A DNA stretch of 64,000 nt from Halobaculum sp. XH14 (GTDB taxonomy: Archaea > Halobacteriota > Halobacteria > Halobacteriales > Haloferacaceae), in the NCBI RefSeq assembly GCF_032116555.1, contig NZ_CP134949.1, positions 2,046,001-2,110,000 of the forward strand. The letters run 5' to 3'. The notes under the pieces were generated by a model that was given only the letters and a program-made list of their open reading frames with translations, had not been told where the DNA came from and searched no databases. The position numbers and the translations under genes were made by a program. Every line of letters begins with the position of its first letter. Positions within the stretch are counted from its first letter, which is position 1. This document shows, piece after piece, positions 1 to 64,000 of this stretch.

Positions 1-44
1 GCGGCCGTCAGCCCCGCGATGCCGCCCCCGACGATGGCAATCAT
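1..44 (-). CDS. FAD/NAD(P)-binding oxidoreductase, N-terminus only
   Basis: The minus strand begins with ATG at position 44 and reads MIAIVGGGIAGLTA before running off the window edge. The GxGxxG pattern directly after a hydrophobic beta strand is the classic dinucleotide-binding fold of FAD- or NAD(P)-dependent oxidoreductases. Only 14 residues are visible, so the substrate and family (for example amine oxidase, geranylgeranyl reductase or desaturase type) cannot be assigned. The upstream side is a long repeat-bearing gap. Confidence 0.6.
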   Translation of the reverse strand, partial: MIAIVGGGIAGLTA

Positions 45-152
45 GCCACGGAGTCGGCGCGGGCGGGCTAAGTCGCTTGTGGATGCTGCTCGGACAGGGC
101 GTGGTGGTCCGTGCTCTCGACTACGGTCCTCGTTCGACCGTCGCTTCCACCG

Positions 153-529
153 CCTCGAAAGCCCCCGCGGCCGTCGGCTCGGTGCGGCCGCTGTCGTTCG
201 AAAATCGAAGAGTTTCGTGATGCTGTCGGATTCCGACGGAATCCGACCGCTGACGGGAAACCGTCGGTTTCCCGTACTGACGAACGGCGCTCGCGCCCTG
301 CGGTGCTTGACGGTCCGCGCCAAATAGCTCAACCGTCCAATGCGGTCGGCGCGTGCCGACGGGCCTCCGTTCACGCGAGCGAGCCTGCGAGCGAGGGTGA
401 TCTCACGAGACCGCAGGTCTCGGGGAGTGCCCGCCGGATGCGCGCGAGGGATGAGTCGGGGAGACGAGCGAAGCGAGTCGATCGAGCGAATCGGCTGGGG
501 AGCCGAGCGCCGCGGGAGGGTTTCGAAGG
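153..529. repeat. Dispersed intergenic repeat, copy A (inverted composite)
   Basis: The left end is CCTCGAAAGCCCCCGCGG at 153-170, followed by CTCGGTGCG and, further in, GCGGTGCTTGAC. The right end at 510-529 is the reverse complement of the same terminus in diverged form (CCGCGGGAGGGTTTCGAAGG), preceded by the GCGCGAGGGATGAGT and GAGCGAAGCGAG blocks. The two halves therefore point at each other, as in copy C. A pair of perfect hairpins is embedded in the left half. Confidence 0.7.
225..275. repeat. Twin perfect hairpins inside repeat copy A
   Basis: Positions 225-247 form an 11-bp perfect inverted repeat (GTCGGATTCCG / CGGAATCCGAC) around a single base. Positions 253-275 form a 10-bp perfect inverted repeat (ACGGGAAACC / GGTTTCCCGT) around GTC. 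Only five bases separate the two. Two adjacent perfect stems of this length with minimal loops are unlikely by chance and resemble the hairpin array inside rnp1 near 56731-56812. Confidence 0.75.
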
Positions 530-676
530 GTGCGGCACGATAGAGCGCCTGAACCAGAAGCCGAGAGCCGCTGGAACTTCCGGGATCACGGCACCCGAAC
601 GGAAACTGACCACCTCGGATCCGAACCATGATCGCGGCACGCTTTTCCCACCCCGAGCGAAACCACGAAGCAGTAA

Positions 677-1579
677 ATGCAGACCCACGTCGTCCCGGTC
701 GGCTTCGATTACGACCGGCTCATCGCGCCGCTCGTCCGCGACCAGCTCGACGTGGATCGGGTCGTCCTCCTCGAGGGCGCGGTCGGCAGCGAGGCGAACG
801 TCGAGTACTCGCGGAACCTCACCAGAAAGCTGGAGAACGACTTCGGCAACCTGCTGGGCGCGGAGACCGAGCGCGTCACCGTCGCCGACGTGTACGACTA
901 CGACGCGGCGTTCGAACAGGCCTACGACCTCATCAACGCCGAACTCGACGCGGGCGCGGAGGTCTGGGTGAACGTCTCCGCGATGCCCCGGCCCGTCTCG
1001 TTCGCGTTCGCCACGGCCGCCCACTCGGTCACGCTCGAACGCCAGGAGGACCGCGACCGCATCCACACCTACTACACGGCCCCCGAGAAGTACCTCGAAA
1101 CCGAGCTCGCCGAGGAGCTCCGCGCCGACCGGGACCTCCTCGCCGACCTGCAGGACGGCGGCGACGTGGACGACGAGCGCGTCGCAGAGCGGCTCCGTGG
1201 CGCGAGCGACCTGCTGGAGGAGTTCGACGAGCGCGGCGTGACCATCGGCGCGAAGGAGATCGACGGGAGCCACATCGTCGAGTTGCCGGTCGCCTCGTTC
1301 TCGAACGTGAAGCCGTTCGAGGAGCTAATCCTGTTCAAGCTCGGCGAGCACGGCGCGTTCGACTCCGTGAGCGACCTGGCGAAGTCGCTCGCGGCGGAGC
1401 TGAACGAGGAGTACACCGACGCGTTCCGCTCGAAGGTCATCTACAACGTCGACCGGCTCGGCCCCGGCGGGAAGGGGTACGTCGAGCAGGAGTCGGGCGG
1501 GAAGTCGTACCGGACGACGCTCTCGCGCATCGGGGAGCTCTGGGTTCGGGCACACCACGAGGACGACGGAAACGACTGA
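677..1579 (+). CDS. HFX_2341-type transcriptional regulator (DUF6293; CARF-like domain plus winged helix)
   Basis: A 300-residue protein. Residues 1 to about 150 look like the Rossmann-like sensor domain of this haloarchaeal family (DUF6293), which is related to CARF domains of CRISPR regulators. The hydrophobic strand VWVNVSAMPRPVSFAFATAA at about 96-115 has the glycine/serine-poor beta-loop pattern expected there. Residues about 212-270 (starting FEELILFKLGEHG) look like a winged helix-turn-helix. The architecture suggests a cytoplasmic ligand-responsive DNA-binding protein, possibly sensing a nucleotide. The ATG is preceded by an A-rich stretch. No CRISPR locus is visible nearby, so the ligand and targets are unknown. 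Confidence 0.75.
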   Translation: MQTHVVPVGFDYDRLIAPLVRDQLDVDRVVLLEGAVGSEANVEYSRNLTRKLENDFGNLLGAETERVTVADVYDYDAAFEQAYDLINAELDAGAEVWVNVSAMPRPVSFAFATAAHSVTLERQEDRDRIHTYYTAPEKYLETELAEELRADRDLLADLQDGGDVDDERVAERLRGASDLLEEFDERGVTIGAKEIDGSHIVELPVASFSNVKPFEELILFKLGEHGAFDSVSDLAKSLAAELNEEYTDAFRSKVIYNVDRLGPGGKGYVEQESGGKSYRTTLSRIGELWVRAHHEDDGND

Positions 1580-1605
1580 GGGTCGACCCGATGCTCGCCC
1601 GACGC

Positions 1606-2700
1606 TCAGAAGTCCAGCCCGCGCGGCGCGGCCGACGGCGCGAGCGGGCTGGCAGGCAGCCGAGCGGGCACGTCGGGATCGTTGTACGCGCCCGGCGCGA
1701 CGTCGTTCGGGCCCTCGGGGTAGAACAGCGACGCGAGCAGGTGGAGGTGCGACCGGCCGACGCCGAGTTCGAACTGGCCGCCGCCGTACAGCGAGACGTC
1801 CCGCTCCGCCGCCCACTCCAGCGTCTCGAACAGCGACTCGATCGACCCGAACCGTGATGGTTTGACGTTCAGCCACCGCGGCTCGAACGGCAGCGACTCG
1901 ACGCTGTCGACGCCCGTGATGGGGTAGTCCCACGAGACGCGGCCCTCCTCGCCCTCGAAGACCGGGCGCGTCTCGTCGGTGAGGTTCGGGTCCTCCAGGA
2001 CGGCGTCCGGGAACGCCTCGGCGACGCGCCGGTAGAACCCCGCGTCGGGCTCCTGATCCACCTCCGTCCCCTCGTACAGACCCTTCAGGTCGAGAATCTT
2101 CACCCGCTCTGCGGGCAACCCCTCGAACACCTCGTCGGGCCAGTCGCTCGTCGGGTCGAGCTTGAACTCGATGCCCGGCACGCGCTCCGAGAGCTCCCTC
2201 ACACGGTCGACCGTCGGCGGGTCGCCAAGCCGCGTCGAAGCGACGAACCGGACCGGGTCGCGCTCGCGGCCGAGCGCGCTCGCGAGGTCGGTGTCGGCCT
2301 GCCGCAACGCCAGGTCGAGCGCCGCGCTCTCGACGGCCCAGCGACGGTACGGCTTCGCCGTCTTCCGCTCGGGGTCGCCCCGCGGGAACAGCGCGACCGA
2401 GTCGAGGTGCTCCGAGAACGACGAGACCGTCCACTCGCCGAGGAGCGCCGAGAAGTCGGCCGCCGCGTCGCCGGCGGCGGGCACCGCCGTTCCGGTCGCG
2501 GCCGCCGGGTCGTCGTACAGGGCGTCGTGGTCGGGCGCGTCGTAGCCGACGTCCTCGCCCCGACCGAGTTCCCCGTTCCCGCGGAGCCGGAACGTGGTCG
2601 AGACGCGCTCGAACCCGGACGAGGTGTCGCGGGCGCGGCGGAACAGGGCGACCGAGTCGATGGCGACCGGGAGGTCGGCGATCGCGTCGTACAGCGTCAT
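1606..2700 (-). CDS. Enolase-superfamily-like protein (MenC/mandelate-racemase type)
   Basis: A 364-residue protein with an alpha/beta-barrel pattern similar to o-succinylbenzoate synthase and muconate cycloisomerase. Candidate elements are a lysine-containing strand IEFKLDPT at about 177-184, ILDLKG at 202-207, LEDPN at about 235-239, and LNVKPSRFGSIE at about 277-288, followed by the GGGQFELGVGRSH segment at 307-318. These match the lysine/acid order of the superfamily only approximately, and several canonical metal ligands are not certain. Haloarchaeal homologues are annotated merely as enolase-like. No menaquinone genes lie nearby, so a MenC role is not supported by context. Confidence 0.65.
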   Translation of the reverse strand: MTLYDAIADLPVAIDSVALFRRARDTSSGFERVSTTFRLRGNGELGRGEDVGYDAPDHDALYDDPAAATGTAVPAAGDAAADFSALLGEWTVSSFSEHLDSVALFPRGDPERKTAKPYRRWAVESAALDLALRQADTDLASALGRERDPVRFVASTRLGDPPTVDRVRELSERVPGIEFKLDPTSDWPDEVFEGLPAERVKILDLKGLYEGTEVDQEPDAGFYRRVAEAFPDAVLEDPNLTDETRPVFEGEEGRVSWDYPITGVDSVESLPFEPRWLNVKPSRFGSIESLFETLEWAAERDVSLYGGGQFELGVGRSHLHLLASLFYPEGPNDVAPGAYNDPDVPARLPASPLAPSAAPRGLDF

Positions 2701-2771
2701 ACCGGCCCCAGGTTCGCCTCCCCCTTAATCGGGTCCCCCGATCCGTGATGGCGACGCCGGCCGACCCACGC

Positions 2772-3536
2772 TCAGTCCAGTTCGCCGGCCCGCCTCTTCG
2801 CGCGCCACGTCGCCAGCGCGAGCGCCGTCCCGGTTACGGTGAGCGCGACCGCGCCGGCGGCCGCGACGAGGTGGATCTCCGGCGGGTGGGTGTAGCCGCC
2901 GAGCGCGGCGTCGTACGTCTGGCCGGGGATGAACGTGTGGTGTGGCGTGCCGACGATGGGGACGAAGTAGTCGACCAGGTCATTGAGTCCGTACCAGACG
3001 ACCGCGACGGCGATGGGCCCGATCGGGAACTCCGAGACGCGGTGGAGGAGGAACGCCTGCACCACCATCGCCAGGTGTGAGAAGAACAGGAACAGGTACA
3101 TCGGGACCGTGGTCCCGGCCAGGAAGCCGTCCGAGAACGCGAGCAGGACGAACGGCGTCCAGAACCCCAGCTTCCAGCAGCCGAAGAAGGCGAGCACGTT
3201 CCAGTACTCGCTCGGCCTGCCGAGCCACCACAGCCCCAGCGCGACGGCGATGAACAGCGTCGCCACCGGGCTGTCGGGCACGAACGCCCACATGACGGTC
3301 GGCGTCGCGGCGAACTGTCCGGTAAAGAGCGGGTCCGAGAGCGGGACCGGGTGGAAGCCGTAGTACCAGAAGCCGAACGCGGTCCCCACGAGGTTGACGA
3401 GCGCGATGACGCCGGCGAGCCGGAGCCCGAAGTTCTCCAGCCAGCGCGGGAGCGGGGCGACGTACCACGGCAGGTCGTCCGGTTCGGGCAACCCGTCCGC
3501 GTCGAACAGCGACCGGACGTCGGCGGTGGAGACCAT
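2772..3536 (-). CDS. DUF1405 family membrane protein (copy 1)
   Basis: A 254-residue polytopic membrane protein with about six hydrophobic segments. It contains the family-typical run WYYGFHPVPLSDPLF near residues 57-71 and a long central block of aromatic-rich helices, including FFGCWKLGFWTPFVLLAF. DUF1405 proteins have no established function. It is transcribed divergently from a second DUF1405 gene whose start lies only tens of bases away, which suggests an old duplication and shared control. The start at 3536 gives a short polar N-terminus before the first membrane helix. Confidence 0.8.
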   Translation of the reverse strand: MVSTADVRSLFDADGLPEPDDLPWYVAPLPRWLENFGLRLAGVIALVNLVGTAFGFWYYGFHPVPLSDPLFTGQFAATPTVMWAFVPDSPVATLFIAVALGLWWLGRPSEYWNVLAFFGCWKLGFWTPFVLLAFSDGFLAGTTVPMYLFLFFSHLAMVVQAFLLHRVSEFPIGPIAVAVVWYGLNDLVDYFVPIVGTPHHTFIPGQTYDAALGGYTHPPEIHLVAAAGAVALTVTGTALALATWRAKRRAGELD

Positions 3537-3575
3537 GCGGAGTCAGCGTGAGCGAGGGCCCGACCCGACATAGCG

Positions 3576-4385
3576 GTGGCGGTCCCCGGCCGATCGGCCG
3601 CTCGCAGGGCCGACGAGGACGAGTCGAGGAAAGCCAGCCCAACCGGGAGGGCTATCCCACCCCCGTCCGAACCGGCGGGCGTGCCACCGGAGGAGTCGTC
3701 GGACGGGGAGCGATCGAGGGGGCCGATCCCGCGAAAGCTGGCCGAGTTCTACCTCACGACGCCGTGGACGGTCGTGCTGTTGCTCGTCGCGAACGCGTTC
3801 GCGTTCCTGATCGGCGTCCGGTACTACGTCGAGACGATGACGCCGGTCCCGACGTACGCGTGGCCGCTGTACGGCGACTCTCCCACTGCCATCGCGCTCG
3901 GGACGCTCGTGCTCGCCGCCGTGGTGCCGTTCGCGGGCCGCCGTCTGGTCGACGTGCCCCGAAACTACCTGCTCGACGGCCTCGTCACGCTCGCGGTCGT
4001 CTGGCTTCTCAAGATGGGACTGTGGACGTTCCTCGCGCTGAACGTCCCGCTCGTCCGTCCGGACCTCCCGGTCGACCTCTACGTCGGGTTCGGGCCGGAC
4101 TCGCTGTGGGCCTACTGGGGCATCCTCCTCACCCACTTCGCGTTCCTGCTCTGGGCCGGCGTGCTCGCGCACGTCGGTCGGACCAGCAGGCGGACGCTCG
4201 CCGCCGCCCTCGTGCTCGCGCTCGTGAACGACGTCTTCGACTACGGTTTCCTGCTGGGCCTCCCGCTCTCGAACTACCCGCCAGTCCGGTACGAGCCCGG
4301 CTGGCTGCTCGCGGCCGCGACGGTGGGCATCTCGTTCCTCTCGGTCGCCGTCGCGGCGCGGCTGCTCCCGCGCGTCGAGCCGTAG
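3576..4385 (+). CDS. DUF1405 family membrane protein (copy 2)
   Basis: A 269-residue form starting at a GTG. An in-frame GTG at 3681 would give a 234-residue protein beginning 11 residues before the conserved IPRKLAEFY segment and may be the true start, because the first 35 residues are low-complexity. The body has about six membrane segments and repeats the landmarks of copy 1: a YYVETMTPVPTYAWPLYGD loop, a KMGLWTFLAL helix, and the later LVNDVFDYGFLLGLPLSN segment matching LNDLVDYFVPIVGTP in copy 1. It is divergent from copy 1 and ends seven bases before the next coding signals. Function is unknown. Confidence 0.75.
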   Translation: MAVPGRSAARRADEDESRKASPTGRAIPPPSEPAGVPPEESSDGERSRGPIPRKLAEFYLTTPWTVVLLLVANAFAFLIGVRYYVETMTPVPTYAWPLYGDSPTAIALGTLVLAAVVPFAGRRLVDVPRNYLLDGLVTLAVVWLLKMGLWTFLALNVPLVRPDLPVDLYVGFGPDSLWAYWGILLTHFAFLLWAGVLAHVGRTSRRTLAAALVLALVNDVFDYGFLLGLPLSNYPPVRYEPGWLLAAATVGISFLSVAVAARLLPRVEP

Positions 4386-4496
4386 TTCTCGGTGCGGAGT
4401 CGTAGTCCTCCGGCGGACTCGGAGGGCAAACGTGCGGTCGACCGGCGTCCGTGCGGACGAACGCCTTTTATGTACCCGGTCGCTTACCTCACGTGT

Positions 4497-5165
4497 ATGG
4501 ACTCCGCGGTACTTCTGGATCTCCTCGGCAACGAGAACCGCCGGCGCATCCTCCGGCTGCTCTCGCACAAATCCTGCTACGTGACCGAGATATCCGAGTA
4601 CCTCAGCGTCTCGCCGAAGGCCGTCATCGACCACCTGCGGAAGCTGGAGGAGGCCGGCCTCGTCGAGAGCCACACCGACGACCGCCGACGGAAGTACTTC
4701 CACATCGCCCGCGACATCCGGCTCGAAGTGAGCGTCTCACGTCACGGCTTCGGGGCCAAGAGCGCCTACCCCGCGAACCCGAGCCTCGACATCACCGGTC
4801 GCTGTCCCCACATGCGGATCGACGACGACGTGCCGGGCGAACCGCCGACCGAGAACGACGACCTCGCGGAGCTCGCGGCCGAGTTCGACCGGCTCCAGCA
4901 GCTCGAAAACGAGCTCTCGCTCGCACAGCGCTGGGTCCACGGCCGGATCGCGGAGACGCTCGACCGGGTGAACGACCGGCTGGGCGTCGAGGCCGACTCG
5001 CGCTTCTTCGCCGAGTTGCTCGCGGCGGTGGTGGCGACGGACGGCTCGAAGGCAGCCGTCGCCGACGAGGTGAGCGCCGACGAGGAGACGGTCGAGGAGG
5101 GACTGCGACAGCTGACCGAGGGCGGACTGTTGCAAAACAGCGGCGGCTCCTGGGCGCTCGCCTGA
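4497..5165 (+). CDS. ArsR-like winged-helix transcriptional regulator
   Basis: A 222-residue protein. Residues 1-80 form an ArsR-type winged helix (LLGNENRRRILRLL, then VTEISEYLSVSPKAVIDHLR as recognition region). A middle part carries SRHGFGAKSAYP and a GRCPHM motif. A helical, probably coiled-coil stretch (AAEFDRLQQLENELSLAQR) leads to a second helix-turn-helix-like C-terminus. Starting at 4497 removes a spurious 35-residue leader rich in arginine. The sequence CTTTTATG about 20 bases upstream may belong to its promoter. It probably acts as a dimeric DNA-binding repressor or activator. The ligand is unknown. Confidence 0.8.
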   Translation: MDSAVLLDLLGNENRRRILRLLSHKSCYVTEISEYLSVSPKAVIDHLRKLEEAGLVESHTDDRRRKYFHIARDIRLEVSVSRHGFGAKSAYPANPSLDITGRCPHMRIDDDVPGEPPTENDDLAELAAEFDRLQQLENELSLAQRWVHGRIAETLDRVNDRLGVEADSRFFAELLAAVVATDGSKAAVADEVSADEETVEEGLRQLTEGGLLQNSGGSWALA

Positions 5166-5182
5166 GTTCGCCCGGGTCCGGG

Positions 5183-5722
5183 CTAGACGTCCCGCGTCAG
5201 CCCGTCGCGCAGGTCACGGCCGAAGTAGTAGCCGGTGAGCGACAGCAGCAGGCCGACACCGACGCCGACGCCCACCCCGGCCGCCGCGCCGGTGAGGCCG
5301 AGTTCCGCGACGAGGTTCGTGCCGAGCAGCAGGCTGCCGCTCGTGAAGAGGCTGAGCAGGAACACGCCCGTCGCCGAGAGCGCCCCGGCCAGGCCGACCT
5401 CCAGATACGCGCGGCGCGACCTGAGCAGCCCCAGGCCGAACGTGGCGACCACGAGCCCGAGATAGCGCGTCAGCCCGCCCACCAGCGGCACCGCGCCCCC
5501 GACGACGAGGCCGCCGACACAGACGACCAGCGAGAGGAGGAACCCGCGGAGCGAGACCGGCGAGCGGCCGAGCAGCCCCCCGCGGCCTCGTGAGGAGTCC
5601 GCGGCCGTCGAGGAGGCGTTCTCGTCGCTCGTGTCGCCTCTCTCGCCCGCGTCGTCGCCGGCGTCCCCGTCGCCGACGTCACGTTCGGCGAGGTCCTGGA
5701 GTTCCTCGACGCTCTTTCCCAT
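5183..5722 (-). CDS. Haloarchaeal membrane protein of unknown function
   Basis: A 179-residue protein starting MGKSVEELQDLAERD. The first 45 residues are acidic and disordered (Asp/Gly/Ser-rich). About four to five glycine/valine/leucine-rich membrane helices follow (for example LVVCVGGLVVGGAVPLVGG and AAAGVGVGVGVGLLLSL), ending GYYFGRDLRDGLTRDV. I selected the ATG at 5722 because the extra upstream reading frame is low-complexity and crosses the promoter region of the divergent gene. I do not recognise a functional family. The gene is convergent with the regulator at 4497-5165. Confidence 0.65.
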   Translation of the reverse strand: MGKSVEELQDLAERDVGDGDAGDDAGERGDTSDENASSTAADSSRGRGGLLGRSPVSLRGFLLSLVVCVGGLVVGGAVPLVGGLTRYLGLVVATFGLGLLRSRRAYLEVGLAGALSATGVFLLSLFTSGSLLLGTNLVAELGLTGAAAGVGVGVGVGLLLSLTGYYFGRDLRDGLTRDV

Positions 5723-5978
5723 GGTCGCGTGTGGGTCGGCTGGGGGCATGATTCTTGTGTCGGGCTTGTCGGTGGTGTGTCGGTGAGGGTTTTGGGTCGT
5801 CCTGGCTGTTGGCTTCCGTGTTGGGTGAACCGTCCCTTCCATGCCTCGAAAGCCGAGACAAGACCGAACACGATGCTGGAGACGATCCCAAGCGTAACAG
5901 CCGAGCCGGTCGCGCCGTTCGATCCGTCGACACGGACCCGCCACGCCGTTTATACCCCATCCGCCCCTATCGCCGGGC
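5723..5978. other. Divergent intergenic region
   Basis: About 256 bases lie between the membrane protein gene (minus) and the zinc-ribbon gene (plus). The left part is unusually G/T-rich on the plus strand (around 5750-5830). The right end carries a clear TATA box at 5949-5954. A hydrophobic minus-strand frame around 5840-5925 has no start codon and is not called. Confidence 0.5.
5949..5954 (+). promoter_or_regulatory. TATA box of the zinc-ribbon/hsp20 pair
   Basis: TTTATA is centred 27-28 bases before the ATG at 5979, the spacing expected for a leaderless archaeal transcript. The motif reads GGGGTATAAA on the other strand, so it could in principle also serve minus-strand transcription. Confidence 0.65.
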
Positions 5979-6137
5979 ATGCCCGCCACGAAGGAAGTCA
6001 AGTGTACCAGCGGCGACTGCGAACTCGACATGTTCGAGAACCACTACACGTACGACGTCGCCGAGGACCACTCCGTCTCGGACCTGTCGTGCCCCCTCTG
6101 TGGCGAGACGGACTCGCTCGAGGTCATCGAACTATGA
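5979..6137 (+). CDS. 52-residue zinc-ribbon protein (DUF7559-like)
   Basis: A very short gene encoding 52 residues that starts MPATKEVKCTSGDC. Two cysteine pairs, C9/C14 (CTSGDC) and C38/C41 (CPLCG), form a probable zinc beta-ribbon. The acidic middle holds NHYTYDVAEDHSV. I recall similar haloarchaeal small proteins filed as DUF7559, but that label is from memory. Its stop overlaps the start of the Hsp20 gene (CTATGAG), so the two are translationally coupled. A TATA box lies 27 bases upstream. Many haloarchaeal microproteins of this type are real, expressed zinc fingers of unknown function. Confidence 0.8.
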   Translation: MPATKEVKCTSGDCELDMFENHYTYDVAEDHSVSDLSCPLCGETDSLEVIEL

Positions 6138-6724
6138 GCGAGCAGACCGACCGAGCGCGCGACCTGAAGGAGGTCGGAAAGTCCGCCGTCAGCACCGTCC
6201 TCGACCGCGTCGGGCGGGGCGTGGGCAAGGTGCAAGAACGGACGCCGCTGCCCTACGACCTGCTCGAATCCGAGGACGCCTACCTCGTGGTGTTCGACGC
6301 GCCCGGCGCCACGCGGAGCGACATCCAGGTGCGGTTCAACGAGGGCGCAGTCGAGGTGCGCGTGGACCGCTTCCGCGACTTCCACGAGGGGTTCGAAATG
6401 CGCTTCCCCGGTCGGGGGCTGGCGCTCGACGGTCGGGCGACGCTCCCCGCCCACGCGTCGGTCGACGCCCGCGGTGCCGAGGCGACGCTGACCGACGAGG
6501 GGACGCTCCAGGTCCGAGTGCCCAAGACGGAACTGGAGTCGGCGACGAGCGTCACCATCGACGACGAGGAATCCGAGGCCGAGGACGTCGCCTCGGAACC
6601 CGATGAAGCCGCTTCGGAACCTGAAGAATTCGAAGCGGGGACGGAAGACGAGGAAGCTTCGAACGAGGCCGGACTCGCGGACGACGGAGACGCGGGCGGC
6701 GGAGACGCTGACGACGAGGAGTAG
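6134..6724 (+). CDS. Hsp20/alpha-crystallin-type small heat shock protein
   Basis: A 196-residue protein. After a basic amphipathic N-terminus (VGKSAVSTVLDRVGRGVGK) comes an alpha-crystallin-like beta domain at about 38-138 (PYDLLESEDAYLVVFDAPGA, later ATLTDEGTLQVRVPK, the usual GxLxVxxPK end motif with T in place of the first G). The C-terminal 55 residues are an extreme Glu/Asp/Ala tail instead of the usual IxI motif. Small heat-shock proteins hold unfolding clients in the cytoplasm. It overlaps the preceding zinc-ribbon gene by four bases, which implies co-expression. Confidence 0.8.
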   Translation: MSEQTDRARDLKEVGKSAVSTVLDRVGRGVGKVQERTPLPYDLLESEDAYLVVFDAPGATRSDIQVRFNEGAVEVRVDRFRDFHEGFEMRFPGRGLALDGRATLPAHASVDARGAEATLTDEGTLQVRVPKTELESATSVTIDDEESEAEDVASEPDEAASEPEEFEAGTEDEEASNEAGLADDGDAGGGDADDEE

Positions 6725-7846
6725 TTACGACCCGTCCCGCTCGACGGCCATTCCTTCCCGAATCTCGAACTCCTCCCCGCCGGAGAACCGGCCGGGATCG
6801 AACGCCGGGACCCCGTCCGAGTCGCCGAGCACCTGTGCGGCGATTTCTTCGCCCGTGGCCGGCGCGCGCATGAAGCCGTGGCCCTGCCAGCCGGCGGCGA
6901 CGTAGAGGTCCTCGCGGAGTTCACCGAGCAGCGGATCGCCGTCCGGCGTCGCGGTGCAGAGTCCCGCCCAGGCGCGCTCGACCTCCTGGTCGTACCCGGC
7001 CCGGGTGCGGAGCGCATCCCCGAGGTCCTCGAGGAACCAGCCGTCCGCGTCCCGGTCCCACTCCGCCGGGTCGGACTCCACGGGCACCGTCCCGTCGCCG
7101 CCGAGCAGCCCCGTCGGGTGCGGCCGAAAGTAGACGCCGGCGGTCGCGTCGTAGCACATCGGCCCGTCGTACGCGACCGACGAGGTGAGCGCCTGCACGC
7201 GATACGGTTTCACCGGGACGTCGACGTCCGCGTCGGCGAGGACCCGCTTGGTGTGCGCGCCGGTGGCGACGAGCACGGCGTCGTAGTCGGTACACGCGCC
7301 GTCCTCGGCCTCGATTCCCGGCCCGTCCGGATCGACCGCGACCGGCTCGTTCGCGCGGAGTTCGACCCCCGCCCCCGTGGCCCGGTCCGTCATCATCCCC
7401 ACGTAGGACGCGGGGTCCGTCCAGCCGGCGTTCCCCGCGACCGCCGCGGCGGCGACGTCGTCGGTCCGGAGCGCGGGGAACCGCTCGGCGAGTTCGTCGG
7501 GCGCGACGGCGTCGACCGGCCGACCGTGGGCACGCATCCGGGCGGCGCTCCTGGGGATCGCATCCGCGACCTCGTCGTCACCCTCCCGCGCGAGGAACAC
7601 GTACGGACACTCGTGGAACTCGAATCCGCCGGTGCCCGAGAACTCCCGAAAGCGCTCCATCGAGCGCGCGCCCAGTTCGGCGTCGACGTCCTCCGCGTAG
7701 GCGTCGTACAGCACGCCGGCGGCCCGGCCCGACGACCCCGAACCCGGTTCGTCGCGGTCGTACAGCGTCACCGACGCGCCGGCCGCGGCGAGGTCGTGGG
7801 CGGCCGTGACGCCCACCGCGCCGGCGCCGACGACGGCGACGTTCAC
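6725..7846 (-). CDS. FAD-dependent oxidoreductase (DAO family)
   Basis: A 373-residue protein beginning with a textbook FAD-binding motif, AVVGAGAVGVTAAHDLAAAG. The C-terminal GWQGHGFMRAPATGEEIA segment is typical of D-amino-acid oxidase/glycine-oxidase/sarcosine-oxidase folds that contact the flavin from the second half. A LVATGAHTKRVL segment near the middle matches the NAD(P)-type ATG motif. It should oxidise an amine or hydroxy acid in the cytoplasm; the substrate cannot be read from sequence. It lies 34 bases downstream of the creatininase-type gene on the same strand, so they may form an operon. Confidence 0.85.
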   Translation of the reverse strand: MNVAVVGAGAVGVTAAHDLAAAGASVTLYDRDEPGSGSSGRAAGVLYDAYAEDVDAELGARSMERFREFSGTGGFEFHECPYVFLAREGDDEVADAIPRSAARMRAHGRPVDAVAPDELAERFPALRTDDVAAAAVAGNAGWTDPASYVGMMTDRATGAGVELRANEPVAVDPDGPGIEAEDGACTDYDAVLVATGAHTKRVLADADVDVPVKPYRVQALTSSVAYDGPMCYDATAGVYFRPHPTGLLGGDGTVPVESDPAEWDRDADGWFLEDLGDALRTRAGYDQEVERAWAGLCTATPDGDPLLGELREDLYVAAGWQGHGFMRAPATGEEIAAQVLGDSDGVPAFDPGRFSGGEEFEIREGMAVERDGS

Positions 7847-7880
7847 CGTCCCGTCCTCCGACCCGGCGTGTCCGGCCGAC

Positions 7881-8648
7881 TCATCGGTGCGGTTCGGGCA
7901 ACAGCGCGTCGAACGGTCGTTCCGCGAGCCAGCCGACGAGCGCGTCCAGTTCGCTCACGGACTGCTCGTACAGCTTCCGGCCCTTCTCGGCGGTGCCCTC
8001 GGTCGGGCGACCGACCGCGCCCGACTCGGTGAAGTCCGCGGCGTCGAAGCCGACCCGCGCGCCGTGGACCGTCTCCCCCCACGAGTCCGCAGCGCCCTCC
8101 TCGGCGTCCCGAAGCGCCGACTCCCGGACGAGCTCCTCGGCCAGGTGGGCGATCATCGCGGTCTCCATCGCGTCGGCGTGGCCGATGCCCGACTGGTCGA
8201 ACAGCTCCTCGTCGAGGCCGTCGAGGCTCGACCACCAGTTCCAGGGCGCGGCGAACGCGACGCGCTCGTCACGGAGCCGGCGGGCCGCACGCGAGAGCGC
8301 GTCCGCGTTGCCGCCGTGGCCGTTGGCGACGACGAGCTTTCGGACGCCGTGGCTCGCGACGGAGGCGAGGATCTCGCCGACGTAGTCCTCGAACGTCTCG
8401 GGTTCGGCCCAGAGCGTCCCGTCGAACTGCCGGTGGTGGGCCGAGACGCCGACCGGAACCGTCGGGAGGACGACGGCGTCCTCGCGGTCGAGCCCGCGCG
8501 CGACGGCCTCCGCGGCGAGGAAGTCGGTGCCCAGCGGGAGCGCGGGGCCGTGCTGTTCGACCGAGCCGGTGGGGAGGACGGCGACCTCGACCTCGTCCTC
8601 GAACAGGTCGCCCGCCTCCGTGGTCGTCCGCTCGTGCAGGAGTCGCAT
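7881..8648 (-). CDS. Creatininase family amidohydrolase
   Basis: A 255-residue protein starting MRLLHERTTTEAGD. Landmarks are LPTGSVEQHGPALPLGTDF with Glu, His and Asp metal ligands near residues 28-46, NGHGGNADALSRAARR at about 110-125, and a GHADAMETAM segment with further ligands. This is the two-metal creatininase fold. In archaea the fold includes ArfB, the formamide hydrolase of flavin and F420 synthesis, and related amidohydrolases. The choice between these cannot be made here. The start at 8648 is preferred over one eight codons upstream, because the conserved family alignment begins here. Probably in an operon with the FAD oxidoreductase. Confidence 0.8.
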   Translation of the reverse strand: MRLLHERTTTEAGDLFEDEVEVAVLPTGSVEQHGPALPLGTDFLAAEAVARGLDREDAVVLPTVPVGVSAHHRQFDGTLWAEPETFEDYVGEILASVASHGVRKLVVANGHGGNADALSRAARRLRDERVAFAAPWNWWSSLDGLDEELFDQSGIGHADAMETAMIAHLAEELVRESALRDAEEGAADSWGETVHGARVGFDAADFTESGAVGRPTEGTAEKGRKLYEQSVSELDALVGWLAERPFDALLPEPHR

Positions 8649-8941
8649 GTCCGAGCCTCCGCGGGGAGCCACTTAGCCGGTCGGGTGGTGGTTGGTCGCG
8701 GTGGTGGTTGGTCGCGGTGGTGGTTGGTCGCGGGAGAACCGACCGGCCGGCCGCGGCGAGCGCGCGCGAAGAGTACGGGATAGTTTCCCGAGCGAGCCTG
8801 CGAGTGAAGGTGCGTACCGAGGAACCGCCCGAGTGAAGGGTGAAGCCGCGGTTCGTCGTCGGACGGGACCGAACGGGGCTGCCGTGTCGTGTCGGCGTCC
8901 GCGGGGACTACCTCCGCCCGCACTCGTCCGAGGGGTAGCGA
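8649..8941. other. Intergenic region with tandem repeats
   Basis: About 290 gene-free bases. A block of three 16-bp tandem repeats lies at 8685-8732. The remainder is GC-rich with short fragments reminiscent of the dispersed repeat (AGCGAGCCTGCGAGTGAAGG). No coding signal. Confidence 0.5.
8685..8732. repeat. Three perfect 16-bp tandem repeats
   Basis: GTGGTGGTTGGTCGCG is repeated exactly three times (8685-8700, 8701-8716, 8717-8732). The unit is G/T-rich on the plus strand, unlike its surroundings. It lies just upstream of the creatininase-type gene start. Confidence 0.9.
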
Positions 8942-9184
8942 TCAGTCCCGCCCGACGAGCACGTACAGCAGCGCCACCGCCGGCGCGCCGACGATCCACG
9001 CGAACAGGCCGGCGATCACCGTCGCGATCGCCCAGACGATCGCGCTGTCGTTGCCACGCGCCGTCGCGTCCTGATACACCCAGTAGGCGACGCCGATCGG
9101 GATGAGGAGCCCGAAGACGCCGAACATGAGGAAGATGATGAGCAGTTCCGGGCCGCCGGGGATCGCACCGAAGAGGGGAACCAT
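8942..9184 (-). CDS. Small two-helix membrane protein (paralogue 1)
   Basis: An 80-residue protein beginning MVPLFGAIPGGPELL, with one hydrophobic segment at about 15-35, a polar YWVYQDATARGNDS loop, and a second helix (IATVIAGLFAWIVGAPAVALLYVL). It is clearly related to the neighbouring 74-residue protein (shared PGG-x-ELL, Y-x-Y-x-DA-x-x-R and WA motifs). The family resembles haloarchaeal small membrane proteins related to the PLDc N-terminal type; function unknown. The reading frame stays open for 71 codons upstream, so a longer 151-residue product is possible (see 9185-9397). Confidence 0.7.
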   Translation of the reverse strand: MVPLFGAIPGGPELLIIFLMFGVFGLLIPIGVAYWVYQDATARGNDSAIVWAIATVIAGLFAWIVGAPAVALLYVLVGRD

Positions 9185-9397
9185 GTCAGGACCGTGCCAC
9201 GGCCTCCCCATCAACGTTACCGTTCGATCCCGTCCTCGTCCCGACCGCCCACGGCCGGCGACGACGTGGAGAGTTCCGACCACGAACCCGGAGAGGATCG
9301 AGCCGAGTCCGGCGACGCGGACAGCCGGGACGAGCCTGAACGGCAACTCGGTCGCGAGCGTTCCGCCGCCGAGCAGCGCGCCGAAGAGCGGGACCAC
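9185..9397 (-). other. Possible N-terminal extension or separate small membrane ORF
   Basis: This region is in frame with the 80-residue gene and encodes two further hydrophobic stretches (VPLFGALLGGGTLATEL and VAGLGSILSGFVVGTLHVVAG) before an arginine-rich linker. Its GTG start gives MVPLFGALLGG, echoing the MVPLFGAIPGG of the downstream protein. It could be an extension, a fused extra gene or chance. I favour the short product because of its better family match. Confidence 0.35.
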
Positions 9398-9437
9398 GGT
9401 CGCTCGCCCCGCCGACCGGACGAAATCGGGCGGTGGG

Positions 9438-9662
9438 CTACCGCCTGACGACGACGAGGTAGTAGATCACGTACGCGACGAGGAACCCGACGAGCGAGAG
9501 CAGCAGCGACGCGACGGCCATGCCCACCGCCCACAGCGCCGCGTTGTCGGTCCGCCTGCTCGCGTCGCGGTAGATGAAGTAGCCGACGACGAGCGCGATG
9601 ACCACGTTGAACACGAGCAACTCCACGCCGCCGGGAATCTGCAGCATCGCGCCGGTGAGCAT
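9438..9662 (-). CDS. Small two-helix membrane protein (paralogue 2)
   Basis: A 74-residue protein starting MLTGAMLQIPGGVELLVF. It has a first helix through VVIALVVGYFIY, a basic loop RDASRRTDNAAL, and a second helix MAVASLLLSLVGFLVAYVIYYL. The shared motifs with the 80-residue neighbour (PGG-x-ELL, Y-x-Y-x-DAS-x-R, WAVG versus WAIA) show a tandem duplication. Family function is unknown. Same strand as paralogue 1, separated by about 250 bases. Confidence 0.75.
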   Translation of the reverse strand: MLTGAMLQIPGGVELLVFNVVIALVVGYFIYRDASRRTDNAALWAVGMAVASLLLSLVGFLVAYVIYYLVVVRR

Positions 9663-9734
9663 GGTCGTGTCCTCGGCCGGCCGACGGAAATAGTCGGTGG
9701 CCGAGGGGACCGCGTCGGGCCGGCTTAGCCGGTC

Positions 9735-10706
9735 TCAGTCCAGGACCGTCGCGGGGTCGGTCAGGTCGGCGCTCATCACGAAGTCCGGTTCCCCCGAGAC
9801 GGGGAAGCGGGCGGCGGCGACGTCGCTCACCCAGCGGGCACCCTCCGGGATCAGGACGCGGGTGTTGTCCAGGCCCGCCTCGCCCGCGTCGCGTGCGACC
9901 GCCCGGAGGATCGCCCCGGCCGCCGCGGGCGTCTCCCACGCGCCGACGCCGTAGATTCCCCAGGTCTCGACCTCGCCGTCGTCGGTCTCGCGTTCGTAGT
10001 CGTACGCGCGGTAGCTGAACCCGCGCGTGCCGCCCTCGTCCCGCGCGACGAACAGTCGGTCGTCCTCGGCCGCCGCGCGGAGTTGCTCGCGGCGCAGTTC
10101 CGAGCAGGCCCAGGACTCGTTCGCGTCCATCGCCAGCCCGCGGAGGTGCGTGCGGGCGTCGCTGTCGGTCCACCAGGCCCACGCGGCCGCGGGGTCCGCA
10201 GTCACCTCGACGTCGGGCGTTCCGCCTCCCTTGGGGGTCGCGTCCGGGTCGGGGTCCGGCTGTGCCCAGCGGAACTCGGTCGCCGGCCTGAAGCCGACCG
10301 CGCGCGACTGGCCGAGGCCGGCGACGTTCCACGAGAACACCATGTTCCGGCAGACCGCCGCGCCCCGCTCGCGCGCCCAGTCCATGAGCGCGGCCGAGAG
10401 CGACGGGGAGAGCCCCTCGCCGCGGTAGTCCGGGTTGACGCGCATCCCCTGGGCCCACGCCTCGGTGTCGGTGAGCATGGCGCCCTGGATGACGCCGGCG
10501 ACGTCGTCGCCGTCGTCGACGTCGATGACGAACGTGCGCTGGTCGGGGCCGTCGGTCTCCACCCAGTGGCCGAACACGTCCGGGAGGTAGTCGCCGTGCC
10601 GGTCGCCCCAGGTGTCCCGCGTGAACGAGACGACCGCGGCCTCGTCGTCGGCCCTGGCCTGCCGGACGACGAACTCGCGGTTCGGCGTCCGGTCGCTCAC
10701 GCCCAT
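9735..10706 (-). CDS. GNAT family N-acetyltransferase
   Basis: A 323-residue protein starting MGVSDRTPNREFVVRQAR. Residues about 12-150 form a GNAT domain; the acetyl-CoA loop is MRVNPDYRGEGLSPSLSAAL (R-G-E-G pattern) and is followed by an NMVFSWNVAGLGQSRAVGF beta-alpha end typical of the fold. The second half (from about 165) looks like a degenerate second GNAT-like domain. The acyl acceptor is unknown. The start lies inside the last codons of gatD (10-base overlap), so it is translationally coupled to and probably co-transcribed with gatD. Confidence 0.8.
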   Translation of the reverse strand: MGVSDRTPNREFVVRQARADDEAAVVSFTRDTWGDRHGDYLPDVFGHWVETDGPDQRTFVIDVDDGDDVAGVIQGAMLTDTEAWAQGMRVNPDYRGEGLSPSLSAALMDWARERGAAVCRNMVFSWNVAGLGQSRAVGFRPATEFRWAQPDPDPDATPKGGGTPDVEVTADPAAAWAWWTDSDARTHLRGLAMDANESWACSELRREQLRAAAEDDRLFVARDEGGTRGFSYRAYDYERETDDGEVETWGIYGVGAWETPAAAGAILRAVARDAGEAGLDNTRVLIPEGARWVSDVAAARFPVSGEPDFVMSADLTDPATVLD

Positions 10707-11956
10707 GGCTTCGACTCCTCGGTCAGTTCGCCGGCGAGGTTCCGCCCCATCGCCTCGGCGGGGTTCTCGACGTTGGCGAGCGCCCACATCAGCTTCACCT
10801 TCGCCGTCCCCGGGAGGGTGTCACCCGCCTCCACGACGCCAGCGTCCAGCAGGTCCCGACCGGTGTCGTACACGCGGACACAGACCCGGCCCTCGAGACA
10901 CTGGCTCGTCATGGCGACCGTCGCGCCCCCGTCGACGAGTTCGGCGAGCCGCGGGATGCGATCGGTGTGGACGTGGCCGAGGCCGGTGCCCTCGATCACG
11001 ATGCCGGCCTTGCCGTCGAGGTAGTCGAAGGCGGCGGGGTCCATGCCGGGCGTGAACTTCACGAGTTCCACCGCGGGCTCGAGGTCGGGCGCGATGTGGA
11101 GGGCGCGCTCGCCGCGCTCCGCGTACGTCTTCCCGTCGGCGATGGTGACCGTCTCCGACTCGTAGTCGACGCGGCCGAGCGGTTCCGCCCCGACCGTCTC
11201 GAACGCGTCCCGGCGCGAGGTGTGGTTCTTCCGGACGCGCGTGCCGCGGTGGAGCGCACAGTGGTCGTCCGAGGGGGTCCCGTGCATGCAGACCATCACC
11301 TCGGCGCAGTCGGCCTTGGCGGCCTCGACCGCACAGACCGCGTTCATCACGTTGTCCGAGGAGGGCCGGTCCGCGGAGCGCTGGCTCCCGGTGAACACGA
11401 CGGGAACGGGCGTGTCGAGCATGAACGACAGGGCGGAGGCCGAGTACTGCATCGTGTCGGTGCCGTGCATCACGACGACGCCGTCCGCGCCGGCCTCGAT
11501 CTCCTCGTGGACCGCGCGAGCGAGGTCCGTCCAGATCCCGGGGTCCATGTTCTCCGAGAGGATGTTGGCGACGACGCGCCCGCGGTAGTTCGCCCGGCCG
11601 GCAAGGTCCGGGACGGCCCGGAGCACGTCCTCGGCGTCGAACTGGGCGGTGACCGCGCCGGTGCGGTAGTCGACCGTCGAGGCGATGGTGCCGCCCGTCG
11701 AGATGAGCGAGACGGTCGGCAGGTCCTCGTCGAAGGCGATCTCGGAGGCGTCGCCATCGTCCTCCTCCTCGTCGCCGACGGCGTGTGCGTCGCGTTCGAG
11801 TACGTCGACCGTCGCGTCAGCGCGGGCGATGCCGACGTTGTAGCCGCCCTCGAGCTTCACGACCAGGTGTTCCGCGTCCGAGGAGGGCATGAGGACGCCC
11901 TCGTCCGTCACGTCCGCGTGCGCGACGCGGACGCGGTCTCCGGGGCTCGGTGTCAT
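10697..11956 (-). CDS. gatD: Glutamyl-tRNA(Gln) amidotransferase subunit D
   Basis: A 419-residue protein from the ATG at 11956. The N-terminal beta domain (GDRVRVAHADVTDEGVLMP) specific to GatD precedes an L-asparaginase-type amidase. STGGTIAS (about 86-93) carries the catalytic threonine and HGTDTMQYSASAL (about 164-176) the second Thr/Asp set. SQCLEGRVCVRVYDTGRDLL is near the end. GatD releases ammonia from glutamine for GatE, which converts Glu-tRNA(Gln) to Gln-tRNA(Gln), the archaeal route. gatE is not in the window, as is usual in many archaea. A GTG/ATG ten codons upstream is possible but poorly conserved. Confidence 0.93.
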   Translation of the reverse strand: MTPSPGDRVRVAHADVTDEGVLMPSSDAEHLVVKLEGGYNVGIARADATVDVLERDAHAVGDEEEDDGDASEIAFDEDLPTVSLISTGGTIASTVDYRTGAVTAQFDAEDVLRAVPDLAGRANYRGRVVANILSENMDPGIWTDLARAVHEEIEAGADGVVVMHGTDTMQYSASALSFMLDTPVPVVFTGSQRSADRPSSDNVMNAVCAVEAAKADCAEVMVCMHGTPSDDHCALHRGTRVRKNHTSRRDAFETVGAEPLGRVDYESETVTIADGKTYAERGERALHIAPDLEPAVELVKFTPGMDPAAFDYLDGKAGIVIEGTGLGHVHTDRIPRLAELVDGGATVAMTSQCLEGRVCVRVYDTGRDLLDAGVVEAGDTLPGTAKVKLMWALANVENPAEAMGRNLAGELTEESKPWA

Positions 11957-12555
11957 GTCCGGGAGTGGTGCGGCGTCGGACTTCAAACTGCCCTTGTGGG
12001 TGTTCGGGGTCGGACCTGTTCGGGCGACCCGGCTTCATCGGCCGCGTTCGACTGACCGACGGTCGCGGTGGCGCGCGGCGGCCGCCCCTCGTGGGCGGCC
12101 AACTCGCGCGAGGGACGAGAAGCGCAGCGAACGAGCGAAGCGAGTGAGTGAGCATCGCAGGAGGCTGGGGAGGGCGAGGTGCGGTGCCGTGCGGTCGCGG
12201 TGCGGCCCGGGTGGGACTGAAAGGGGCCGCGGCTCTCGACGGGGGCGCGGACCGACGAGCACCGCAGGAAGGAGGTCGGAGGCCGAGTGACGAGGAGCAC
12301 AGCGGCCGCACCGAGTCGAGAGCCGCGGGGGCTTTCGAGGCAGCCGAAGTGACAACTCAACCATCACGGACGCAGAGTACCGCGGGGGGCTTTCTAGGGA
12401 TGCGGCACTGTAGCGGAACCAGCCAACTTGTCGACAGCCGCGGGGGCATTCGAGGCGATCGAAGCGAGGATCGAGCCTCGGCACCCAAGACACCGAGGCA
12501 TTCGAGGCGTGCGTCACAACGACCGAACCGAAAACACGACCACTGAGGACCAGCC
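11957..12555. other. Gene-free interval with repeat copy B
   Basis: About 600 bases between gatD and the symporter. Nearly all is repeat-derived: one reversed copy (12060-12340) followed by two or three extra copies of its outer terminus up to about 12510. No recognisable gene. Confidence 0.6.
12060..12510 (-). repeat. Dispersed intergenic repeat, copy B with stacked termini
   Basis: Read on the minus strand, the order is CCTCGAAAGCCCCCGCGG (12323-12340), CTCGACTCGGTGCGGCCGC, CTCCTC, GCGGTGCTCGTCGG, GCCGCGGCCCCTTTCAGTC + CCACCC, CCTCCCCAGCCTCCTGCG, CACTCGCTTCGCTCG and CCCTCGCGCGAG, matching copy C. Beyond the terminus, further diverged copies of the end occur at 12380-12399 and 12438-12454 and a fragment at about 12495-12509. 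This suggests repeated insertion or unequal recombination at one point. Confidence 0.75.
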
Positions 12556-14034
12556 CTAATCCGCGGAGACGCCGAACTTCGCGGCGTTCTCCTCGGCTGC
12601 CGGGGAACTGACCAGCGAGACGCCGACCGTCAACAGGAGGCCGAAGAGCATGCACCAGAGCGCGTAGTCCCACGTGAGATACGTCGCGGGGAGCGGGAGG
12701 AACACGTGGAGGAGGTAGAGGACATGCCCGCCGACGACGCCCGACGCGATCCCCCAGCGGGTCACCCCGCCCCAGTAGAGCGCGAGCAGCACGGGCAGCG
12801 TCAGTTGCGCGTAGCCGCCAAAGGCCGTGTCGCCGAGCGCGACGAGGAAGTTCAGCCCGGTGCCCGCACCGACGAACAGCGAGGCGAGGAACGTCAGCGC
12901 CGCGAACGCCGCGACGCCGACGCGGCCGATCCAGCCCTCGCGGGCGTCCGAGGCGTCGGGCGCCACGAACGGCCGGTAGAGGTCGCGGGTGAAGTACGAC
13001 GAGCCCGAGAGCAGCATCGAGTCCGAGGAGGACATCATCGCGGCCATCGCGCCCGCGATCACGAGCGCGGCGAACCAGACCGGAGTGTACTCGGTCAGCA
13101 GCGCCGGGATGACGTTGCCGCCCTCGGGAACCTGCACGCCGAGGCCCGCCGCCCACGTCCCGAGCAGGAACGTCGGCACGAACAGCAGCAGGACGAGCAC
13201 CGGCCAGAGCGCGAACGAGCGCTTCAGCGTCGCCGAGTCCCGGGCGATGAAGAACCGCTGGTTCACCTGCGGGAACATCGTCACGCCGAACGCGATGACG
13301 ACGGCCGTCGAGATGACGTACTGGGGGGAGTAGAGCCCGCCGCCCAGCGCGAGGAACTCGGGCCGGTTCGTCGCCAGCGCCGAGGAGACCGAACCCAGCC
13401 CGCCGGCCGCCGAGAGCACCCAGGCGACCGCGACCCAGACGACCCCGAGCATGAACAGCCCCTGGATCGTGTCGGTCCAGGCGACCCCGCGCATCCCCGC
13501 GAGCCCGACGTACAGCACCATGAACACGGTGATGAGCGCCGCGCCCGCCCAGTAGGGGACCGCGCCGTTCGTGAGCCCCGCGATGGCCTGGCCGGCGCCG
13601 ACCTGCTGGAGCATCACGTACGGGAACAGCCACAGGAGGCCGACGACGGCGACCAGCCCGCGAAGCGACTGCGAGCCGAACCGGTCGCCGAGCATCTCGC
13701 CCAGCGTCACGTAGCCGTGTTCCTGCCCGACGAGCCACTGCTTGTAGCCGATGACGTACCAGAGGATCGCGAACAGCACGCCGTCCATCAGCCCCATCAC
13801 GAGGATCCACTCGGGCCCCGCCGAGAACGCGACGTTGGGCCCGCCGAAGAACGTGAACGCCGAGAGCAGCGTGGCGAACGTCGTGAACAGCAGCACGACC
13901 GTCCCGACCGAGCGGCTGGCGAGGTAGTAGTCCTCCGCCGTGCGCTCGGTGAGCCGGTAGGCCAGCAGGCCGATGGCGAGCGCGACGAGCAGGTAGCCGA
14001 TGACGATCCCCAGCGAGACCGCCAGGTCAGCCAC
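12556..14034 (-). CDS. Sodium:solute symporter family permease
   Basis: A 492-residue protein with about 13 hydrophobic segments, characteristic of the SSS/SLC5 fold. The N-terminus holds AEDYYLASRSVGTVVLLFTTFATLLSAFTF, the classic first-repeat sodium-site region. SSSDSMLLSGSSYFTRDLYR near residue 340 is the family signature. It resembles pantothenate/proline-type SSS members. It overlaps the small DUF3311 gene by eight bases. A small membrane partner next to an SSS transporter is a common arrangement. The substrate cannot be determined from sequence. Confidence 0.85.
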   Translation of the reverse strand: MADLAVSLGIVIGYLLVALAIGLLAYRLTERTAEDYYLASRSVGTVVLLFTTFATLLSAFTFFGGPNVAFSAGPEWILVMGLMDGVLFAILWYVIGYKQWLVGQEHGYVTLGEMLGDRFGSQSLRGLVAVVGLLWLFPYVMLQQVGAGQAIAGLTNGAVPYWAGAALITVFMVLYVGLAGMRGVAWTDTIQGLFMLGVVWVAVAWVLSAAGGLGSVSSALATNRPEFLALGGGLYSPQYVISTAVVIAFGVTMFPQVNQRFFIARDSATLKRSFALWPVLVLLLFVPTFLLGTWAAGLGVQVPEGGNVIPALLTEYTPVWFAALVIAGAMAAMMSSSDSMLLSGSSYFTRDLYRPFVAPDASDAREGWIGRVGVAAFAALTFLASLFVGAGTGLNFLVALGDTAFGGYAQLTLPVLLALYWGGVTRWGIASGVVGGHVLYLLHVFLPLPATYLTWDYALWCMLFGLLLTVGVSLVSSPAAEENAAKFGVSAD

Positions 14035-14248
14035 GGTCCACCTCGAGGTCGACGCCGCGGTCCCACGCGCCGCGGGTGAAGCCGTAGAACGTCACCGACG
14101 CCACCGCCATCCAGCCGACGTGCCACCAGAGCCAGACGGGAAGCCCGGCGACGGTCGTCGCGTCGCCCCACAGGAACCAGGGCACCGCGAGCGCCACCAG
14201 CACCGCGAACGCGAGTACCCACAGGAAGTCCGTTCGATTACGGGTCAT
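14027..14248 (-). CDS. DUF3311-type small membrane protein
   Basis: A 73-residue protein with two membrane helices (LWVLAFAVLVALAVPWFLW and VWLWWHVGWMAVASVTFYGF) and a short acidic tail. The aromatic-rich WFLWGD...PVWLWWH pattern matches DUF3311, small subunits regularly encoded with SSS symporters. It is the promoter-proximal gene, with the symporter start inside its end. Confidence 0.75.
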   Translation of the reverse strand: MTRNRTDFLWVLAFAVLVALAVPWFLWGDATTVAGLPVWLWWHVGWMAVASVTFYGFTRGAWDRGVDLEVDRG

Positions 14249-14354
14249 CGAAGCGTGATTGCCGCGTCCACCCCCTAAGTGTTACCCTTCGTTCTCCGTA
14301 TGCCGGTATCGAAGACAAATTTTCTTCAACCTGGCGAGTGTGGTGGAACACTGG

Positions 14355-14361
14355 CTTTATG
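14355..14361 (+). promoter_or_regulatory. TATA box of the GT81-like gene
   Basis: CTTTATG is centred 29 bases before the ATG at 14387, compatible with a leaderless transcript. Just upstream, 14311-14327 is an AT-rich imperfect palindrome (GAAGACAAATTTTCTTC) in the divergent region shared with the symporter operon. Confidence 0.6.
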
Positions 14362-14386
14362 CGGCGAACGGCCGGACGTGGGCGTG

Positions 14387-15568
14387 ATGGAGTACGTGCA
14401 GGAGCGCGTCGCGACGCTCCACGAGTTCGACGCGGGGGCCGGGACGGGCCGGGGCTCGGGGGCCGGCGGCGGATCGACGACGGGGGGTTCGGCGACCCCG
14501 GCGGGCACGACCGCGGGCGGGAAGTCGTGGTCGCTGCCGACCGGGCGAACCGCCGTCGTCGTCCCGATGACCGAGCAGGAGTACCCCGGACTCGCCGCCG
14601 AGCGAGTGCTCGGGGAACTGGAGTCGCTCGACCTCGGGCGGGTCGTGGTCCCGCTGCGCGCCTCGCCCGACCGCGTCGGTGCCGTGCGCGACTGGCTCGA
14701 CGGCTTCGACCTGCCGCTGGAGCTCCTCTGGTGTGACGGCCCGCGCCTCGGCGACCTGCTGGCCGACGCCGGCGTCGACGGCGACCGCGGGAAGGGGCGC
14801 GACGTCTGGCTCGCGCTCGGGCGCGCGCTCGCCGAGGACTACGTGGTCGTCCACGACGCGGACACCACCTCCTACTCGCGCGAGTACGTCCGCCGCCTGC
14901 TGTTCCCGCTCGCCCACGGCTACGACTTCTCGAAGGGGTACTACGCCCGCATCGAGGAGGGGAAGCTGTACGGCCGCCTGTTCCGGCTCTTCTACGCACC
15001 GCTGGTTCGCGCGCTCCGGGACGAACACGACGACGCGCTGCTCGCGTACCTCGACTCGTTCCGCTACGCGCTCGCCGGCGAGTTCGCGGCGACGGCCGAG
15101 GTGGCGGCCGCCATGCGCGTCCAGCGAACGTGGGGACTGGAGGTCGGAACCCTCGCGGACGCGTTCGCCACGGCGGGGTTCGACGGGTCGGCACAGGTCG
15201 ACCTGGGGAGCTACGCGCACGACCACCGCGCGGTCTCCGGGCCGACCGGGCTCTCCGACATGAGCGAGTCCGTCGGCGCGGCGCTGCTGCGCGCGGTCGA
15301 GGAGCGGGGCGTCACCCCCGACTACGGGACGCTGCGCGCACGATACCGCTCGGTCGCCGACTCGTTCGTCCGGGCGTACGGCGCGGACGCGGCGTTCAAC
15401 GGGTTCGAGTACGACGCGGCGGGGGAACGTGAACAGATCGAGACGTACGCCGAGGCGGTCGGTCCGCCCCGGGAGGACGCCCGCCTCCCGCCCTGGACCG
15501 ACGCGCCCGTCGACCCCGACGACGTGCTGGCGGCCGCGGCCGAGGACGTCGCCGCGGTCACGACCTGA
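14387..15568 (+). CDS. GT81-like glycosyltransferase (glucosyl-3-phosphoglycerate synthase type)
   Basis: A 393-residue protein starting MEYVQERVATLHEF. A low-complexity Gly/Ser/Thr linker at about 18-46 precedes a GT-A domain: TAVVVPMTEQEYPGL, the DxD motif in VVVHDADTTSYSREYV (about 153-168), then YDFSKGYYARIEEGKLYGRL and GLEVGTLADAF. These are landmarks of GpgS/MpgS-like enzymes that transfer sugar from a nucleotide donor to phosphoglycerate for compatible solutes or glycolipid precursors. The acceptor is inferred only from family. The TATA box spacing supports this ATG over upstream alternatives. Confidence 0.75.
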   Translation: MEYVQERVATLHEFDAGAGTGRGSGAGGGSTTGGSATPAGTTAGGKSWSLPTGRTAVVVPMTEQEYPGLAAERVLGELESLDLGRVVVPLRASPDRVGAVRDWLDGFDLPLELLWCDGPRLGDLLADAGVDGDRGKGRDVWLALGRALAEDYVVVHDADTTSYSREYVRRLLFPLAHGYDFSKGYYARIEEGKLYGRLFRLFYAPLVRALRDEHDDALLAYLDSFRYALAGEFAATAEVAAAMRVQRTWGLEVGTLADAFATAGFDGSAQVDLGSYAHDHRAVSGPTGLSDMSESVGAALLRAVEERGVTPDYGTLRARYRSVADSFVRAYGADAAFNGFEYDAAGEREQIETYAEAVGPPREDARLPPWTDAPVDPDDVLAAAAEDVAAVTT

Positions 15569-15658
15569 CGCCGTTCCCTCTGAGACTCGTGCCGGTCGCG
15601 TGCCGAGAGGCGCGGCCCCGACTGCAACGTTGAAGGGCCACGGTCGCACACTGGGTGC

Positions 15659-16258
15659 ATGGACCTGGACGGGGTCGCCCGCCACTCGCCGGTGACGGTC
15701 GCCGACGCCGAGGAGCGAGCGGCCGTGCTGGCCGCGGTCATCCACCGGAGCGGGGAGCCACACGTCCTGTTCACCAAGCGGGCCGAACACCTCAGCAGCC
15801 ACCCGGGCCAGATGAGTTTCCCCGGCGGCGGCGTCGAGTCGGTGGACGAGGACCTCGAGGCCACGGCGCTCAGGGAGGCCCGCGAGGAGATCGGCCTCGA
15901 GGCGCGCGAGGTCGACGTCGTCGGTCGGCTCGACGACGTGCCGACCGTCTCGGAGTTCGCGGTCACGCCGTTCGTCGGCACCGCACCCGACCGCGAGTAC
16001 CGGCCCAACGACGGGGAGGTCGCGGAGATCGCGCTGCTCGCCGTCTCGGACCTGATCGACCCGGCGAACTACGAGTCCGAGCGGCGCGACCACAGCCACT
16101 ACGGGCCCGTCCGCATCCACTTCTTCCACGTCGACGGCTACACGGTCTGGGGCGCGACCGGCCGGATGCTCGTCCAGTTGCTCGAACTCACCACGGACTG
16201 GCGGATGCCCGCGGAGGTCGACCGCGTCGTCGATCCGGACGCAGACCTGCCGCGGTGA
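15659..16258 (+). CDS. Nudix hydrolase, CoA diphosphatase (NudL-like)
   Basis: A 199-residue protein. The full Nudix box lies at 58-80 (G-x5-E...REAREEIGL). Directly before it comes LSSHPGQMSFPGGG at 45-58, which matches the UPF0035 signature of CoA pyrophosphatases that split CoA into 3',5'-ADP and 4'-phosphopantetheine. The C-terminal FFHVDGYTVWGATGRMLVQLLEL segment also fits that subfamily. It appears as a single gene, with only a weak TATA-like TTGAAG upstream. Confidence 0.85.
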   Translation: MDLDGVARHSPVTVADAEERAAVLAAVIHRSGEPHVLFTKRAEHLSSHPGQMSFPGGGVESVDEDLEATALREAREEIGLEAREVDVVGRLDDVPTVSEFAVTPFVGTAPDREYRPNDGEVAEIALLAVSDLIDPANYESERRDHSHYGPVRIHFFHVDGYTVWGATGRMLVQLLELTTDWRMPAEVDRVVDPDADLPR

Positions 16259-16284
16259 CGGGCAAGCCCGTTCGAAGACGAAGC

Positions 16285-16440
16285 TCAGACGTAGCTCACG
16301 ACCACGAGCGCGCCGAAGAACAGGACGAGAAAGCCGACCAGCACGAGGACCGTCTTGAGCCGGTCGGACTCCACGTAGCCGTCGCCGGGGCGAGCGCCGC
16401 CCTCTCCCCCGTCACCCAGGATGCCGCCGCCGATGTCCAT
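16285..16440 (-). CDS. 51-residue single-span membrane protein (paralogue of next gene)
   Basis: The frame reads MDIGGGILGDGGEGGARPGD, then GYVESDRLKT and one membrane helix (VLVLVGFLVLFFGALVVVSYV) that ends the protein. It matches the 50-residue product of 16480-16632: both begin MDI-x-x-LGD-like, keep a polar glycine-rich middle with a basic residue before the helix, and end L/V-SY-L/V. Likely haloarchaeal membrane microproteins of unknown role. Confidence 0.65.
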   Translation of the reverse strand: MDIGGGILGDGGEGGARPGDGYVESDRLKTVLVLVGFLVLFFGALVVVSYV

Positions 16441-16479
16441 GGACGACCTCCCGACTCGCCGGGTAAATAGCTTCTTCCG

Positions 16480-16632
16480 TTACAGGTAGCTGAGGGCGAC
16501 GAGGAGGAGGAAGAACGCCGCGAGCGCGCCGAACAGCACGAGGATGGAGACGACCCGGCCGGACTGGAGGACGTCGCGGCCGCCGTGCTCGGCGGCGGTG
16601 AGCCGGTCGCCGAGGAGGTTGCTGATGTCCAC
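16480..16632 (-). CDS. 50-residue single-span membrane protein
   Basis: A GTG start at 16632 gives MDISNLLGDRLTAAEHGGRD, then VLQSGRVVSI and a terminal helix (LVLFGALAAFFLLLVALSYL). The GTG is chosen because it aligns with the ATG of the neighbouring 51-residue paralogue. An upstream in-frame ATG would add 24 unlikely residues. Function unknown. Confidence 0.6.
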   Translation of the reverse strand: MDISNLLGDRLTAAEHGGRDVLQSGRVVSILVLFGALAAFFLLLVALSYL

Positions 16633-16728
16633 ATCGCCTGGTCGTCGTTCGTTGCCAAATAGCCGTCGTCCGTGCCCGGTCGTCCCGACCGCCCGCACGG
16701 CCACGTCGAATCTGACGCGGACGCCACG

Positions 16729-16734
16729 CTTATT
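16729..16734 (+). promoter_or_regulatory. TATA box before minigene
   Basis: CTTATT is centred about 27 bases upstream of the ATG at 16759, so a leaderless transcript would begin at the 13-codon minigene rather than at the larger downstream gene. Confidence 0.55.
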
Positions 16735-16758
16735 GCGGTGACGCGAGTCGACTCTGAC

Positions 16759-16800
16759 ATGGCCGCACAGGCGATGGATCGCGTTCCGCGATCGTTCTGA
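16759..16800 (+). CDS. Possible 13-residue leader peptide
   Basis: The frame reads MAAQAMDRVPRSF and stops. Its ATG sits at the position predicted for the transcription start, 14 bases before a second short ORF that leads into the DUF7388-like gene. The arrangement resembles a leader peptide, but the peptide shows no run of one amino acid and conservation is unknown. Confidence 0.3.
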   Translation: MAAQAMDRVPRSF

Positions 16801-16813
16801 CCGTTCTCACTCG

Positions 16814-16945
16814 ATGAGTCACGCACAGCACCCCGACAGCGTCGCGTCCGCCGTCGGCGGCGCGGTCGTCGCTCGCGCCGCCAGCGGCGCGGTCGGCGTT
16901 CGCACAGCCGGTGGCCTCAGTGCCGCCCGCGGAGGTCGCCGATGA
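16814..16945 (+). CDS. 43-residue ORF coupled to the next gene (uncertain)
   Basis: Begins MSHAQHPDSVASAVGG and ends AARGGRR. The stop overlaps the next start (ATGA). It is Ala/Gly/Val-rich with internal near-repetition (GGAVV... / SGAVG...). It could be a translated coupling ORF or simply the untranslated leader. Confidence 0.3.
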   Translation: MSHAQHPDSVASAVGGAVVARAASGAVGVRTAGGLSAARGGRR

Positions 16946-17733
16946 GGTCCCGCACCGAGCACGGCGACCGTCGCTCCGCCCGGCTGGGACTCGACGGCGT
17001 CGCGCTGAAACCGACCGAGTGCGACGTCTCGGTCGCGCCGGAGCTCCCGTACGACCTCGTCTGTCTCGACTACGAGGGGCGGGAGTCGCTGCCGGCGTTC
17101 GACCTGCTCGCGGAACTGGCGCGGGGAACCGACCTCATGCTGACGATGCCGGTCCGCGCGGACGGCTTCGACCCGCGCGGCGACGACTCGCTGGCCCGGG
17201 CGCTCCCCGAGGGCGTCGGTCGCGTGCTCGTCGCCGGTCACCCCGCGTACCTCTCGGACGAGGAGAAGCGCCGCGCGGTCGCGCCCCGACTCGGGGACGC
17301 CGTCCGCGCGACCGCCGATCCCTGGGTCGGAACCGAGGGAGTCGAGCGTGTCGCGCTCGCCGCGGGCGGGGTCCAGTACGAACTCCTCTCGCGGACCACC
17401 GAGCGCGACCTCCGCGCCCTCCGGGCCGCCGGCTTCGGCGGCGGCCTCGCGGTGTACGCGCCGACGGTTCCGACCGACGACGAGGACGCGATCCTCGACG
17501 CGGTCGGTGCCTACGCGGCCCGCCGGAAGCCGGTCCGGCGAGCGCTGCCCGAGAACGCGGCGACCGACTCGACCGCGACCGGTCGCGCCCGGGAGGTGCT
17601 CTCGAAGGCGGTCCGCGACTTCGCGCTGGTCGGCACGCCCGCGCGGGTCGGTGACCGGGTGGCGGCGCTGAAGGACGCCGGAGCCGACTACGTCGTCGGC
17701 TACCCCGCCGCCGGCGTCGAGACGCTTCGATAG
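16942..17733 (+). CDS. Conserved haloarchaeal protein (DUF7388-like, tentative)
   Basis: A 263-residue protein. After a basic N-terminus it carries LGLDGVALKPTECDVSV at about 15-31, then LPYDLVCLDYEGRESLP, alternating beta/alpha segments, GGLAVYAPTVPTDDEDAIL, and a terminal DYVVGYPAAGVETL. The pattern suggests a TIM-barrel or luciferase-like fold. The family label is from memory and no reaction is known. The gene is coupled to a small upstream ORF and followed by a convergent gene. Confidence 0.6.
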   Translation: MRSRTEHGDRRSARLGLDGVALKPTECDVSVAPELPYDLVCLDYEGRESLPAFDLLAELARGTDLMLTMPVRADGFDPRGDDSLARALPEGVGRVLVAGHPAYLSDEEKRRAVAPRLGDAVRATADPWVGTEGVERVALAAGGVQYELLSRTTERDLRALRAAGFGGGLAVYAPTVPTDDEDAILDAVGAYAARRKPVRRALPENAATDSTATGRAREVLSKAVRDFALVGTPARVGDRVAALKDAGADYVVGYPAAGVETLR

Positions 17734-17837
17734 GCGTTTGGGGAACCGGGGAGTTTCGAACGTCGCTGCTCGCGTGAGCCTGTCCGCCCGGCCGCGCGCG
17801 GCTGCCAGGAGTCGAGGCCGACGCCGGCCAACCCGGC

Positions 17838-18311
17838 TCAGACCTGCACGACCCACGCCCGGTAGTCCGCCGGCCGCTCGTACACCTCGCGGAACGCCCG
17901 GTCGAGGAAGTCGGCGAGCCGGTTTGCATCCGAGCGCGCCGAGACGCGAACGTTCGTCCCCTCGGCCTCCTGGGGCGACTCCAGTTCGTCGATCCGGAAC
18001 TCGGGATACGCGTCGAGCAGGTCGTTCAGCCGCTCCAGTTCCGCGTCGGTGCAGTCGAGGTTGAACGTCTGCTCGGCGAACTGGATCCACGGCGGGACGC
18101 GTGGCTCCCCGTCGGCGTCCTCGGACCCGGCTCCGTCGTCGCCGCTCGCTTCACCGTCCTCACCCGCCGCGTCGGCCTCGAACCCGGCCACCTGTTCGGG
18201 TTCCCGCACCTCGACCGTGAGGAACGCGCTGCCGCGCGTCCGGTGGGCGGTCACGGCGTCCGCGAACAGCTTTCGCCTGTCGGTCGGGTCGTCCGCGTCG
18301 AAGCGAGTCAT
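17838..18311 (-). CDS. Conserved haloarchaeal hypothetical protein
   Basis: A 157-residue acidic protein starting MTRFDADDPTDRRKLFADAV. Features are a beta strand/RTRGSAFLTVEV segment, an acidic Gly/Asp/Glu linker at about 51-70, then a second part with WIQFAEQTFNLDCTDAELERL and FREVYERPADYRAWVVQV at the end. It looks like a small alpha/beta domain split by a disordered insert. I do not recognise a biochemical role. It is divergent from adk, with the two starts about 145 bases apart. Confidence 0.65.
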   Translation of the reverse strand: MTRFDADDPTDRRKLFADAVTAHRTRGSAFLTVEVREPEQVAGFEADAAGEDGEASGDDGAGSEDADGEPRVPPWIQFAEQTFNLDCTDAELERLNDLLDAYPEFRIDELESPQEAEGTNVRVSARSDANRLADFLDRAFREVYERPADYRAWVVQV

Positions 18312-18426
18312 GGCTCGACGTACGGTGAAGCGGGGTAAAAACCGGACGCTCCGCGGGGCGGCGGTCGGACCATCGCCCCGCCGTTCCGCCGCTCCGTCCG
18401 GGCAAGCCGGGCGGGATTCAGCACGC

Positions 18427-18434
18427 CTTTTACC
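18427..18434 (+). promoter_or_regulatory. TATA box of adk
   Basis: CTTTTACC is centred about 26 bases before the adk ATG at 18456, consistent with leaderless transcription. Confidence 0.6.
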
Positions 18435-18455
18435 GTGGCGGCGGACGCTGTGTCC

Positions 18456-19082
18456 ATGAGCGATCACCGAATCCTGTTGCTGGGCCCGCCGGGTGCCGGC
18501 AAGGGGACCCAGAGCACGCGCCTCACGGACGAGTACGACCTCGATCACATCACGACCGGCGACGCGCTCCGGGCGAACAAGGAGATGGAGACGGAGTACG
18601 GCACGCCCGGCGAGTACATGGACGCCGGCGAACTCGTCCCCGATCCGGTGGTCAACGAGATCGTCGTGACGGCCCTCGAGGACGCAGACGGCTTCGTCCT
18701 CGACGGCTACCCCCGGAACATCGAGCAGGCGGAGTACCTCTCCGAGCAGACCGACCTCGACGTCGTCGTCTTCCTCGACGTTCCCGGGGAGGAGCTCGTG
18801 GATCGGCTCACGGGTCGTCGCGTCTGTGACGACTGCGGCGCGACCTACCACGTCCGCTTCGACCCGCCCGAGGAGGAGGGCGTCTGTGACGAGTGTGGCG
18901 GCGAACTCGTCCAGCGCGAGGACGACACCGAGGACACCGTCCGCGAGCGCCTGCGCGTCTACCGCGAGAACACCGAACCGGTCGTGGAGCACTACCGGGA
19001 GAAGGGCTCGCTCGTCGAGGTCGACGGCGAAGGCTCGCCCGACGAGGTGTTCGATCGCATCCGCGACGTGATCGAGGGCTGA
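18456..19082 (+). CDS. adk: Adenylate kinase
   Basis: A 208-residue bacterial-type (long) adenylate kinase. The P-loop is [11 protein letters not shown] at 10-20; [18 protein letters not shown] and the LID follow. The LID is a zinc-binding one: C124-x2-C127 and C144-x2-C147 ([21 protein letters not shown]). It interconverts 2 ADP with ATP and AMP. In haloarchaea adk usually neighbours a DUF106 gene; here the DUF106 gene lies about 11 kb away, beyond the putative iron island. Confidence 0.95.
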
Positions 19083-19092
19083 CCCAGGCCGT

Positions 19093-19108
19093 TTTTGGCA
19101 AACCTAAA
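19093..19108. promoter_or_regulatory. Putative iron-regulator operator 1
   Basis: TTTTGGCAAACCTAAA differs at one base from TTTAGG-N4-CCTAAA. It lies immediately after the adk stop and 32 bases before the GT2 start, and touches the likely TATA element (AAACTATCAA, about 29 bases before the ATG). DtxR-type repressors bind closely related TTAGG...CCTAA palindromes; haloarchaeal SirR/Idr proteins belong to that family. Confidence 0.6.
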
Positions 19109-19139
19109 CTATCAAGTACGGGGCCACCTACCGGCAGGT

Positions 19140-19943
19140 ATGAACACGAACGCGGCAACCGAGGCCGGTTCCCGGACCGGGGCCGGACACGGAGACGACG
19201 TCGACGCGACCGGTCCCGTCGAGGGAACGCCCCGAGTCGACGGGGCGACCGGCGGCGACGAGTACACGTTCGACGACCTGAGCGTGGTCATGGGCACCTA
19301 CAACGAGGAGGCGGCCATCGAGCACGTGCTGGACGACGTCGACGCCGTCACCGACGGCCGGGCCGAGGTCGTCTGCGTCGACGGCTCCGACGACCGGACG
19401 CCCGACATCGCCCGCGAGCACGGCGCACGGGTCATCGAGCAGGAGCCGCGGGGCTACGGCGTCGCGGTCGAGGCGGCGCTCTCGGCCGCCGAGCGACCGG
19501 TCGTCGTCACCACCGACTGCGACGACACGTACCCGATGGAGGAACTTCCGTCGTTCCTCGCCGCGATCAACGACGGAGCGGACGTCGTCAGCGGCGACCG
19601 CCTCTACTGGGGGGCAGCCGAGATGCCGGCGCTGAACCGGCTCGGCAACCACGCGTTCGCCGCGCTGGCGAGCGTCCTCGCCGGCGAGCGCGTCCACGAC
19701 ACCACCACCGGCATGCGAGCCTACCGCCGCGAGGTGATCGAGGCCATCGACTGGACCGAGAACACGGGGCTCTCGGCGGAACTGCTCGTCCGGCCGCTGA
19801 TGCGCGGCTACGAGGTGACCGAGCGACCGATCCCCTACGACGAGCGCCGCGGCGAGACGAAACTGGATCCGTTCGCCGGCGGCGCGGCCATCGGGAAGTC
19901 CATCCTGACGGTGTGTCTCGAGGAGCGACTCCGACGGTTCTGA
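19140..19943 (+). CDS. GT2 glycosyltransferase (dolichol-phosphate mannosyltransferase-like)
   Basis: A 267-residue protein. The first 40 residues are a disordered Gly/Thr/Asp leader. The GT-A domain then shows LSVVMGTYNEEAAI (47-60), CVDGSDDRTPDIAREHGA (79-96) and the metal motif TTDCDDTYPMEELP (124-137), followed by GDRLYWGAAEMP and TGMRAYRREVI. No membrane helix is obvious, so it is probably a cytoplasmic polyprenyl-phosphate sugar transferase. The operator just upstream suggests iron-responsive expression. It converges with the GMC oxidoreductase gene. Confidence 0.82.
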   Translation: MNTNAATEAGSRTGAGHGDDVDATGPVEGTPRVDGATGGDEYTFDDLSVVMGTYNEEAAIEHVLDDVDAVTDGRAEVVCVDGSDDRTPDIAREHGARVIEQEPRGYGVAVEAALSAAERPVVVTTDCDDTYPMEELPSFLAAINDGADVVSGDRLYWGAAEMPALNRLGNHAFAALASVLAGERVHDTTTGMRAYRREVIEAIDWTENTGLSAELLVRPLMRGYEVTERPIPYDERRGETKLDPFAGGAAIGKSILTVCLEERLRRF

Positions 19944-19972
19944 GTCGGCAGCCCGGGGGAACCAGCTTCGTT

Positions 19973-21649
19973 CTACGACAGTTCCGCGTCCAGATCGTCC
20001 GCGACCCGGAGCGCCAGCGCCGCGATGGTGAGCGTCGGGTTCATCGCGCCGCTCGTGACGAACGCGCCCGAGGACGGGAGCCAGCAGTTCTCCAGGTCGT
20101 GAGTCCTGAGCCGCGGCGTCACCACGCTCCCGTCGGGGTCGGTTCCCATCCGCGTCGTCCCCATGTGGTGGAACGCGGGACCGGTGCTGTCGGGGCCGAC
20201 GGTCCACCGGACGTCGACCCCGAGTTCCGACAGGACGGCGTGCTGGATCTCGTTGGCCCGTTCGAGCGTCCGCCTCGTTCGGTCGTCGAGCGACCAGCGT
20301 ATCTTCGGCACCGGGTTGCCGTGGTCGTCGGTCCGCGAGGGGTCGAGCTCGATCCGGTTCTCCGCGCGCGGAAGCTGTCCGACCAGCCCGCCCATGGCGA
20401 CGTGGGTGCCGTACGAATCGCGGAGGGTCCCCAGCAGGTCGTCGCCCCACTCCTCGGCCGAGAGCGCCATCTCGACGGGCGAGGGGCCGGCGTAGTTCAG
20501 GAACTCCAGCTTGATGGGGCCCAGATCACCGTCGGCGGGTGGAATCGAGCCGGCCGTCCCGGACGCGCCGGCCCCCGGTCGGTCGTAGAACTGGTGGGAC
20601 TCGCTGGTGAGAAAGCCGACGTGGTTCTGCCGGGTCGGCTCGTCGAGCACCCCGCCGGCGCCCGCGAACAGGTGGTCCATGAAGTAGCGGCCGACCAGCC
20701 CCGAGGAGTTCGCCAGGCCGTCCGGATGCCGGGCCGACTCCGAGAGCAACAGCAGTCGCGCCGTCTCCACCCCGCCGCAGGCGACGACGAACTGGCGGGC
20801 CTCCTGCCGATGCTCCGTCCCGTCCGGCGTCGCGTACACCGCCGCTTCGACGCGGTCGCCGGACTCGTCGTGTTCGAGCCGCTGGACGGGCACCCGGGTC
20901 AGCAACCGCGCGCCGGCCTCCTCCGCCCGCTCGACGTGGCGCTCGGCGCTGTACTTCGCCCCCGAGGGACAGACCGGTTTGCAGGTTCCGTAGCCGACGC
21001 AGGCCGAGTCGTCCCCCCGCGACTCGGAGAGCCGGGCGTTCGGCACCGAGTGTGTCGCCACCCCCAGCCGCTCGCACGCCTCGGCGAACAGCGAGTCGCT
21101 GTAGGACGGCGGGAACGCGGGCAGGTCGTACGGCTCCTCGCGCGGCGGCGCGAACGGGTTGTCGGCCGCGCCCGAGACGCCGAGCGCCCCCTCCGCGGCC
21201 GCGTAGTACGGCCGCAGGTCCTCGTAGTCGATGGGCCAGTCGGCGGCGACGCCGTCGCGCGTCCGCCGTCTGAAGTCCGACTCGTGGAGCCGCATCACCA
21301 TCCCCTGCCAGTGGAGCGTCGACCCGCCGACGCCCTTCACCCGGGCGGCGTTCAGCGGGTAGTGCCGGTCCCCGCCGGTCGTGTACGCGTCGCGCTCGCC
21401 GCCCATCTCCCAGACGGAGTCGGGTCCGTACGCCGGCCTGATGTCGCGCTCCATCCGCTCGGTTCTGTCGCCATCGAATCGTTCGCCGGCCTCGAGCACG
21501 ACGACGTCGTGGCCCGCCCCGGTGAGCCGGTGTGCGACGAGCGCGCCCGCGGGGCCGCTGCCGACGACGCAGACGTCCACGCGCCCGCTCGGCGTCCGGT
21601 CGGCGTCGGCGGACGCGGCCGGGTCGTCACCGTCCGTTGACTCACGCAT
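19973..21649 (-). CDS. GMC oxidoreductase, gluconate/glucose dehydrogenase alpha-subunit type
   Basis: A 558-residue protein starting MRESTDGDDPA. The FAD motif VVGSGPAGALVAHRL is near residue 30, VKGVGGSTLHWQG near 105, and the terminal substrate/FAD domain holds FHHMGTTRMGTDP and SSGAFVTSGAMNPTLT. A C-x5-C-x3-C cluster (CVGYGTCKPVCPSG) is typical of FAD glucose/gluconate dehydrogenases that hold a 3Fe-4S centre. It oxidises a sugar or sugar acid, passing electrons onward. It has no signal of its own but follows a Tat-signalled small subunit (eight-base overlap), suggesting hitchhiker export. No cytochrome subunit is adjacent. Confidence 0.82.
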   Translation of the reverse strand: MRESTDGDDPAASADADRTPSGRVDVCVVGSGPAGALVAHRLTGAGHDVVVLEAGERFDGDRTERMERDIRPAYGPDSVWEMGGERDAYTTGGDRHYPLNAARVKGVGGSTLHWQGMVMRLHESDFRRRTRDGVAADWPIDYEDLRPYYAAAEGALGVSGAADNPFAPPREEPYDLPAFPPSYSDSLFAEACERLGVATHSVPNARLSESRGDDSACVGYGTCKPVCPSGAKYSAERHVERAEEAGARLLTRVPVQRLEHDESGDRVEAAVYATPDGTEHRQEARQFVVACGGVETARLLLLSESARHPDGLANSSGLVGRYFMDHLFAGAGGVLDEPTRQNHVGFLTSESHQFYDRPGAGASGTAGSIPPADGDLGPIKLEFLNYAGPSPVEMALSAEEWGDDLLGTLRDSYGTHVAMGGLVGQLPRAENRIELDPSRTDDHGNPVPKIRWSLDDRTRRTLERANEIQHAVLSELGVDVRWTVGPDSTGPAFHHMGTTRMGTDPDGSVVTPRLRTHDLENCWLPSSGAFVTSGAMNPTLTIAALALRVADDLDAELS

Positions 21650-22265
21650 CGTCGGTCCCCGCGGGCGTCCTCGTGCCGGGGTCCGATCCGGTCGTGTCGT
21701 CGGTCCCACCGCCGGTGTCGGCGGCGGCGTCCCCGTTCGTCGGCGGTTGCCGGTAGCTCACCGTCCCGCCGGGGAACCCCTGCGGGTTCTCGATACCGAC
21801 GAGCTCGCCGCCGGTCGGCGTGGTGTAGAGCGCGTACAGCAGTTCGTTGACGAGGAAGTGCCGGACGCGTTCGGGGTCGTCGCCGTCCGGAACCGGGTCG
21901 GCCGTGTCGACGGCCATCTCTCGGAGGTGGGCGTCGCGGGCCGCCGGGTCGAGGTCGGCGAAGCGCGCGTCGCGCCACGCCTCGGCGTACTCGTCCAGCG
22001 TCTCGACCGCGTCGGCGACGCCCTCGCGGTGGTTCGGTCGGTCCCGGACCCTGCCGACGCAGTACGTCTCCACGAACTCGGGCACCCCCGATACCGTACT
22101 CGGGTAGACCGTGCGTGCGACCGCCACGAGCGCCTCCCGCTCCGCGGGCGTGAACCGTCCCTCCGTCGCCTCGCCGTCTCCCCACTCGAGCCCCGCACAG
22201 CCCCCGGCGACCGCCGCACCACCGGCGGCCAGCGCCGCGAGCGCGTCACGACGGCTCAGCTGCAT
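21642..22265 (-). CDS. Gluconate 2-dehydrogenase subunit 3 family protein, Tat-exported
   Basis: A 207-residue protein with an N-terminal SRRDAL twin-arginine motif, an alanine/glycine hydrophobic core and a GGCAG lipobox-like end, so it is probably a Tat lipoprotein. The mature part has FTPAEREALVAVARTVYPS and FLVNELLYALYTTPTGG, matching the gamma (subunit 3) family of membrane-bound gluconate/glucose dehydrogenases, which chaperones and exports the flavin subunit. The C-terminus is a disordered Thr/Gly/Asp tail. An operator-like palindrome lies ten bases upstream, over the promoter. Confidence 0.8.
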   Translation of the reverse strand: MQLSRRDALAALAAGGAAVAGGCAGLEWGDGEATEGRFTPAEREALVAVARTVYPSTVSGVPEFVETYCVGRVRDRPNHREGVADAVETLDEYAEAWRDARFADLDPAARDAHLREMAVDTADPVPDGDDPERVRHFLVNELLYALYTTPTGGELVGIENPQGFPGGTVSYRQPPTNGDAAADTGGGTDDTTGSDPGTRTPAGTDDA

Positions 22266-22274
22266 GGCCGACGG

Positions 22275-22290
22275 GTTAGGGTAGCCTAAA
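22275..22290. promoter_or_regulatory. Putative iron-regulator operator 2
   Basis: GTTAGGGTAGCCTAAA is one base off TTTAGG-N4-CCTAAA. It sits 10-25 bases upstream of the gluconate-dehydrogenase subunit 3 start and overlaps the expected TATA position on the minus strand, which would allow repression. Confidence 0.65.
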
Positions 22291-22337
22291 CAAATGGCTT
22301 GTCATCCGGACGAGGGCGGCGCCGGTCGGCGGGCCCG

Positions 22338-24641
22338 TCAGCCGGTCCGGTCCGGGGCCGTCCGGTCCGACGCCGTCGGGTCCGACGCAGCGGAGTTCGA
22401 GGCCGTCCCGTTCGGCGCCGTCCCGTCGATCGTCGTCCCGTTCGACGCGGACAGGGCAAGTTCGACGGAGACGCCGTCGGCCGCCGCCTCGGGGACGTAG
22501 GCCGCCTCGCCGCCACAGAGTCGCGGCGTGGTGCAGACCTCCGCGTACGGCGTCAGCGCCCGGACCTCCTCGTCGTCGAGGAGGACGGGCACGTCGAGCC
22601 GGTAGCTGAACGCGCCAGTCCCGCCCGTGCTGACGTACACCACGAGTTCGAGCGTCTCGCGGCCGGTGACCGGAACTGCGGTGTCGTTACCGACGGGGGC
22701 GACCGCCCCGTCCACGGTCGCGCGCCCCGCGGCGACCGTCAGCGACAGCGGGAGCGAGGACGGCGTGCAGTTCGCCGCGTACAGCGCGCTCCCTTCCTCG
22801 CTCCGGAGCCGGAGCGACACCGACTGCGCGTTCGCCGGGACCCCGAGCGTCGCGTTGAGCCGAACTTTCCCGCCCGAGACGTGCCGGACCCGCTGGATGC
22901 GCGGCTCGACGGTCACGCCGGCGGTCGGGGCCCAGTCGCCGCGGTAGGTGTACCGATGCACGGTCCGCTCCGGGAAGGCATCGACGACGGCGAACTGCTT
23001 CTCCCGGAGCGCGTACACCGCGTCGCCGTCGTAGTCGGGGTCGTTCCGCAGCGCCTGGAACGGGTGGTTGAGCCAGTCGCCGTAGGGGGTGGGGAGGAAC
23101 ACGAGCGCGTCCTCGAACGACCGGTCCACGAACGGTTCGTACGCCTCCTCGTAGGCGGCGGTGACCTCGGCGTTGCGGTCGATCGGCCCGCCCAGGGCCG
23201 TCGCCGCCGGAACCGCGAACGCCGCCGCGCTGAGCACCGTGACGGCGGCGAGGACGGCGGCCGCGCGCGACTCGGAGGACGCCCGGTCGCGCACGTACCC
23301 CGGGAGCCGTCGACCGAGGATGACCAGCGCGTGGGCGGCGAACAGCCCGGTCGGGACGAGCAGGTCGAAGTGGTAGTACGGTCCGAGCCCCGCGATCAGC
23401 CCGTCGCCCGGCGCGGTCAGGTTCCCGAGGACGTTGAAGTTCCCCCAGAAGAAGACGTTTCCGAGCGGGACGGAGACGGCGAGCCCCGCGAGCGCGACCT
23501 GTCGAGAATCGACGCGGTCGATGCCGGTTCCGCCTGCGATCCGGGCACCCAGGTCACTGCCGGCGGCGGAGCCGACCGCACGCGCGCCGAACAGACCCAG
23601 TCCGATCGCGGCGAGCAGCGTTCCCGCACGACCCCCGGCGACCCAGTCGGTGAGGAACGCGGCGAGCACGCGCGCGTTCGCCTCCAGCGCGAGTTCCGGC
23701 GTGTACTGAACCTCGTGGCCGAGGATCTCTCGGTGCCCGAAGCCCAGGCCGTCCGCGGGAGCGAACGCGACGTACGGGAACACCAGCGGGTCGCCCGTGA
23801 GGACGGCGTTGTACGCGAGCGCGGCCGCGACGCCGCCACAGCCGAGCGCCGCGGTGACGAGGTTCCGGGAGAGCGCGCCCCGGTCGAGTTCGCTGACGAA
23901 CTCCCCGCGGTCGAACCCGTCCGCGGCGAGGCCCCGAACCGTCGACCCCGAACCGAGGATGCGCCACCCGGCGTGGGCGACGAACGGCGCGGCGAACAGC
24001 GTCGCCGTGTACGGCCGGGAGAAGAACGCGACGCCGACGGCGACGCCGGCGAGCGCGGCCCACCACGCGCTCCCGGTTCGGTCGGCCCGGAGGTACGCCA
24101 ACGCGAACAGCAGGTTCCAGAGCGTCGTCGCGGCGTACGGGAGGAACACGCCCGACTGGACGACGAACAGCGGGGAGGCCAGAACGAACGCGGCCGCGAG
24201 GACCCCGTGGCGGGCGTCGAACGCCTCCCGCACCGTCAGGTGGGTCAGGCCGACGACCGCCGCGGCGATGCCGACGAGCGCGACCTGCGGCCCGCCGAGC
24301 AGCGTGCCGCCGGCGAACATCGCGGCCGGGACTGGCGCGTACTTCGGGTACAGCGTCGCCGCGTCGGTCTCGACGAAGAACCACGGCCGGAACGGGTCGA
24401 CGACCGGCGGGTCGAGGACGAGTTGCCCCTCGAGCAGCATCGCCGCCTGCTGGAGGTAGACGGCCTCGTCGTGGTTCGACGAGTGGTACGGAAACAGGCC
24501 GGTCGCGACGAGCGCGGCGACCAGTGCCCCGGCAACCATCAGGAGAACGGCGACCGCGTCGGCCCGCGTCGCCCCCTCCACCGCCCGGCGGCGCGCCGTT
24601 CGGAGGCGCCGTCGGACCGCGTACACGAAGCCACCCGTCAT
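22338..24641 (-). CDS. GT39-like polytopic membrane glycosyltransferase
   Basis: A 767-residue protein. After a basic cytoplasmic N-terminus and a first helix comes FPYHSSNHDEAVYLQQAAML, where the acidic pair in the first external loop is the hallmark of PMT/ArnT-type (GT39/GT83) enzymes using polyprenyl-phosphate sugars. About ten more helices span to about 470. The last 300 residues are beta-rich and extracytoplasmic, and end in six degenerate five-residue repeats (T-I-D-G-T, A-P-N-G-T, A-S-N-S-A, A-S-D-P-T, A-S-D-R-T, A-P-D-R-T) with N-x-T sequons. The start overlaps the ABC ATPase stop (ATGA), so it is the last gene of the iron-transport operon. Confidence 0.78.
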   Translation of the reverse strand: MTGGFVYAVRRRLRTARRRAVEGATRADAVAVLLMVAGALVAALVATGLFPYHSSNHDEAVYLQQAAMLLEGQLVLDPPVVDPFRPWFFVETDAATLYPKYAPVPAAMFAGGTLLGGPQVALVGIAAAVVGLTHLTVREAFDARHGVLAAAFVLASPLFVVQSGVFLPYAATTLWNLLFALAYLRADRTGSAWWAALAGVAVGVAFFSRPYTATLFAAPFVAHAGWRILGSGSTVRGLAADGFDRGEFVSELDRGALSRNLVTAALGCGGVAAALAYNAVLTGDPLVFPYVAFAPADGLGFGHREILGHEVQYTPELALEANARVLAAFLTDWVAGGRAGTLLAAIGLGLFGARAVGSAAGSDLGARIAGGTGIDRVDSRQVALAGLAVSVPLGNVFFWGNFNVLGNLTAPGDGLIAGLGPYYHFDLLVPTGLFAAHALVILGRRLPGYVRDRASSESRAAAVLAAVTVLSAAAFAVPAATALGGPIDRNAEVTAAYEEAYEPFVDRSFEDALVFLPTPYGDWLNHPFQALRNDPDYDGDAVYALREKQFAVVDAFPERTVHRYTYRGDWAPTAGVTVEPRIQRVRHVSGGKVRLNATLGVPANAQSVSLRLRSEEGSALYAANCTPSSLPLSLTVAAGRATVDGAVAPVGNDTAVPVTGRETLELVVYVSTGGTGAFSYRLDVPVLLDDEEVRALTPYAEVCTTPRLCGGEAAYVPEAAADGVSVELALSASNGTTIDGTAPNGTASNSAASDPTASDRTAPDRTG

Positions 24642-25870
24642 TCCGCAACGCCGTCGGCGGCCGGATACCAGGCGAGCGTGTGATCGGCCACGAGCTCGAC
24701 GGTCACCCGCCGGTCCAACGCGAACTCGGTCGCGTGGTTGTGTTCACACCTGACGACCCGACCGCCGTCGAGTTCGACGTCGTAGACGAACGACGGGCCC
24801 GTGTACGTCCGGCCGACGATGACGCCGTCGCCGTCGCCCCCGGCCGGGACCGCCTCGAGGTCGTCGGGACGAACGAGCACGTCGACGTCGGCCCCGTCGT
24901 AGTCGGGGGTGAGTCCCTGAAGCAGCTCCTCGTCGAGCGTGCCCAGCGCGGTCTCGACGCTTCCGCCCTCGAAGCGGCCGGGCAGGAAGCTGGCCTGACC
25001 GATGAACTCCGCGACGAACCGCGACTCGGGGTGTTCGAACACGGCTTCGGGCCGCCCAACCTGCTGGAGCGTCCCGTCGTGCATGACGGCGACGCGGTCG
25101 GAGATGCTCAGCGCCTCCTCCTGGTCGTGGGTCACCGAGACGGCCGTGACGCCCGCCTCCTTCAGGATCCGTCGCACGTCCTCGCGCATCCGCACCCTGA
25201 GCCGCACGTCGAGGTTGGAGAACGGCTCGTCGAGCAGCAGCACGTCGGGTTCGGGCGCGAGCGAGCGCGCCAGCGCGACGCGCTGGCGCTGGCCGCCCGA
25301 GAGCGTGTCGGGCGACTGGTCCGCGTACTCGGTCAGGCCGACGAGCTCGAGCAGATCGGCGACCCGCGCTTCGGTCTCGCCGTCGTCGGCGTCCTGCAGG
25401 CCGAAGGCGACGTTCTCGGCGACCGAGAGGTGGGGGAACAGCGCGAACTCCTGGAACACCATGCCGACGTCGCGGTCCTCGGGGTCGGTCACGACGCCCT
25501 CGCCCGCGACCGTCTCGTCGGCCACGACGACCACGCCGTCGGTCGGGGCCGCCAGCCCGGCGATCATGCGGAGCGTCGTCGTCTTTCCGCAGCCGGACGG
25601 CCCCAGCAGGGTGAGCAGTTCGCCGTCCCTGACGGTCAGGTTCAGCCCGTCGACGGCCGTCTCCGTGCCGTACTCCTTCCGGACGCCCTCCAGCCGGAGC
25701 ACCGGCTCGGCGTCGTCGTACGGTCCCCGCGGGGGGTCCTCGGCCGTTTCCGAGCCGCCCGCGGCGCCGGCGGGTGGTCCCTCGCCCGATCCGGCGTCCG
25801 CGTCGTCGTGGCCATCGCTGGTCCCCGTCGTCCCGCCCGCCGTCACCTCGTCGAGCGTCCTTTCAGCCAT
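24638..25870 (-). CDS. ABC transporter ATPase, Fe(III)/thiamine type (FbpC-like)
   Basis: A 410-residue protein. An acidic, Gly-rich leader of about 55 residues precedes the nucleotide-binding domain: Walker A GPSGCGKTT (near 93-101), Q-loop FQEFALFPHL, signature LSGGQRQRVALARSL, Walker B LLLDEPFSNLD and the switch His in VTHDQEE. The C-terminal half holds TOBE-like beta segments (VLVRPDDLEAV, VGRTYTGPSFVYDVEL). It powers the adjacent permease. Its stop overlaps the GT39-like start by four bases, and its start overlaps the permease stop. Confidence 0.88.
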   Translation of the reverse strand: MAERTLDEVTAGGTTGTSDGHDDADAGSGEGPPAGAAGGSETAEDPPRGPYDDAEPVLRLEGVRKEYGTETAVDGLNLTVRDGELLTLLGPSGCGKTTTLRMIAGLAAPTDGVVVVADETVAGEGVVTDPEDRDVGMVFQEFALFPHLSVAENVAFGLQDADDGETEARVADLLELVGLTEYADQSPDTLSGGQRQRVALARSLAPEPDVLLLDEPFSNLDVRLRVRMREDVRRILKEAGVTAVSVTHDQEEALSISDRVAVMHDGTLQQVGRPEAVFEHPESRFVAEFIGQASFLPGRFEGGSVETALGTLDEELLQGLTPDYDGADVDVLVRPDDLEAVPAGGDGDGVIVGRTYTGPSFVYDVELDGGRVVRCEHNHATEFALDRRVTVELVADHTLAWYPAADGVAE

Positions 25871-27497
25871 CGGTCCCCTCCTGGCGCAACAGGAGCACCA
25901 TCGACAGGCCGGAGACGGCCACCAGCACGAGCGCCGGCAGCGCGGCCCGGCCGTAGTAGCCGGCCTCCTGAACTCGCCAGATGTACGTCACGAGCGTTGT
26001 AAATCCTGTCGGATGGAGGATGAGCGTCGCCGGCAGCTCCTTCATCGTGGTGAGAAACACCAGCGCGGCCCCCGCGACGAGCCCCGGCGTGATCAGCGGC
26101 AGCGTCACGCGGCGGAACGCGCCGCGCGGCGGCTCGCCGAGCGTCCGCGCCGCACCCAGAAGGTCCCCGTCGACGCCGAGCACCGACGAGCGGGTGGTGC
26201 CGACCGCCTGCGGGAGAAAGCGGACGACGTACGCGAACACGAGCAGCGGGAGCGTCTGGTAGAGCCCCGGCGCGTAGCTGGTTCCGAAAAACACCAGCGC
26301 GAGCGCGAGCACGACGCCCGGCATCGCGTAACCGACGTACGTCGAGCGCTCCGAGAGCCGTGCGGCGAGCGAGTCCGAGCGTCCGGCGTAGTAGGCGATC
26401 GGCAGCGCCAGCACCACGGTCACGAGGGCCGCGAGCAGCGACGCCGACACCGAGTTCAGCCCGAACGCCCAGTCGAACGCGATGCCGCCGCCGGCGTAGC
26501 CCGGGCCGCTCCGGAGCAGCCACATCGCCAGGATGCCGACCGGGAGCGCGAGCGTGAAGGTCGCAACCGTCGCGGGGAACAGCATCGCGGGCCAGCGGAG
26601 CCGACCCAGTTCGATGACAGTCGAGGACGACGCGGCCGACCCGTAGCCGTCGGACTCCTCGGGGCCGATCCGGGATTCGAGCGCGAGGACGAACGCGGTG
26701 ACACAGAGCAGTTCCAGCGCGAGCACCGTCGCCCGCGCCTGCCCGAACGCGCCGAGTTCGACGTAGATGACGCGCGTGAACACGTCGTACTGCATGATCG
26801 CCGGCGTCCCGAAGTCCGAGAGCGCGTACAGCGCGACCAGCAGCGCCCCCGCGGTCACTCCCGGGGCGATCTGTGGCAACACCACGCGACGGAACGCCGA
26901 GCGGTAGCGGTGGTTCAGCGTCCGTGCCGCCTCGAGTTGCGTCGTGTCGAACGACAGCAGCGACGCCCGCGTCGTGAGGAACACGTAGGGGTAGACGAAC
27001 AGCGTGAGGACCAGCACCGCTCCCTCGAGCCCGTAGATGGTCGGAATCCGGACGCCCAGCGGCGCGAGCAGGTCCGCGAGCGCCCCGCGCGGGCCGAACG
27101 CCGAGACGTACGCGAACGCTCCGAGGTAGCTCGGCACGACGAGGGGGAGCGCGGCGACGACGGTCCAGAACCGGCCGAACGGCAGGTCAGTCTGGACCGT
27201 GAGGACCGCCAGCGGGACCCCCAGCGCGAGCGACCCGCCGGTGACGAGCGCGACGACCAGCAGGCTGTTCACCAGCACCTCGACCGCGGTGGGTGACGTC
27301 GCCAGACCGACGGCCTCGACGAGCCCCACGTCGGCGGCCCTGAGAACGAGCCAGAGCACCGGCGAGACGACGGCGGCCGCGACCGCGACGGCCGCGGCGG
27401 CGAGGAGGAGGCCGGCGGCGTCGCCGTCCGCAGCCTCCCGGGCTCGCCGGGTCAGGGTCCCCCCGACCCCCGCCGCATCGTCGCCCCCGGAGGCCAT
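25863..27497 (-). CDS. ABC transporter permease, Fe(III) type (FbpB-like, fused double domain)
   Basis: A 544-residue permease with about 12 membrane segments arranged as two MetI-like halves. Each half has an EAA loop: EAARTLNHRYRSAFRRVVLP in the first and GAARTLGEPPRGAFRRVTLP in the second. The fused arrangement is typical of FbpB/ThiP-type importers. FLTTMKELPATLILHPTGF near the end is characteristic of ferric-iron members. The start overlaps the binding-protein stop by one base, so the importer is tightly coupled. Confidence 0.88.
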   Translation of the reverse strand: MASGGDDAAGVGGTLTRRAREAADGDAAGLLLAAAAVAVAAAVVSPVLWLVLRAADVGLVEAVGLATSPTAVEVLVNSLLVVALVTGGSLALGVPLAVLTVQTDLPFGRFWTVVAALPLVVPSYLGAFAYVSAFGPRGALADLLAPLGVRIPTIYGLEGAVLVLTLFVYPYVFLTTRASLLSFDTTQLEAARTLNHRYRSAFRRVVLPQIAPGVTAGALLVALYALSDFGTPAIMQYDVFTRVIYVELGAFGQARATVLALELLCVTAFVLALESRIGPEESDGYGSAASSSTVIELGRLRWPAMLFPATVATFTLALPVGILAMWLLRSGPGYAGGGIAFDWAFGLNSVSASLLAALVTVVLALPIAYYAGRSDSLAARLSERSTYVGYAMPGVVLALALVFFGTSYAPGLYQTLPLLVFAYVVRFLPQAVGTTRSSVLGVDGDLLGAARTLGEPPRGAFRRVTLPLITPGLVAGAALVFLTTMKELPATLILHPTGFTTLVTYIWRVQEAGYYGRAALPALVLVAVSGLSMVLLLRQEGTDG

Positions 27498-28633
27498 CAG
27501 AGCACGCCGGTCTCGCGGAGCAGTTCCAGCGTCGGCTGGACGTCCGAGAGTTCGGTCAGGTCCAGGTCCGGCGGGTTCAGTTCGTCGATGGTCGGGAGCC
27601 CGCCGACCGGCGGGATCCCCGGAATCATCGGGTAGCCGTACGTCCGTGTGGCGAAGAACTCCTGGGCCTCCGCCGAGAGCAGGTGGCGGATGAACGTTTG
27701 CGCCAGGTCACCGTTGTCGCTCGGCGCGAGCTGTGCGGCGCCGGCGACGTTGATGAGCGCGCCAGCGTCGCCGCTCGTGAACGCGAGGTCGAGCGGTGCG
27801 TCCGGCCTGCTCGCCCGCACCCGGAGCGCGTAGTAGTGGTTCGCGAAGCCGGCGGCGATCTCGCCCTCCGCGACCGCGTTCGAGACGAGGAACTCGTCCG
27901 GGTACTCCGTGATCCCGGCGTCGAGCATCCCGTTCAGCCACTCGCGCGTCGGCTCCTCGCCCTCGATGACCCGCATCGCGGTGACGAACGCCTGGAAGGC
28001 GCCGTAGGTCGGCCCCCAGCCCATCGCGTCCTGCAGCGGCGACGCGCCCGGGAAGTCCATGACCGTCTCCGGGATGTCGTCGGACGAGAGCGCATCCGTG
28101 TTGTACGGCACCGCGCGTGCGCGGCCGGCCGTGCCGACCCACTGGCCGTTCGGGTGGAACGTCTCCGGAACGGGCTCGACGACCTCCGAGGGGAGTTCCG
28201 CGGTGAGGCCCTCGTCGGCGACCGCGCCGAGCGAGCCGGCGTCGACCGACCAGAACACGTCGGCGGGCGTCGACTCGCCCTCGGTGATGATCGTGTTCGC
28301 GCCCTCCGCCGCGCCGTAGCCGCGGATCCGCCCGGTGAAGTCTGGGTAGATGTTCTCCAGCAGCGTCACGAGGTCGCGGTAGAGGCCGCCCTCGCCCCCG
28401 CCGAGGTAGATGTCGAGTTCGCCGCTCAGCTCCGGCAGGTCGGAGAGTCGCGTTCCCTCCAGCGGCGGGCGCGACTCGACGAGCGGGCCGGAGCCGCGGA
28501 AGTCCGAGAAGGCGACGTTCCGCGAGGGCGTCCGCGAACTGCCGAACTGACAGCCCGCCAGCCCCGCGGTGCCGGCGGCCCCCACCGCCGCGAGGAAGCG
28601 CCGCCTGCTCCGTGATCCGTCGGTGTCGGTCAT
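27497..28633 (-). CDS. Fe(III)-type ABC transporter substrate-binding lipoprotein
   Basis: A 378-residue protein starting MTDTDGSRSRRRFLAAVG, with a twin-arginine signal (SRRRFLAAV) ending in a LAGC lipobox, so it is a Tat-exported lipoprotein. The mature part, with LDIYLGGGEGGLYRDLVTLL, GESTPADVFWSVDAGSLGAV and AVPYNTDAL, matches the FbpA/IdiA iron-binding family. An ATG 25 codons upstream in frame would bury the signal and is rejected. An operator-like palindrome lies seven bases upstream. It delivers substrate, probably ferric iron, to the permease/ATPase encoded next. Confidence 0.88.
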   Translation of the reverse strand: MTDTDGSRSRRRFLAAVGAAGTAGLAGCQFGSSRTPSRNVAFSDFRGSGPLVESRPPLEGTRLSDLPELSGELDIYLGGGEGGLYRDLVTLLENIYPDFTGRIRGYGAAEGANTIITEGESTPADVFWSVDAGSLGAVADEGLTAELPSEVVEPVPETFHPNGQWVGTAGRARAVPYNTDALSSDDIPETVMDFPGASPLQDAMGWGPTYGAFQAFVTAMRVIEGEEPTREWLNGMLDAGITEYPDEFLVSNAVAEGEIAAGFANHYYALRVRASRPDAPLDLAFTSGDAGALINVAGAAQLAPSDNGDLAQTFIRHLLSAEAQEFFATRTYGYPMIPGIPPVGGLPTIDELNPPDLDLTELSDVQPTLELLRETGVL

Positions 28634-28639
28634 CGTCGA

Positions 28640-28655
28640 ATTTGGTTCGCCTAAA
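28640..28655. promoter_or_regulatory. Putative iron-regulator operator 3
   Basis: ATTTGGTTCGCCTAAA keeps the full right half-site (CCTAAA) and has two mismatches in the left half of TTTAGG-N4-CCTAAA. It is placed 7-22 bases upstream of the iron-binding protein start, next to a TTAA-containing TATA candidate at about 28658-28662. Confidence 0.5.
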
Positions 28656-28700
28656 GCCGTTAACTCCTGCGGTTCGCTGCCGTCCGCACGGCCGGAGGGG

Positions 28701-29945
28701 TCAGTCATCGGCGGTCACCACCCGCGTCCGCTCGACGGTCGAGAGCGCGTCCAGGCAGTCGAGCCAGTCGCGCATGTACTCGCCACAGTGGTTCAGGAAC
28801 GCGCCGTTGGCGTACTCGCTCCAGTCGCCGGTCGCCAGGCGGTCGGCCATCGCATCGAAGACGGCCGCGTACTCGTCGGCGTCGGCGACAGCGTCGGCCC
28901 GTCCCTCGCTCGCGTCGACTCCCGCGGGGGAGACGTCGTCGACGATCTCCCAGAGGTGCTCGTTCAGTTCGAGCCCCGGCACCTCGTCGTTGAGGTCGTC
29001 GAACGTCGGTCGCGGCGCCTTGTTGTGCTCACAGAGCGGGCCGCCGGTGACGACGTCGTCCCCGAGCAGGTCCGCCGCGCGCTTGAGGAACACGCCCGAC
29101 CAGATGTCGTCGAACCGGCCGACGTCCCACTCGTTGTCGTCCATCGGGAGCTGGTAGAACGCCGGGACGACCTCCCGGCGGAACGCGAGGTTCATCGAGC
29201 AGACCGTGAGGTACTGACCCGGCGCGGCGACGAAGTCCGCCTCGAAGTCCTCGGCGGTCGTCCTGGTCTCGGCCTGTCCCCGCAGGTCGCCGTCCATCAG
29301 GATGCGGACCGCGTCGAGGTCGGGCACGTTGGTCCACAGGCCCTGCGAGGCGACGACGCTATCGACCTGGGCTGTGCCCGTCTCGACCGTCTCGTCCATC
29401 GCTGCGTAGGGGTAGCCGCGCGGGTAGAGCCCGTGTTCGTCGGCGTTCTCGTGGAGCACGTTGACCCAGTTCTCGTCCGAGCGGACCTCGGTGAGTTCGC
29501 CCTCGTACTCGAGGGTCGCCAGGTGCTCGCCGAAGAAGTCCTGGTCGGAGTGGGGGAGCGTGTCGTCGTCGATGAAGACGCCGAGGTCGAACTCGTTCGC
29601 CCAGAGGTACAGCAGGCCGAAGGAGGTCTGGGCGTGGCTGGCGGCCGGGACGAGGTGCTCGAACTCGTCCACGTCGTGGTCGGCGAGCCACTGTTCGCGG
29701 CCGTTGCCGTCGAACACCGCGCCCGAGACGCCTTCCTCCCGGAGCATCGCCCGCATCTCGTCAACGTCACAGAAGTCCTCGGTGACGAGGACGACGTGCA
29801 GGCGGTCGAGGTCGAAGCCGTGCTCGCGGGCGTTCTCGAAGTAGGCTCGCATGCACTCGTACTCGCGGATCGTCGGGACGACGACGCAGACGTCCGGTCG
29901 CTCGCCGCCGGGCGCTTCCGTCGATTCGGTCGTCTCGGTAACCAT
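28701..29945 (-). CDS. RGP/GT75-like protein (alpha-1,4-glucan-protein synthase / UDP-sugar mutase type)
   Basis: A 414-residue protein. The core begins DVCVVVPTIREYECMRAY; FIDDDTLPHSDQDFFGEH at about 124-141 provides the Asp-rich metal/nucleotide-sugar motif, and AFRREVVPAFYQLPMDDNEWDVGRFDDIWSG follows. This matches the reversibly glycosylated polypeptide family, whose plant members are UDP-arabinopyranose mutases. Haloarchaeal copies are annotated as alpha-1,4-glucan-protein synthase. It probably processes a nucleotide sugar for surface glycans. Two operator-like palindromes lie upstream; the iron importer genes follow 67 bases downstream on the same strand. Confidence 0.8.
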   Translation of the reverse strand: MVTETTESTEAPGGERPDVCVVVPTIREYECMRAYFENAREHGFDLDRLHVVLVTEDFCDVDEMRAMLREEGVSGAVFDGNGREQWLADHDVDEFEHLVPAASHAQTSFGLLYLWANEFDLGVFIDDDTLPHSDQDFFGEHLATLEYEGELTEVRSDENWVNVLHENADEHGLYPRGYPYAAMDETVETGTAQVDSVVASQGLWTNVPDLDAVRILMDGDLRGQAETRTTAEDFEADFVAAPGQYLTVCSMNLAFRREVVPAFYQLPMDDNEWDVGRFDDIWSGVFLKRAADLLGDDVVTGGPLCEHNKAPRPTFDDLNDEVPGLELNEHLWEIVDDVSPAGVDASEGRADAVADADEYAAVFDAMADRLATGDWSEYANGAFLNHCGEYMRDWLDCLDALSTVERTRVVTADD

Positions 29946-29964
29946 GTGTCGTTCTCGGAAATCG

Positions 29965-29980
29965 TTTAGGTTGTCCTAAA
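29965..29980. promoter_or_regulatory. Putative iron-regulator operator 4 (perfect palindrome)
   Basis: TTTAGG-TTGT-CCTAAA is the perfect form of the motif, 20 bases upstream of the RGP-like gene. Its centre is 27 bases from operator 5. Confidence 0.72.
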
Positions 29981-29991
29981 GTCTGTCGTTT

Positions 29992-30007
29992 ATTAGGTAG
30001 TCCTAAA
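29992..30007. promoter_or_regulatory. Putative iron-regulator operator 5
   Basis: ATTAGGTAGTCCTAAA has one mismatch and forms a tandem pair with operator 4. The AATAAA/TTATT stretch between the two (about 29988-29995) could be the TATA box of the minus-strand RGP-like gene, so binding would occlude it. Confidence 0.65.
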
Positions 30008-30058
30008 CCGAATCGAGGCGTCGACGTTCGCCCGCGGTCCGCGGTCGAAGAGTACAAC

Positions 30059-30066
30059 CTTCATAC
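30059..30066 (+). promoter_or_regulatory. TATA-like element of the DUF106 gene
   Basis: CTTCATAC is centred about 28 bases before the ATG at 30091. It is well separated from operator 5, so this gene is probably not iron-controlled. Confidence 0.45.
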
Positions 30067-30090
30067 GTGCCGGTCGCATACCGGGTCTCA

Positions 30091-30993
30091 ATGGCACGTA
30101 TCGAATCGCGCGTCCGGGACCTCGCGGAGGACCCGGAGATGCGCGAGGCCATCGAACTCGTCCTCGAGCGCGCGGAGGACGGGGAGGTGCAGTGGGTGGA
30201 CGTGCGCGATGAGATCTCCAGCGGCGAGTGGGGTCGGCTGATCGAACGCGGCATCCTGGAGGACGGCGAGGCGGGCTTCGCGCTCGCGGACCGGGAGGCC
30301 ATCGAGGCGGGGCTCGAATCCGAGGGCGGCGACTCCGACATCCCCGAGGTCCCCGACGCCGAGGGGTCGTCCTGGAGCAAGTGGGACAAGGGCGCGGCCG
30401 GCGTCACCGTCCTGTTCTTCATCGGCTACTCCTACGGGCCGGTCAGGGACATCATCGGGGGCGGCATGGACGTCCTCCTCGGGCCGCTCCAGGAATCGCT
30501 CCCGCTGTACGCGGTCATCATGGTCATCGCGACGCTGACGGGGCTCTACTCGACGCTCCTGCGTGCGAACCTGATGGACATGGACCGCATGGCGGCCTAC
30601 CAGGAGCGGATGCAGGACATCCAGAGCCGGATGAAGGACGCCCGCAGCCGCGGTGACGACGACGCGGTCGACCGCATCCAGGAGGAGCAGATGGACGCGA
30701 TGGGCGACCAGCTCGGCATGTTCAAGGAGCAGTTCCGCCCGATGGTCTGGATCATGGTGTTCACCATTCCGTTCTTCCTCTGGCTCTACTGGAAGGTCGG
30801 CTTCCGCGGCGCGAGCGGCGACCCGACGGCGGAGTTCGCCAACGTGGTCCTCCCGCTCGCGGGCGAGGTGGCATGGACGGACAGCCTGCTCATCATGCCG
30901 ACCTGGATCATCTGGTACTTCCTCTGCTCGATGGCGTTCACGCAGATCATCCAGAAGGGGCTGAACATCCAGATGAGCCCGACTACTTCCTAG
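30091..30993 (+). CDS. DUF106 membrane protein (EMC3/YidC-Oxa1 superfamily)
   Basis: A 300-residue protein. The soluble N-terminal part (MARIESRVRDLAEDPEMREA through EGGDSDIPEV) carries a small helical domain. A first helix (GVTVLFFIGYSYGPV), a hydrophobic pair around LPLYAVIMVIATLTGLYSTLL, a cytoplasmic coiled coil rich in Met/Arg (MDRMAAYQERMQDIQSRMKD) and two further helices follow. This is the archaeal Oxa1-superfamily organisation (DUF106, related to EMC3, GET1 and YidC), a membrane-protein insertase. It matches the usual partner of adk and secY in archaea, but here is separated from adk. Confidence 0.85.
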   Translation: MARIESRVRDLAEDPEMREAIELVLERAEDGEVQWVDVRDEISSGEWGRLIERGILEDGEAGFALADREAIEAGLESEGGDSDIPEVPDAEGSSWSKWDKGAAGVTVLFFIGYSYGPVRDIIGGGMDVLLGPLQESLPLYAVIMVIATLTGLYSTLLRANLMDMDRMAAYQERMQDIQSRMKDARSRGDDDAVDRIQEEQMDAMGDQLGMFKEQFRPMVWIMVFTIPFFLWLYWKVGFRGASGDPTAEFANVVLPLAGEVAWTDSLLIMPTWIIWYFLCSMAFTQIIQKGLNIQMSPTTS

Positions 30994-31127
30994 GGGTTCG
31001 ATTGGAGCGGGTTTTCTGATCGGTTCGGTTTATCACCGGTCACAAAGCTGTTTGGACGGTTGTGAGTCCTTCTCGAAAGTTCCCGTGGCGCTCTCGTCTG
31101 GCGGCTTCTCTGTTGTCGTGACGCACG

Positions 31128-31626
31128 CCTCGAAAGCCCCCGCGGCGCTCGACTCGGTGCGACTGTTGCGCTCCTCGGCTCGCTGCGCTCGTCTGCGGTG
31201 CTTGACAGTCGCGCCGTCGTCCAGCGCCGCGGCCCCTTTCAGTCCCACCCGACCGCCCCGCACAGCCACACGCCTCCCCAACCGATTCGCTCGGTCGGCT
31301 CGCTTCGCTCGCCTTCCTTACTCATCCCTCGCGCGCGTGCCGGCGGGCCTCCGTGCCCGCCGGCACGCGCCGACCGCATCTGATGGACGAGCCACGTGGC
31401 GCGCGGCGGTCGTGCTGACGCGCGACCGCTCGTGCGAGGGACGAGCACCGCAGCCGAAGGCGAGGAGCGCAGGAGGCTGGGGCGGGCGAGGTGCGGTGCC
31501 GTCCAGGTGGGACTGAAAGGGGCCACGGGTCTCGGCGAACCCCGACGACGCAAGCACTGCAGCGCGACCGAAGGGAGCGCGAAGCGCGCAGCGAGGCGCG
31601 GGAGTCGAGACCCGCGGGGGCTTTCG
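31128..31626. repeat. Dispersed intergenic repeat, copy C (complete inverted composite)
   Basis: The best-preserved copy. The left arm starts CCTCGAAAGCCCCCGCGG (31128-31145) and runs CTCGACTCGGTGCG, CTCCTCGG, GCGGTGCTTGAC, GCCGCGGCCCCTTTCAGTCC, CCTCCCCAACC, GGCTCGCTTCGCTCG, CATCCCTCGCGCGC. The right arm (about 31395-31626) has the same blocks in reverse order and orientation (GAGGGACGAG, AGGAGGCTGGGGCGGGCGAG, GGTGGGACTGAAAGGGGCC, then CCGCGGGGGCTTTCG at 31612-31626). The two arms are related but not identical, so this looks like a tail-to-tail pair. Confidence 0.8.
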
Positions 31627-31730
31627 CGGGTTGCACTACGATTCTCTCGATTGCGAGCCGGTCGAGCCGATCGTCGGCTACCTTTGGGGAACCAGTCGAC
31701 TTACGCCCGCCACCTCGTCATGCTACCCAC

Positions 31731-31738
31731 CTTTATAC
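31731..31738 (+). promoter_or_regulatory. TATA box of the crtD operon
   Basis: CTTTATAC is centred 28 bases before the crtD ATG at 31763, an ideal leaderless haloarchaeal promoter. Confidence 0.75.
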
Positions 31739-31762
31739 AACCCGGCTCCGTAGGACGGTTTC

Positions 31763-33259
31763 ATGCGAGACCAACGCGACCTCTCGTCCGTCGCAGGGGA
31801 CGACGTGGTCGTGGTCGGGGGCGGCTTCGGCGGCCTCTCGACCGCCTGCTACCTCGCGGACGCCGGCGCGAACGTGACCGTCCTGGAGAAGAACGAACAG
31901 CTCGGCGGCCGAGCGTCGGTGCTGGAGGCCGAGGGGTTCCGGTTCGACATGGGCCCGTCGTGGTACCTGATGCCCGACGTGTTCGAGACGTTCTTCGGCC
32001 ACTTCGACCGGACGCCCGCGGACTACTACGAACTGGCGCGGCTCGACCCCCACTACCGCATCTTCTTCAAGGACGGCGACCGGATCGACATGGTTCCCGA
32101 CCGCGAGACGAACCGCGAGACGTTCGAGTCCTACGAGGAGGGCGCCGGCGAGGCGTTCGAGAGCTACCTCGAAAAGTCGAAGGAGAACTACGAGGTGGGG
32201 ATGGAGCACTTCGTGTACGAACACCGCGACCGCCTGCGGGACTTCGTGGACCTCGACGTGCTCCGCCATGCCCGGGGGCTCTCGCTGCTCGGGACGATGC
32301 AGGGCCACGTCGAGGAGTACTTCGAGCACCCCAAGCTCCAGCAGTTGATGCAGTACACGCTCGTGTTCCTCGGCGGGTCGCCCCACAACACGCCGGCGCT
32401 CTACAACCTGATGAGCCACGTCGACTTCAACCTCGGCGTCTACTACCCCGAGGGCGGCATCGGCGCGGTCGTCGACGGCATCGCCGACCTCGGCACCGAA
32501 CTCGGCGTCGAGTACGTCACAGACGCGCCCGTGAACTCGATCAGGGGCTCCCGCGGCGGCTTCGCGGTCACGACGCAGGACGGCCGAACGTTCCTCGCCG
32601 ACCGGGTCGTCTCGGACGCCGACTACGCCCACACCGAGCAGGACCTGCTCGCCCCGAAGAAACGCCAGTACGACGCCGACTACTGGGAGTCACGGACGTA
32701 CGCGCCCTCCGCGTACCTGCTGTACATGGGCGTCGAGGGCGACCTCGACCCGCTGGCCCATCACACGCTCGTCCTGCCGACCGACTGGGACGACCACTTC
32801 GCGGACATCTTCGAGGACCCGGCGTGGCCCGACGACCCCGCCTACTACCTCTGTGCGCCCTCCGCGACCGACGATTCGGTCGCCCCGGAGGGCCACAGCG
32901 CCCTGTTCGCGCTCGTCCCCGTCGCCGCCGGACTGGACGACACCCCCGAGCAGCGGGAGCGCTATCGGCGCCTCGTACTCGACGACGTCGCCGAGAACGC
33001 CGGCGTCGACCTCCGCGACCGCATCGTCTTCGAGGAGTCGTTCAGCGTCGACGACTTCGCCGACCGCTACAACTCGGTGCGTGGCACCGCGCTCGGGATG
33101 GCCCACACCCTGAGACAGACCGCGCCGTTCCGGCCGAACCGCCGCTCTTCCGCGGTCGACGGGCTCTACTTCACCGGCTCGTACACCACCCCGGGCATCG
33201 GCGTGCCGATGTGTCTCATCAGCGGCCTGCTCACCGCCGAAGTCGTGGGGCGGGAGTGA
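31763..33259 (+). CDS. crtD: Carotenoid 3,4-desaturase of bacterioruberin synthesis
   Basis: A 498-residue phytoene-desaturase-family flavoprotein. VVVVGGGFGGLSTACYLADA at 15-34 binds FAD, NEQLGGRASVLEAEGFRFDMG follows as the substrate/FAD region, and GLYFTGSYTTPGIGVPMC near the end is the family C-terminal motif. Its position directly before lyeJ and cruF in one operon matches the haloarchaeal bacterioruberin cluster, where CrtD introduces 3,4-double bonds. A CrtI-type phytoene desaturase role cannot be excluded by sequence alone. It acts at the membrane. Confidence 0.85.
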   Translation: MRDQRDLSSVAGDDVVVVGGGFGGLSTACYLADAGANVTVLEKNEQLGGRASVLEAEGFRFDMGPSWYLMPDVFETFFGHFDRTPADYYELARLDPHYRIFFKDGDRIDMVPDRETNRETFESYEEGAGEAFESYLEKSKENYEVGMEHFVYEHRDRLRDFVDLDVLRHARGLSLLGTMQGHVEEYFEHPKLQQLMQYTLVFLGGSPHNTPALYNLMSHVDFNLGVYYPEGGIGAVVDGIADLGTELGVEYVTDAPVNSIRGSRGGFAVTTQDGRTFLADRVVSDADYAHTEQDLLAPKKRQYDADYWESRTYAPSAYLLYMGVEGDLDPLAHHTLVLPTDWDDHFADIFEDPAWPDDPAYYLCAPSATDDSVAPEGHSALFALVPVAAGLDDTPEQRERYRRLVLDDVAENAGVDLRDRIVFEESFSVDDFADRYNSVRGTALGMAHTLRQTAPFRPNRRSSAVDGLYFTGSYTTPGIGVPMCLISGLLTAEVVGRE

Positions 33260-33266
33260 CCGCCGG

Positions 33267-34145
33267 ATGAGCGCACCGACGACCGTGGACGAGGTCGGCA
33301 ATCGACTGCGGTACCTCCTCGTCCTCTCACGCCCCCGGTTCTGGCTCTACCTCGCGGGACCCGTGCTTGTCGGCGTCGCCTACGGCGCGGGAAGCGTCGA
33401 CGACCTGGTGACGACCGGATCGGTGCTCCTGTTCGCCTACTTCCTCGTCCCCGCGAACCTGCTGCTGTACGGCGTGAACGACGTGTTCGACCGCGAGGTC
33501 GACGCCGACAACCCGAAGAAGGAGGGGCGGGAGGCGCGCTACGGCGGCGGCCGACTCGTGCCGACGGTCGTCGTCGGCTCGTTCCTGCTCGGCCTCGCGC
33601 CGTTCCCCGCCACGCCGCGGGTCGCCTGGCCGTACCTCGCGGGGTTCCTCCTGCTGGGCGTCGAGTACAGCGCCCCGCCGTTCAGGTTCAAGACGACCCC
33701 GCCCCTCGACTCCGTCTCGAACGGGCTGTACGTGCTCCCGGGCGCCGCCGCCTACGCGGCCCTCGCAGGCGCTCACCCGCCGCTCGCGGCGCTGGTCGGC
33801 GGGTGGCTCTGGGCGATGGCGATGCACACGTTCTCGGCGATTCCCGACGTCGAACCCGACCGCGAGGCCGGAATCCGGACGACCGCAACGGTGCTCGGCG
33901 AGGGACGGACGCTCGCCTACTGTGCCGCCTGCTGGCTGCTGGCCGCGGCCGCGTTCGCGCTCGTCGACCCGCGGCTCGGCGGCCTGCTGCTGGTCTACCC
34001 GGTTCTCGTCGCCGGCATCCGTCGGGCAAACGTCGACGTGGCGCGGGCTTACTGGTGGTACCCGGCGATCAACGGCGTCGTCGGGTTCCTGCTCACCGTG
34101 GGCGGGCTCTCGCGGCTCGTCTCGCCGGGGGCGGTGTTGCCGTGA
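33267..34145 (+). CDS. lyeJ: Lycopene elongase/1,2-hydratase (UbiA prenyltransferase)
   Basis: A 292-residue polytopic membrane protein of the UbiA superfamily with about eight helices. The first Asp-rich motif is NDVFDREVDADNPKKEGRE (71-89), the second IPDVEPDREAG near 192-202. In this operon position it should add C5 dimethylallyl units to lycopene ends and hydrate them, giving the C50 skeleton. It starts seven bases after the crtD stop, and its own stop overlaps the cruF start. Confidence 0.87.
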   Translation: MSAPTTVDEVGNRLRYLLVLSRPRFWLYLAGPVLVGVAYGAGSVDDLVTTGSVLLFAYFLVPANLLLYGVNDVFDREVDADNPKKEGREARYGGGRLVPTVVVGSFLLGLAPFPATPRVAWPYLAGFLLLGVEYSAPPFRFKTTPPLDSVSNGLYVLPGAAAYAALAGAHPPLAALVGGWLWAMAMHTFSAIPDVEPDREAGIRTTATVLGEGRTLAYCAACWLLAAAAFALVDPRLGGLLLVYPVLVAGIRRANVDVARAYWWYPAINGVVGFLLTVGGLSRLVSPGAVLP

Positions 34146-35029
34146 GCACCGCCGCGTCGACTGTGCGGGACTGGTGGCCGGGCGACAGGGCCGAACTGGA
34201 GTCCCGGCTGGACGCGCTCGTCAGGGAGAACCGGTTCACCATCTCCGTGTTCTTCCCGCTGAACGGGATCGTCCTCCTGCTCGCGAGCGCCACCGTCGCG
34301 GCGGTTCCCGACTGGCTGGCGTTCACCGGGACGCTCATCCTGCTCGGGACGGTCGTGATGCGCTCGCCGCTCGTCGCCGGCCTCGCGCCCCTGGTCGACC
34401 GGCGGGCGGCGACGGGGATCGGCCTGCTCGCGCTGTACGCGTACGCCATCGAGTACGTCGGCGTCCACACCGGCTGGCCGTACGGCCCGTTCGAGTACGG
34501 CGTCTCGCTCGGGCCGATGGTGTCGGGCGTGCCGCTGGGGCTTCCGGTGTTCTTCCTCCCGCTCGTGGCGAACGCCTACCTGCTCTGTCTCCTGCTTCTG
34601 GGCGACCGGGCCGAGCGTGGCCCGCTCCGGCTCGCCGCCGTCGTCGCGCTCGTCCTGCTGCTCGACGTCGTGCTCGACCCCGGCGCGGTCGCGCTGGGGT
34701 TCTGGAACTACGAGGGCGTCACGACCGAAGGAGCCCTCGCGGTCCTCGCCGGCGGCGGCTTCTACGGCGTGCCGCTCTCCAACTACGCGGGATGGGTGCT
34801 CTCGGCCACCGTCGCGGTGGTGACGCTCGATCTCGCGTTCGACCGCGCGGCACTGGTCCGGCGGCTGGCCGAGTGCGAGTTCATGCTCGACGACATGGTG
34901 AGCTTCGTCATCCTCTGGGGCGGCGTGAACGCGCTCTTTGGCAACCTCGTGCCCGCGCTCGTCGCCGCCGGGATCGGGGTGGGGCTGGTCCGCGCTGACC
35001 GCTTCGACGCGTCGCTGCTCCGGCCCTGA
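34142..35029 (+). CDS. cruF: Bisanhydrobacterioruberin hydratase (CruF family)
   Basis: A 295-residue membrane protein with about seven or eight helices, starting at a GTG overlapping the lyeJ stop (GTGA). Family landmarks are AYAIEYVGVHTGWPYGPFEY at about 99-118, DVVLDPGAVALGFWNYEG and GGGFYGVPLSNYAGW. CruF-type enzymes hydrate the psi ends; in haloarchaea this final step gives bacterioruberin. The tight crtD-lyeJ-cruF overlap argues for stoichiometric co-expression. Confidence 0.87.
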   Translation: MSTAASTVRDWWPGDRAELESRLDALVRENRFTISVFFPLNGIVLLLASATVAAVPDWLAFTGTLILLGTVVMRSPLVAGLAPLVDRRAATGIGLLALYAYAIEYVGVHTGWPYGPFEYGVSLGPMVSGVPLGLPVFFLPLVANAYLLCLLLLGDRAERGPLRLAAVVALVLLLDVVLDPGAVALGFWNYEGVTTEGALAVLAGGGFYGVPLSNYAGWVLSATVAVVTLDLAFDRAALVRRLAECEFMLDDMVSFVILWGGVNALFGNLVPALVAAGIGVGLVRADRFDASLLRP

Positions 35030-35155
35030 CCGTGACCCCGACGGGTCGTGAGAGTGGTTCCGAGGGGTCGTGAGAATGGCCCGACGAGTCCTGGGAACCG
35101 TCGGGGCTGAAACCCGTGGAGCGCGTCGAACCGTCGGTTCCCGTCGGTCCCGGAT

Positions 35156-36109
35156 TCAGCGGACCGGAAGACAGCCGCCCAGCCTGGTGTGCTCCCTGTC
35201 GGTTCCGTCATACTCGACCGCACTCACCGCCCGGAAGACGGCGACCGGGTCCTTCGTGTGCGCCCACGCCAGCCGGGTGCGAGCGAACAGCCAGACCTTT
35301 CGGAGCGTCCCCAGCGACGGGGTCGCGGTGAGCGTGTCGTACTCGCGGCGGCGGATGAGCCGGTGGTGGTCCGCGTACAGGACCGTCGCGAGCAGCACGG
35401 CGAACTGGCAGTCCCGCGGGAGGTACTTGATCCCCTTCACGCCCTCCTCGTACAGCGACTCCGCGCGGCCGAGTTCGTGGCGGATCGCCGCGGCGAAGTT
35501 CCCGTCGAACTCGAGCCGGCGGAGCTGCGTCTCGGTCACGCCGTGGGTTCGCAGCGTCTCCTGCGGGAGATACACCCTGTCGCGTTCGAGGACGTCCTCG
35601 CGGACGTCGCGAAGGAAGTTCGTGAGCTGGAACGCCTCGCCGAGCGCAGTCGCGTGCGGGAGCGCCGCGTCCGGGTCGTCCGGCTCCATCACGGCCGTCA
35701 TCATTCGCCCGACTGCGGAGGCCGAGCCGTCCATGTACGCCTCCAGCTCCTCGTACGTCTCGTACCGATCCACGGAGACGTCCGAGGCCATCGCGTCGAT
35801 GAACGTCTCCACGTCCGACTCGGCGATGTCGTACGTCTCGCGGATGTCCGCAAACGCCTCCAGCACCGGGTCGTCGGTCTCGGTTCGGCCGAGCGCGGCG
35901 TCGCGCAGTCGGTCGAGTTCCGCGCGCTGCTCGGCCGGCGGGGCCGTCTCGGCGGCGTCGACGACCTCGTCGGCGACGCGGAAGAACGCGTACATGACGT
36001 ACGTCGGGTGGCGGACCCGCTCGGGCAGGACGCGGGTCGCAAAGTGGAACGTCTTGCCGGTGCGCTGCTGGATCCGCTTGCTCCGCGCGACCGGGTCCTC
36101 GGCTACCAT
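35156..36109 (-). CDS. crtB: Phytoene synthase
   Basis: A 317-residue protein starting MVAEDPVARSKRIQQRTGKT. The squalene/phytoene synthase signatures are YVMYAFFRVADEVVDAAE (38-55, first Asp-rich motif), FQLTNFLRDVREDVLERDRV (second, with FLRDVREDV), and RRLEFDG nearby. It condenses two geranylgeranyl diphosphates to phytoene, supplying the crtD/lyeJ/cruF pathway encoded convergently. An ATG 28 codons upstream would add non-family residues; TATA-like ACTTACTATG lies about 53 bases from the chosen start. Confidence 0.93.
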   Translation of the reverse strand: MVAEDPVARSKRIQQRTGKTFHFATRVLPERVRHPTYVMYAFFRVADEVVDAAETAPPAEQRAELDRLRDAALGRTETDDPVLEAFADIRETYDIAESDVETFIDAMASDVSVDRYETYEELEAYMDGSASAVGRMMTAVMEPDDPDAALPHATALGEAFQLTNFLRDVREDVLERDRVYLPQETLRTHGVTETQLRRLEFDGNFAAAIRHELGRAESLYEEGVKGIKYLPRDCQFAVLLATVLYADHHRLIRRREYDTLTATPSLGTLRKVWLFARTRLAWAHTKDPVAVFRAVSAVEYDGTDREHTRLGGCLPVR

Positions 36110-36238
36110 GACTGTGCGAGTCGGCGGGTGCCTGGCTGACAGCGGGTCCCTCCGCACATAGTAAGTGTACGACGTAAGGGACGGCGAGACCATAACAGTT
36201 TGTGGCCGATTCGGGTGCCGTGGCCCCCGACGCCCGAC

Positions 36239-36400
36239 TTAGCGGTGGAAGAACGTGTCCGCACAGTCCATCACGACGCCGTGTTCGGGACAGACGTACT
36301 TGCAGTGGCGGTGGGTCATCGACGAGCCGCAGAACGGACAGGGTCGCGTTCGGACCGTCTCGACGTCGTCCGGCGTCTCGACGTCGTCCGACCCGTTCAT
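36239..36400 (-). CDS. HVO_2523-type small zinc finger protein
   Basis: A 53-residue protein starting MNGSDDVETPDDVETVRTRP. CPFC, then HRHCKYVCPEHGVVMDCADT, give four cysteines plus histidines for one or two zinc sites. It matches the haloarchaeal HVO_2523 family (named from memory), which in Haloferax also sits next to crtB. Function unknown; such zinc-finger microproteins are often regulatory. The sequence upstream of 36400 is mostly polar and not used. Confidence 0.8.
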   Translation of the reverse strand: MNGSDDVETPDDVETVRTRPCPFCGSSMTHRHCKYVCPEHGVVMDCADTFFHR

Positions 36401-36487
36401 ACCTGTCGATGCGGGCGAGATCGCTTCAGTGTTCGGTCCACGCGGATCCGCGGTAGCCCTTTCAGAGATGGGGCCCAAGCGTCCCCG

Positions 36488-38017
36488 ATGAACCGACCGA
36501 CGGGCCGACGACTGCTGGTATCGCTCGCGGCCGGTGCCGGCGTCCTCGCCGGCACGTTCCTCGTCGCGGGGTTCACGCCGCGGTGGGTCGTTCTCGCGCT
36601 CGCACGGACCGCCTTCTTCCTCGCGCCCGATGCGTTCGTCACGTTCGGCATCCAGCGGCTCGGCGACCTGGCACGGCCGCTGCTCGTCGTCGGCACCGCG
36701 CTCGCGTCGCTGCTGCTGTTCGGCGGGCTGGCGCTCGCCGCGACGCTGGTGGCCGGCGCGCTCGGCCGGGAGCGTGCCGAGGTCGTGTTCGCGGTCGGAG
36801 TCGTCGAGACGCTTGCGGCGTTCGCGCTCACGGTCGCCCCCGTCCCCGCGCTCGTCGGCGGTGCGGTCGGCGCGGCGGTGGTCGGACTCGGCGGCCCGGG
36901 CAGCGGCGGCGACGTCGACGTCGCCCGGCGCGACCTGCTCCGGTCGGTCGCCACCGCGGCCGCAGCGGTCGGGCTCGCCGGCGCGCTCGGTGCCCGACGA
37001 GCGATGGGGAGCGGCACCGACGGCGCGGACGGACGAACGATCAGCGAGGTGGAGGACCCGCTCGTTCGGGAGCTCCTCTCGACCGCCGCGGAGCGGTCGC
37101 TCCCGCTCGATGGCGTCGACCCGCTCGTCTCCGAGCGGTTCTACGAGGTCGACGTCAATTCGGCCGACCCCGACGTCGACCCGGAGTCGTGGACCCTCTC
37201 GGTCGGCGGCGAACTGGGCGAGTCACGCGAGTACGACCTGGCGGACCTGCGGAACCGGCCCGCACGGCACCGGTTCGTCTCGCTCCGGTGTGTCGGCGAC
37301 TCGCTCAACGGGAGCAAACTCGACACGGCGCTGTGGACCGGCGTCCCGGTGATGGACCTCCTCGAGGAACTTGGCGTTTCCGACGAGGAGCCCTGCTGTG
37401 TGTACGTCCGGGCCGACGACGACTACTATCAGGAGTTCCCGCTCGACGCGCTCGAATCCGCGTTCCTCGCGTACGGGACGAACGGGCGGCCGCTCCCGAC
37501 GGGCCACGGCTTCCCCGTTCGACTGCTCGTCCCCGGCCACTGGGGCGAGATCAACCTGAAGTGGATCACCGACATCGAACTCGGCCGCGAGGAGCGGACG
37601 GGTTACTGGGAGAAGCGGGGCTGGCACGGCACCGGCCCGGTGAACACGGTGGCGAAACTCCACGGCGTCGACGTCGACGGCGGAACGGTCACGGTCGGCG
37701 GCCACGCCCACGCGGGCACCCGCGGAATCTCGGCCGTCGAGGTGTCCACCGACGGCGGCGACACCTGGACGGAGGCCGTGCTCTCGGACCCGCTCCCCGC
37801 CGCGGTTGCTGCCGACGCGGAGCCGTCGGACCCGTCCGTCGGCGACGGCGAGGCGGCCGACGCCTGGCGGATGTGGCGCCACGAGTACGAGGCGAGCGAG
37901 CCACACGAGGTCATCGCGCGCGCGACCGACGGCGATGGCGACCTGCAGGAGCGCGAGGAATCGGAGGCGTTCCCGAGCGGGGCGTCCGGGTGGGTGTCCC
38001 GACGGGTCTCCCCCTGA
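36488..38017 (+). CDS. Molybdopterin-dependent oxidoreductase (sulfite-oxidase-like) with membrane anchor
   Basis: A 509-residue protein. The first 140 residues contain about four membrane helices; ARRDLLRSVATAAAAVGLAG at about 146-165 resembles an internal twin-arginine segment. The catalytic Mo-cofactor domain follows (RFVSLRCVGDSLNGS with Cys268 as probable Mo ligand, then LPTGHGFPVRLLVPGHWGEI and GYWEKRGWHGTGPVNT), and the C-terminus is an Ig-like Mo-co dimerisation domain (GTRGISAVEVSTDGGDTW). It likely oxidises sulfite or another small substrate on the external face. The anchor-before-domain order is unusual for bacterial sulfite oxidases but common in haloarchaea. Confidence 0.85.
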   Translation: MNRPTGRRLLVSLAAGAGVLAGTFLVAGFTPRWVVLALARTAFFLAPDAFVTFGIQRLGDLARPLLVVGTALASLLLFGGLALAATLVAGALGRERAEVVFAVGVVETLAAFALTVAPVPALVGGAVGAAVVGLGGPGSGGDVDVARRDLLRSVATAAAAVGLAGALGARRAMGSGTDGADGRTISEVEDPLVRELLSTAAERSLPLDGVDPLVSERFYEVDVNSADPDVDPESWTLSVGGELGESREYDLADLRNRPARHRFVSLRCVGDSLNGSKLDTALWTGVPVMDLLEELGVSDEEPCCVYVRADDDYYQEFPLDALESAFLAYGTNGRPLPTGHGFPVRLLVPGHWGEINLKWITDIELGREERTGYWEKRGWHGTGPVNTVAKLHGVDVDGGTVTVGGHAHAGTRGISAVEVSTDGGDTWTEAVLSDPLPAAVAADAEPSDPSVGDGEAADAWRMWRHEYEASEPHEVIARATDGDGDLQEREESEAFPSGASGWVSRRVSP

Positions 38018-38027
38018 ACCGCAGGCA

Positions 38028-38034
38028 TTATTAA
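38028..38034 (+). promoter_or_regulatory. TATA box of the ZIP gene
   Basis: TTATTAA is centred 28 bases before the ATG at 38059, a strong leaderless promoter. Confidence 0.7.
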
Positions 38035-38058
38035 CTGTAGATCCCGATTTGCTAATCG

Positions 38059-38916
38059 ATGGGAGCCACACTCGACGGCGACGGGGGGAGACGGCACGGG
38101 CGGGCCGCACTGCTCGGCGCGCTCAGCACGGCCGCGCTGGTCGGTGCGTCCGCGCTCACGCTCGCCGCCGGTCACGAGAAACTGTTCGCCATCGCGTGGG
38201 TCGCCTTCCTCGGGATGGCGCTCGCGGGCTGGCTCGGCACGCGCGCGTCCGGGGGGAACACGGGCGCGCTCGTCTGGGGGTACGGGCTTGCGAGCGGCGC
38301 GATGGTGACGAGCGCGGCGGTGTTCCTGCTCCCGCAGGCGATGGGTCAGCATCTCACCTACGGGGGGTTCGGCGTCGCGCTCGGCCTGCTGGCCGGCTTC
38401 GGGGCGCACACGCTCGGCCACCGGCTCGCGCACATGGATCTCCCGCTCGACCGGACGATGGCGGAGCTGACCGCCCACGCCGTGGCCGCCGGGGCGATCA
38501 TCGGCATCGTTTACGGCAACATGCCGGAGCTTGGTCCCGTGCTCGGCCTGGCGATCGTCTCGCACAAGGGTCCGGCGGGCTACGCCGCGGTGACCCGCTA
38601 CGCCCGTCGGGGCGGCGACTGGCGCGCGATCTTGCTCCCCGCGGCGGGCGTCGGCGTCGCCGCCGCCGCGTCCTCGGTTCTCGCGTTGCCCGCGTCGGCC
38701 CCCGTCCGCGGGGTCGTCTTCGGCTTCGCGACCGGGGTGTTCCTCCACGTCGCCATGGACTTTCTCCCCGAGTGTGAGATCGGGAGCGAGGTCCACGAAT
38801 CGCTCTCCCGCGAGGGCGACGCCCACGCGATGCTCGACCGGATGCGCACCCACGCCGTCGCGAGCACGCTGCTTGGCGGACTGGTCGTGTTCCTCGCGTG
38901 GCTCGTCGTCGCCTGA
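38059..38916 (+). CDS. ZIP family metal transporter
   Basis: A 285-residue membrane protein with about eight helices. The helix pair containing LTAHAVAAGAIIGIVYGNMP and LAIVSHKGPAGYAAVTRYAR corresponds to ZIP helices IV and V with metal-binding His residues. GVFLHVAMDFLPECEIG near the end is also typical. ZIP proteins import zinc, iron or manganese. The HS-K-GPAG variation and the cytoplasmic loops do not allow metal assignment. No TTTAGG operator is visible upstream. Confidence 0.8.
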   Translation: MGATLDGDGGRRHGRAALLGALSTAALVGASALTLAAGHEKLFAIAWVAFLGMALAGWLGTRASGGNTGALVWGYGLASGAMVTSAAVFLLPQAMGQHLTYGGFGVALGLLAGFGAHTLGHRLAHMDLPLDRTMAELTAHAVAAGAIIGIVYGNMPELGPVLGLAIVSHKGPAGYAAVTRYARRGGDWRAILLPAAGVGVAAAASSVLALPASAPVRGVVFGFATGVFLHVAMDFLPECEIGSEVHESLSREGDAHAMLDRMRTHAVASTLLGGLVVFLAWLVVA

Positions 38917-39084
38917 GTTCTCACCGGCCGATTCGTCCTCGTCCGGCTCGACCTCGCCGGACTGCCTACACCGGTGGTACCCGTCGCACGCTCCGGGAGG
39001 CCGGAGCGAGCGGGAGCGGGCCGATGTGGGACCGAATCACGCGGAAGCGCCACCGTTTTCCCGACCCGCCGGCAGCGGTGAGCC

Positions 39085-39639
39085 ATGCCAGGACCCGTCT
39101 TCCTGCGGGGCGACAGCGTCACCCTCCGCCCGGCCGAGGAGGAGGACCTCGCGTTCATCCGGCGGTGCATGAACGACCCTCGCGTCTGGCGACCGGCGCT
39201 CGACGTGAACCCGATGAACCGCGAGCAAGGAACCGAGTTCCTCGAGCGGGTCGTCTCCGACGAGGACGGGGTCCAGTGTCTCGTCTGTGACGGCGACGAG
39301 CCGCTGGGCTTCGTTTCGCTGACCGGGAGCCGGTACGGCCCGGACGAGACGTCCCGGTCGCGCTCGGCGGAACTCGCCTACTGGCTCGCTCCCGAGCGCC
39401 ACGGACAGGGCTACGGCTCCGACGCGGCGGCCCGGATGGTCCGGTACGCGTTCGAGGACCGGAACCTGCGCCGCGTCGGCGCCCGCCTCGGGAGCTTCAA
39501 CGACGCCTCGGCCGCGCTGCTGGAGTCGCTCGGGTTCGAGCACGAGGGCACGCTGCGGGAGGCCGCGTGGTTCCGCGGCGAGTACCACGACGTGCTCCGG
39601 TACGGGCTGCTCCGCGAGGACTGGCGCGACCGACGGTAG
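39085..39639 (+). CDS. GNAT family N-acetyltransferase (RimJ/RimL-like)
   Basis: A 184-residue protein with the RimJ/RimL pattern: VTLRPAEEEDLAFIRRCMND at about 12-31, LAYWLAPERHGQGYGSDAA (acetyl-CoA loop R-H-G-Q-G-Y-G) and RVGARLGSFNDASAALLESLGFEHEG, which is the strongly conserved end of the family. Such enzymes acetylate N-termini or small amines. Single gene with no evident partner. Confidence 0.85.
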   Translation: MPGPVFLRGDSVTLRPAEEEDLAFIRRCMNDPRVWRPALDVNPMNREQGTEFLERVVSDEDGVQCLVCDGDEPLGFVSLTGSRYGPDETSRSRSAELAYWLAPERHGQGYGSDAAARMVRYAFEDRNLRRVGARLGSFNDASAALLESLGFEHEGTLREAAWFRGEYHDVLRYGLLREDWRDRR

Positions 39640-39660
39640 CGCCCGGGACCGACCTCCTGG

Positions 39661-39954
39661 TCACCGAAGTCGGCGCACCTGCACCGAGATGCCGTATCCC
39701 GCGAGCAGCAGCAGCGCGAGGTTGAACACGGCGTGGAACAGCGACCGGTACTCGCGGACCACCCAGCGGTCGATGGTGGTCGACGCGGCGAGGTAGAACC
39801 GGAGGCCGGCGACGAGCGCGAGCAGGACGAGCCCCGCCAGCGCGAGCCGGTTGAGCAGGTACCGGAGGTCGCGGCCGCCGCTCGCCTCGTCGTCCTCGTC
39901 CGTCGGGCGGTTCTCCGTCGGTTCCGTCGAGGTGGATGAGTGGGTGTCAGTCAT
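39661..39954 (-). CDS. Small two-helix membrane protein
   Basis: A 97-residue protein with an acidic Thr/Ser-rich N-terminus, helix 1 LALAGLVLLALVAGLRFYLA, a loop DRWVVREYRSLFH and helix 2 AVFNLALLLLAGYGISVQV. I do not recognise the family. The start overlaps the stop of the PGF-CTERM protein gene by eight bases, so they are coupled and may act together at the membrane. Confidence 0.65.
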   Translation of the reverse strand: MTDTHSSTSTEPTENRPTDEDDEASGGRDLRYLLNRLALAGLVLLALVAGLRFYLAASTTIDRWVVREYRSLFHAVFNLALLLLAGYGISVQVRRLR

Positions 39955-40954
39955 CGGGATTCCTCCGTGCGAGCAGCGCGGCGGCCAGCAGCGCGAACAC
40001 CGCCAGGCCGGCCGTGAAGCCGGGCGTCTGGGTGGCGGTCGCGCGGGCGGGCTGTTCGGTTACGCGGTCCCCGGCCCCGTCGTCGGCGAAGTCGCCGACG
40101 CGGAACTCGACCTCGCGCTCGGTCTCGTTGGCAGAGATGGTCTCGCGCGGGTCCAGGTTGGCGACCGAGCGGGCCGAGTCGACGAGGACGCCGTCCTTGT
40201 ACAGCGCGGCGTCGACGTAGTAGTTGTACTCGGTCGGCACCGTCAGCGTCGCCGCCTCGTCGGCCGTCCGACCGGGGCGGATGGAGCCGACCTCGATCTC
40301 CGTCCGGTCGGCGACGAGGTTCGAGTCGGCCTGCCGGAGGATGAGCTCCACGCGCAGGTCCTCGCTCGCCTCGTCGCCGGCGTTCGTCAGCGAGGCGGCG
40401 ACGCGGAGCGTCGTCCGGTTGCCCGTCGCGGAATCGACCGAGACGGCCAGCGGCGGAACGACGTCGCTCTCGGTGAACCGGACGTCCGTCTCGGCGTAGG
40501 CCGGGACGAGCGCCCGCATCCCCTGCACCTCGGTGGTCGACCGATCGACGAGTTCCCCGTCCCGGAAGATCGTGGTCTCCAGCCGGTAGCCGCCCTCGCG
40601 TTCGACGCGGAGGCTGGCGTTCACCGGCACGGAGCCGTCGCCCCGCAGGGTGCTCATCTCGACGGTTTGCTCGTCGGCGAGCAGTCCCGACTCGGCGTCG
40701 TAGGCCCGGAACCGAACGGTGACGTTCCCGGTCGGGTTGCCGTCGTGGTCGATGCGTGCGTGGAGGCGGAGTTCCGCCGTCGCGCCGCCCACGTCGCCCG
40801 GTGCGACGGCGACTTCCTCGACGCCGACGGGGCCCGGCCGGATCGGGTCGTCAGCGGCGGGGGAGGCGAGGACCCCCGGTCCGAGCATGGCTCCGAGGAG
40901 GGCGAGCGCGAGCAGGACGGCGGCAGATCCCGCCAGATACCTCTCGCGTGACAC
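39947..40954 (-). CDS. DUF7490-like secreted protein with PGF-CTERM anchor
   Basis: A 335-residue protein starting at a GTG. An N-terminal signal (ERYLAGSAAVLLALALLGAM) is followed by two beta-sandwich repeats of about 110 residues (the parallel ELRLHARIDHDGNPTGNVTV and LRVAASLTNAGDEASEDLRV regions). A Thr/Ala linker leads to TQTPGFTAGLAVFALLAAA and a basic end, the PGF-CTERM signal cleaved by archaeosortase A for lipid anchoring. A TATA box lies 27 bases upstream of this GTG, supporting the start. Surface protein of unknown role. Confidence 0.8.
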   Translation of the reverse strand: MSRERYLAGSAAVLLALALLGAMLGPGVLASPAADDPIRPGPVGVEEVAVAPGDVGGATAELRLHARIDHDGNPTGNVTVRFRAYDAESGLLADEQTVEMSTLRGDGSVPVNASLRVEREGGYRLETTIFRDGELVDRSTTEVQGMRALVPAYAETDVRFTESDVVPPLAVSVDSATGNRTTLRVAASLTNAGDEASEDLRVELILRQADSNLVADRTEIEVGSIRPGRTADEAATLTVPTEYNYYVDAALYKDGVLVDSARSVANLDPRETISANETEREVEFRVGDFADDGAGDRVTEQPARATATQTPGFTAGLAVFALLAAALLARRNPDD

Positions 40955-40976
40955 GGGAGCGGCTTCTCGAACTCGG

Positions 40977-40984
40977 GGTATATG
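40977..40984 (-). promoter_or_regulatory. TATA box of the PGF-CTERM protein gene
   Basis: On the minus strand CATATACC is centred 27 bases upstream of the GTG at 40954, which supports a leaderless GTG start. Confidence 0.7.
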
Positions 40985-41053
40985 CTTTGTGCACTGACCT
41001 GTTGGGCGGGGCTCGGGCGGGCGTCGGCGCTTTCGGACGCGAGCCGCCGGTAC

Positions 41054-41060
41054 CGTTATC
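41054..41060 (+). promoter_or_regulatory. TATA-like box of the UspA-type gene
   Basis: CGTTATC is centred 28 bases before the ATG at 41085. Confidence 0.5.
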
Positions 41061-41084
41061 GGCCCCGCGAGCCGTCTTCCGTCC

Positions 41085-41483
41085 ATGCTGTTCGTGCTTG
41101 CCACCGACTCGGTCTCGACGAGCGCCGTCGTCTGTTCGTACCTGCGGGACCGCCTGCGCGCGGACGACGAAGTTCACGCGGTGAACTCGAAGGAGGGCGG
41201 GGGTGCCACGGCCGCCGACGAGATGCGGGCCGGGGAGGACGCCCTGGAGGCCGTCGTGGACGAGCTCGGCGACGACGTGACCGTCGAGACCCACCAGTAC
41301 GTCCGCGGGAACGAGCCGGCCGAGGACGTGCTGGCACACGCGGAGAAGGTCGACGCGGACGAACTCGTCATGGGGATTCGCAAGCGGAACCCGACCTCGA
41401 AGATCGTCTTCGGGAGCGTCGCCCAGGATCTGCTGCTGGAGTCGAACCTGCCGATGCGCGTGGTCCCCCGGGAATCGGTGTGA
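41085..41483 (+). CDS. Universal stress protein family protein (UspA-like)
   Basis: A 132-residue single USP domain: MLFVLATDSVSTSAVVC at the start, RGNEPAEDVLAHAEKVDADELVMG and GSVAQDLLLESNLPMRVVP at the end. The G-x-V-x-x-x-L-L segment is the usual ATP-loop position, but the canonical G-2x-G-9x-G(S/T) is incomplete, so nucleotide binding is uncertain. Haloarchaea carry many such proteins. Repeat copy D begins about 60 bases downstream. Confidence 0.8.
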   Translation: MLFVLATDSVSTSAVVCSYLRDRLRADDEVHAVNSKEGGGATAADEMRAGEDALEAVVDELGDDVTVETHQYVRGNEPAEDVLAHAEKVDADELVMGIRKRNPTSKIVFGSVAQDLLLESNLPMRVVPRESV

Positions 41484-41544
41484 TCGGCGTTCGAGTCGTT
41501 CGGAACGGTCGGGCCACGTTGGAACTGCATTCGCGTGAGGACCG

Positions 41545-41710
41545 CCTCGAAAGCTCCCGCGGTGCCCGACTCGGTGCGCCTGCTGTGCTCCTCAGTCGCT
41601 CACTTCGTTCGCTCGTGAACGCCGCGCGCCGCGCGGGCTGATGGGCTGTTGGGGTCCGTGCGTGCCACCGCGGCTCCGTCCGCGCCGGCACGCGCCACCC
41701 CACTGGGACG
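41545..41710 (+). repeat. Dispersed intergenic repeat, copy D (truncated)
   Basis: CCTCGAAAGCTCCCGCGG (41545-41562, one mismatch to the consensus end) is followed by CCGACTCGGTGCG, a CTCCTCAGTCGCTCACTTCG block, then CGCCGCGCGCCGCGCGGG. The CCCTTTCAGTCCCACC middle is missing, so it is a shortened copy. It fills most of the 290-base gap between the UspA-type gene and the convergent TIGR00300 gene. Confidence 0.65.
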
Positions 41711-41773
41711 GTCGAACGGCCGAACCGAATCCGAAAGTCCGTCGGCAGCACCACTCGACCGCGCGGAACCGGC

Positions 41774-43000
41774 CTACCGAACCAGTTCCTCGGCGAGCGT
41801 CGGCACGAACATCCCGACGTCGGTCACCATCCCCACCGCCTGCGCCGAACCCCTGTCGAGCAACTGCGTGACGGTTGCCGGGTTGATGTCGACGCAGACG
41901 ACCCGGGTCGTCGAGGGGAGACAGTTCCCCACGGCGACCGAGTGGAGCAGCGACGAGAGCATGAGCACGAGGTCCGCATCGTGGGCTTGCTCCCTGATGG
42001 CGTTCTGTGCCTCCACCGCGTCGGTGATGGTGTCGGGCAGCGGCCCGTCGTCACGGATCGAGCCGGCGAGCACGAACTCGCGGTCGTTCGTGACGCACTC
42101 GTACATCACGCCCTCGTCGACGAGCCCCTCCTCCACCGCCGCCTCGATGCCGCCCGCCCGCGCGACCTGGCTGATGGTGTAGATGTGGTGCTTGTGGCCC
42201 TTCCGGGGGTGCTCCATCGTCTCCACGTCCATCCCGAGCGAGGTGCCGTACATCGAGCGCTCCATGTCGTGGACGGCGAAGCCGTTGCCGGCGGAGACGG
42301 CGTCGACGTAGCCCTCGCGCACCAGTTCGGCGAGCGCGGGGCCGGCGCCCGAGTGGATGACCGCCGGGCCGGCGACGACGAGCACGTCACCGCCCTCCGC
42401 CTTCGTCTCCGCGATGGATTCGGCGACCCGGCGGATGGTCGACTCGGACGGGCGCTCGGCCGAGACGCCGCCGCGCATGAACCCGAACGGGCCGGACGAC
42501 CCCCGCGGTCGCTCGGGCGGCTTGACCCTGATACCGGCATCGCCCGTGACGACGTGGTCGCCCGCTTCGATGGCGTTGAGCACCTTCGTTCGTGCCCGCG
42601 TCGGTTCGCCCTCGTCCTCGACGACCACCGCACAGTCCATCTCAATGTTCCCGACCGGCACCCACTCGCCGTCGACGCGCACGTCGGTCGGGTGGTTCGT
42701 CGTCGAGTAGAACCCGTCCGGGACGACGCGGTCGGCCGGAGCCGGCTGCAGGGTCGCGTCCGTCGGCGCAGCCAGGGTCGCGCCCGACTGGTGGAGTTCG
42801 TGCAGGATCGGATGCAGGCCGGCCTCGTCGGCGGCGAACACTCTGAGCCGACAGTAGGACGCCTCGTCGCTGTGTTTCCCGACCCGGAACTCCTCGACCT
42901 CGAACTCCCCGCCCATGTCCATCACGACGGTGAACGCCCGCTCCATCAGCCCGGAGTCGATGATGTGACCCTCGAGTTCGACCACCTCGCTCGTGCTCAT
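41774..43000 (-). CDS. TIGR00300 family protein, archaeal ornithine cyclodeaminase type
   Basis: A 408-residue protein. The N-terminal LOR-like domain begins VVELEGHIIDSGLMERAFTV and contains FEVEEFRVGKHSDEASYCRL. A beta bridge YSTTNHPTDVRVDGEWVPV joins the C-terminal Rossmann part (VLVVAGPAVIHSGAGPALAE, then SLLHSVAVGNCLPS and VVCVDINPATVTQL). Family members convert ornithine to proline and ammonia using bound NAD, or were first noted as LOR/SDH fragments. It is well conserved over the full length and acts in the cytoplasm. Confidence 0.85.
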   Translation of the reverse strand: MSTSEVVELEGHIIDSGLMERAFTVVMDMGGEFEVEEFRVGKHSDEASYCRLRVFAADEAGLHPILHELHQSGATLAAPTDATLQPAPADRVVPDGFYSTTNHPTDVRVDGEWVPVGNIEMDCAVVVEDEGEPTRARTKVLNAIEAGDHVVTGDAGIRVKPPERPRGSSGPFGFMRGGVSAERPSESTIRRVAESIAETKAEGGDVLVVAGPAVIHSGAGPALAELVREGYVDAVSAGNGFAVHDMERSMYGTSLGMDVETMEHPRKGHKHHIYTISQVARAGGIEAAVEEGLVDEGVMYECVTNDREFVLAGSIRDDGPLPDTITDAVEAQNAIREQAHDADLVLMLSSLLHSVAVGNCLPSTTRVVCVDINPATVTQLLDRGSAQAVGMVTDVGMFVPTLAEELVR

Positions 43001-43060
43001 GACTGGTTCTGGGAGGCGGGCCGTTGAAAAGGTAGCTTCGACGGCGAGTACGGCCCGGCG

Positions 43061-43990
43061 CTATCGAGCCCGCTCCCCCTCGTCGAACGTTGCCCGCAGG
43101 AAGGCGAGCTGGTGGTCGAACAGTTCGGGGAACGCCCCGTGAGAGGCGTCGAAGTGGCCCATCCGCTTGGAGACGAGCGTCGCGTCCGGGAGCGTCTCGA
43201 CCAGGCTCTCGACCGCGCCGTACGGGTGGAGTTCGTCCTCGGTGCCGGCGATCACGAGCGTCGGCGCGGTCACGTCCGCAGCGACCGCGATGGGACGGTA
43301 GCGCGGAAGCGCGAGCAGCGTCCGGGCACGCGTTCGGTTCCGCCAGCGCGACTCCCGCGGGATGAGTCGGACGTACGCGTCCTTCGCGCCCGGTTCGTTC
43401 AACAGCGCGAACTCGTCGGGGTCGCCGTACACCTTCACCTCGTGCGTTCGGCCGAACCGTCCGCCGAGCCGGTCACGGAGCCCCGACGCCAGCGCGCGGA
43501 GAACGTACCGGGGGGACTTCGCCCGGAGGAGTTTCCGGCCGTCCAGCAGCGGAACCTGCGTGACCACCGCGTCCACGTCGCTCCGCTCGGCCGCGAGCGT
43601 CAGCACGTAGCCGCCCGAGAGCCCGGTCCCCCAGAGTGCCCGTGCGTCGCCGACGCCCCGAAATCCCGCCGCGGCACGGTCGAGCGCGGCCCGCCAGTCC
43701 TCGAGCTGGCCGTCGGGAAGCACCAGTGGCTCCCCCGCCGAGCCGTCGAAGCCGCGGTAGTCGAACGTGAACGCGGCGATGCCGGCCGCGGCGAACCGCT
43801 CCGCGTAGCGCGGGAGCCCGAAGTTCGCCTCGGCGGCCAGCCCGTTGGCCATGACGACGAGCGGCGGGTCGGTCCCCTCCGCTGGGAGATACAGCGTCCC
43901 CGTACAGGAGTCACCGTCCGAGTCGAACGCGACCCGCCGGGTGGCGAACGACTCGCGGGAGGGTTCCCGTTCCAGGCGGTCACCGGCCAT
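43061..43990 (-). CDS. Alpha/beta hydrolase
   Basis: A 309-residue protein. VMANGLAAEANFGL is the oxyanion region, FTFDYRGFDGSAGEPLV follows, and WGTGLSGGYVL supplies the nucleophile elbow (Ser125). GTEDELHPYG carries the acid and MGHFDASHG the catalytic His, so the triad is complete. It is probably a cytoplasmic carboxyl-ester or dienelactone-type hydrolase. The ATG at 43990 is preferred; another ATG at 44005 is five codons upstream. Both lie in or beside a perfect 14-bp palindrome (43989-44002). Confidence 0.82.
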   Translation of the reverse strand: MAGDRLEREPSRESFATRRVAFDSDGDSCTGTLYLPAEGTDPPLVVMANGLAAEANFGLPRYAERFAAAGIAAFTFDYRGFDGSAGEPLVLPDGQLEDWRAALDRAAAGFRGVGDARALWGTGLSGGYVLTLAAERSDVDAVVTQVPLLDGRKLLRAKSPRYVLRALASGLRDRLGGRFGRTHEVKVYGDPDEFALLNEPGAKDAYVRLIPRESRWRNRTRARTLLALPRYRPIAVAADVTAPTLVIAGTEDELHPYGAVESLVETLPDATLVSKRMGHFDASHGAFPELFDHQLAFLRATFDEGERAR

Positions 43991-44002
43991 ACCGTACGGT
44001 AT
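43989..44002. promoter_or_regulatory. Perfect 14-bp palindrome at the hydrolase start
   Basis: ATACCGTACGGTAT is fully self-complementary and covers part of the start region of the hydrolase gene. It could be an operator or an mRNA element; no second copy was noticed. Confidence 0.4.
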
Positions 44003-44304
44003 CACGTCGGGCGACTTACCGGTTCCGGGCAGTAGCGGTCACGCGCGGTTCCGGTCGGCAGAACGGACGGCGAGGTCTGGCGGACGGGGGGATGACATGT
44101 CAGAGGCACACGTGTCCGCCGGACCAATCGCCACCGAAGTGGGAACGCCGGCTGACTTAATTGCTCGGTGAAATCAGGTTCACACGACTTCGGCTGCCGG
44201 TCCGGATCGCCGCCACCCGCTCGGAATTCGGCGACCTCGGGAGTCCGCTCACCGTCCGAGGACGGATCGACGGATGCCGGTCGACATCTCGCCGCCGCGG
44301 GGTC

Positions 44305-44736
44305 TCACCGGCTCTCGTCCGCCCGCGGGAGACTGACCACGGGGACCGGCGATTCCGTGACGAGTCGGAGGGCGACGTCGCCCGAGAGGTACCGAACCAG
44401 CCGACCGCCCTCACGCGGGGAGAACACGACCGCGGTCGAACCGGTCGCCGCCGCGGTTTCCAGGATGCCGTCGACGACGTCCTCGTCGAACACGCGACGG
44501 GACTCGACGGTCGGGCCGTCGAGCACGGCCTCGAACGCGGCGTGTGACTCGTCGATGACGCCCTCTCCCCCCTCGCCGCCAGCATCGGCCGGCGTGCCGT
44601 CGGCCCTCTCGACGACGTGGACGACCGTGACGCGGTCGACGTCGGCGGCGTATCGGTCGAGCGCCCGCGCCGTCATTCGGGCGTCGTCCGGCGACACGAC
44701 GGGGACGAGGACCGACCGTAGGAGCTCGGTACTCAC
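44305..44736 (-). CDS. UspA-type universal stress protein
   Basis: A 143-residue protein beginning MSTELLRSVLVPVVSPDDA. VTVVHVVERADG ends the first beta-alpha unit; GSTAVVFSPREGGRLVRYLSGDVALRLVTESPVPVV forms the nucleotide-loop end of the domain (S-P-R-E-G-G-x8-G pattern, only loosely like the ATP-binding consensus). A glycine/glutamate insert (AGGEGGEGV) sits at about 52-60. Cytoplasmic stress-response protein; no operon partner seen. Confidence 0.78.
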   Translation of the reverse strand: MSTELLRSVLVPVVSPDDARMTARALDRYAADVDRVTVVHVVERADGTPADAGGEGGEGVIDESHAAFEAVLDGPTVESRRVFDEDVVDGILETAAATGSTAVVFSPREGGRLVRYLSGDVALRLVTESPVPVVSLPRADESR

Positions 44737-44910
44737 GCGCGCTCACCCGCAAGGGGGTCCCGGCACCGGGAAGTCCTGATCTGGTTCACGGCCGGCAGGT
44801 CGGTCCCGGCTCGTTTAATGATGGCCCTCCACGACCGCTACTTCGTGGCGGTCGATCGGCTAGGTCGAAACTCGACGGAAAACCGGATCGGCGAGTCGGT
44901 CGAACGCGTC

Positions 44911-45102
44911 TCAGCGAACGTCCGACAGCGACACGGCGTCCTCACAGCCCGCGGTCAGCCAGGCTGTCTCCAGCGCGTCGGGCGAGTAGACGGTTACCGA
45001 ACTGGGGTGGTCGCCGTCGTCGAGGAGGTAGCTGAGGTCGAACTCCGGCAGCTCGTCCAGCGTGCGGTCCGTCCCGTTCGGTAGCCCGTCCGTCGCGCTC
45101 AT
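44911..45102 (-). CDS. 63-residue haloarchaeal protein (DUF7511-like, tentative)
   Basis: Starts MSATDGLPNGTDRTLDELPE, then FDLSYLLDDGDHPSSVTVYS, PDALETAWLTA and GCEDAVSLSDVR. The pattern of a beta hairpin followed by W-(I/L)-TA and AVSL at the end matches a small haloarchaeal family that I recall as DUF7511. Function unknown. A TATA box lies 26 bases upstream, which fixes this ATG. Confidence 0.7.
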   Translation of the reverse strand: MSATDGLPNGTDRTLDELPEFDLSYLLDDGDHPSSVTVYSPDALETAWLTAGCEDAVSLSDVR

Positions 45103-45124
45103 CAGCCGTACGGGCGAACTCGCC

Positions 45125-45132
45125 GTATATAC
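45125..45132 (-). promoter_or_regulatory. TATA box of the 63-residue gene
   Basis: GTATATAC (palindromic) is centred 26-27 bases upstream of the ATG at 45102. Confidence 0.65.
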
Positions 45133-45273
45133 CTCTTGTTCGCCGCGTATCAGGGTTGAGAGATTGCGTCGCCGGGAGAGCCGAACGCCCGTTTCTGTTC
45201 GCTGTCGCGTGGGGGTCTCCGACCCCACGTCCCCTGGTATGATATGGAACCAACACTTGGTCCCCGATGATCC

Positions 45274-46116
45274 ATGGGCCACCAGCGTGAGACCGGAGTC
45301 AGTGCCGAACCCGACGATGTGGAGGCGGAACTCCGCCTCATACGCGAGGACATCCGGGAGTCCTCACGTCACCTCGAGGAGCAGAGCCAGCGGAAACGAG
45401 CCGAGAACATCCACGTCCTCGTGGCGGTGTCGGTCCTGGGCGGCTACGCCACGATCTATCAGTCGGTCTCGATCGAACCGGCGATCTGGTCGGCGGTGCT
45501 GCGGACGTTCGTCGGCCTGTCCGCGATATTTCTCCTCGCGAAGCTCACGACGATCACGTTTCGCCCGGTGTCGGATCGGGAACTCGTCACCTACGTCGAC
45601 GAGATCATCGAACCGATCGTCTACATCCTCTCGTTGTACGGCATCATCTCGGCGAGCATCGTGATTCACCTCCTCGAGACGTTCGACCTGCGTCAGAACG
45701 CGCTCGTCAACGCGCTCGGAGCCGGCTTCGTCGCCGCCTCGCTGCTGGTAGCAACGACGTACTACGTTCGGCTCACGGTCGGTACCATGTACGAGGAGCG
45801 GTACGGGCGCGCCGAGGACGTGTACGAGAACATCGACGACATCCTGACCGGGCTCGTCCGGCAATCCGCGATGGCACCGACGCAGGCGCGCGCGTTCCGC
45901 GCCCGTCTCGACGAACTGCTCGTTCCCGACGGCGAAGCAACCGTCCTCGACGAACTGCGGGTTCTCGTTCCCTGGAGCGGACACGAACCGGTCGGGGAAG
46001 CCGCACAACTGATGCTGTTGAACAAGTTTCGGAACCTCCAGAACATGCGGCGGATCCCACCCGAGGAGCTCGAAGCGATCGATGAGTATCTCCAGGAACT
46101 CGAAACGGACACCTGA
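45274..46116 (+). CDS. Unknown four-helix membrane protein
   Basis: A 280-residue protein. A charged helical N-terminus (VEAELRLIREDIRESSRHL) precedes four membrane helices (about 48-66, 74-92, 112-134 and 145-163, including IHVLVAVSVLGGYATIY and NALGAGFVAASLLVATTYYV). A 110-residue cytoplasmic tail is rich in Arg/Glu/Leu. No family is recognised. The base composition is less GC-rich than in neighbouring genes (62% in one hand-counted line), and it is convergent with glmS, which shares that property. Confidence 0.65.
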   Translation: MGHQRETGVSAEPDDVEAELRLIREDIRESSRHLEEQSQRKRAENIHVLVAVSVLGGYATIYQSVSIEPAIWSAVLRTFVGLSAIFLLAKLTTITFRPVSDRELVTYVDEIIEPIVYILSLYGIISASIVIHLLETFDLRQNALVNALGAGFVAASLLVATTYYVRLTVGTMYEERYGRAEDVYENIDDILTGLVRQSAMAPTQARAFRARLDELLVPDGEATVLDELRVLVPWSGHEPVGEAAQLMLLNKFRNLQNMRRIPPEELEAIDEYLQELETDT

Positions 46117-46121
46117 GGTCC

Positions 46122-47930
46122 CTATTCGACGTTGACGGACTTTGCCAGGTTTCGCGGTTTGTCGATTGGCCGACCGAGTTCGCGGGCGACGTGATAGCTC
46201 AGGAGCTGGAGTTGCACGTTGGCCATGAGCGGCGCGAGTTCCGGATGGGTCTCCTGGACCTCGAGCACCTCCCGAGCGATTTCGTCGACCCATTCGTGGG
46301 CACCGTCCGAGATGGCGATGATCGGTGCGCCCCGCGAGCGAATCTCTCGGAGCTGTGATCGAAAGTCCCGCTTTTCCGTCTCGCCGCCGGTCACGAGGGC
46401 GACGACCGGCGTCTCGGACGTGACGAGCGCGAGCGGGCCGTGTTTCAACTCGCTTCCCCGGTAGCCGTACGTGTCGACGTAGGAGACCTCGCGCAGTTTG
46501 AGCGAGCCCTCACGGGCGGCCGGATAGTTGAGCCCCTTTCCGAGGACGAAGAACCGTTCGGAGCCCGCGAACTCGGCTGCGACGCTCGCCGCCGTCGACG
46601 AGGCGACGTCCTGGCGAACGTAGCCGTCCAGGTTTCGCAGGGCATCGAAGTACGGGTGGAAGTCGCGGTCGGACTCCAGGGCTCCCGTCAACACTTTGTG
46701 CAGGAGGTTCAGCGTGATCGCCTGGCCGGTGAACGTCTTGGTCGCTGCGACGCCGATTTCGGGGCCCGCACGGACGTACACCGTGTGATCACACTCGCGC
46801 GAGAGCGACGAGCCGAAGACGTTCGTGACCGCGATCGATTCGACGGCCCCCATCTCCCGGGCGACGTCGAGGACGTCCGAACTCTCCCCGCTCTGTGAGA
46901 CGAAGATTGCCAGCCCCTCGTCGGCCTCACGTTCCGCGTCGTGATGCTCGCCCGGCGAGACGGCGGTCGCTGGAACCCCTGAGCCCCGGAGGAGCGACGC
47001 CGCGTACAGACACGCGTGATACGACGTCCCGGCACCGACCAGTTCGATCCCGTCGAAATCGGACGCCGAGACGTCGATGCCGACGTCGACGTCGTTCCGT
47101 AGTTCGTCGATCCGACCGTCGAGACAGCCCCGGACGGCCTCCGGCTGCTCGTGTATCTCCTTGAGCATGTAATGCTCGAAGCCACCTTTCCCGGCCTCCT
47201 CGGCCTCCCAACTGATCGTTTCCGTCTTTCGCTCGGCCAGGTTGCCGTTCGAGTCCCTGATCTCCACGTCGTCGGGCGCGATCTCCGCGACGTCACCGTC
47301 CTCGAGGTAGACGACGTCCTCCGTGTGATCGAGGATGGCCGGAACGTCGCTCGCGACGAAGTTCACGTCATCGCCGGTTCCGAGCACGATCGGTGACCCG
47401 TTCCGGGCGGCGTACAGCTTTCCGAACCCCCTCACGGCCATCAGTACCGAAAACGACCCCGTCAGCTTCAGCGTCGCGCTCCGGAGCGCCGTCAGCGGCG
47501 TGTAGCCGTCGGCGAGATACTCTTCGACGAGATGCGGCACGATCTCCGAATCCGTCCCGCTCGTGAACTCGTGACCGTCGGCCACGAGTTCCTCCGTGAC
47601 CGATTCGTGGTTTCCGATGATTCCGTTGTGGACCACGGCGACCCGACCGTCGCAGTCCACGTGCGGGTGCGCGTTGTCGTCGGTCGGCGGGCCGTGGGTC
47701 GACCACCGAGTGTGGCCGATGCCCGCCTGGAACCGTCGACCGCGATGGTCGTCCAGTTCCTCGTCGAGGCGGGCGAGTTCGCCGGTCCGTTTTTCGATCA
47801 CGAGATCGTCCTGAAGGAGACCGACGCCGGCCGAATCGTACCCCCTGTATTCGAGATTTTCCAGACAATCGACCACGACGTCCACGTCGATCGAGTTCGG
47901 TTCCCCCACACAGCCGATGATTCCACACAT
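46122..47930 (-). CDS. glmS: Glutamine--fructose-6-phosphate aminotransferase (isomerizing)
   Basis: A 602-residue protein, full length for the family. MCGIIGCVG places the catalytic Cys at residue 2 of the glutaminase domain, followed by IGHTRWSTHG and VVHNGIIGN. Two SIS sugar-isomerase domains come next (LVGAGTSYHACLYAA, FVSQSGESSDVLDV, then FFVLGKGLNYPAAREGSLKL), ending LAKSVNVE as usual. It makes glucosamine-6-phosphate for UDP-GlcNAc and surface glycans. A hairpin lies in its upstream leader and a TATA-like box about 90 bases upstream. Its composition is slightly AT-richer than surrounding genes. Confidence 0.95.
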   Translation of the reverse strand: MCGIIGCVGEPNSIDVDVVVDCLENLEYRGYDSAGVGLLQDDLVIEKRTGELARLDEELDDHRGRRFQAGIGHTRWSTHGPPTDDNAHPHVDCDGRVAVVHNGIIGNHESVTEELVADGHEFTSGTDSEIVPHLVEEYLADGYTPLTALRSATLKLTGSFSVLMAVRGFGKLYAARNGSPIVLGTGDDVNFVASDVPAILDHTEDVVYLEDGDVAEIAPDDVEIRDSNGNLAERKTETISWEAEEAGKGGFEHYMLKEIHEQPEAVRGCLDGRIDELRNDVDVGIDVSASDFDGIELVGAGTSYHACLYAASLLRGSGVPATAVSPGEHHDAEREADEGLAIFVSQSGESSDVLDVAREMGAVESIAVTNVFGSSLSRECDHTVYVRAGPEIGVAATKTFTGQAITLNLLHKVLTGALESDRDFHPYFDALRNLDGYVRQDVASSTAASVAAEFAGSERFFVLGKGLNYPAAREGSLKLREVSYVDTYGYRGSELKHGPLALVTSETPVVALVTGGETEKRDFRSQLREIRSRGAPIIAISDGAHEWVDEIAREVLEVQETHPELAPLMANVQLQLLSYHVARELGRPIDKPRNLAKSVNVE

Positions 47931-47950
47931 AGTGTTGACTCGTACGTCCG

Positions 47951-47969
47951 CCGTCGGTTCGACCGACGG
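47951..47969. promoter_or_regulatory. Hairpin in the glmS upstream region
   Basis: CCGTCGGT-TCG-ACCGACGG is a perfect 8-bp stem with a 3-nt loop, 21 bases before the glmS start. Further upstream, minus-strand CCATTATATC near 48015-48024 is a likely TATA box, so the hairpin would lie in a roughly 60-nt 5' leader. Confidence 0.45.
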
Positions 47970-48120
47970 GGCCCGACTTCAGTCCGGTAGCTGACAGCAC
48001 GGACGGACCAGGGGGATATAATGGTTTCATCGGTGACTCGTTCAGCCGGCGATCGACCGACGCGGCCGGCACTCCGAGCGGGTGAGTCGCGTCGTGAAAA
48101 ATCGAACCGCGGAGTCGAGC

Positions 48121-49590
48121 CTACTCCGAACCGAACATCGAGCGCATCATCGGATGCATCTCCATGAGCTGCTCCTCGGCGATCTCCTCGTACAGCTTGT
48201 ACGTGATGGAGACCGTGAGCAGCAGGCCCGTCCCGGAGACGCCACCGAGGGTGCCGAGCATGTTCGCCAGCACGGCGAGCAGGCCCACGAGCGCGCCGCC
48301 GATGACTGTCACCTGCGGGATGTAGCGCTCCATGACCTTCTCGATGACCTGCGGGTTACGCCGGAAGCCGGGGATCTGCATCCCCGAGTTCTGGATCTGC
48401 TGGGCGGTCGACTTGGGCCCCATGCCCGTCGTCTCGACCCAGAAGATGGCGAAGATCGCCGACCCGACGACCGTCACGACGAGGTCGACGAGCACGCGCA
48501 ACGCGATCTCGGCCGGTTCGGCGGCCGGCGCGTAGACGAACCACATCCAGTCCTGTCGGGACTGGATCGGGGCCAGGTAGTAGAACAGCCCGCCGACGAC
48601 CTGCCCGTCGGCGTACTGGCCGATCCAGGCCGGCATCGACGCCAGCTGCTGGTTGAGGATCTGGCCGAGGAACTGGACGTTCGCCTGCAGCGCGCGGATG
48701 AGGATCATCGGCAGGACGCTCGCGTAGATGAGCTTGACCGGGAAGCGTCCCCGGGCGCCCTTCACGCGGGCGTGGCTCAGCGGGATCTCGATGCGAACGC
48801 TCTCCGCGTAGACGACGATGGCGAAGATGAGCACCGTCGTGAACAGCGCGAGGATGTTCCCCGGCTCGAAGAGGATCGCCTCGATGAGCGACCCCTCGAG
48901 CTGGACGCCGCCGGTCACGATGCCGAACCACGCCGGGAAGAAGCCGGTGACGTTCCCGAGCGCCTGCGTGGAGAACAGCCCGGCGACGAGCTGCTGGCTC
49001 ACCGACGCGATGATGAACAGCCCGATCCCGGAGCCGACGCCCCACTTCGAGATGACCTCGTCCATGAACAGGATGAGCACCCCGCCGACGAACATCTGTG
49101 CGAAGATGAGCGTCTGGACGCCGGTGGTCGCCCCCGCCGAGCCGAACAGCGTCTGGGCGACCTGCGGGTCGGCCGGCAGGTAGTTGCTGGCGAACACCAT
49201 CGGGAGCCCCGTCAGACAGATCATCACGACGACGAGCAGCTTCTGGAGGCCCTGATACAGCACCTGGTCGCGCGGGTCGTCGGTGTCGAGCCCGAGCAGG
49301 TCCGCGCCGCCGAGCAGCTGTAGCACGATCGACGCCGTGACGATCGGGCCGATCCCGAGCTGCATGATCGACCCCGACTGGCCGGCGAGGATCGACCGGA
49401 ACTGTCCGTAGAAGTCGCCGCTCGCGGTCTGGGTCGCCAGCCCGAACAGCGTCACGTTCGTCAGGAAAAAGTACATCACGAGGACGCCCGCGGTCCAGGC
49501 CAGCTTCCGCTTGAAGGGCACGTGGCCCTCCGGCCTGGTGACCGTGGGCATCCGCGTGAGTACCGGTTCCGCGGCCTCCTTCCAACTCAT
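48121..49590 (-). CDS. secY: Preprotein translocase subunit SecY
   Basis: A 489-residue protein with ten predicted membrane helices. TASGDFYGQFRSILAGQSGSIMQLGIGPIV is the SecY plug/TM2 region, and SHARVKGARGRFPVKLIY and FRRNPQVIEKVMERYIPQVT are the large cytoplasmic ribosome-binding loops. It forms the Sec61/SecYEG channel. It is the last gene of the ribosomal-protein operon, three bases after rpl15. In many archaea adk follows; here glmS lies downstream. Confidence 0.96.
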   Translation of the reverse strand: MSWKEAAEPVLTRMPTVTRPEGHVPFKRKLAWTAGVLVMYFFLTNVTLFGLATQTASGDFYGQFRSILAGQSGSIMQLGIGPIVTASIVLQLLGGADLLGLDTDDPRDQVLYQGLQKLLVVVMICLTGLPMVFASNYLPADPQVAQTLFGSAGATTGVQTLIFAQMFVGGVLILFMDEVISKWGVGSGIGLFIIASVSQQLVAGLFSTQALGNVTGFFPAWFGIVTGGVQLEGSLIEAILFEPGNILALFTTVLIFAIVVYAESVRIEIPLSHARVKGARGRFPVKLIYASVLPMILIRALQANVQFLGQILNQQLASMPAWIGQYADGQVVGGLFYYLAPIQSRQDWMWFVYAPAAEPAEIALRVLVDLVVTVVGSAIFAIFWVETTGMGPKSTAQQIQNSGMQIPGFRRNPQVIEKVMERYIPQVTVIGGALVGLLAVLANMLGTLGGVSGTGLLLTVSITYKLYEEIAEEQLMEMHPMMRSMFGSE

Positions 49591-49593
49591 GGC

Positions 49594-50088
49594 TTACGCC
49601 TCTTCCTCGTCCTTTTGAGTATCTTCCGCTTCCGCCTCGGCCTCCTCGGCGCGGTCGGTGAGCGAGGCGGAGCCGCCCGCCTCCTCGATGAGCGTCCGCG
49701 CCTCGCCGGTGAACGCGTCGGCGGTGACGTGCAGTTCGCCGCGCACGGAGCCGTTCCCGAGCACCTTCACGACGTCCGCCTCGTGGCCGTCCTCGGCCAC
49801 GTCGCGGGCGTCGATGGCGTAGCCGTCGCCCCGCTCCTCGGCGAGGCCCTCCGCGGCCAGCAGCGCCGCGTCCTCGTCGAGCTTCTGGGCGGTGACCTCG
49901 ACGACGTCCTCCTGCACGGAGGGCGGTCGCTTGAAGCCGTGCTTGCCGAGCGGCCCGTAGAGGTTCCGCTCGTGCTTCTTCCGGCCGGCCGCGCCCCGGC
50001 CGCCGCGGTGACCGGCGCCGCGCCGGTTCTTGTGGCTGCCGCCGCCGTGCGTGCGCGAGCCGCGCTGTCGCCTCTTCTTGTTCGACAT
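49594..50088 (-). CDS. rpl15: 50S ribosomal protein L15 (uL15)
   Basis: A 164-residue protein starting MSNKKRRQRGSRTHGGGSHK, the basic Gly-rich rRNA-binding arm, followed by the globular domain (NLYGPLGKHGFKRPPSV) and a short acidic C-terminal tail. The start overlaps the rpl30 stop by one base. Standard length for haloarchaea. Confidence 0.95.
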   Translation of the reverse strand: MSNKKRRQRGSRTHGGGSHKNRRGAGHRGGRGAAGRKKHERNLYGPLGKHGFKRPPSVQEDVVEVTAQKLDEDAALLAAEGLAEERGDGYAIDARDVAEDGHEADVVKVLGNGSVRGELHVTADAFTGEARTLIEEAGGSASLTDRAEEAEAEAEDTQKDEEEA

Positions 50089-50546
50089 TATCGCATCGCC
50101 TCCAGGAGCGCGTCGATGTCCTCGTGACGGCCGAGTTCGCCGCCGTTCTTCTCGGCGTGCTTGATGCCGCGGTGGCCCTTGCGCGGGGGGTGGAGCCGGA
50201 TGGCCGGGGAGAGCCCCTGCTCGCGCAGGGTCGTCTCCTCGGCGACGAGCGCCTCGGCGAGCGCGCCGACGTCGTCGTAGTCGGTGTGCTCGTCGACCCA
50301 CTCGTCGTCGACGTCCGCGTCGCCCTCGAGCGCCTCGCCGCGGCGCTCGATGAGCTCGGCGACGGTCTCGGCCGAGGGCTCGCCGAAGGCGACGTAGTCG
50401 TTCACCTTGGCGATCATCCCGCGGTAGGTGTCCTCCTCGGGCACCAGCGTCGCGTGGTTCACGGCGTGGAGGTTCAGCATCTGCAGGGTGTCACGCTGTG
50501 CGGCCGAGGTGTCGACCTCGCCGCGAAGCTGGACGACCGCCTGCAT
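50088..50546 (-). CDS. rpl30: 50S ribosomal protein L30 (uL30)
   Basis: A 152-residue archaeal/eukaryal-length L30 ([40 protein letters not shown], then SPAIRLHPPRKGHRGIKH). An acidic insert lies in the middle. The ATG at 50546 is used rather than a GTG one codon upstream. Coupled on both sides. Confidence 0.94.
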   Translation of the reverse strand: MQAVVQLRGEVDTSAAQRDTLQMLNLHAVNHATLVPEEDTYRGMIAKVNDYVAFGEPSAETVAELIERRGEALEGDADVDDEWVDEHTDYDDVGALAEALVAEETTLREQGLSPAIRLHPPRKGHRGIKHAEKNGGELGRHEDIDALLEAMR

Positions 50547-51199
50547 CACTGGGCCCCCTCGCCGGCCTCCCGCTGGACGCGCCGTGCCCGGTCGGGCGTG
50601 CGCGCCTGCGACGCGTTCGTCAGCGCGTTGAACGTCGCCTTCGCGAGGTTGACCGTCGTTCGCGTGTTGCCGTCGGAGCTGGTCCAGGCGTCCTGCACGC
50701 CGGCCAGCTCGAGGATGTTGCGCACCGTCTCCGCGGCCGCCAACCCGAGCCCCTGCGGGGCCGGGCGGATCTCGACCGTGACGGAGCCGGCCTTGCCGGT
50801 CGCCGTCCGGGTGAGCGAGTTGACCCCGCCGGCGGAGTCCTCCCAGCTACCCGAGCCGCGGTCGACCTTGATGATGTTCAGCTTGGCGACCTCGATCGCC
50901 TTCTGGATCGCGCCGCCGACCTGGTCGTCGCGGGCCTCGGCGTAGCCGAGGTAGCCGTCGCGGTTCCCGATCGCACAGACGCAGCGGAACTTGACCCGGC
51001 GACCCGAGTCGGTCATCCGCTGGACCATGTTGATGTCGAGGACCTCGTCGTCCAGGCTCCCGAGGAGCTGGTCGACGATCTCCGGCTCCTTCAGCGGGAG
51101 GCCGGTGGCGAGCGCCTCGTCCATCGAGGTGACGTCGCCGTCCTGTACCTTGCGGCCGAGCCGCGTTCGCGGCTCCCAGCCGTCGTTGTTTCTGCTCAT
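50546..51199 (-). CDS. rps5: 30S ribosomal protein S5 (uS5)
   Basis: A 217-residue protein. [20 protein letters not shown] and [20 protein letters not shown] mark the N-terminal double-stranded-RNA-like domain; [20 protein letters not shown] marks the C-terminal domain. It contributes to decoding accuracy at the mRNA entry. Shares its stop region with the rpl30 start. Confidence 0.95.
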
Positions 51200-51757
51200 T
51201 TACTCGAAGTCCTCCGTTAGCGCCTCACGGACCTCGTCGAAGTGGTCCGGGAGATCCGCGGCGTCGAACTCCCCCGAGTAGAGCGGCTCGTCGAGCGACT
51301 CCGCGTAGGCGGCGATGTCCTCGCCGCGGTTGCGCGGCCACTCGGCCAGCACGTCCTCGCTGTGGGGGATTTCGAGCCCCGCGTCGATTGCACCTTCCTG
51401 TACTGCGAACGTCTTGTTGCCGGGGGTCGCCGTGTTGAGCCCGATGTCGAGCACGGCCTCGTCGAGGCCGGCGTCGACCGCGCGCAGGCCCGCGAGATAG
51501 CCCGTCAGGTACGCGCTGGGGATGTTGCCCGTGGGGGCTTCCCAGCCGTACTCCGACAGGTCCTCGCTGGACGCTGCGGCGTGGGTCTCGTCTCCGCTCG
51601 GACCGGGGGTGACCAGCTGCGCCCTGACGTGCCTGTTCGACACGCGCGCGACGAGTCGCGGCTTGCCGGATTTCAGCAGGCGCAACCTCTGGTGGTAGTC
51701 GGTCCGAACCTCGCGGCGGCGCCGCATCGGCACCTTGTATCGTGGTCCGGTTGCCAT
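51200..51757 (-). CDS. rpl18: 50S ribosomal protein L18 (uL18)
   Basis: A 185-residue protein ([60 protein letters not shown]). It binds 5S rRNA. The length is typical of archaeal L18. Its start overlaps the rpl19e stop by one base. Confidence 0.95.
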   Translation of the reverse strand: MATGPRYKVPMRRRREVRTDYHQRLRLLKSGKPRLVARVSNRHVRAQLVTPGPSGDETHAAASSEDLSEYGWEAPTGNIPSAYLTGYLAGLRAVDAGLDEAVLDIGLNTATPGNKTFAVQEGAIDAGLEIPHSEDVLAEWPRNRGEDIAAYAESLDEPLYSGEFDAADLPDHFDEVREALTEDFE

Positions 51758-52218
51758 TAGTCGTCCTCCAGTGTCACGTCGTAGTTGTTCACGACGTACG
51801 ATTCGAGCCGGCGCACGTCCTCGAACTCCCCGCCGGAGGCCTTGTCGTACAGCTCGCGGTACTGCGAGCGGTCGAGCGGGCCGTCGTCGCGGAGCTCCTT
51901 CAGGCGTGCACGCTGTGCGCGGATGCGGGCGATCCAGTCGGTCTTCTCGCTCTGCCGGCCGCCGGCCTTCCCTCGTCGGGAGCCGGCGCCCTTGCGGTGA
52001 CCGTACGCGCGCTTCTCGTCGCGCTCGCGGGCGCGGCCGCGGGAGTTCGCCTTCGCGTCCTCCGCGCGGATGTTGCCCTGCTGGATCTGCTCGCGGATGT
52101 CCTCGCGCGTGATCGAATCCGCCAGCTCGGACTGTGCTTCGGGGTTGAACCAGACGCGGCTCTTGCCGACGTCGAGGACGTCGGCGGCGAGCCGTCGCTG
52201 GGCGCTCAGATCACTCAT
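51757..52218 (-). CDS. rpl19e: 50S ribosomal protein L19e (eL19)
   Basis: A 153-residue protein starting [20 protein letters not shown], with the basic [19 protein letters not shown] arm and [19 protein letters not shown] helix. Archaeal/eukaryal-specific large-subunit protein. The start overlaps the rpl32e stop by eight bases. Confidence 0.95.
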
Positions 52219-52948
52219 CGTCGACCTCCACTTCGATGTACGTCGGGTTGAGGACGCGGATCTCGCGGTCCTCGCAGACGTCCTCGATGTTCTCGCGCTT
52301 GCGGTCGCCGACCTTCGAGGCGATGCGCACCGCCTCGGTGTCGGCGTCGACGCCCTCGAGGTCGTCCGTGTTGTGGACGCGGACCTCCTCGAAGCCGCTC
52401 GGGTGCAGGCCGCGTGCGCCCTTCGGCGTTCGGTAGCCGGCGGCGACCTTCGGGCCCTTGCCCTTGATGCCGCGGCGCTGTTTCGAGAGCCCGCCGCGCG
52501 GGCGTCGCCACGAGGTCGGCGTCCGTTTCTTCTTGTGGTAGTCCTGTCGGTTGAACTGGGGCATGCCCTCGCGGTGCTTCTGTGCGAGCGCACGCGCCGT
52601 CTCGTCGTCGAGGTCGGGGGTCTTGTCGACGTGGCCGCGCGGCTGCAGCTCCGTCTCGACCGCCTCGTCCTCCTCGGCCTCCTCGGCCTCGGGTTCCTCC
52701 TCCTCGATCTCGGCTTCGGTCTCGTCCTCCGACTCGACCTCGAGCCCGCCGACGTCGGCCTTGATGCGGGCCGCGAGGGCGTTCCCGACGCCCTCGATGT
52801 CGGCGAGTTCCGACTGGGACGCGGCCTTCACGTCCTCGACGGTCTCGTAGCCGGCCTCGCGGATCGCGTCCGCCTTCGAGGGGCCGACCCCGGAGATGTC
52901 CTCTAGCGACTCGACGTCCTCGGTCGTCTCGGCGTCGTCGTCAGCCAT
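52211..52948 (-). CDS. rpl32e: 50S ribosomal protein L32e (eL32) with N-terminal helix-hairpin-helix domain
   Basis: A 245-residue protein, about 110 longer than a minimal eL32. Residues about 14-66 contain two helix-hairpin-helix motifs ([20 protein letters not shown] and [20 protein letters not shown]), then a Glu-rich linker at about 70-100. The canonical L32e core ([40 protein letters not shown] variant) follows. The HhH extension is typical of haloarchaea and could give extra nucleic-acid contacts. Confidence 0.93.
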
Positions 52949-52951
52949 GGA

Positions 52952-53488
52952 TCAGGCACCTCCGGTCGGTTTCTCGGTGATGTACACGCCGTCCTGGAAG
53001 ACGCGCGTGTCCTTGTCGGTCACGCGGGTGAGCTGCTCGATGTTGGCGGCCGTCTGGCCGACGTCCTCCTTCGAGGGACCCGTGAGGGTGAGCTCCTCCC
53101 CGTCGATCTGTACGTCCGTGTCGCCGCGGATCGCCGCGCGGCGCGGAGCCTTCTCCCCGAGGAAGTTCGTGATGACGACGTCCTCGCCCTCCACGGAGAC
53201 GTCCATCGGGAAGTGGGCGTAGAAGACTTCCATCTTGTACTCCCACTCGTCGGTGACGCCGTGGATCATGTTTCCGACGTGGCTGCGGAAGGTGCCGACC
53301 GTCGCGGTCGTCTTCCGGTCCGCGTCGTCGTCGTGTTCGATGGCCACCAGGCCATCCTCGACGGAGACGCTCACGTTCGGGTACCACAGGCGACGCGTCG
53401 TCGAGCCGTTCGGCCCCTCGATCGTGAGATCGAGGTGGTCGAGCTCGGCCGACACGTCCTCGGGTAGTTCGATTTCTGTTCGTGCCAT
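52952..53488 (-). CDS. rpl6: 50S ribosomal protein L6 (uL6)
   Basis: A 178-residue protein starting MARTEIELPEDVSAELDHLD. The first domain is LTIEGPNGSTTRRLWYPN; the second is IRGDTDVQIDGEELTLTGPS, then VGQTAANIEQLTRV. Placed near the sarcin-ricin loop in the ribosome. Three-base gap to rpl32e. Confidence 0.95.
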   Translation of the reverse strand: MARTEIELPEDVSAELDHLDLTIEGPNGSTTRRLWYPNVSVSVEDGLVAIEHDDDADRKTTATVGTFRSHVGNMIHGVTDEWEYKMEVFYAHFPMDVSVEGEDVVITNFLGEKAPRRAAIRGDTDVQIDGEELTLTGPSKEDVGQTAANIEQLTRVTDKDTRVFQDGVYITEKPTGGA

Positions 53489-53490
53489 TG

Positions 53491-53883
53491 TCAGTAGACG
53501 TATGCGATTACCTGGCCACCGATGCCCTGTTCGCGGGCCTCGTAGTGGCTCATGACGCCGTGGGAGGTGGTCACGATGAGCGAGCCGTAGTCGCGGGCGG
53601 GGAGGTAGCGCTTCTCCCAGCGCTCGTAGTCTTCCGCGCCCACGGAGTATCGGGGCTTCACCGCGCCACACTCGTTGATGGCGCCCTTCAGTTCGACCTC
53701 GAACAGGCCGGCTTTCCCGTCCTCGACGTACTCGAAGCCGTCGACGTAGCCGCGGTCGTACAGCACTTCGAGGATGGAGCCGACGATGTTCGAGGCGGGC
53801 TGGACCGTGTACTCCAGATGGCCGACGCTCTCGGCGTTGTCGAGTCCGCCGAGCGCGTCGGAGAGTGGATCGTTACCTGCCAT
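53491..53883 (-). CDS. rps8: 30S ribosomal protein S8 (uS8)
   Basis: A 130-residue protein (MAGNDPLSDALGGLDNAESV, then GGAINECGAVKPRYSV-like middle and GSLIVTTSHGVMSHYEAREQ). The C-terminal TTSHGVMSH is the rRNA-binding signature. Normal archaeal length. It lies two bases before rpl6. Confidence 0.95.
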   Translation of the reverse strand: MAGNDPLSDALGGLDNAESVGHLEYTVQPASNIVGSILEVLYDRGYVDGFEYVEDGKAGLFEVELKGAINECGAVKPRYSVGAEDYERWEKRYLPARDYGSLIVTTSHGVMSHYEAREQGIGGQVIAYVY

Positions 53884-53885
53884 TG

Positions 53886-54077
53886 TTATCGGTACTTACG
53901 GAAGCCCATGTCCCGGGCGACCTCGCGGAAGCACTGGCGACAGAGGTTGATGTCGTACTTGCCGACGAGCCCCTGCTTGCGCTGACACCGGCGGCACTCG
54001 TGGCGCTGGCCGGTGCGTTTCTCCGCGTGCTCGCCCGTGGATTCGGGCCCCTTCTGTTCGATGTCTGCGTCGCTCAT
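53886..54077 (-). CDS. rps14: 30S ribosomal protein S14 (uS14), zinc-binding
   Basis: A 63-residue protein. The core has C28-x2-C31 and C46-x2-C49 ([20 protein letters not shown]), the zinc form of S14. An acidic extension of about 20 residues precedes the conserved part. The start overlaps the rpl5 stop by four bases. Confidence 0.93.
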
Positions 54078-54598
54078 TCGTTCACCTCGACCTCGAACTC
54101 GCGTTCGAGGAACGTCGTCGCGTCCTCGACGGACATCCGGTGCTTGGTCGGCAGCGACCGGGTGACCTTGTCCCGCTTGGAGACGCGGTAGCCCGGGCGC
54201 GTGAGCGCGACGGTGACGTCGAGCCCGTAGATGCCGATGCTCGGGTCGTACTCCTGGCTGGGGAACTCGGTGTGTTCCTCGACGCCGAAGCTGAAGTTGC
54301 CGTTGTCGTCGAACTGGTCGGCCGAGAGGTCGACCAGTTCCAGCGCCGTGTCGAGGAACGCGAGGGCGTCCTCGCCGCGGAGGGTGACCTTCGCGCCGAT
54401 GGGGTCGCCGGGACGGATGTCGAACTCGCCGATGGCCCGCTTGGCCGTCGTGCGAACCGACTCCTGTCCGGTGACCTCCTCGAGGATCTCCTCGGCGTTC
54501 GCGAGTTCGCGCCCGCCCTGGCCGACGCCCATGTGGACGACGACCTTGTCGATGCGCGGTGCGCGCATCTCGTGGAACTCCGATTCGGCCTCGCTCAT
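54074..54598 (-). CDS. rpl5: 50S ribosomal protein L5 (uL5)
   Basis: A 174-residue protein ([20 protein letters not shown] near the start, [40 protein letters not shown]). It binds 5S rRNA and contacts P-site tRNA. It overlaps rps4e and rps14 by four bases on each side. Confidence 0.95.
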
Positions 54599-55296
54599 TC
54601 CTCATCACCCGTGAAGTTCTCGTCGATGACGACGACGTACTCCTCGACGGTCTCGAAGTCCTCGTCGTCCTCCCGTGCCACGGTGACGCCGTTCGCGCCC
54701 GAGCCGGGGGTGACGGTGATCTCCTCGACGGTTCCGATCTCGCCGGAGTGGGTCCCGTCGACGACGGTGACGAGCGCGCCCTCCTCGTAGGGGAAGTGCG
54801 CCACGATCTCCTTCGACTCGTTGTCGACGACCAGCGAGTCCTTGCCCGCGTACTCGCCGTCCTCGGTCTGGAGCGTCGTGCCGTCGTGGAGCGTGTACTG
54901 GAACGTGCCGCCGGCGACCTGCGTCTTGCCGGCCACCTTCCCGAGCCGCGAGGAGGCGGACTCCTCGTCGATTGGGGTCAGCGCGAGCCGACCGCCTTCG
55001 CCCGGGAACACGCGGAAGTACTCCTCGCGCTCGCGGAACGCCAGGATGTCGAACATCCCGACCGGGCGGGCCTCGTCCGAGACCGCCACGCCGTTGACGA
55101 GCACGGAGTCGTTGTCGAGCGCGTAGCGCGCCTCCTTCTTCGAGTCGACGTAGCCCAGCACGTCCCGGAGGACGATGAGCAGGGGCACGCCGGCCTCGCC
55201 GTGCGGGCCCGCGCCCGCCTTGACCGTGAACGTCCCTTCCTTGCGTTCGACCGGCCAGGCGTTCGGGGCCGACAGTCGCTTCTGGTGGTTGCTCAT
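54595..55296 (-). CDS. rps4e: 30S ribosomal protein S4e (eS4)
   Basis: A 233-residue protein. [20 protein letters not shown] is followed by an S4-like RNA-binding domain ([20 protein letters not shown], then [20 protein letters not shown]) and a C-terminal KOW domain ([20 protein letters not shown]). Archaeal/eukaryal-specific. Adjacent to rpl24. Confidence 0.95.
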
Positions 55297-55659
55297 CTAT
55301 GCTGCCTCCTCGTCCGATTCGAGACGCGCCTCGCGGCGGTCGTCCTCGAGGTCGAGCTCCGTGACGCGGACGTTCGACGTGTCGAGCGGGCGGGGAACCT
55401 CCTCCCCGTCCGCCGACTCGATAGTGACGTCCTCGACGTGGATCGTCGCGTCGCGGAGGTCGACCGCCAGGACCTCGCCCTCCTCGCCGGCGAAGTCGCC
55501 GCGCATGACCTCGACGGTGTCGCCCGCGTTGACGCGGACGTTCCGCTGGTCGTACTCCTCCCGGAGCTCCTCCGAGAGGGTCGCGCGGACCTGCTTGTGT
55601 CGCTCGTGAAGGGGCGCGTCCCGCTGTCGGGTGCGCTGTTTGTGCGGTTGCGTGGTCAT
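55297..55659 (-). CDS. rpl24: 50S ribosomal protein L24 (uL24)
   Basis: A 120-residue protein. The KOW motif is [20 protein letters not shown]; the start is basic ([20 protein letters not shown]). It initiates 50S assembly. Four-base overlap with the rpl14 stop. Confidence 0.95.
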
Positions 55660-56054
55660 ACGATCTGTGTCGCCGTTGATGCGATGCTCCCGAAGCGTTC
55701 GGCGACCTCGCGCGCGATGGGACCCTTGATCTCGGTCCCGCGCGGCTCGCTCATGTCGTCGATGACGACTGCAGCGTTGTCCGCGAACTTCACGCGCGTG
55801 CCGTCGGGGCGACGGATGGGCTTCCGTTGACGCACGACGACGGCCTCGAGGACCTGTCGGCGCATCTCGGGCGTGCCCTTGGTGACCGAGACGGTCACCT
55901 TGTCGCCCACTCCCGCTTTGGGGTGTCTGTTCTTGGTCCCGGTGTAGCCGGAGACGCTGATCACTTTCAGCTCACGCGCGCCGGTGTTGTCGGCACACGT
56001 GACGAGCGACCCCTTCTCGAGTCCCTGCGTGACGTCGGCCTTGAGGGCTTCCAT
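55656..56054 (-). CDS. rpl14: 50S ribosomal protein L14 (uL14)
   Basis: A 132-residue protein with [20 protein letters not shown] and [20 protein letters not shown], ending [11 protein letters not shown]. The length is typical of archaeal uL14. Overlaps rps17 by one base and rpl24 by four. Confidence 0.95.
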
Positions 56055-56380
56055 CAGGAATCACCCTCCTGGATCTCGACGACCACGTGGGATTTCGTCT
56101 TCGAGAGCGGTCGCGTCTCGGCGATGCGCACCTCGTCGCCCTCCTCGACGTCGAGGCAGGGCGAGCAGTGCGCGGGGACGCGGCTCCGTCGTTTCATGTA
56201 GCGGTCGTACTTCGGTACGAAGACGTCGTACTCCCGCTCCACGACGACGGTCTTGTCCATCGCTGTGGAGGCGACCGTCCCCTCGAGCGTCTGCCCGCGC
56301 ACGGATAGCGTCCCGTGGTACGGACAGTTCTCGTCGGAGCAGGCCTCCTCCGGTTCGTCTGTGTTCAGTCCTATTGCCAT
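56054..56380 (-). CDS. rps17: 30S ribosomal protein S17 (uS17)
   Basis: A 108-residue protein. The oligonucleotide-binding fold contains [20 protein letters not shown] and [20 protein letters not shown]; cysteines at 14/19 and 72/75 could bind zinc. The first ten bases overlap the end of rnp1. Confidence 0.94.
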
Positions 56381-56949
56381 GTCGAATCACCCGCACGTTC
56401 CGTGCGGAAGGCGGGTCGTGAGAGCAGTCTGTCCCCATCCACCGTAACGTAGACCGTACCCTCGCAACCGCCCGACTGACCGGCTGTGACCCCGGCAGTA
56501 TCGTCCTGCCCGCGCCCGACGGACAGCGTGTCGGGCGCGGACGACGGAAGTTCGGATACGGACCCCGGGGGCTTGCGCGCCCCGGCGGCTTCATATGTGG
56601 GCTCGCCCGCCGCGGTCGGATCCGCGGGAGCGAATTGGACGGAATCGTCCTCCGAGGGGAGCGCGAACTCGAACGTCGCGCCCCGTTTGGGTACACGCCT
56701 GTCCCCCGAGGCTCCGGCGGCGTCGCCGTCATCAGAACCGCACAGCGGTTCTGATTGGCTCACGAGAGCTTTGCTCTCGTGAACGCCTCGCCGAGACGCC
56801 TGCGGCGTCTCGCGGATAGATATGGTCCGCTGGCTCTCGGACACGACGCGCCCGGCGATGCCGACGTGGGCGTCGCTGGGCGCGGCGGCCACCCGAACGG
56901 GCAGCCCGATGAGTTCGTGTCGCGTGAGCGTTTCGGGGGTCAGTGGCAT
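56371..56949 (-). CDS. rnp1: RNase P protein component 1 (Rpp29/Pop4) with repeat-derived insertion
   Basis: A 192-residue protein, much longer than the usual core. The conserved start [41 protein letters not shown], and the end [17 protein letters not shown] + [10 protein letters not shown] are intact, so the gene is probably functional. Residues about 46-73 ([20 protein letters not shown], then SEPLCGSD) are encoded exactly by three consecutive perfect hairpins (56731-56812). A second unusual Ser/Gly/Pro/Ala-rich stretch at about 101-163 precedes the last strands. The protein helps RNase P RNA mature tRNA 5' ends. It lies between rpl29 and rps17, its normal place. Confidence 0.88.
56510..56540. 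repeat. Long inverted repeat inside rnp1
   Basis: CCGCGCCCGAC (56510-56520) and GTCGGGCGCGG (56530-56540) form an 11-bp perfect stem around nine bases, within the second inserted stretch of rnp1. Confidence 0.6.
56731..56812. repeat. Array of three perfect hairpins inside rnp1
   Basis: Hairpin 1 is ATCAGAACCGC-ACA-GCGGTTCTGAT with an 11-bp stem (56731-56755). Hairpin 2 is TCACGAGAGC-TTT-GCTCTCGTGA with a 10-bp stem (56760-56782). Hairpin 3 is CGAGACGCC-TGC-GGCGTCTCG with a 9-bp stem (56792-56812). Each has a 3-nt loop and gaps are 4 and 9 bases. Stem sequences are unrelated to one another, so the conserved property is structure, not sequence. The element is in frame and stop-free. Confidence 0.85.
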
Positions 56950-56950
56950 A

Positions 56951-57169
56951 TTACTCCTCGGCGTCGTCGATGTCGCCTTCCTCGCGCCGGATCGTCTTGA
57001 TCCGCGCGATCGTCGTTCGCAGTTCGCCGACGCGGCCGGGGTTCTCCGGCGCGCCGCCCGCGGCCTGGACGGCCTTGGCGTTGAGCAGTTCCGTCTCGAG
57101 TTCCTCGAGCTCGGCCTCCCGCTCCGCGGGCGTCATGTCGCGAATCTCCTCGACGTGAAGGATCGCCAT
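56951..57169 (-). CDS. rpl29: 50S ribosomal protein L29 (uL29)
   Basis: A 72-residue helical hairpin: [20 protein letters not shown], then [19 protein letters not shown], with an acidic tail. It sits at the polypeptide exit tunnel. Two bases separate its stop from rnp1. Confidence 0.94.
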
Positions 57170-57171
57170 GA

Positions 57172-58203
57172 TCAGGCCTCCTCCTCGTCGCCCTCGTCCG
57201 CCTCGTCGGCGGCCTCGGTTTCGCTTTCGCTCGATTCGTCCTCGGACTCGTCGGCGTCGGCTTCCGCCTCCTCGGCGTCAGCGTCGTCGGCGGATTCCTC
57301 CTCCTCCGACTCCATCTCGGCCACGAGCTCCTCGGCCTCGGCTTCGACGTCCTCGTCGAGCTCCTCGAGCTCCTCGGTCGGCTCCTCGTCCGGCTCGCCG
57401 GTGTCGGCGGCGCCGTCGCCGTCCTCGGTCTCGTCCGCCTCGATGACCTCCTCGACGATCTCCTCGTCGATGACGTCCTCGGGCTCGTCGGTCGGCACGT
57501 CGACGTCCTCCTCCTCGTTGGACGCGTCGGGAACCTCCTCGGGTTCCTCCTCAAGCAGGGACTCGACGCCCGCCTCCTCGACCTCCTGGTCGACCTCGGG
57601 GGCCTCGGCGTCCTCGTCGAGTTCGAAGTCGTCGGGGAGCTTCGCGCCCGGCGGGATGATCTTCACCGTGACGCCGATGGTGCCGAGCTTCATCACCGCG
57701 ACGCCCTGGCCCTCGTCGACGACATCCTTCGCGGGTTCGCCGTTGTGCTTGACGTAGCCGCGGTTGAACTTCTCGACGCGCGAGCGCGCGCCGGTGACCT
57801 TCCCGCTCAGGACGATCTCGGCGCCCAGCGCGCCCGCGTCCATGATGCGGTCGATCGTCGTGTGGCCGGCCTTCCGGAAGTACCAGCCGCGCTCGAGCGC
57901 GTTCGCCAGCCGGTCCGCGACGATCTTCGCGTTGAGGTCGGGTTCGTCGACCTCCTGTACGTCGATCTGGGGGTCGTCCATGTCGAACCGGTTCTCCAGT
58001 TCGGTGGTGACCTTGCGGATGTTCTTCCCGCCCTTGCCGATGACCATGCCGGGCTTTTCGGCCTTCAGGACGATCTGGGTCCCCATCGGGGTCTTGGCGA
58101 CGTCCATGCCGCCGTAGCCCGCGCGGCCCAGTTCCTCCTCGAAGAACTCGTTGATCTGGCTCCGCTGGAGCCCGTCCTCGATGAACTGGTGCTCGTCCGC
58201 CAT
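57172..58203 (-). CDS. rps3: 30S ribosomal protein S3 (uS3) with long acidic tail
   Basis: A 343-residue protein. Residues 1 to about 210 are the normal KH domain ([20 protein letters not shown]) plus C-terminal domain ([20 protein letters not shown]). The remaining 130 residues are an almost pure Glu/Asp/Ala/Ser tail. Acidic S3 tails are known in haloarchaea and probably stay disordered on the ribosome surface. The start overlaps the rpl22 stop by one base. Confidence 0.94.
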
Positions 58204-58670
58204 TATTCGGCCTCCTCCGGTTCTGTCAGTATCATCTCGATGTCCACCTGCGTGGAGTTCCAGGGCGACGCGCGACCCATCGCTCGGGGCTTGCGACCCT
58301 GCTGTTCGCCGACCTTGTGGGCCGCGACGTGGTCGATGACCATCTCGTCGGGCTCGAAGCCGGCGCGGTCGGCGTTGTTCTTGACGTTCTCGAGGAGCTT
58401 CTGCAGGTCCTCGGTCGCCTTCTCGGGGTAGCGACCCGCGTCCCACCCGTCGATGTCCGAGCGGTGGCCGACGCCGGTGTTGTGCTGTCGGAACGGGACG
58501 GAGCGGTCGCCGGCGAGCACCGCGTCGAGGTACTCCTCGGCGTCCGCGACCGTCTCGCCCTTGATGGCACGGGCGACGGCCTTGCTGTGCTTCAGGCTGA
58601 GTTGCCGCTCCCGGAGCATCCCCTTCGCGGAGGCGTCCGGGTCGGCGTCGACGCTGTAGTTGATTCCCAT
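58203..58670 (-). CDS. rpl22: 50S ribosomal protein L22 (uL22)
   Basis: A 155-residue protein (MGINYSVDADPDASAKGMLR, ERQLSLKHSKAVARAIKGET, KPRAMGRASPWNSTQVDIEM). The RAMGRASPW loop is the tunnel-lining hairpin. Typical archaeal length. Confidence 0.95.
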   Translation of the reverse strand: MGINYSVDADPDASAKGMLRERQLSLKHSKAVARAIKGETVADAEEYLDAVLAGDRSVPFRQHNTGVGHRSDIDGWDAGRYPEKATEDLQKLLENVKNNADRAGFEPDEMVIDHVAAHKVGEQQGRKPRAMGRASPWNSTQVDIEMILTEPEEAE

Positions 58671-58672
58671 GG

Positions 58673-59095
58673 TTACTTGAGGGGCACGAACTTCGAGGAC
58701 CGGGTCGCGCCGAGACCGGCCTGACCGTGTTCGACGGAGTTCCGCGTGAGGTGGAACTCGCCCAGGTAGTGCCCGATCATCTCGGGCTCGATCCGGACGC
58801 GTTCGAACTCGTGTCCGTCGTAGACCGCGAACGTCAGCCCCACGAACTCCGGCACGATGGGCATGTCCCGAACGTGGGTCCGGAGCGGGTCGTTCGCCGT
58901 CTCCTCCTCGGTCGATTCCCGGGCGTCCTCGAGCAGTTTCAGCTGCTCGGTGCCCAGTCCTCGGGTGATGGTTCGCCGCTGTCGAGCGGGCAGCAGTTCC
59001 GCGACGTCCTCCAGCTCCATCTCCTGCAGTTCGTCGAGCGTGTGGCCGCGGTAGGTGAACTCACCCTCGCGGCCGGTTCTGTACTCGGAGCTCAT
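58673..59095 (-). CDS. rps19: 30S ribosomal protein S19 (uS19)
   Basis: A 140-residue protein ([40 protein letters not shown], then [20 protein letters not shown]). The C-terminal [11 protein letters not shown] contacts 16S rRNA near the A site. Two bases before rpl22. Confidence 0.95.
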
Positions 59096-59098
59096 GGT

Positions 59099-59824
59099 TC
59101 AGTTGTCCCCTCCACGGCCAGTGCGCTTGGAGGCGATGTCGCCCACTTTCCGTCCCGGCGGTGCGTTCCGCGAGACGGACTTGGGCTGGCCAGGGTGCTG
59201 TCGGCCGCCGCCACCGAACGGGTGGTCGACGGCGTTCATGGCGACCCCGCGAACGCGCGGGTACTTCGTGCCGCGCGATTTCATCTTGTGGTGCTTGTTG
59301 CCGGCCTTCACGAACGGCTTCTCGGTCCGACCGCCGCCGGCGACCACGCCGATGGTGGCGCGGGCCTCCGGGTTGAGTCGCTTGACCTCGCCGCTCGGCA
59401 GCTGGACGACCGCGACCGTGCGGTCGTGGGTGAGCAGCGTCGCGTTGACGCCCGAGGCGCGGGCGAACTTGCCCCCGTCGCCGGGCTTGGACTCGACGTT
59501 GCACACCGGAACCCCCTCGGGGATCTCCGCGAGCGGGAGCGTGTTGCCGGGCTTGATCTCGGCGGAGACGCCGACCTGGATCTCCTCGCCGACCGTGACG
59601 CCCTCGGGGGCGAGCACGAGGCGGCGGTCGTCGTCCTCGAACTCCACGTCGGCGAGCGGCGCCGAGCGGGCCGGGTCGTGCTCGATGCCGACCACGGTGC
59701 CCGAGATCGTGGCGTCGTCCTCCTCGAGTTTCTTGTGGTGCTTGTCCGACTTGTAGCGGTGCGACGGCGCACGGAACGTGGAGCCGCCGCGACCGCGTCG
59801 TTGTCCCTGAATTCTTCGTCCCAT
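59099..59824 (-). CDS. rpl2: 50S ribosomal protein L2 (uL2)
   Basis: A 241-residue protein. MGRRIQGQRRGRGGSTFRAP is the basic arm; RGVAMNAVDHPFGGGGRQHP is the peptidyl-transferase-centre loop with the invariant His. Three bases before rps19. Confidence 0.96.
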   Translation of the reverse strand: MGRRIQGQRRGRGGSTFRAPSHRYKSDKHHKKLEEDDATISGTVVGIEHDPARSAPLADVEFEDDDRRLVLAPEGVTVGEEIQVGVSAEIKPGNTLPLAEIPEGVPVCNVESKPGDGGKFARASGVNATLLTHDRTVAVVQLPSGEVKRLNPEARATIGVVAGGGRTEKPFVKAGNKHHKMKSRGTKYPRVRGVAMNAVDHPFGGGGRQHPGQPKSVSRNAPPGRKVGDIASKRTGRGGDN

Positions 59825-59826
59825 TC

Positions 59827-60078
59827 TCAGAACACCCCGATCCGCGAGGCCACTTCCTGGGCGTCGTCGTCCTCGCCGAGCGCGACGGTGGCCTTCTTTC
59901 GCCCCTTCGGCGTGACCTGCGTGTTCACGTCGGCGACGGTCACGTCGAACTGCGACTCGACCGCCTCGATCACGTCGGGCTTGGCGGCGTCGATGTCCAC
60001 GATGAACTGCAGCTTGTTGCCGAAGTCCATCTCGTCCATCGCCTTCTCGGTGACGAGCGGGTGTTTGATAGTCTTCAT
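59827..60078 (-). CDS. rpl23: 50S ribosomal protein L23 (uL23)
   Basis: An 83-residue protein (MKTIKHPLVTEKAMDEMDFG, then IEAVESQFDVTVADVNTQVT). It docks SRP and chaperones at the exit tunnel. Four-base overlap with the rpl4 stop. Confidence 0.95.
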   Translation of the reverse strand: MKTIKHPLVTEKAMDEMDFGNKLQFIVDIDAAKPDVIEAVESQFDVTVADVNTQVTPKGRKKATVALGEDDDAQEVASRIGVF

Positions 60079-60821
60079 CGCTCCGCCACCTCCTCGAGCG
60101 CGCTCTCGGTAAAGAGCGTGAGTCGGCCGGCGTGCGTGCCGGGCGCGAGGTCCTCAGCGTTCACTTCCGCGGCGGTCGTCACGTCGGCGCCCGCGAGGTT
60201 GCGGGCGGCCTTGGACGGCTCGCCGGCGGTCACGAACAGCAGCGACTTCGGCTGCTGGTACTTGCGACCGCGGGCCTTGCCCTGGCCCGAGCGAACCGAG
60301 CGTCCGTTCTCGGCGCGCTCGACGTCCGCGTGGACGCCGAGCGATTCGAGGAGGTCGACGACCTCCTTCGTCTTGACGAGGTCGTCGAACTCGTCCGAGA
60401 CGACGAGCGGGAGCGTCGCGTCCTCGTCGAACGCGTGGCCGCGTTCGGCGACGAGTTCGGCGTCCGCGGTGGCCGCGAGGGCCGAGCGGACGGCGAGTTT
60501 GCGCTCCTTGTCGTTCACCTTCTTCGACTGGTCCTTCTCGGCCTTCGGCGGGTGCGCCTTGCGCCCCTTCACCGTCTGGGGCACGCGCCGGCCCTGCCCG
60601 TTCTGTCGGGGCACGTGGGCCATCCCGCGGCCGGAGCCGAACGACTCGGCGGGCGTGCGGAGCCCGGCGAACTCGTCGGCCCCGTAGGCCTGCTTCCTGT
60701 TTGCCTGCGCGGCGACGACGGCCCGCCGGATCAGGTCCGGTCGGAACTGGGTGTCGAAGACCTCGGGGAGGTCGACCTCACCCGTCTCGTCGCCGTTCAG
60801 GTCGTGTACTGTTGCCTTCAT
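60075..60821 (-). CDS. rpl4: 50S ribosomal protein L4 (uL4)
   Basis: A 248-residue protein. The long tunnel loop GSGRGMAHVPRQNGQGRRVP is at about 61-80; PDLIRRAVVAAQANRKQAYG is upstream and GRSVRSGQGKARGRKYQQPK later. Archaeal/eukaryal-type L4. Three bases after rpl3. Confidence 0.95.
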   Translation of the reverse strand: MKATVHDLNGDETGEVDLPEVFDTQFRPDLIRRAVVAAQANRKQAYGADEFAGLRTPAESFGSGRGMAHVPRQNGQGRRVPQTVKGRKAHPPKAEKDQSKKVNDKERKLAVRSALAATADAELVAERGHAFDEDATLPLVVSDEFDDLVKTKEVVDLLESLGVHADVERAENGRSVRSGQGKARGRKYQQPKSLLFVTAGEPSKAARNLAGADVTTAAEVNAEDLAPGTHAGRLTLFTESALEEVAER

Positions 60822-60824
60822 GGG

Positions 60825-61841
60825 TTAGCCCTGGTTCGATGCGGTGGAGACGTAGCGCACCTCGGGGTCGAGGCGCGGCTGGTCGTTCGGCCGGATGGCC
60901 GGGCGGAACCGCAGGAGGCGCTTGTCGGGGCCCGGCAGCGAGCCCTTGACGAGCGCGTAGTGACCGTCCACCTCGCCGTAGTTCGGGAAGCCGCCATCGA
61001 CCGAGGCGTCGTCTCCCTCGCCGAAGTCGATGAGCCGCTTGTTGAGTTCGGTCCGCTGGTGGTAGCCGGTCTGTCCCTGCTGGGGAACGGTCGAGCGCAC
61101 GCGCGAGGGGTTCCACGGGCCGAGGTTGCCGATCCGGCGCCGCCAGCCCTGGCGTGCGTGCTTGCCCTTCCGCTTCTGGACGCCCCAGCGCTTGACGGGG
61201 CCCTGGGTGCCCTTCCCCTTCGTGACGCCCGAGACGTCCATGTACTCGCCCGCGCGGAACACGTCGCCGAACTCGTGCTCGCCGCCGTCCTCGACGAGGT
61301 CGAGGGCGTACTCGAGCCGGTCCGACAGCGCGTCGCCGCCGACGCGAGTCTCCATGACGTCGGGCTTCTTCTTCGGGACGTTCGCCATCGACGCCGGCTC
61401 CGTGTGGGTGATGAAGCGCAGGTCGTCGACGACGCCGTCGTCCACGAGTTCGCGGAGTTCGGTCGCGTCGTCCTCGAAGGTGTCCTCCGCCGGCAGGTCG
61501 AGCGTCCGGTCGAGTTCGTCGTGGAACTCGGGAGCCCAGACCTCGGTCACCGGCTTCTGTCCGTACGGCGTGTCCTCGTATGCTCGCAGGGCGACCGCCC
61601 GCATGGGGGGCACCTCCACGACCGTCACGGGAACGGACTCCTCCATCCCCTCGCGCGGGGAGTCGGATTCGTCGTTCACCATGACGACGTGGGTCATGCC
61701 CGCCTTGTAGCCCGCGAAGCCCTGGACGCCGGCGGCGCCGTCGTCCTCGGGCCACGAGCGGATGCGGGGGACTTCGCTGTTCGCGCGCGTACGCGGACCG
61801 AAGCCCATCGAGCCCTTGCGTGGTCTGCTTGGTTGTGGCAT
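60825..61841 (-). CDS. rpl3: 50S ribosomal protein L3 (uL3)
   Basis: A 338-residue protein. MPQPSRPRKGSMGFGPRTRA is the basic start; QGFAGYKAGMTHVVMVNDES and GVTKGKGTQGPVKRWGVQKR follow, with QKRKGKHARQGWRRRIGNLG further on. It lies close to the peptidyl-transferase centre. First ribosomal gene of the operon, ten bases downstream of the methyltransferase gene. Confidence 0.96.
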   Translation of the reverse strand: MPQPSRPRKGSMGFGPRTRANSEVPRIRSWPEDDGAAGVQGFAGYKAGMTHVVMVNDESDSPREGMEESVPVTVVEVPPMRAVALRAYEDTPYGQKPVTEVWAPEFHDELDRTLDLPAEDTFEDDATELRELVDDGVVDDLRFITHTEPASMANVPKKKPDVMETRVGGDALSDRLEYALDLVEDGGEHEFGDVFRAGEYMDVSGVTKGKGTQGPVKRWGVQKRKGKHARQGWRRRIGNLGPWNPSRVRSTVPQQGQTGYHQRTELNKRLIDFGEGDDASVDGGFPNYGEVDGHYALVKGSLPGPDKRLLRFRPAIRPNDQPRLDPEVRYVSTASNQG

Positions 61842-61851
61842 GTGTGTTGGC

Positions 61852-62685
61852 TTACTCCGTGAGCGTGAGGGGCGAGAGCGTGGTGAAGACCGCCTCTTCG
61901 GTCCGCACGACCTCGCTCCCCTGTCGCGGAATCGTATTCAGCCAGAGGTCGAACCCCGAGTCGTCCTGTACCCCGGGTTCGACCGGCACCTCCTCGGGGT
62001 CGACCCCGAGGATGGCCGGAAGCCCTCGGCCCGGCGCGCCGAACGCGACGGCGACACGCTTGTCGCGCAGTCGCGCGCGGAGGTCGCCCAGTCCTGACAC
62101 GGACAGCGGTCGTCCGTGCCGTGACGTGGCGACCCCCACGTCGGCGGCGGCGAGGGCGTCCGAGATGTCCTCGCCCGCGACGCGGAACCCCGGCGAGGGG
62201 CCCTCGACGACGCGGGCGCGGACGGGTTCTCGCGAAGAGACCCTGACGGTGACGCGCTCCCCCTCCGTCGCCTCCCGTTCGGGAGGCAGGCGAAGGGAGA
62301 TCGGGTGTTGCAGTCCGCAATTGACCCGAACGCGGCCTTCAGGTCCGACCTCGGTCACGATTCCGTCTCGCAACTCCGACCCGTCGGGGCCGGAGGTGTC
62401 GGGCCGCATGGGTGGAAGCACGCCGACGTGCCGGAGCTCGTCGCGCATCCCCCAGACCTCCTTCCGGAGGTAGGGGGGCGTCGCGCAGTACTCCAGCACC
62501 GTGGTGACGTACTCGCCGCCCCAGCGGCGTTCGCCTTCCCCGTCGGGGAAGACGACCAACCGGTCGGCCCGGAAGATCGTCGCCGCGCGGGCGACGTAAC
62601 CGAGTTTTCGCGTGGCCTCGCGGCCGTCCTCGGCCTCCCGGACGAGCGACGACGGCACGAGGACGTCGAGTCTCGTGTCGTCCAT
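61852..62685 (-). CDS. SPOUT-type RNA methyltransferase (DUF171, SPOUT1/C9orf114 family)
   Basis: A 277-residue protein starting MDDTRLDVLVPSSLVREAED. The N-terminal part (ATRKLGYVARAATIFRADRL, VFPDGEG) and an embedded OB-like insert (DGIVTEVGPEGRVRVNCGLQ) precede the C-terminal knot residues (RVAVAFGAPGRGLPAILGVD), the AdoMet site of SPOUT enzymes. The archaeal homologue is regularly first in the S10 operon, and the substrate is presumably rRNA. An upstream in-frame start would add residues lacking family similarity. Confidence 0.85.
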   Translation of the reverse strand: MDDTRLDVLVPSSLVREAEDGREATRKLGYVARAATIFRADRLVVFPDGEGERRWGGEYVTTVLEYCATPPYLRKEVWGMRDELRHVGVLPPMRPDTSGPDGSELRDGIVTEVGPEGRVRVNCGLQHPISLRLPPEREATEGERVTVRVSSREPVRARVVEGPSPGFRVAGEDISDALAAADVGVATSRHGRPLSVSGLGDLRARLRDKRVAVAFGAPGRGLPAILGVDPEEVPVEPGVQDDSGFDLWLNTIPRQGSEVVRTEEAVFTTLSPLTLTE

Positions 62686-62878
62686 GTCGCTCACACCGGA
62701 CTGTATCGTACATCTCCTCAGCCACGCCCTAAAAGAACATCGGAACGCTGTGGGCGAGTGACGGCCTCTCACACCCGATTACGGGCGATTTGCATGTGAG
62801 GTGGTGTCGTGGGCCAGTGGCGGCCGTGTGTGAGAAACCCCCACGCCCGCGTGCGGTTATTCGGATTCCATCCGACAG

Positions 62879-62887
62879 CGTTAAGTT
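62879..62887 (+). promoter_or_regulatory. TATA-like element for tRNA-Gly
   Basis: CGTTAAGTT ends about 31 bases before the mature 5' end of the tRNA, a suitable position for an archaeal tRNA promoter. Confidence 0.45.
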
Positions 62888-62917
62888 GGTCCCTCGGGAA
62901 TCGTTGGGTGTAGCAGG

Positions 62918-62988
62918 GCGCTGGTAGTGTAGTGGTATCACGTGACCTTGCCATGGTCACAACCTGGGTTCAAATCCCAGCCAGCGCA
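62918..62988 (+). tRNA. tRNA-Gly (anticodon GCC)
   Basis: A 71-nt cloverleaf. The acceptor stem is GCGCTGG (62918-62924) paired with CCAGCGC (62981-62987), with discriminator A. The D arm reads TAGTGTAGTGGTATCAC. The anticodon stem is GTGACC/GGTCAC enclosing loop TTGCCAT, so the anticodon is GCC. The T arm is CTGGG-TTCAAAT-CCCAG. No intron; no CCA encoded. It reads GGC/GGU glycine codons, the commonest in this GC-rich genome. Confidence 0.96.
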
Positions 62989-63019
62989 GTTCTGTCGCGT
63001 CCAATTCGGGAGCCGAGCG

Positions 63020-63298
63020 TCACTCCATATCCTCTCCCGAGTCGCCGCCGTATCCGACCGCGTTCTCCGTCTCGACCGTCTTCAGCCCGTCCAGCTCACA
63101 GAACTGGTCGACGGCAGTCTGGGGAAGCCGGAGCCGGTAGGAGTCGAACCGGAGCTCCGCCTCGACCTCGCCGTTCAGGTCAGCCACTGCGTCCCGGAGG
63201 TCGTCCGCAGAGAGCGACCCCAGTTCGACGACCAGCACGACGTCCTCCTCGGGGTGCGGGTCCGTTCGGAGCCGTCGGACCGGATGACTCAGGTACAT
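63020..63298 (-). CDS. Conserved haloarchaeal hypothetical protein
   Basis: A 92-residue protein starting MYLSHPVRRLRTDPHPEEDV. It alternates beta strands (VVLVVELGSL, VEAELRFDSYRLRLPQ) and helices (ADDLRDAVADLNG, TAVDQFCELDGLKTVE), which looks like a small ferredoxin-like alpha/beta domain with an acidic tail. I do not recognise a family name. It is convergent with tRNA-Gly, and repeat copy E lies upstream. Confidence 0.65.
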   Translation of the reverse strand: MYLSHPVRRLRTDPHPEEDVVLVVELGSLSADDLRDAVADLNGEVEAELRFDSYRLRLPQTAVDQFCELDGLKTVETENAVGYGGDSGEDME

Positions 63299-63791
63299 AC
63301 TCTAGGGGTCGGGTGGACGACCAAGCCCGTTTCGACTCCGCTACTGAGTCGGTGGAACGCTAGCGAGTCGTGTGTGCCAGCTCGGTGGGACGACCCCGAG
63401 AGCCCCGCCGACGTTCGATTCGATATCGGCTCGGCCGTCGGGGCCCAGTCCTCGAAAGCCCCCGCGGCCCCGTTCAGTCCCACCCACACCGCAACCACAC
63501 GGCAAACCGCAGTCCCACGCCTCTCTTCCCTCGGAGCACATTCCTCGGAACTCTCCCTCGCATCGCTCGCGTGAGCAGCCGATTCGGTCGGCTCGCTCCC
63601 TTCGGTCGCTCCCCCACTCATCCCTCGCGCGACGGGTGGCCGCACACGAGGCGCGGCCGCCGCGCGCCTGAGAACGGGGTTCGCAGTTGATTTGCGACGG
63701 TTCGAAACGCAGCGAGCGCCCGCACCGAGGACCACGCGCCCGCGAACCTACGGGCCCCACAGTTAGGTGGCCGCGCGCCGAAACGGCAGCC
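63299..63791. other. Gene-free interval with repeat copy E
   Basis: About 490 bases between divergent genes. Copy E of the dispersed repeat occupies about 63450-63675. The remainder contains no recognisable coding sequence. Confidence 0.55.
63450..63675 (+). repeat. Dispersed intergenic repeat, copy E
   Basis: CCTCGAAAGCCCCCGCGG (63450-63467) is fused directly to CCCCGTTCAGTCCCACCC, so the CTCGACTCGGTGCG and CTCCTC blocks of copy C are missing. CGATTCGGTCGGCTCGCTCC, CACTCATCCCTCGCGCGACG and GCGGCCGCCGCGCGCC follow in the consensus order. An internal deletion relative to copy C is the simplest explanation. Confidence 0.7.
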
Positions 63792-64000
63792 ATGACAGTC
63801 ATCGCGCTCTTGAGCGTCGCACCGGTCACCGAGGGAAGCATGGCCGGCGAAGTCGCCAGGGCCGTCGCCGCGCTCGACGATTTCGAGGTGGGCTACGAGA
63901 CGAACCCGATGGGGACCGTGATCGAGGCCGACTCCATCGAGGAACTGATGGCCGCCGCCACCGCCGCCCACCAGGCCGTCGACGGCGACCGCGTGAGCAC
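63792..64000 (+). CDS. MTH1187/YkoF-type thiamine-binding protein (partial, 3' end outside window)
   Basis: The first 69 residues start MTVIALLSVAPVTEGSMAGE and continue VARAVAALDDFEVGYETNPM, GTVIEADSIEELMAAATAAH. The PV-x-EGSM pattern, the alpha/beta ferredoxin-like order and VGYETNPMGTVIE are hallmarks of DUF77 (MTH1187) proteins that bind thiamine or a pyrimidine moiety. Only the N-terminal two thirds is visible. Confidence 0.82.
   Translation, partial: MTVIALLSVAPVTEGSMAGEVARAVAALDDFEVGYETNPMGTVIEADSIEELMAAATAAHQAVDGDRVS

Follow-up and report, generated by a model that had tools for sequence, protein, structure and literature searches.

The window, by which we mean the whole 64,000-nucleotide stretch of DNA analysed, covers positions 2046001 to 2110000 of contig C1 in G000, the organism's own haloarchaeal genome. 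It contains a leftward operon headed by a gene for a protein resembling reversibly glycosylated polypeptides (RGP), a pair of palindromic operators upstream of that gene, and further operator copies ahead of other genes in the block. The features, from right to left, are:

29992 to 30007, minus strand: distal operator ATTAGGTAGTCCTAAA, with a perfect 14-bp TTAGGN4CCTAA core
29975 to 29994, minus strand: predicted core promoter, with a BRE-like AAACGAC in the spacer between the operators and a TATA region running into the proximal operator
29965 to 29980, minus strand: proximal operator TTTAGGTTGTCCTAAA, with a perfect TTAGGN4CCTAA core
28701 to 29945, minus strand: RGP-like gene (PF03214, GT75), with DDD at residues 126-128, Arg176, and Asp280
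28641 to 28654, minus strand: internal operator with one mismatch, 7 bp before the likely real start of the next gene
27497 to 28633, minus strand: FbpA-type ferric-binding lipoprotein (substrate-binding protein, SBP) with an HYY motif; the ATG at 28633 is a predicted start
25863 to 27497, minus strand: ABC permease with two BPD_transp_1 stretches
24638 to 25870, minus strand: ABC ATPase with a TOBE domain
22338 to 24641, minus strand: PMT_2/DUF7846 membrane protein, a predicted GT39-like glycosyltransferase
22276 to 22289, minus strand: single perfect operator before the gluconate-2-dehydrogenase-subunit-3/GMC pair
21642 to 22265, minus strand: gluconate 2-dehydrogenase subunit 3 family protein
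19973 to 21652, minus strand: GMC oxidoreductase
19140 to 19943, plus strand: family 2 glycosyltransferase (GT2, PF00535)
19094 to 19107, plus strand: operator with one mismatch, before the GT2 gene

The tandem pair is confirmed. As the preliminary description had claimed, two palindromes lie 27 bp apart centre to centre, at 29965-29980 and 29992-30007, and both cores are perfect; the end of the proximal 14-bp core is 20 bp from the RGP start codon. The pair had also been called the strongest operator of the block, and by sequence it is the best one. It had been placed at the left edge of the island, but the operon extends to the left of 29945, which puts the pair at its upstream, right-hand edge. 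Within the operon, the SBP open reading frame is listed from 28708; the gene probably begins 75 bp further on, at 28633, as indicated by its conserved promoter and operator.

In the window there are three matches to the 16-mer with up to three mismatches, compared with 0.03 expected, and five to the 14-bp core with up to one mismatch (0.07 expected). Fifteen perfect cores are present in the whole G000 genome. With up to one mismatch allowed, 34 cores are counted and the reversed control gives 22; copies with one mismatch are therefore weak evidence on their own and need other support. Over 118 relatives, TTTAGGN4CCTAAA occurs 762 times and its reversed control 9 times. Pairs of perfect cores with 6 to 36 bases between them were found in 138 of 246 genomes (reversed control, 0), the commonest spacing genome-wide being 36 bp (45 of 75 pairs among the matches listed). 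An additional class at 20 to 21 bp was seen in relatives of group f17 (10 of 75 pairs among the matches listed); close to two full helical turns, it is a better candidate for same-face cooperation than the 27-bp arrangement.

The earlier reading of the pair as an iron operator is supported, in that it looks like a DtxR-type site. Work on IdeR of Saccharopolyspora erythraea put forward a 14-bp one-dimer site, TTAGGNNNNCCTAA, as a new definition of the IdeR/DtxR target in place of the 19-bp two-dimer box (PMC8464063), and both window cores match this consensus letter for letter. In the classical bacterial 19-bp box two dimers occupy overlapping sites, whereas the window has two separate sites 27 bp apart and, unlike the bacterial box, these lie at a predicted archaeal BRE/TATA promoter. 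Other copies in G000 precede genes for FhuD-like lipoproteins, DpsA-like, ferredoxin-like, and ZIP-like proteins, and FAD oxidoreductases. These names are assumed from N-terminal sequences. The perfect sites at C1:1044403 and C1:1772063 and several one-mismatch sites in G000 have no recognised iron gene beside them.

The haloarchaeal FerR/Idr/TroR iron regulon has in common with this locus its occurrence in haloarchaea, regulators of the DtxR family, and targets in iron uptake; it is said to have been treated by Leyn and Rodionov in 2015, Schmid in 2011, and Martinez-Pastor in 2024. The recurrence of the same operator at other iron genes of G000, named from their N-termini, agrees with such a regulon. 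The operator type is known, and it is possible that the RGP operon has already been listed in FerR, TroR, or Idr regulons. Some members of the DtxR family sense manganese and G000 has two regulators of this type, which would allow the sites to answer manganese or another metal in place of iron; however, many of the operator-bearing genes are iron-like (FhuD-type SBPs, DpsA-like, ferredoxin-like, and the FbpA-type SBP), making this reading quite improbable.

Two G000 proteins, of 243 and 144 aa, have both DtxR domains (PF01325 and PF02742), and the longer of them also carries FeoA. The name SirR has been given to a haloarchaeal DtxR protein with FeoA (PMC11218638). Each type is matched in 117 of 118 relatives, counts that include cross-matches between both types. 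In the four genomes of f2/g29, which are small and incomplete, nothing matches the 144-aa type closely and there are no sites; G018 also has no close match, yet has five sites. Directly before the start of the gene for the 243-aa protein lies the palindrome GATTAGTGGAGTCTAATC (L016:1902-1919, on C1 of G000), which may be a site for autoregulation with a different type of half-site. Elsewhere on C1 (L035, positions 28866-28895), two adjacent TTAG...CTAA palindromes 16 bp apart are followed by an ATG and may belong to another regulator.

To follow the operator across RGP loci, we took in 90 of 92 long RGP matches (G056, with an in-frame stop, and G060, which is split, were left out), and the 170 loci were reduced to 149 by dropping 21 that were more than 95% identical. 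A proximal operator with up to one mismatch stands beside the RGP start at 147 of the 149 non-redundant haloarchaeal loci (0.48 in shuffles), supporting the earlier assignment of the operator to the RGP-like gene. These proximal operators comprise 132 perfect copies and 15 with one mismatch, and they are present at all 80 named RGP loci. Each of the two loci without an operator holds a second copy of RGP, behind which no SBP was found. Locus L078, with a proximal operator and no SBP in its flank, lies outside the 146-locus comparisons of SBP, promoter, tree, and residues. The internal SBP operator was found at 120 of 146 loci.

We also considered the divergent EMC3/TMCO1 gene at 30091 as the target, given that the pair sits in the intergenic region common to it and the RGP-like gene. 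EMC3 matches lie near RGP at only 2 of 170 loci, which belong to a single genus (the flanks covered measured about 1.5 kb at 90 loci and up to 6 kb at the other 80), while the operator is present at 147 of 149 RGP loci. Control of EMC3 was therefore rejected as a most remote prospect.

On comparison of these loci, the distal site is optional and, where present, nearly always 26 to 29 bp away. A second site with up to two mismatches lies at this distance at 30 of 147 loci, and all other spacings from 15 to 89 bp together account for four occurrences, giving a fixed spacing in 30 of 34 second-site occurrences; in 500 shuffles a partner at 26 to 29 bp was found 0.13 times on average and at most twice. 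The distal site could be a neutral or redundant duplicate, leaving regulation to the proximal site only, and 117 of 147 loci indeed do without it. Against this stand the recurrent spacing and the 15 changes of distal-site presence or absence on the RGP tree, and we consider such redundancy unlikely. Tandem pairs seemed to be anticorrelated with the internal SBP operator (14 with and 16 without it, compared with 108 and 8 for the rest; Fisher p of 5e-8), and tandem pairs compared with the presence of an adjacent permease gave a raw p of 0.0004. After pairing on the tree the median p values were 0.5 and 0.69, respectively, and neither association is claimed.

The position of the core promoter was examined with a BRE/TATA matrix built from 122 SBP promoters. 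These promoters have the order GAACCG, TATAA, operator, with the start codon 4 to 8 bp further on in 101 of 120. The best match lies at -24 at SBP genes and at -17/-16 in 98 of 146 RGP promoters (22 of 146 when shuffled), that is, 7 to 8 bp nearer the operator. In the window the matrix matches best at -15, with a score of 8.5 versus 2.4 at the next place; this is also the commonest position in shuffled promoters (27 of 146), the operator itself partly fitting the matrix, so the window's own TATA position is a prediction. The RGP TATA thus appears to overlap the proximal operator, with the operator just downstream of TATA at SBP genes, and the end of the distal operator would fall at the BRE or inside it.

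The preliminary description had proposed a TATA candidate between the sites and two dimers bracketing the RGP promoter. The AT-rich stretch exists, as TAATAAA, but it partly belongs to the distal operator and otherwise adjoins it, and it lacks conservation, the position reading CCGAACC in single-site relatives; its role as TATA is not borne out. By comparison of promoters, the core promoter begins immediately before the proximal operator and continues into it. In favour of bracketing, 36-bp-class pairs appear to enclose a BRE/TATA region and a 26-bp pair elsewhere in G000 has CTATATAC between its sites, with its best matrix match at -23. At RGP promoters, however, the matrix places TATA at the operator edge, TAATAAA as TATA would entail a longer leader (an estimated 15 to 17 nt), and 27 bp, with 10.5 bp to each helical turn, amounts to about 2.6 turns, so that the dimers would not share a face. 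We regard a bracketed TAATAAA as distinctly unlikely, and same-face cooperation of dimers at 27 bp is not indicated by phase.

Spacing and promoter position may be related. In pairs of the 36-bp class (about 3.4 turns) before FhuD-like genes of G000, the proximal site lies near the start codon. Among seven G000 pairs at 34 to 37 bp the best match falls at -27 to -24 in four; of the remaining three, two have -24 as the second-best place and one has neither. The scores were low. The difference between 36 and 27-29 bp is about that of the 7- to 8-bp matrix shift, suggesting that the core promoter sets the spacing. The 26-bp pair of G000 (C1:1615191 and 1615217, in L022, extending to 1615230) has two mismatches in its second site and a clear TATA in its spacer, so that short spacing need not mean TATA overlap. 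By eye, it precedes a possible small open reading frame, and a separate operator stands before the neighbouring DpsA-like gene.

A TATA region overlapping the proximal operator would give the RGP-like gene a nearly leaderless start, which fits the 72% of protein-coding transcripts reported to be leaderless in Hfx. volcanii (PMC4983044). MDR1 of Archaeoglobus fulgidus is likewise an archaeal metal-dependent repressor at the core promoter; it is described as blocking polymerase while TBP/TFB stay (PMC2995911), whereas at RGP the prediction is that the proximal site overlaps TATA itself.

The genes under these operators combine iron uptake with putative sugar metabolism. The SBP has an HYY motif in 146 of 146 loci, and we take its tyrosine pair to have the role familiar from FbpA-type SBPs. 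It is related to ferric-binding proteins (7w3w, E 3.5e-54), consistent with an FbpA-type ferric-binding lipoprotein on the basis of this sequence relation and the tyrosine pair. The RGP-like protein matches profile PF03214 with 56 bits (cut-off 23.8), and the profile search gave no NCBIfam match. Its residues 97-399 align to PDB chains 7yua and 7xpr (7yua, E 1.9e-25). Chains of the 7yua type were taken to be MtdL because Arg159 and Asp260, hand-counted in the alignment, fall at the acceptor arginine and catalytic aspartate of MtdL described in PMC9937993. The GT75 NDP-pyranose mutases treated there (MtdL and plant RGP/UAM) share with the RGP-like protein the DDD motif, acceptor arginine, and catalytic aspartate, all of which are invariant in 146 of 146 loci, and by sequence the protein is a GT75 mutase homologue that keeps its catalytic residues. 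Unlike those mutases, the haloarchaeal RGP group heads an iron-uptake operon. Literature searches returned no reported activity for the haloarchaeal RGP group, and among the papers listed by full-text searches none seemed to deal with a link of RGP or GT75 to archaea, haloarchaea, or iron in this sense.

RGP is present in 90 of 118 relatives (G000 included). Strong DUF7846 matches occur in the same 90 genomes, always within 12 kb of RGP; the DUF7846 match in G097 is no more than weak (E 9e-5). A GT2 orthologue (at least 66% identity) is found in 89 of the 90 RGP genomes and in none of the other 28, where GT2 is represented by distant paralogues only (best E 5.5e-32). The RGP, DUF7846, and GT2 genes have one distribution, in 89 to 90 of 118 genomes, part of which is due to physical linkage. 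In 33 of 89 genomes GT2 and RGP are not found within 15 kb of each other on the same contig. An operator upstream of GT2, with up to one mismatch and no more than 300 bases from where the alignment starts, was present in 40 of 40 genomes examined (of the 89), including 14 of 14 with GT2 at a distance. RGP, SBP, and DUF7846 occur together at 79 of 80 named loci, the last being cut by a contig end. The full order SBP-permease-ATPase-DUF7846 is found at 35 of these 80, and at 34 nothing matching the permease or ATPase of the window lies between SBP and DUF7846. An ABC transporter is often present; the core of the unit, on this evidence, appears to be formed by the sugar enzymes together with the ferric-binding lipoprotein.

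The surroundings vary at some loci. In L257, as judged by eye, a GMC-like open reading frame reaches its end shortly before GT2, and DUF7846 is convergent. In L143 (4854-5984), an LPG_synthase_TM membrane protein (PF03706), presumably of the UPF0104 type, is encoded directly before RGP and has its own operator; proteins with similar N-termini are found in L151 and L159. In iron-starved Hfx. volcanii, FhuD-type proteins and a UPF0104 protein were up, the latter 11.6-fold, according to PMC11349517, whose Table 1 contains, judged by names only, no RGP-like name among the 19 most affected proteins.

We consider it likely that the pair serves as an operator at which two dimers of a metal-loaded DtxR-family repressor bind, with promoter occlusion that is relieved when iron falls. 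The repressor would come from the FerR/Idr/TroR group of haloarchaea. When iron is present, one dimer would occupy the proximal palindrome, overlapping the RGP TATA region, and a second the distal palindrome, abutting or overlapping the BRE, and the bound dimers would exclude TBP/TFB and polymerase. When iron falls, the dimers would leave, and a nearly leaderless transcript would start just before the ATG at 29945, encoding the GT75 mutase homologue, the ferric-binding lipoprotein, the ABC transporter, and the PMT-like glycosyltransferase. The copies at 28641 (SBP), 22276 (GMC pair), and 19094 (GT2) would give the same response. The operon can thus be read as a putative iron-repressed module for glycosylation plus uptake.

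A more specific and tentative proposal, which we hold possible but somewhat less probable than its contrary, is an iron-repressed glycosylation pathway for which the tandem operator would be the master switch. The GT75 enzyme would make a furanose nucleotide sugar, GT2 would load a lipid carrier, and the PMT-like enzyme would modify the ferric-binding lipoprotein or the cell surface, with the GMC/gluconate-dehydrogenase pair possibly oxidising the sugar to an iron-binding acid. If true, the glycan would take part in catching ferric iron.

The spacing comparison suggests that archaeal core-promoter geometry, not helical phase, may set the positions of paired repressors. Less expected is that sugar enzymes found across the order share their operator with a ferric-binding lipoprotein, and this suggests that haloarchaea alter a sugar coating when iron runs low. 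The vague archaeal name "reversibly glycosylated polypeptide" would thereby gain a testable role in iron acquisition.
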